From NCBI GenBank assembly GCA_022566975.1, contig JADFHV010000087.1, forward strand, positions 1-8,161: 8,161 nt of DNA. The letters run 5' to 3'. The notes under the pieces were generated by a model. It was not told the origin of the DNA. It saw only the letters and a list, made by a program, of their open reading frames with translations, and searched no databases. This stretch comes from Chloroflexota bacterium. Lineage in GTDB: Bacteria; Chloroflexota; Dehalococcoidia; SAR202; UBA11138. Positions 1 through 8,161 of the stretch are shown piece by piece. Position numbers and translations under genes: made by a program. Within the stretch, counting starts at the first letter, position 1. The number at the start of each line of letters is the position of its first letter.

Positions 1-2
1 CC

Positions 3-962
3 GGCGACGGCGGGATGTTGCAAGCGGAAAGGGACGCGGCGGACAAGCTGATCTACCAAGTCCTGCCCAGCCGCTACGGGTTGAACCCGCACCACTTGGT
101 TCAGGCCCAGGCCATCGAGATCGTTGTGGGACAGGGAGCAAAACCCGGCACCGGAGGTTTGCTGATGGGGGTCAAGGTGGCGGACGAGATCGCCGACATG
201 CGAGACCTGCCCCAAGGTATCGACCAGCGCAGCCCGGCTCGCCACCCGGACTGGCTGGGTCCCGACGACTTGGCCGTGAAGATAGAGCAGCTGCGTGAGG
301 CCACTGACTGGCGCGTGCCCATTCACGTAAAGCTAGGGGCGTGCCGGGTAGACGACGACGTTAAGCTGGCAGCCAAGGCGGGCGCCGACGCAATCGTTAT
401 CGACAGCATGGTGGCCGGCACCGGTGCGTCGGCTGAGGTTCTCATCGAGCACAGCGGCATTCCAACGGTCCCGGCCATCGTCATGGCGCGGGAAGCCCTT
501 CGGGAGCTTGGCTTGTACGGCAAGGTGAGCCTGATTGCTTCCGGTGGCATCCGCCACGGCGCCGACGCCGCCAAGGCCCTGGCGTTGGGCGCTGACGCGG
601 TAGCCATCGGCATCGCCGCCCTAATTGCTCTTAACTGCAACCGGGAAATCCCGGAGTCGGACTTTGAGGCCGAGGTAGGGGTGCCGGCCGGGTTCTGCCA
701 CCATTGCCACACCGGCAAATGCCCGGTGGGTATCACCACTCAGGACCCCAAGTTGACCAAGCGCTTGGACCCCGATGAGGCGGCGGAGCGGGTGGCCAAC
801 TTCATCAACTCCATGACCATGGAGATGGCGCTGCTGACCCGGTCGCTGGGCAAGGGCGACGTCCACAGCCTGGAGCCCGAGGACCTGGCCGCCCTGACCA
901 TCGAGGCCTCCGCCATGGCCCGCGTGCCGCTGGTCGGCACCAACAAGGTCTTCGGGGAGTAG
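3..962 (+). CDS. gltB: GltB-type FMN/Fe-S glutamate synthase domain protein (MgsC/GlxD-like), 5' truncated
   Basis: The frame is open from the left edge of the window, so only the last 319 residues are visible and the true start lies outside. The visible part is the C-terminal half of the FMN-binding synthase barrel of glutamate synthases. It begins at the end of the glycine motif (GDGGM) and continues with GQGAKPGTGG, the segment VAGTGAS, a TIM-barrel phosphate-binding segment SLIASGGIRHGADAAKAL, and an Fe-S motif CHHCHTGKCPVGITTQ whose cysteine codons are at 696, 705 and 720. In the family this domain adds ammonia to 2-oxoglutarate through a reduced FMN and a 3Fe-4S cluster. Short stand-alone versions (MgsC, GlxD) work with separate amidotransferase and GXGXG-domain subunits, and those would be expected upstream. 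The GlnT/GMAS-like gene that follows fits this arrangement. Whether the product is glutamate or N-methylglutamate cannot be decided here. The internal ATG at 15 is not a plausible start because it lies inside the conserved glycine motif. Confidence 0.88.
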   Translation, partial: GDGGMLQAERDAADKLIYQVLPSRYGLNPHHLVQAQAIEIVVGQGAKPGTGGLLMGVKVADEIADMRDLPQGIDQRSPARHPDWLGPDDLAVKIEQLREATDWRVPIHVKLGACRVDDDVKLAAKAGADAIVIDSMVAGTGASAEVLIEHSGIPTVPAIVMAREALRELGLYGKVSLIASGGIRHGADAAKALALGADAVAIGIAALIALNCNREIPESDFEAEVGVPAGFCHHCHTGKCPVGITTQDPKLTKRLDPDEAAERVANFINSMTMEMALLTRSLGKGDVHSLEPEDLAALTIEASAMARVPLVGTNKVFGE

Positions 963-970
963 CTACGAGC

Positions 971-1064
971 TGTCAGTTGTCAGTTAACCGTTGTCAGTTG
1001 ACAGTTCCAACTGAGAACTAATAACTGGAGACTGAAGACTCAAAACTAATAACTGAAAACTGAT
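971..1064. repeat. Inverted heptamer array between gltB-like gene and glnT
   Basis: The 94 bases fall into 7-base units. Five units (971-1005) follow TGTCAGT, with TGTCAGT three times plus TAACCGT and TGACAGT. After a 3-base spacer (TCC), eight units (1009-1064) follow AACTGAA, for example AACTGAG, AACTAAT and AACTGGA. The second consensus is roughly the reverse complement of the first, so the array changes orientation at about 1007 and the transcript could fold on itself. Its AT-rich composition contrasts with the GC-rich genes on each side. Short heptamer repeats of this general kind are known from other bacteria, for example cyanobacterial STRR repeats. No role is evident. Confidence 0.85.
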
Positions 1065-1087
1065 CACTTACTCCGAAGGAGTAACCC

Positions 1088-2446
1088 ATGCCCACACGAG
1101 AGGAAGTCCGCCAACAGATGCGGGAGGACGGAATCGAGTACCTCCTGGCCCAGTTCATCGACATAAACGGCTCCCCCAAGGTCAAGATGGTCCCGGTCTC
1201 CCACTTCGACGACATCATAGACCAGGGAGCCGGCTTCGCCGGGGCGGCCGTATTGGGCCTGGGCCAGGGGCCGCACTCACACGACATGCTGGCCCGCATC
1301 GACCTCGACACCTACACCCCACTCCCCTGGGCCGACGGGATTGCACGGTTCGCGTCGGACCTCTACGTCGACGGCGAGCCCTTCATGAACGACTCCCGGC
1401 TCAACCTCAAGCGGGTGCTGTCCCAAGTCAGAGAGGCGGGCTACACCTTCTACGTGGGAATCGAGCCGGAGCACTTCCTGGTGACCAGAGGCGACGACGG
1501 CTCCATCTCCGTCTGGGACCCCAACGACATAGACAACCTGGCCAAGGCCTGCTACGACTTCAAGGGCATCGCAAACGTGGTGGACTACCTCCGGGACATG
1601 ATGGACGGCATGGCCCGCCTCGGCTGGGACCCCTACCAGTCGGACCACGAGGACGCCAACGGCCAGTACGAGATCAACTTCACGTACGCCGACGCGCTGA
1701 CCACCGCCGACCGCTACACCTTCTTCAAGATGATGACCAGCCAGTACGCGCAGAAATACGGCGCCATCGCCACCCACATGGCCAAGCCATTCACCGACCG
1801 CACCGGAAGCGGTGGGCACATACACATCCACCTGGCCGACGCCTCCACTGACGAGAACGTCTTCCTGGATGAGGACGACGCCACCGGTCTGGGGCTGTCG
1901 GAGCTGGCCCGCCACTTCATCGGCGGTATCTTCGCCCACGCGCAAGCCCTGTGCGCGGTGATGTCACCCACAGTCAACTGCTACAAGAGGCTGCAGGTGG
2001 GCGCGGCGCTCATGGGGTCGCGCTCGGGGTTCCTGTGGACGCCGGCGTTCGTCTCCTACGGCGACAACAACCGGACGCAGATGATCCGCACCGCCGGCCC
2101 CGGGCATCTCGAGGACCGGACGATGTCGGCGGCCTGCAACCCGTACCTGGCGCTGGCCGCCTACGTCACGGCGGGACTCGACGGCATCAAGAACCGCCTC
2201 GATCCAGGCGAGCCCAACCTGACCAACCTCTACGACCTGGGCCTCGAGGAGATCCGGCGCAGGGGTATCCGCATGCTGCCCCAGAGCCTGGCCGAGGCCC
2301 TGGACGAGCTGCGGCGCGACGAGCTGGTCCAGGGGGCGCTGGGCGACATCTACGACGACTTCATCCAGCTCAAAGACGCCGAGTGGCGCGAGTACCATCG
2401 CCAGGTCACCCCGTGGGAGCTCGACCGCTACCTGACCATGTTCTAG
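1088..2446 (+). CDS. glnT: Type III glutamine synthetase family protein (GlnT / gamma-glutamylmethylamide synthetase-like)
   Basis: This is a complete 452-residue member of the glutamine synthetase superfamily, close to the usual size of GlnT and GMAS proteins. The enzymes join glutamate to ammonia or methylamine using ATP, in the cytoplasm as large oligomers. Visible motifs are GIEPEHF with metal ligands E126/E128, DHEDANGQYEINF with E188/E195, the ATP-site stretch RTGSGGHIHIH (238-248), NCYKRLQVG with R301, substrate-site arginines R329 and R334, and HLEDR (340-344) followed by NPYLALAA. All expected catalytic positions are present. The ATG at 1088 is preceded by AAGGAG (1076-1081) with a 6-base gap, which fixes the start. 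The gene follows the GltB-type gene after 125 bases, most of it a heptamer array. GlnT and GMAS cannot be told apart by eye. The neighbouring GltB-type gene and the more distant soxDA-like genes make GMAS a serious option. The last 157 bases recur twice downstream, and the stop codon lies in a CTAG that borders a MITE-like element. Confidence 0.94.
   Translation: MPTREEVRQQMREDGIEYLLAQFIDINGSPKVKMVPVSHFDDIIDQGAGFAGAAVLGLGQGPHSHDMLARIDLDTYTPLPWADGIARFASDLYVDGEPFMNDSRLNLKRVLSQVREAGYTFYVGIEPEHFLVTRGDDGSISVWDPNDIDNLAKACYDFKGIANVVDYLRDMMDGMARLGWDPYQSDHEDANGQYEINFTYADALTTADRYTFFKMMTSQYAQKYGAIATHMAKPFTDRTGSGGHIHIHLADASTDENVFLDEDDATGLGLSELARHFIGGIFAHAQALCAVMSPTVNCYKRLQVGAALMGSRSGFLWTPAFVSYGDNNRTQMIRTAGPGHLEDRTMSAACNPYLALAAYVTAGLDGIKNRLDPGEPNLTNLYDLGLEEIRRRGIRMLPQSLAEALDELRRDELVQGALGDIYDDFIQLKDAEWREYHRQVTPWELDRYLTMF
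2290..2446 (+). repeat. glnT 3'-end repeat, copy A (in the intact gene)
   Basis: This is the reference copy, encoding residues from about 402 to 452 of the synthetase. The segment from 2399 to the stop codon (48 bp, from CGCCAGGTCACC to ACCATGTTCTAG) is identical to the ends of copies B (3245-3292) and C (4203-4250). Upstream of that block the copies differ, so this is not one recent exact duplication. The 48-bp block carries a short inverted pair, CAGGT at 2402 and ACCTG at 2430, around GAGCTC at 2417. Confidence 0.93.
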
Positions 2447-2471
2447 CAGGCTGCGAAAAAGGGGTGTGCAG

Positions 2472-2488
2472 AGGGGCGAAGCCCCTTT
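2472..2488 (+). terminator. Weak hairpin downstream of glnT
   Basis: AGGGGC (2472-2477) and GCCCCT (2481-2486) form a 6-bp stem with a GAA loop, followed by only TT and then G. It lies 26 bases after the glnT stop codon, inside the MITE-like element. The short T run makes efficient intrinsic termination doubtful, and it may simply be part of the repeat. Confidence 0.25.
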
Positions 2489-2500
2489 GCCGGGAGTCTG

Positions 2501-2593
2501 AGAGCCTGCCCTGAGCATCGTCGAAGGGGTATCCCTCAGATACAACTTCTTCCCCCTTCCTGCCCAGAGCCTGTCCTGAGTCAGCCGAAGGAA
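2501..2593. repeat. Two imperfect dispersed-repeat units inside the MITE-like element
   Basis: AGAGCCTGCCCTGAG at 2501 and AGAGCCTGTCCTGAG at 2566 are near-identical. Each is followed within a few bases by a CGAAGG core (TCGAAGGGG at 2521 and CCGAAGG at 2585). The second unit sits between CCCCCTTCC (about 2552-2560) and GGAAAGGGGG (about 2590-2599), which can pair with one bulge. Repeats combining a CCTGTCCTGAG-type part with TCGAAGGG are common intergenic repeats in some high-GC environmental genomes. That comparison is from memory and not from a search. Confidence 0.5.
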
Positions 2594-2654
2594 AGGGGGC
2601 CAGGGGGATGGTCGAAAGGGTTTTTACGCACCCTGCTAGGCCCGCGGCCTGTCC

Positions 2655-2683
2655 TGTGAGATCGGGACCGGACTGACTATACT
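2655..2683 (+). promoter_or_regulatory. Possible promoter of the toxin-antitoxin operon
   Basis: TATACT at 2678-2683 is a good match to a sigma-70 -10 box and lies about 30 bases before the antitoxin start, within an AT-rich run (2677-2692) that stands out from the GC-rich surroundings. At the expected -35 distance (2655-2660) the sequence is TGTGAG, which is a poor match. Antitoxins of such operons often repress their own promoter, but no clear operator palindrome is visible. Confidence 0.3.
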
Positions 2684-2713
2684 ATATCTATCACTGCTTG
2701 CCAGGAGCGCATG

Positions 2714-2902
2714 ATGACCACCGCCAAAGAGGAAGTCCGGAAACTCCTCGACCAACTGTCGGACGATGCCTCATTCGAGGACATCCAGTATCACATCTAC
2801 GTCCGACAGAAGATCGCGCAGGGACTGCGAGACGTTGCGGAGGGACGGGTTGTCGACCAGGAGGAGATCGAGCATCGGATGGGTAAGTGGCTCGACGCGT
2901 AG
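2714..2902 (+). CDS. Antitoxin partner of the RelE/ParE-type toxin
   Basis: This is a small acidic protein of 62 residues from the second of two adjacent ATGs (2711 and 2714). I chose 2714 because AGGAG at 2703-2707 then has a 6-base gap, whereas the gap to 2711 is only 3 bases. The sequence runs EEVRKLLDQLSDDASFEDIQYHIYVRQKI, predicted as two or three helices, and then a charged tail ending in GKWLDA. I recognise it as the type of small protein often encoded directly before RelE/ParE-family toxins, but cannot place it firmly in a ribbon-helix-helix or other antitoxin family. It overlaps the toxin gene by 16 bases, which suggests translational coupling. Its expected role is to bind and neutralise the toxin and possibly repress the operon. 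Confidence 0.75.
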   Translation: MTTAKEEVRKLLDQLSDDASFEDIQYHIYVRQKIAQGLRDVAEGRVVDQEEIEHRMGKWLDA

Positions 2903-3210
2903 AGTGGACTGAGTCAGCCTGGAATGACCTTGAAGAAGGGGCCAATTTCATCAGGAAGGGGTCTCGCTACTACGCAGCCTCGTTCGTTGCGGAGATTCGC
3001 GATGCCACCCGCTCGTTGAGCCTTCTTGCAGAGCGTGGGCGAATCGTGCCCGAGCTGGACGAGCCATCAGTTCGCGAGATCTTCGTACGAAGCTATCGTC
3101 TCATATACCAGGTCTCGGCAGAAGCAGTGTATGTTCTTGCGGTCGTCCACGGGGCTCGAGACCTTCCGGCACTCTGGGAGCGGGCGCCTCGAGGAGGGAT
3201 CGAGAGCTAG
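2887..3210 (+). CDS. parE: RelE/ParE superfamily toxin
   Basis: This 107-residue protein starts at a GTG inside the antitoxin gene. It has the pattern of the RelE/ParE fold: an N-terminal strand and helix VEWTESAWNDLEEGANFI, a helix ending YAASFVAEIRDA, LLAERGRIVPELDEPSVREIFVRSYRLIYQV, and the final strand VYVLAVVHGARDL. The RSYRLIYQV and VHGARDL blocks are typical of the ParE toxin group. Members either inhibit gyrase (ParE) or cleave mRNA on the ribosome (RelE), and the sequence alone does not decide which. The stop codon (3208-3210) is followed directly by glnT 3'-end copy B, so the toxin-antitoxin pair fills most of the first island unit. Its base composition is less GC-biased than glnT, which is consistent with transfer. 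Confidence 0.85.
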   Translation: MARRVEWTESAWNDLEEGANFIRKGSRYYAASFVAEIRDATRSLSLLAERGRIVPELDEPSVREIFVRSYRLIYQVSAEAVYVLAVVHGARDLPALWERAPRGGIES

Positions 3211-3211
3211 G

Positions 3212-3292
3212 CAGCTGAACAACGCCGAGTGGCGCGAGTATCACCGCCAGGTCACCCCGTGGGAGCTCGACCGCTACCTGACCATGTTCTAG
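3212..3292 (+). repeat. glnT 3'-end repeat, copy B (81 bp)
   Basis: This fragment would encode the last 26 residues of the synthetase, beginning QLNNAEWREY where glnT has QLKDAEWREY. Against copy A it has five differences in 81 bp: CTC to CTG, AAA to AAC, GAC to AAC, TAC to TAT and CAT to CAC. All lie in the first part, and the final 48 bp are identical. It starts one base after the toxin stop codon. The fragment has no start codon or ribosome binding site of its own, so it is not a gene. Confidence 0.93.
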
Positions 3293-3306
3293 GGCGCTGG
3301 GCGCCC
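3292..3306 (+). other. GC hairpin after copy B
   Basis: GGGCGC (3292-3297) and GCGCCC (3301-3306) form a perfect 6-bp stem with a TGG loop at the end of copy B. No T run follows, so it is a poor intrinsic terminator. It could limit read-through from the toxin-antitoxin operon or be incidental in GC-rich DNA. Confidence 0.35.
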
Positions 3307-3367
3307 GGGCCTGAGCGATGGTAGTCTGCGACAGAGTATGCGGCAGCCCTGAAGCCATGTCATAGAT

Positions 3368-4303
3368 ATGTCCAGTCTGTTGAAAGTCACTATCATCAAC
3401 GGGGCAGTCATCGCCTCCGTCGTGTTCCACGCGCTTTGGGCCGGACCCGCACAGGCTCAAGCCCCACCACCACTACCGTTTGTCTACTCCGGCATCGCGA
3501 CAGCCGGAGGCCTTCCCGTACCGGACAGCGGCCTTGCCAACAACGGCGCGTGTATCATCCTCTGCATAACTGCACGCGTAGGAATCTACCAATCGCTCCC
3601 CGTTGCCGTCAAAGGGGGGAGCTACGTGGGCCTTACCGTTAGCCCTACAACGTCCTCCTTCGCGGGAGAGACCGTAACCTTTCACCTGGACGGTGTCCAG
3701 GCCGAGGAGACCGACTCCTACTCTACCGTGCCATTCCCCTTCATCAGAAACGATTTCAACCTGACATTCCCCAGGCTGCCGGAACCGACGCCCACGGCGA
3801 CCCCGACCGTGACGCCCACGGCCACGCCGACCGCCACGCCGACCGCAACGCCCACGGCCACGCCGACCGGGACAGCTACACCTGTTCCACCGCCCCCGAC
3901 CGCGAAACCCACGGCGACGCCGGCTGTCCTAGTGGTGCCTTTCGGAACGGAGACACTAGGCGGGACAGACGGCCCACGAGGTGGCAATGGGTCGTCTACA
4001 CCCGTTCCACTATTGATTGGGGCTCTCGCGCTTGGCGGAATTGGGCTGGCCGCTGGTGGGTGGATACTCTTGAGACGGCCGTGGCGGCGCCCAAGGCCGG
4101 GCGCTGGACGAGCTGCGGCGCAACGAGCTGGTCCAGGGTGCGCTGGGCGACATCTACGACGACTTCATCGAGCTCAAAGACGCCGAGTGGCGCGAGTACC
4201 ACCGCCAGGTCACCCCGTGGGAGCTCGACCGCTACCTGACCATGTTCTAGGGAGGTGGTGTTTGGCGCGCCCGAGTAGGGGCACTGGGAGGATGCTAGGG
4301 TGA
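3368..4303 (+). CDS. Secreted Pro/Thr-stalk protein with C-terminal membrane anchor; tail runs into glnT copy C
   Basis: The 311-residue frame begins with a signal peptide (hydrophobic 7-24, likely cut after AQA near 30). An uncharacterised, probably beta-rich extracellular domain follows (35-137; AGGLPVPDSG, VKGGSYVGLTV, GETVTFHLDGV). After it come a TPTATPT stalk (139-185), a Gly/Ser linker, a transmembrane helix (213-235, PLLIGALALGGIGLAAGGWI) and a basic stop-transfer LLRRPWRRPR. This is the plan of a surface protein anchored with its domain outside the cell. The domain family is not recognised, so no function is assigned. From about residue 243 to 295 the frame reads glnT copy C in another frame and gives an Arg/Pro-rich tail. 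The original C-terminus was probably lost at that junction. No good ribosome binding site precedes the ATG. The stop codon overlaps the GTG of the next gene (GTGA). Confidence 0.75.
   Translation: MSSLLKVTIINGAVIASVVFHALWAGPAQAQAPPPLPFVYSGIATAGGLPVPDSGLANNGACIILCITARVGIYQSLPVAVKGGSYVGLTVSPTTSSFAGETVTFHLDGVQAEETDSYSTVPFPFIRNDFNLTFPRLPEPTPTATPTVTPTATPTATPTATPTATPTGTATPVPPPPTAKPTATPAVLVVPFGTETLGGTDGPRGGNGSSTPVPLLIGALALGGIGLAAGGWILLRRPWRRPRPGAGRAAAQRAGPGCAGRHLRRLHRAQRRRVARVPPPGHPVGARPLPDHVLGRWCLARPSRGTGRMLG
3782..3871 (+). repeat. Coding tandem repeat for the TPTATPT stalk
   Basis: Imperfect 6- and 12-base units built on CCGAC(C/G)GCCACG and CCCACGGCCACG encode alternating Thr-Pro and Thr-Ala. 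Unit number in such stalks usually varies between strains through slippage. The stalk would be extended and is a plausible site for O-glycosylation, which is inference. Confidence 0.85.
4095..4250 (+). repeat. glnT 3'-end repeat, copy C (about 156 bp)
   Basis: From CTGGACGAGCTG at 4104 to the TAG at 4248-4250 this matches copy A at 143 of 147 positions. The differences give D411 to N, G416 silent, Q427 to E and H437 silent. Similarity seems to extend to GGCCG at 4095 with one base missing. The synthetase reading frame is intact inside the fragment but has no start. The surface-protein frame crosses it out of register. The changes differ from those in copy B except at the His codon, where B and C both have CAC. 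Confidence 0.93.
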
Positions 4304-4536
4304 ATGTTTGGGAAATCGCAGTGCAAGACAGCATGAACGCGCTTGGCGGGGAAGCCACATTACAACAGATTTATGAGAAGCTTCCCGATTTCATAGAGTT
4401 GACCCACGCGCACTTAAGAACGACACAATGGGGAGGGCGACCTGCGTACCAACATCAAGTCAGAAGTCATTTATCGAACCTATGCCAAGCCGGCAAACTC
4501 GTTCGAATATCAAGAGGGCGCTATCGCTTGACCTGA
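4300..4536 (+). CDS. Small winged-helix DNA-binding-type protein
   Basis: This 78-residue protein starts at GTG 4300, with GGGAGG at 4286-4291 and an 8-base gap. The pattern is a helix (VWEIAVQDSMNALGG), a second helix (ATLQQIYEKLPDFI), a likely recognition helix (QHQVRSHLSNLCQAGKL) and a wing (LVRISRGRYRLT). This resembles the winged-helix module found alone or at the N-terminus of Mrr-like restriction enzymes and HARE-HTH proteins. No nuclease domain follows. It might regulate the nearby hicBA pair or be a remnant of a larger protein. Its codon use is clearly more AT-rich than sppA or glnT, which points to a foreign origin. Its start overlaps the stop of the surface protein frame. Confidence 0.6.
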   Translation: MNVWEIAVQDSMNALGGEATLQQIYEKLPDFIELTHAHLRTTQWGGRPAYQHQVRSHLSNLCQAGKLVRISRGRYRLT

Positions 4537-4624
4537 AGTGGACTACCATTTTAGGCTGCCCAGCGAAGTCCAATGGGGCCAGCAGTGACCCTGAGTGCCT
4601 AGGCCCAGCCAACAGAGGTACAGT

Positions 4625-4834
4625 ATGAAATTCACAGTTACCGTGGACCGAGACGAAGACGGCGTCTATGTTGTCGAGTGTCCCGCCATCCCCGGATGTA
4701 TCAGTCAAGGCGAGACAGAAGAGCAGGCGTTGGACAACATCAAAGACGCCATCCGACAATGCCTTGAGGTGCGCGCCGAGCGCGGCATGCCCCTTACGCT
4801 TGGGACCCACGAAATCGAAGTCGCCGTCGGATGA
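4625..4834 (+). CDS. hicB: HicB-family antitoxin (short form)
   Basis: This 69-residue protein has the HicB partial RNase-H-like fold: KFTVTVDRDEDGVYVVECPAIPGCISQGETEEQA, then the helix LDNIKDAIRQCLEVRAERG and a final strand HEIEVAV. HicB binds and blocks HicA. This is the short form without a C-terminal DNA-binding domain, so autoregulation would need another factor. The ATG at 4625 is chosen over an in-frame GTG at 4595 because the family begins at MKFTV and AGAGGT lies at 4614-4619. Its stop overlaps the hicA start (ATGA), so the two are coupled. The order is antitoxin first, the reverse of the classical hicAB but common. Confidence 0.9.
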   Translation: MKFTVTVDRDEDGVYVVECPAIPGCISQGETEEQALDNIKDAIRQCLEVRAERGMPLTLGTHEIEVAVG

Positions 4835-5058
4835 CCTCGGTCCCGCTCCTTAGCGGCCGCCAGGTCGTCCGCGTGTTCATGACCATCGGGTGGGAGGTGG
4901 CACGCCAACGGGGCAGTCACATCATTCTCGTCAAGACCGATCATTCCGCGACGCTATCCGTTCCCGACCACCGCGAAGTGGCTCGCGGAACGTTGCGCGC
5001 GCTAATTCGACGAGCGGGTATCACGCCCGCTGAATTCATCGAAGCCAGTAAGACCTAG
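4831..5058 (+). CDS. hicA: HicA-family mRNA interferase toxin
   Basis: This 75-residue protein has the double-stranded-RNA-binding-like HicA fold: SGRQVVRVFMTIGWEVARQRGSHIILVK, then ATLSVPDHREVARGTLRALIRRAGITPAEFIEA. The catalytic histidine is H30 in the GSH motif and is intact, so the toxin is probably active. HicA cleaves mRNA and tmRNA until HicB binds it. It overlaps hicB by 4 bases. It ends 35 bases before sppA and closes the accessory island. Confidence 0.92.
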   Translation: MTSVPLLSGRQVVRVFMTIGWEVARQRGSHIILVKTDHSATLSVPDHREVARGTLRALIRRAGITPAEFIEASKT

Positions 5059-5093
5059 AGTCCAGGCAGACCCGGCAACCGGTCGGAAACACA

Positions 5094-6791
5094 ATGCTCG
5101 CCCGCCTGATCTACGTCATACAAAAAATCCTCCGGCTCCTCGGCAACCTGCGCCGTCGCCTGGGGAAGCCGCCGGACTACGTCGTCTTCGTCCTGGAGGG
5201 CCCGTATCCGGAGCTGCCGGAGCCGCGCGCCGGGTTCCTGCGACGGCGCCTGTTCCCTCGAAAACAGAGCCTGGCGGAGCTGGCGGAGCAGCTCCGGGCC
5301 GTCGCCGGGGACCATCGCGTCCGCGGCGTCGTCCTCCACCTGCGCCCGCTGAACATGCCCCCGGCCCAGGTCCAGACGCTGCGTGGCCTCATCGGCGAGC
5401 TGCGCTCCGCCGGCAAGCGGGTGGTCGCCTGGTCCCACACATACGATAGCAACGGCTACTACGTCGCCTGTGCCGCCGACGAGGTCCTGCTCCAGCCGGG
5501 TGGATTCGTGATGCCTCTGGGCATGCACCTCGGTTTCGTATTCCTCGCCGACGCCCTGAAGCGCATCGGGCTCAAGGCCGAGTTCGTCCAGATCAGCCCC
5601 TACAAGTCGGCCGGCGACCAGCTCTCCCGCAGCAGCATGTCCGACCAGATGCGAGAGATGATCGACTGGCTCATGGACGACGCACATGCCGGGTTCACCG
5701 GAGCCATAGCGGGGGGCAGGGGCCTGGACGACGATGGCGCTCGCACCCTCGTGGACAACGCACCATACGATGACCTGGCCGCCGTCGAGGCGGGGGTCGT
5801 GGACACCGTGATCGGGGAGGAAGACCTGCCGTCGCACCTGGGCAGCACGGCGAGGCCGGCCCGTCTGGCGCCGTTCGAGGCGGCCCGCGGGCGTCTGCTG
5901 CGCCGTCCGCCCGACCCGCCGGGCCGGTACGTCGCACTGCTCCGCATAGAGGGTGACATCGTCGACGGCCACAGCGAGCGGCCGCCCTCCAACGTGCCGG
6001 CACCCCTGCGCATGTTCCTGCGCCAGAGGGCCGGCGACCTCAGCGTCGTGCAGGACGCGCGCAGGGTGCTCCGCGACAGACGCGCCGCCGCGGTCGTGGT
6101 GTACGTGGACTCGCGCGGAGGCTCGTCCACGGCGTCGGAGGCCATGGCCGCCGCCCTGCAAAAGGTAGCCCAGAAGAAGCCTCTGGTCGTCGCCATGGGC
6201 GCGGTGGCCGGCTCCGGCGGCTACTACGTCTCGACCCCCGCCCACTGGATCGTCGCCCAGCCGGGCACGCTCACAGGCTCCATAGGCGTCCTCACGGGCA
6301 AGATTGCCAACGTCGGCCTCATGGAAAGGCTCCTCATGCACCGGGAGACAGTTACCCGGGGCCGGCGTGCCTCCATCTTCAGCTCCGACAGGCCGTTCAG
6401 CCAGCAGGAGCGAGCGGTAGTCTGGGACTCCATCTCAAGGGTGTACGACCTGTTCCTGGAGAGGGTCGCCCGGGCCCGCCGGATGACGGCCGAAGCCGTG
6501 GAAGAGGTCAGCGGCGGCAAGGTGTGGACCGGGAGGCAGGCAAAGGAGCACGGCCTGGTCGACGAGCTGGGAGGCCTCGACGTGGCGCTGGCCAAGGCCC
6601 GGGAGCTTGCCGGGCTCCATCCAAGGGCGCGGGTAAGCGAGGTCCCGCCGAGCAAGGGCCCGTTGCAGTCACCCGTGCCCCAGCCCATGGCCCTTTTCGA
6701 CTATGCCCTGGATGGTATGCGCACCTTCAACCGCGGAACACCCATGTACCTGTGTCCGCTGCTCTGGGACGAAGGGCTCGACGGTCTCTAG
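5094..6791 (+). CDS. sppA: Signal peptide peptidase SppA (67K type, family S49)
   Basis: This 565-residue protease degrades cleaved signal peptides at the membrane. It has the long two-domain SppA layout. The N-terminal S49-like domain (about 30-245) carries the catalytic lysine K171 in SPYKSAGD. The C-terminal domain (about 275-505) carries the nucleophile S374 in AVAGSGGYY, then GTLTGSIGVL and VWTGRQAKEHGLVDELGG. The Lys-Ser distance (203) is close to that of E. coli SppA (K209/S409). The N-terminus (1-20, LARLIYVIQKILRLLGNL) is an amphipathic, basic helix and not a clear transmembrane segment, so the protein may be peripheral. The ribosome binding site is weak (GGAAA at 5085). Strong G/C preference at third positions marks it as core-genome sequence, unlike the island genes before it. 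Its TAG stop lies in CTAGCAGGCTG, the same string seen at the end of glnT. Confidence 0.95.
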   Translation: MLARLIYVIQKILRLLGNLRRRLGKPPDYVVFVLEGPYPELPEPRAGFLRRRLFPRKQSLAELAEQLRAVAGDHRVRGVVLHLRPLNMPPAQVQTLRGLIGELRSAGKRVVAWSHTYDSNGYYVACAADEVLLQPGGFVMPLGMHLGFVFLADALKRIGLKAEFVQISPYKSAGDQLSRSSMSDQMREMIDWLMDDAHAGFTGAIAGGRGLDDDGARTLVDNAPYDDLAAVEAGVVDTVIGEEDLPSHLGSTARPARLAPFEAARGRLLRRPPDPPGRYVALLRIEGDIVDGHSERPPSNVPAPLRMFLRQRAGDLSVVQDARRVLRDRRAAAVVVYVDSRGGSSTASEAMAAALQKVAQKKPLVVAMGAVAGSGGYYVSTPAHWIVAQPGTLTGSIGVLTGKIANVGLMERLLMHRETVTRGRRASIFSSDRPFSQQERAVVWDSISRVYDLFLERVARARRMTAEAVEEVSGGKVWTGRQAKEHGLVDELGGLDVALAKARELAGLHPRARVSEVPPSKGPLQSPVPQPMALFDYALDGMRTFNRGTPMYLCPLLWDEGLDGL

Positions 6792-6881
6792 CAGGCTGTG
6801 GACAGGTGCATCTCATCGGCTTCGTAGGGGCACGGCATGCCGTGCCCCTACATTGACAGTAGGTAGGCGACCACCAGCCTG
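6792..6881. mobile_element. Possible short relative of the MITE-like element after sppA
   Basis: The segment begins CAGGCTGTGG directly after CTAG of the sppA stop codon and ends CCACCAGCCTG, which reads CAGGCTGGTGG in reverse complement. The first seven bases match the terminal repeat of the element after glnT. A perfect palindrome fills the middle. CTAG is absent on the right side, so a target duplication is not supported. Confidence 0.35.
6824..6851. repeat. 28-bp perfect palindrome downstream of sppA
   Basis: GTAGGGGCACGGCA is followed directly by its exact reverse complement. As RNA it would form a strong hairpin 32 bases after the sppA stop codon. The next bases are ATTGACAG with no T run, so classical termination is unlikely, but it could protect the sppA mRNA end. 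Palindromes of the GTAGGGGC type are familiar dispersed intergenic repeats in several environmental phyla. That recognition is from memory. Confidence 0.85.
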
Positions 6882-7039
6882 TCCGGCTGTTGGGAAACCC
6901 GGCACGACCCCCAGGCCGTGGCTCCGCACGTTGCATGCGAGACCCGGATGAAAGAGAATTGCCGGGCCTGGGCCTCAGGCGTGGGCGACGACAAGCTGCT
7001 TTCACAGTAATGACATAGAGAAGAGGGCAAGGTATTATC
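6882..7039. other. Non-coding stretch before soxD
   Basis: No frame on either strand looks like a real gene here. TGCTTTCACAGTAATGACA (6998-7016) looks like a worn version of a dispersed hairpin repeat whose usual form ends in GGAATGACA. ACCCGG (6941) and CCGGG (6962) can pair around a 14-15-base AT-richer loop. I see no convincing promoter for soxD. No soxB-like gene is present in this space. Confidence 0.4.
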
Positions 7040-7065
7040 CTCTCCCCCGGCTCCGCGGGGGAGAG
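7040..7065. repeat. Hairpin just upstream of soxD
   Basis: CTCTCCCCC (7040-7048) and GGGGGAGAG (7057-7065) form a 9-bp perfect stem, and one more G-C pair leaves a 6-base loop. It ends 21 bases before the soxD start. It resembles the CCTCTCCC-type intergenic repeats of many environmental genomes. Its position could place a structure next to the soxD ribosome binding site, which is inference. Confidence 0.7.
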
Positions 7066-7086
7066 TTAGAGAGGGGCCTTAAGGAG

Positions 7087-7362
7087 TTGGCGTTTCTGCT
7101 GACGTGTCCCAACTGCGGCGCCCGCGACGTCCATGAGTTCCGCTTCGGCGGCGAGGTCACGAAGCGGCCCTCGCCCGACGCCTCGGGCGACACCTGGACC
7201 GACTACTTCTACCTCAGGACCAACGCGGCCGGGCCCCAGAGGGAGTGGTGGTACCACAAATTCGGGTGCCGCAGGTGGTTCATCGCGATTCGCGACACCG
7301 TGACCAACGAGGTGGAGCTAACGTCCTGGCCCGAGATAGAGGGGCCGTCCTTCCAAGAGTGA
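7087..7362 (+). CDS. soxD: Sarcosine oxidase delta subunit family protein (SoxD / MgdB-like)
   Basis: This 91-residue zinc-binding subunit has CPNCG (C7, C10) near the start and WWYHKFGCRRWF with H57 and C61. These match the Cys2-His-Cys zinc site of SoxD, and FRFGGEVTKRP is also typical. In heterotetrameric sarcosine oxidases and N-methylglutamate dehydrogenases this small subunit is structural. A TTG start at 7087 gives the N-terminus MAFLLTCPNCG usual for the family, but AAGGAG (7081-7086) touches the TTG with no gap. A CTG at 7096 would have a 9-base gap and give MLTCPNCG. No ATG or GTG is available. The soxA-like gene follows after 60 bases. The usual partner soxB is not upstream in this window. 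Confidence 0.88.
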   Translation: MAFLLTCPNCGARDVHEFRFGGEVTKRPSPDASGDTWTDYFYLRTNAAGPQREWWYHKFGCRRWFIAIRDTVTNEVELTSWPEIEGPSFQE

Positions 7363-7422
7363 CGTTAAGGCGACATGGATAGCTAGACCAACGAAGATGC
7401 CACGCGAGGGCGACGTGCAAGG

Positions 7423-8161
7423 ATGACCAGCGCTAGGCCGAGCCATCGCCTGGGCCCCAGTCCCACGCAGGCCATCGACCGCTCGAAGACGGTCGTCTTC
7501 GAGTTCGACGGCAGGCCCGTCGAGGCCTACGAGGGCGACACCGTCGCCTCAGCCCTCTACGCCTCCGGGGTCAGGACCTTCTCACGCAGCTTCAAGTACC
7601 ACAGGCCCAGGGGGCTCCTCTGCGCCGGCGGCAACTGTGCCAACTGCCTGATGACCGTCGACGGCGTGCCCAACGTGCGGGTCTGCATCGAGCCGGTGCA
7701 GGGCGGCATGTCGGTGCGGGGACAGAACGCGTGGCCATCGGTGGAGCGGGACCTCCTCTCGGTCCTTGACAAGCTGGGCAGGCTGATGCCGGTCGGCTTC
7801 TACTACAAGACCTTTCATCGGCCCAAGCTCTTCTGGCGACTGGCCCAGCCTGTGGTCCGACGCGTGGCAGGGCTGGGCTCCCTGGAGACGGCCGACCCGC
7901 CGGACAAGAGATTCACGCACCGCAACGCCCATACCGACGTCGCAGTGGTCGGAGGCGGCCCGGCCGGTCTCTCGGCCGCGCTGGCGGGAGCCGAGTCGGG
8001 GGCCTCGGTAACGCTCATCGACGACCAGGCGGAGCTGGGCGGCCATCTTCGTTGGGATACCCGCGCATACCACGACGTCCCAGACCTGGCCGACGCTGCA
8101 GGGTTCGAGATCGGCCGGAGCCTTGCCGACTCCGTTCGGGCTGCCGATCAGATCACCGTGC
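7423..8161 (+). CDS. soxA: SoxA/HcnA-type amine dehydrogenase alpha subunit with [2Fe-2S] domain, 3' truncated
   Basis: The frame is open to the window end and 246 residues are visible, roughly the first quarter of a SoxA-size protein. An N-terminal ferredoxin-like domain (about 22-95) contains GDTVASALYASGVRTFSRSF, then KYHRPRGLLCAGGNCANC with C67, C72 and C75, and C88 further on, the four ligands of a [2Fe-2S] cluster. A Rossmann FAD/NAD site VAVVGGGPAGLSAA (174-187) and TLIDDQAELGGHL follow. The ATG at 7423 is the only start after the in-frame stop at 7384. AAGG adjoins it and the ribosome binding site is weak. With SoxD upstream it should belong to a complex that oxidises a secondary or tertiary amine (sarcosine, dimethylglycine or N-methylglutamate). 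As I recall, classical sarcosine oxidase alpha subunits have lost these cysteines, so cluster retention suggests an electron-transferring dehydrogenase, nearer to HcnA-type proteins. Confidence 0.88.
   Translation, partial: MTSARPSHRLGPSPTQAIDRSKTVVFEFDGRPVEAYEGDTVASALYASGVRTFSRSFKYHRPRGLLCAGGNCANCLMTVDGVPNVRVCIEPVQGGMSVRGQNAWPSVERDLLSVLDKLGRLMPVGFYYKTFHRPKLFWRLAQPVVRRVAGLGSLETADPPDKRFTHRNAHTDVAVVGGGPAGLSAALAGAESGASVTLIDDQAELGGHLRWDTRAYHDVPDLADAAGFEIGRSLADSVRAADQITV

Follow-up and report, generated by a model that had tools for sequence, protein, structure and literature searches.

Displaced ends of a glutamine synthetase gene appear to mark additive insertions of small genes in an uncultured Chloroflexota bacterium

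Introduction

How did the 3' end of a single glutamine synthetase gene come to be present three times in a row, with small genes in between? This question is raised by a locus from an uncultured Chloroflexota bacterium, of which 8161 bp, the entire contig, were analyzed (hereafter, the window). The original prediction, made from the DNA alone, was that DNA had been inserted repeatedly at the 3' end of the gene and that this end had been restored, as by integrative elements, and tandem duplication followed by divergence was named as the main alternative. Between the gene and its own last stretch, foreign genes of small size seem to have been inserted, namely a toxin-antitoxin pair and a surface-protein gene, with the old ends left as scars. 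The locus is best explained by additive insertions at this 3' end.

Results

The host of the insertions is a type III glutamine synthetase gene (glnT-like, positions 1088-2446; this and all features below are on the forward strand). Its product of 452 amino acids matched the Pfam families Gln-synt_C (6e-93) and Gln-synt_N (4e-8, 0.1 bit below the cut-off) and was 99.8% identical to the homologue P0001, encoded on a contig of 3257 bp. With both domains present in a product of this length the gene is intact, as predicted.

Self-BLASTN and a repeat search confirmed that the 3' end of glnT is present three times and that copies 2 and 3 are truncated at their 5' side, while all copies end at the stop codon. 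Copy 1 (2290-2446) is the tail of the gene itself. Copy 2 (3212-3292, 81 bp) was 93.8% identical to 2366-2446 over 81 bp, copy 3 (4095-4250, 156 bp) was 96.2% identical to 2290-2446 over 157 columns, and 3213-3300 matched 4171-4258 with 93.2% identity over 88 bp. When the last 51 residues of glnT were used as a tblastn query against 81 sources, copy 3 was found with an E value of 1e-29 and copy 2 with 1e-13, and therefore a chance origin of both is excluded. No difference was observed between the three copies in their terminal 48 bp. The distances between the copy ends, 846 and 958 bp, were as claimed. The unequal lengths of copies 2 and 3, which begin 81 and 156 bp before the end, would speak against a single crossover point, also as argued before. 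Among the 12 homologues compared, the tail copies were closest to P0001, which resembles the window gene, and to P0006. The latter differs from the glnT product at 61 of 452 residues, but at only one of the 51 residues of the C-terminal end (p 0.004, uncorrected, best of 12), a pattern that may reflect recombination of glnT 3' parts between lineages.

In one relative, locus L004, the genes are contiguous in the order glnT-mrrN-hicB, an uninterrupted site of the kind that the comparison across relatives had been proposed to find. Window positions 4123-4871, comprising most of copy 3, the Mrr_N-like gene and hicB, aligned as one block with L004 11232-11984 (80%). Since copy 3 and the DNA downstream of it align as a single block with the glnT end of L004, copy 3 is the displaced native end of glnT. 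This agrees with the predicted insertion at the 3' end with restoration of that end, the old end being displaced beyond the insert. The native downstream neighbour is a small Mrr_N/AbiEi-like open reading frame (4300-4536; 87% amino acid identity to L004, both Pfam matches below the cut-off), followed by a hicB-hicA toxin-antitoxin pair (4625-5058), of which hicB and the start of hicA fall within the block shared with L004. The similarity to L004 just past the stop codon was reached by 6 of 2000 shuffled sequences for copy 3, compared to 1126 for the gene and 1033 for copy 2. When the copies were anchored at their stop codons and compared with each other, the downstream alignments were matched by 119 (copy 2 and copy 3) and 80 (gene and copy 2) of 2000 shuffles, both borderline, and by all 2000 for the gene and copy 3. 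The statement that no clear homology exists downstream of the copies is thus about right for the copies among themselves, but the DNA downstream of copy 3 is the native one.

Approximately 1.6 kb separate the gene from its native end, consisting of a MITE, parDE, copy 2 and the surface-protein gene. The MITE-like element (2446-2636) was identified by direct reading and by related copies in the genome of L004; it has the inverted ends GCAGGCTGCG and GCAGGGTGCG and is flanked by TA (2444-2445 and 2637-2638). CTAG was initially considered as its flanking duplication and was replaced by TA on the basis of copies in G001. The end pattern, with one mismatch allowed, was present in one of 15 genomes. 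The element sits within the glnT stop codon, where it supplies the G of TAG, so that the stop still reads TAG. It had been regarded as part of the toxin-antitoxin unit; however, its ends enclose no cargo, which rules it out as the carrier of parDE, and it reads as a separate insertion.

The first cargo consists of an open reading frame of 63 amino acids in the parD position (2711-2902), without a Pfam match and assigned as the antitoxin by its position beside parE, and a ParE-like toxin gene (2887-3210; PF05016, 2e-15). The toxin has 107 amino acids and looks complete, judged from its homologues, which among the 88 matches listed were 63-121 and mostly 97-110 amino acids long. A single base separates the parE stop codon (3208-3210) from copy 2. 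The second cargo is a surface-protein open reading frame (3368-4303) with a signal-like start, a TP-rich linker and a C-terminal membrane segment. It has no stop codon of its own: the native part extends to approximately 4094, from where the reading frame crosses copy 3 and ends at 4303. No Pfam match was obtained for it, and its best homologue showed 62% identity across 37% of the query. Six of the eight homologues fetched end in a short basic tail behind the transmembrane segment; in P0124 the tail is longer and P0137 has no such segment. DNA searches of the genomes of 34 relatives, performed without a positive control, yielded two partial matches and no close relative for cargo 1 and no match for the non-repetitive part of cargo 2, and an arrangement with glnT beside the cargo, as expected for a donor, was not found by these searches. 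A reverse-transcription origin of the cargo was set aside, because no RVT_1 match was present in G002 and G001.

The glnT loci of relatives were searched for further tails and for integrases. Out of 123 loci found, 80 were kept and 79 were testable, glnT being truncated in one; none of the 79 contained a second glnT tail. With the 51-residue query, the matches listed for 34 genomes all lay in frames of at least 369 amino acids, except for two that lay at contig edges (G005:C47, truncated where its contig ends, and G028:C36:6-92). Detached tails were also not found in the 80 other loci (1.29 Mb), where the pairs in L065 and L066 were set aside with their right copy in a long frame. A degenerate tail pattern gave no matches in viral contigs, and the glnT tail itself had no match in phages and one weak match in plasmids, a Nonomuraea record (9% of the query, 72.6%). 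The gap between glnT and soxD exceeded 150 bp in 5 of 27 loci of relatives, and genes are taken up in this gap.

No integrase was detected with Pfam among the ten window proteins tested. In the genomes of 15 relatives, many of them fragmented, no PF00589 match was present on the glnT contig at 10 kb or less from the gene; the nearest was approximately 12 kb away, in G002, a genome with two PF00589 and three PF00239 matches. Integron gene cassettes are short, lie in one orientation, are frequently toxin-antitoxin pairs and each end in a common sequence. The units described here are likewise short, co-oriented and closed by a shared sequence, but theirs is part of the neighbouring gene, and no integron integrase was found among the ten window proteins.

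Gene-end scars of the same type were observed in G002, on the contig titled chromosome 1 (2,517,953 bp; the genome is listed at 2.7 Mb). This contig contained 123 direct-repeat pairs (50-400 bp, at least 85% identity, at most 8 kb apart), of which 11 were present exactly twice. Seven of these were ends of other genes with other DNA between the copies: five tails, belonging by Pfam to a class III aminotransferase, a DUF3800 protein, an HsdS-type protein, a DAO oxidoreductase and a glycosyltransferase, and two heads, of a DUF1156 protein and an F420 oxidoreductase. In a further case, the head of HsdR (65 bp, 98%), a third copy is present. The intervening DNA of the DUF1156 and glycosyltransferase cases is multi-copy and MITE-like, and therefore these scars may have another history. 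In one case the tail started 8 bases behind the stop codon of the cargo and in another 13 bases behind it. The DUF3800 case has a serine recombinase match (PF00239) at a distance of approximately 4 kb. For the helicase-like and zinc-ribbon genes behind the aminotransferase, a search of 18 other genomes gave no close match over the full length and one partial match (69%) at a contig edge of G007. The four remaining pairs were left out as gene ends: a hairpin-like pair that begins at a stop codon (855 kb), an internal piece resembling SoxA, to which the DAO tail is joined (1562 kb), an internal pair near a gene start (1762 kb) and a tandem pair (1773 kb). For the hsdS pair the copy count was two with the fragment as query and three with the copy in the gene. 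The DAO repeat extends 111 bp beyond the stop codon, which places it outside the rules of a looser scan, and it was classed by direct reading. That looser scan of the whole contig gave 94 tails and 67 heads, most of which were repeat-protein arrays, MITEs or chance frames; pairs present few times amounted to 10 tail and 5 head rows, and a first scan of 1.6 Mb had given 21 rows. In 280 kb of G013 the looser scan gave 8 tails and 2 heads. Two-copy pairs were left unclassified in four cases in the 80 loci and in one case in G013. The scars at other genes of this relative suggest ordinary DNA recombination and not a dedicated mobile element.

Discussion

The best explanation, which is considered somewhat probable, is that incoming DNA containing a gene end circularized and was then integrated by homologous recombination with a single crossover. 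The ancestral order would have been glnT-mrrN-hicB, as in L004. A donor molecule would start inside the donor glnT, pass its stop codon and carry one short downstream gene unit, so that donors with a glnT-parDE or a glnT-surface-gene order would be expected. After its two ends were joined, the resulting circle could integrate via one RecA-mediated crossover within the glnT tail, giving, in this order, an intact hybrid glnT, the cargo and the old tail of the recipient, cut at the broken end of the donor fragment. The surface-protein gene would have been inserted earliest, or both cargoes would have arrived as a single block, since the greater length of copy 3 rules out its descent from copy 2. 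In the former order parDE would have joined later at the gene. The MITE would have landed in the stop codon. Random broken ends would fit the unequal starts of the copies (81 and 156 bp from the end), and the loss of the stop codon of the surface-protein gene at the joint with copy 3 would be natural for a ligation joint and odd for an evolved element. Against the circular route, the cargo borders are neat, with 1, 8 and 13 bases between the cargo stop and the start of the tail, which resembles cassettes more than random breakage would predict; two events at a single gene would be a coincidence if the process is unguided; and the identical terminal 48 bp would also suit a site-specific core.

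Such a core is part of an unlikely alternative, in which small elements are mobilized by a recombinase whose gene lies elsewhere, with the 3' end of glnT serving as their attachment site and being restored on insertion. In E. coli K-12 the cryptic prophage e14 lies at icd, with 165 bp of the 3' end duplicated as icdC (PMC11148124). As at icd, glnT stays intact and its 3' end is duplicated, with substitutions, past the insert. Two insertions at one site, the identical 48 bp and the end of clear homology among the copies near the stop codon are consistent with this alternative. However, the prophage e14 has a putative integrase gene, whereas the cargoes here are approximately 0.8 kb, the tails are unequal with different start bases, no integrase was found in the ten window proteins or, in 15 genomes, on the glnT contig within 10 kb of the gene, none of the 79 testable loci has a second tail, and G002 carries the same scar type at unrelated sequences and also at gene heads. 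The likeness to integrase-borne elements that was originally proposed is therefore not upheld. Homology-facilitated illegitimate recombination (HFIR) of linear DNA is about as unlikely. On one side a homologous crossover would take place within the glnT tail, on the other the DNA would be joined end to end upstream of it, and the stretch between would be duplicated. This route would account for the variable copy lengths and for the absence of an integrase, and by outcome alone it is inseparable from the circular route. In the E. coli assay, however, a deletion was the predicted product of true HFIR, which accounted for 4 of 60 clones, compared to 56 with a duplication (PMC3240628).

Two further alternatives concern the assembly and the gene itself. 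An artefact in which the glnT surroundings of several strains were strung together via the shared 48 bp is improbable. The window is one whole contig, this block is identical in all three tails, and serial misjoining of two real single insertions could occur; but the joints of parE with copy 2 and of the surface-protein gene with copy 3 lie outside the identical block and require real molecules, several substitutions separate the copies, and the same scar type is present on the single-contig chromosome assembly of the relative. Tandem duplication of glnT, or of its end with the downstream region, with subsequent decay and insertion of genes at a later stage is very improbable and does not stand as the main alternative, because the downstream DNA is not clearly repeated. 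The three copies are mutually close and in direct orientation, and a similarity of 25 columns between the DNA upstream of the repeat in glnT and the parE end (reached by 19 of 2000 shuffles, in one of three comparisons) is readable as a remnant. However, the two remaining upstream comparisons were at chance (1288 and 1517 of 2000), and several extra deletions would be required.

Integration of a circularized molecule by a single crossover has a laboratory parallel. In E. coli, linear DNA is degraded, or circularized and integrated by a recA-dependent single crossover; a duplication PCR product was obtained in 56 of 60 Lac- clones, and 14 clones that were sequenced had partial lacZ duplications of 109-950 bp (PMC3240628). 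As in that assay, the insert here lies between direct repeats that arose by partial duplication of a gene end and vary in length, and no integrase was found. The lacZ case is a laboratory conjugation with plasmid DNA, in contrast to the natural events described here, which are repeated at one gene, occur at several genes in a relative and bring in small toxin-antitoxin or single-gene cargo. Successive additions that displace older ends are also seen in the type VI secretion (T6SS) arrays of V. cholerae, with displaced effector 3' ends and orphan immunity genes; for these HFIR has been proposed, with an integron-like order and no evidence of an integrase (PMC5361080). There, a new module replaces the effector or its end, whereas the gene restored here is a metabolic one, stays unchanged and has no relation to the cargo.

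A more far-reaching reading, which is distinctly unlikely, is that gene ends act as portable landing pads: a short unit that has acquired the tail or head of a core gene could, by homologous recombination alone, leave as a circle and enter the corresponding gene of any related cell, this gene always being restored. If so, landing pads in these Dehalococcoidia would form an integrase-free cassette system in which toxin-antitoxin cargo selects against loss between direct repeats, and the neat cargo borders (1, 8 and 13 bases) would reflect a capture step at gene ends.

The locus offers a readable scar of small genes that possibly settle without transposase or integrase: the displaced gene end shows the position of the joint, the direction and, in some cases, which event came first. 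Because scars of this kind lend themselves to automatic counting, the share of small-gene gain by plain homologous recombination becomes measurable in uncultured lineages. Leftover tails could also be misread as pseudogenes or attachment sites. A literature search of titles and the starts of abstracts gave no paper with a gene-end duplication at glutamine synthetase as its subject. Among small variable segments in general, 10-18% are flanked by direct repeats, mostly shorter than 30 bp, according to a previous study (PMC2884548).

Three copies of the glnT end and the inserted DNA

In the 8161 bp window, reading frames, Pfam matches and comparison with the loci of relatives placed a glutamate-synthase-like gene upstream of the type III glutamine synthetase gene glnT (1088-2446). 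It is followed by parDE, a surface-protein gene, an Mrr_N-like gene, hicBA, sppA and soxD, and lastly by a stretch matching soxA-like genes, all on the forward strand. The intergenic stretch in front of glnT (962-1087) is filled with AACTGA-rich short repeats. The sppA-like peptidase gene (5094-6791, between hicA and soxD) carries two S49 stretches and had no match in L004, the glnT locus of a relative with a synthetase 81% identical to that of the window.

As originally noted, the end of the synthetase gene could be identified three times (2290-2446, the gene's own tail; 3212-3292, copy 2; 4095-4250, copy 3), with 93-96% identity and all ending in TTCTAG. The tail copies are unequal in length, starting 81 bp (copy 2) and 156 bp (copy 3) before the glnT end. 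Over the terminal 48 bp the three copies do not differ, and the differences all lie upstream of this stretch. Copy 2 encodes QLNNAEW where relatives conserve QLKDAEW and copy 3 RRNEL where they conserve RRDEL, changes that would be expected of pieces freed from selection.

Inside the glnT stop codon lies a MITE-like element (2446-2636) with TA on either side. Behind it come a leader of ∼70 bp, parD and parE, which looks complete and leaves one base between its stop and copy 2. Copies 2 and 3 enclose a 75 bp leader and the surface-protein gene, for which the best homologue showed 62% identity over 37% of the query. In six of the eight homologues fetched, the protein closes with a short basic tail behind the membrane segment; the window frame continues through copy 3, to 4303. 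Since copy 3 includes bases upstream of the start point of copy 2, it must derive from the gene and not from copy 2. Therefore, insertion of the surface-protein gene probably preceded that of parDE, unless both arrived as one block.

By eye, a repeat of the left end of the MITE at the glnT stop (TAGCAGGCTG), followed by a hairpin, could also be observed after the sppA stop (6789-6900), and the TA of stop codons may be a preferred target of this MITE family. MITE-like repeats are numerous in the genome containing L004 (63 matches to a 2 kb query, most of those listed in the MITE part), and in G002, the genome of another relative to which locus L070 belongs, one stretch had over a hundred matches.

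Copy 3 and the glnT locus in relatives

In L004 the Mrr_N-like gene starts 53 bp after the glnT stop, in the window 49 bp after copy 3, and hicB then follows. A single block (755 columns, 80%) aligned window positions 4123-4871 with L004 11232-11984; it takes in most of copy 3 and continues through the intergenic stretch, the Mrr_N-like gene and hicB into the start of hicA. When alignments to L004 were anchored at the stop, the score of copy 3 was reached by 6 of 2000 shuffles, and those of the gene (1126/2000) and copy 2 (1033/2000) were at chance. These alignments indicate that copy 3 is the old glnT end with its old neighbours and that 2446 to ∼4095 would be inserted DNA, in support of the proposed insertion at the glnT 3' end with restoration of that end. 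Tandem duplication followed by divergence, the main alternative put forward, is disfavoured because the downstream DNA is not clearly repeated, though two anchored comparisons among the copies were borderline (copy 2 with copy 3, 119 of 2000 shuffles; gene with copy 2, 80 of 2000).

From a genome scan for glnT loci the best 80 of 123 were kept. Thirty-six of these (L001-L034, L063, L070) carry titles naming Chloroflexi/Chloroflexota, Dehalococcoidia or SAR202, with the exception of L007 (titled SAR324). In 27 of the 36, soxD comes next after glnT; the gap between match ends is 4-136 bp in 22 loci and exceeds 150 bp in five (L004, L006, L011, L024 and L025), where it is occupied by small genes, including hicB or hicBA in three. 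In 79 of these best 80 loci the glnT end is complete, and none of the 79 has a second glnT tail (E < 0.05). Thus the window is unusual, yet small genes also settle at this position in some relatives.

The same type of scar at other genes of a relative

G002, whose synthetase is 82% identical, is listed with a genome of 2.7 Mb; its chromosome contig of 2,517,953 bp was scanned for direct repeats between 50 and 400 bp long, with an identity of 85% or more and a spacing of up to 8 kb. Among 123 pairs, 11 sequences were present exactly twice, and seven of these were gene ends with other DNA between, all seven host genes having Pfam matches. Five are tails. The tail copies of a class III aminotransferase (148 bp, 99.3%) enclose one zinc-ribbon gene, and those of an hsdS-type gene (109 bp, 93%) enclose genes that include a DUF433 gene. 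The tail repeat is 179 bp long (90%) for a DUF3800 gene and 95 bp long (87%) for a glycosyltransferase, and that of a DAO-family oxidoreductase (232 bp, 98%) extends 111 bp beyond the stop. The remaining two are heads, 59 bp long (95%) in a DUF1156 gene and 188 bp long (88%) in an F420-oxidoreductase gene. The glycosyltransferase and DUF1156 repeats enclose multi-copy MITE-like sequence and no gene. An eighth case, an hsdR head (65 bp; cargo a nucleotidyltransferase-like gene), has a third copy and so fell outside the two-copy set. As judged from these repeats, the scar type thus recurs in this one relative, affects 5' as well as 3' ends of genes and follows no single sequence. In 1.29 Mb of 80 other loci no detached tail was found, two pairs being set aside as long frames; unclassified two-copy pairs numbered four in these loci and one in 280 kb of a further genome, G013. 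In a sarcosine-oxidase-like cluster of G002 (1562395-1567402), a SoxA-like gene piece is joined to a DAO-family gene tail, behind two other genes.

Possible mechanism of insertion

A recombinase directed at the glnT end fits poorly. None was identified among the window proteins tested, in 15 genomes the contig carrying glnT had no PF00589 match less than 10 kb from the gene (the nearest, in G002, at ∼12 kb), the tails are unequal in length and the targets in G002 are unrelated; the suggested likeness to integrative elements was thus not borne out. However, a PF00239 serine recombinase match ∼4 kb from the DUF3800 case in G002 argues against ruling such enzymes out at that gene. The anatomy is the same as that of e14 at icd, which was made by a prophage, with 165 bp duplicated and 12 nucleotide exchanges (PMC11148124).

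Circularisation and a single crossover, a route documented in E. coli, fit better than a glnT-directed recombinase. In E. coli, linear DNA with homology at one end is described as degraded, or circularised and integrated via a recA-dependent single crossover; the duplication product was found in 56 of 60 selected clones (109-950 bp in the 14 sequenced) and true homology-facilitated illegitimate recombination in 4 of 60 (PMC3240628). For displaced effectors of V. cholerae, a process akin to the illegitimate variant was proposed by Kirchberger et al. (PMC5361080). Here, an incoming fragment would start within a glnT, at 81 or 156 bp from its end, and finish at or in the last codons of the cargo gene. 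Joining of the fragment's ends would give the junctions seen here, with the surface-protein gene losing its stop. The locus is read as a known outcome of homologous recombination in a new variant, which occurred more than once at glnT and recurs in one relative.

Two features do not fit circularisation and crossover well. Random ends should often leave bits of further genes, and the borders are neat, with 1 base between cargo stop and tail copy for parE, 8 for the zinc-ribbon gene and 13 in the DUF3800 case. The identical last 48 bp with differences upstream are likewise a poor fit. DNA searches for the parDE cargo and for the non-repetitive part of the surface-protein cargo in 34 relatives' genomes, run without a positive control, found no donor arrangement. 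Because of these three points, a guided process still has room.

Between P0006, a homologous synthetase, and the window protein, 61 of 452 residues differ, yet a single one of these falls in the last 51 (hypergeometric 0.004, uncorrected; the best of 12 homologues compared). The pattern is mosaic, with 47 of the 61 differences within the first 200 residues. Since differences are nearly absent from its last 51 residues, 3' parts of glnT may have been exchanged between lineages.
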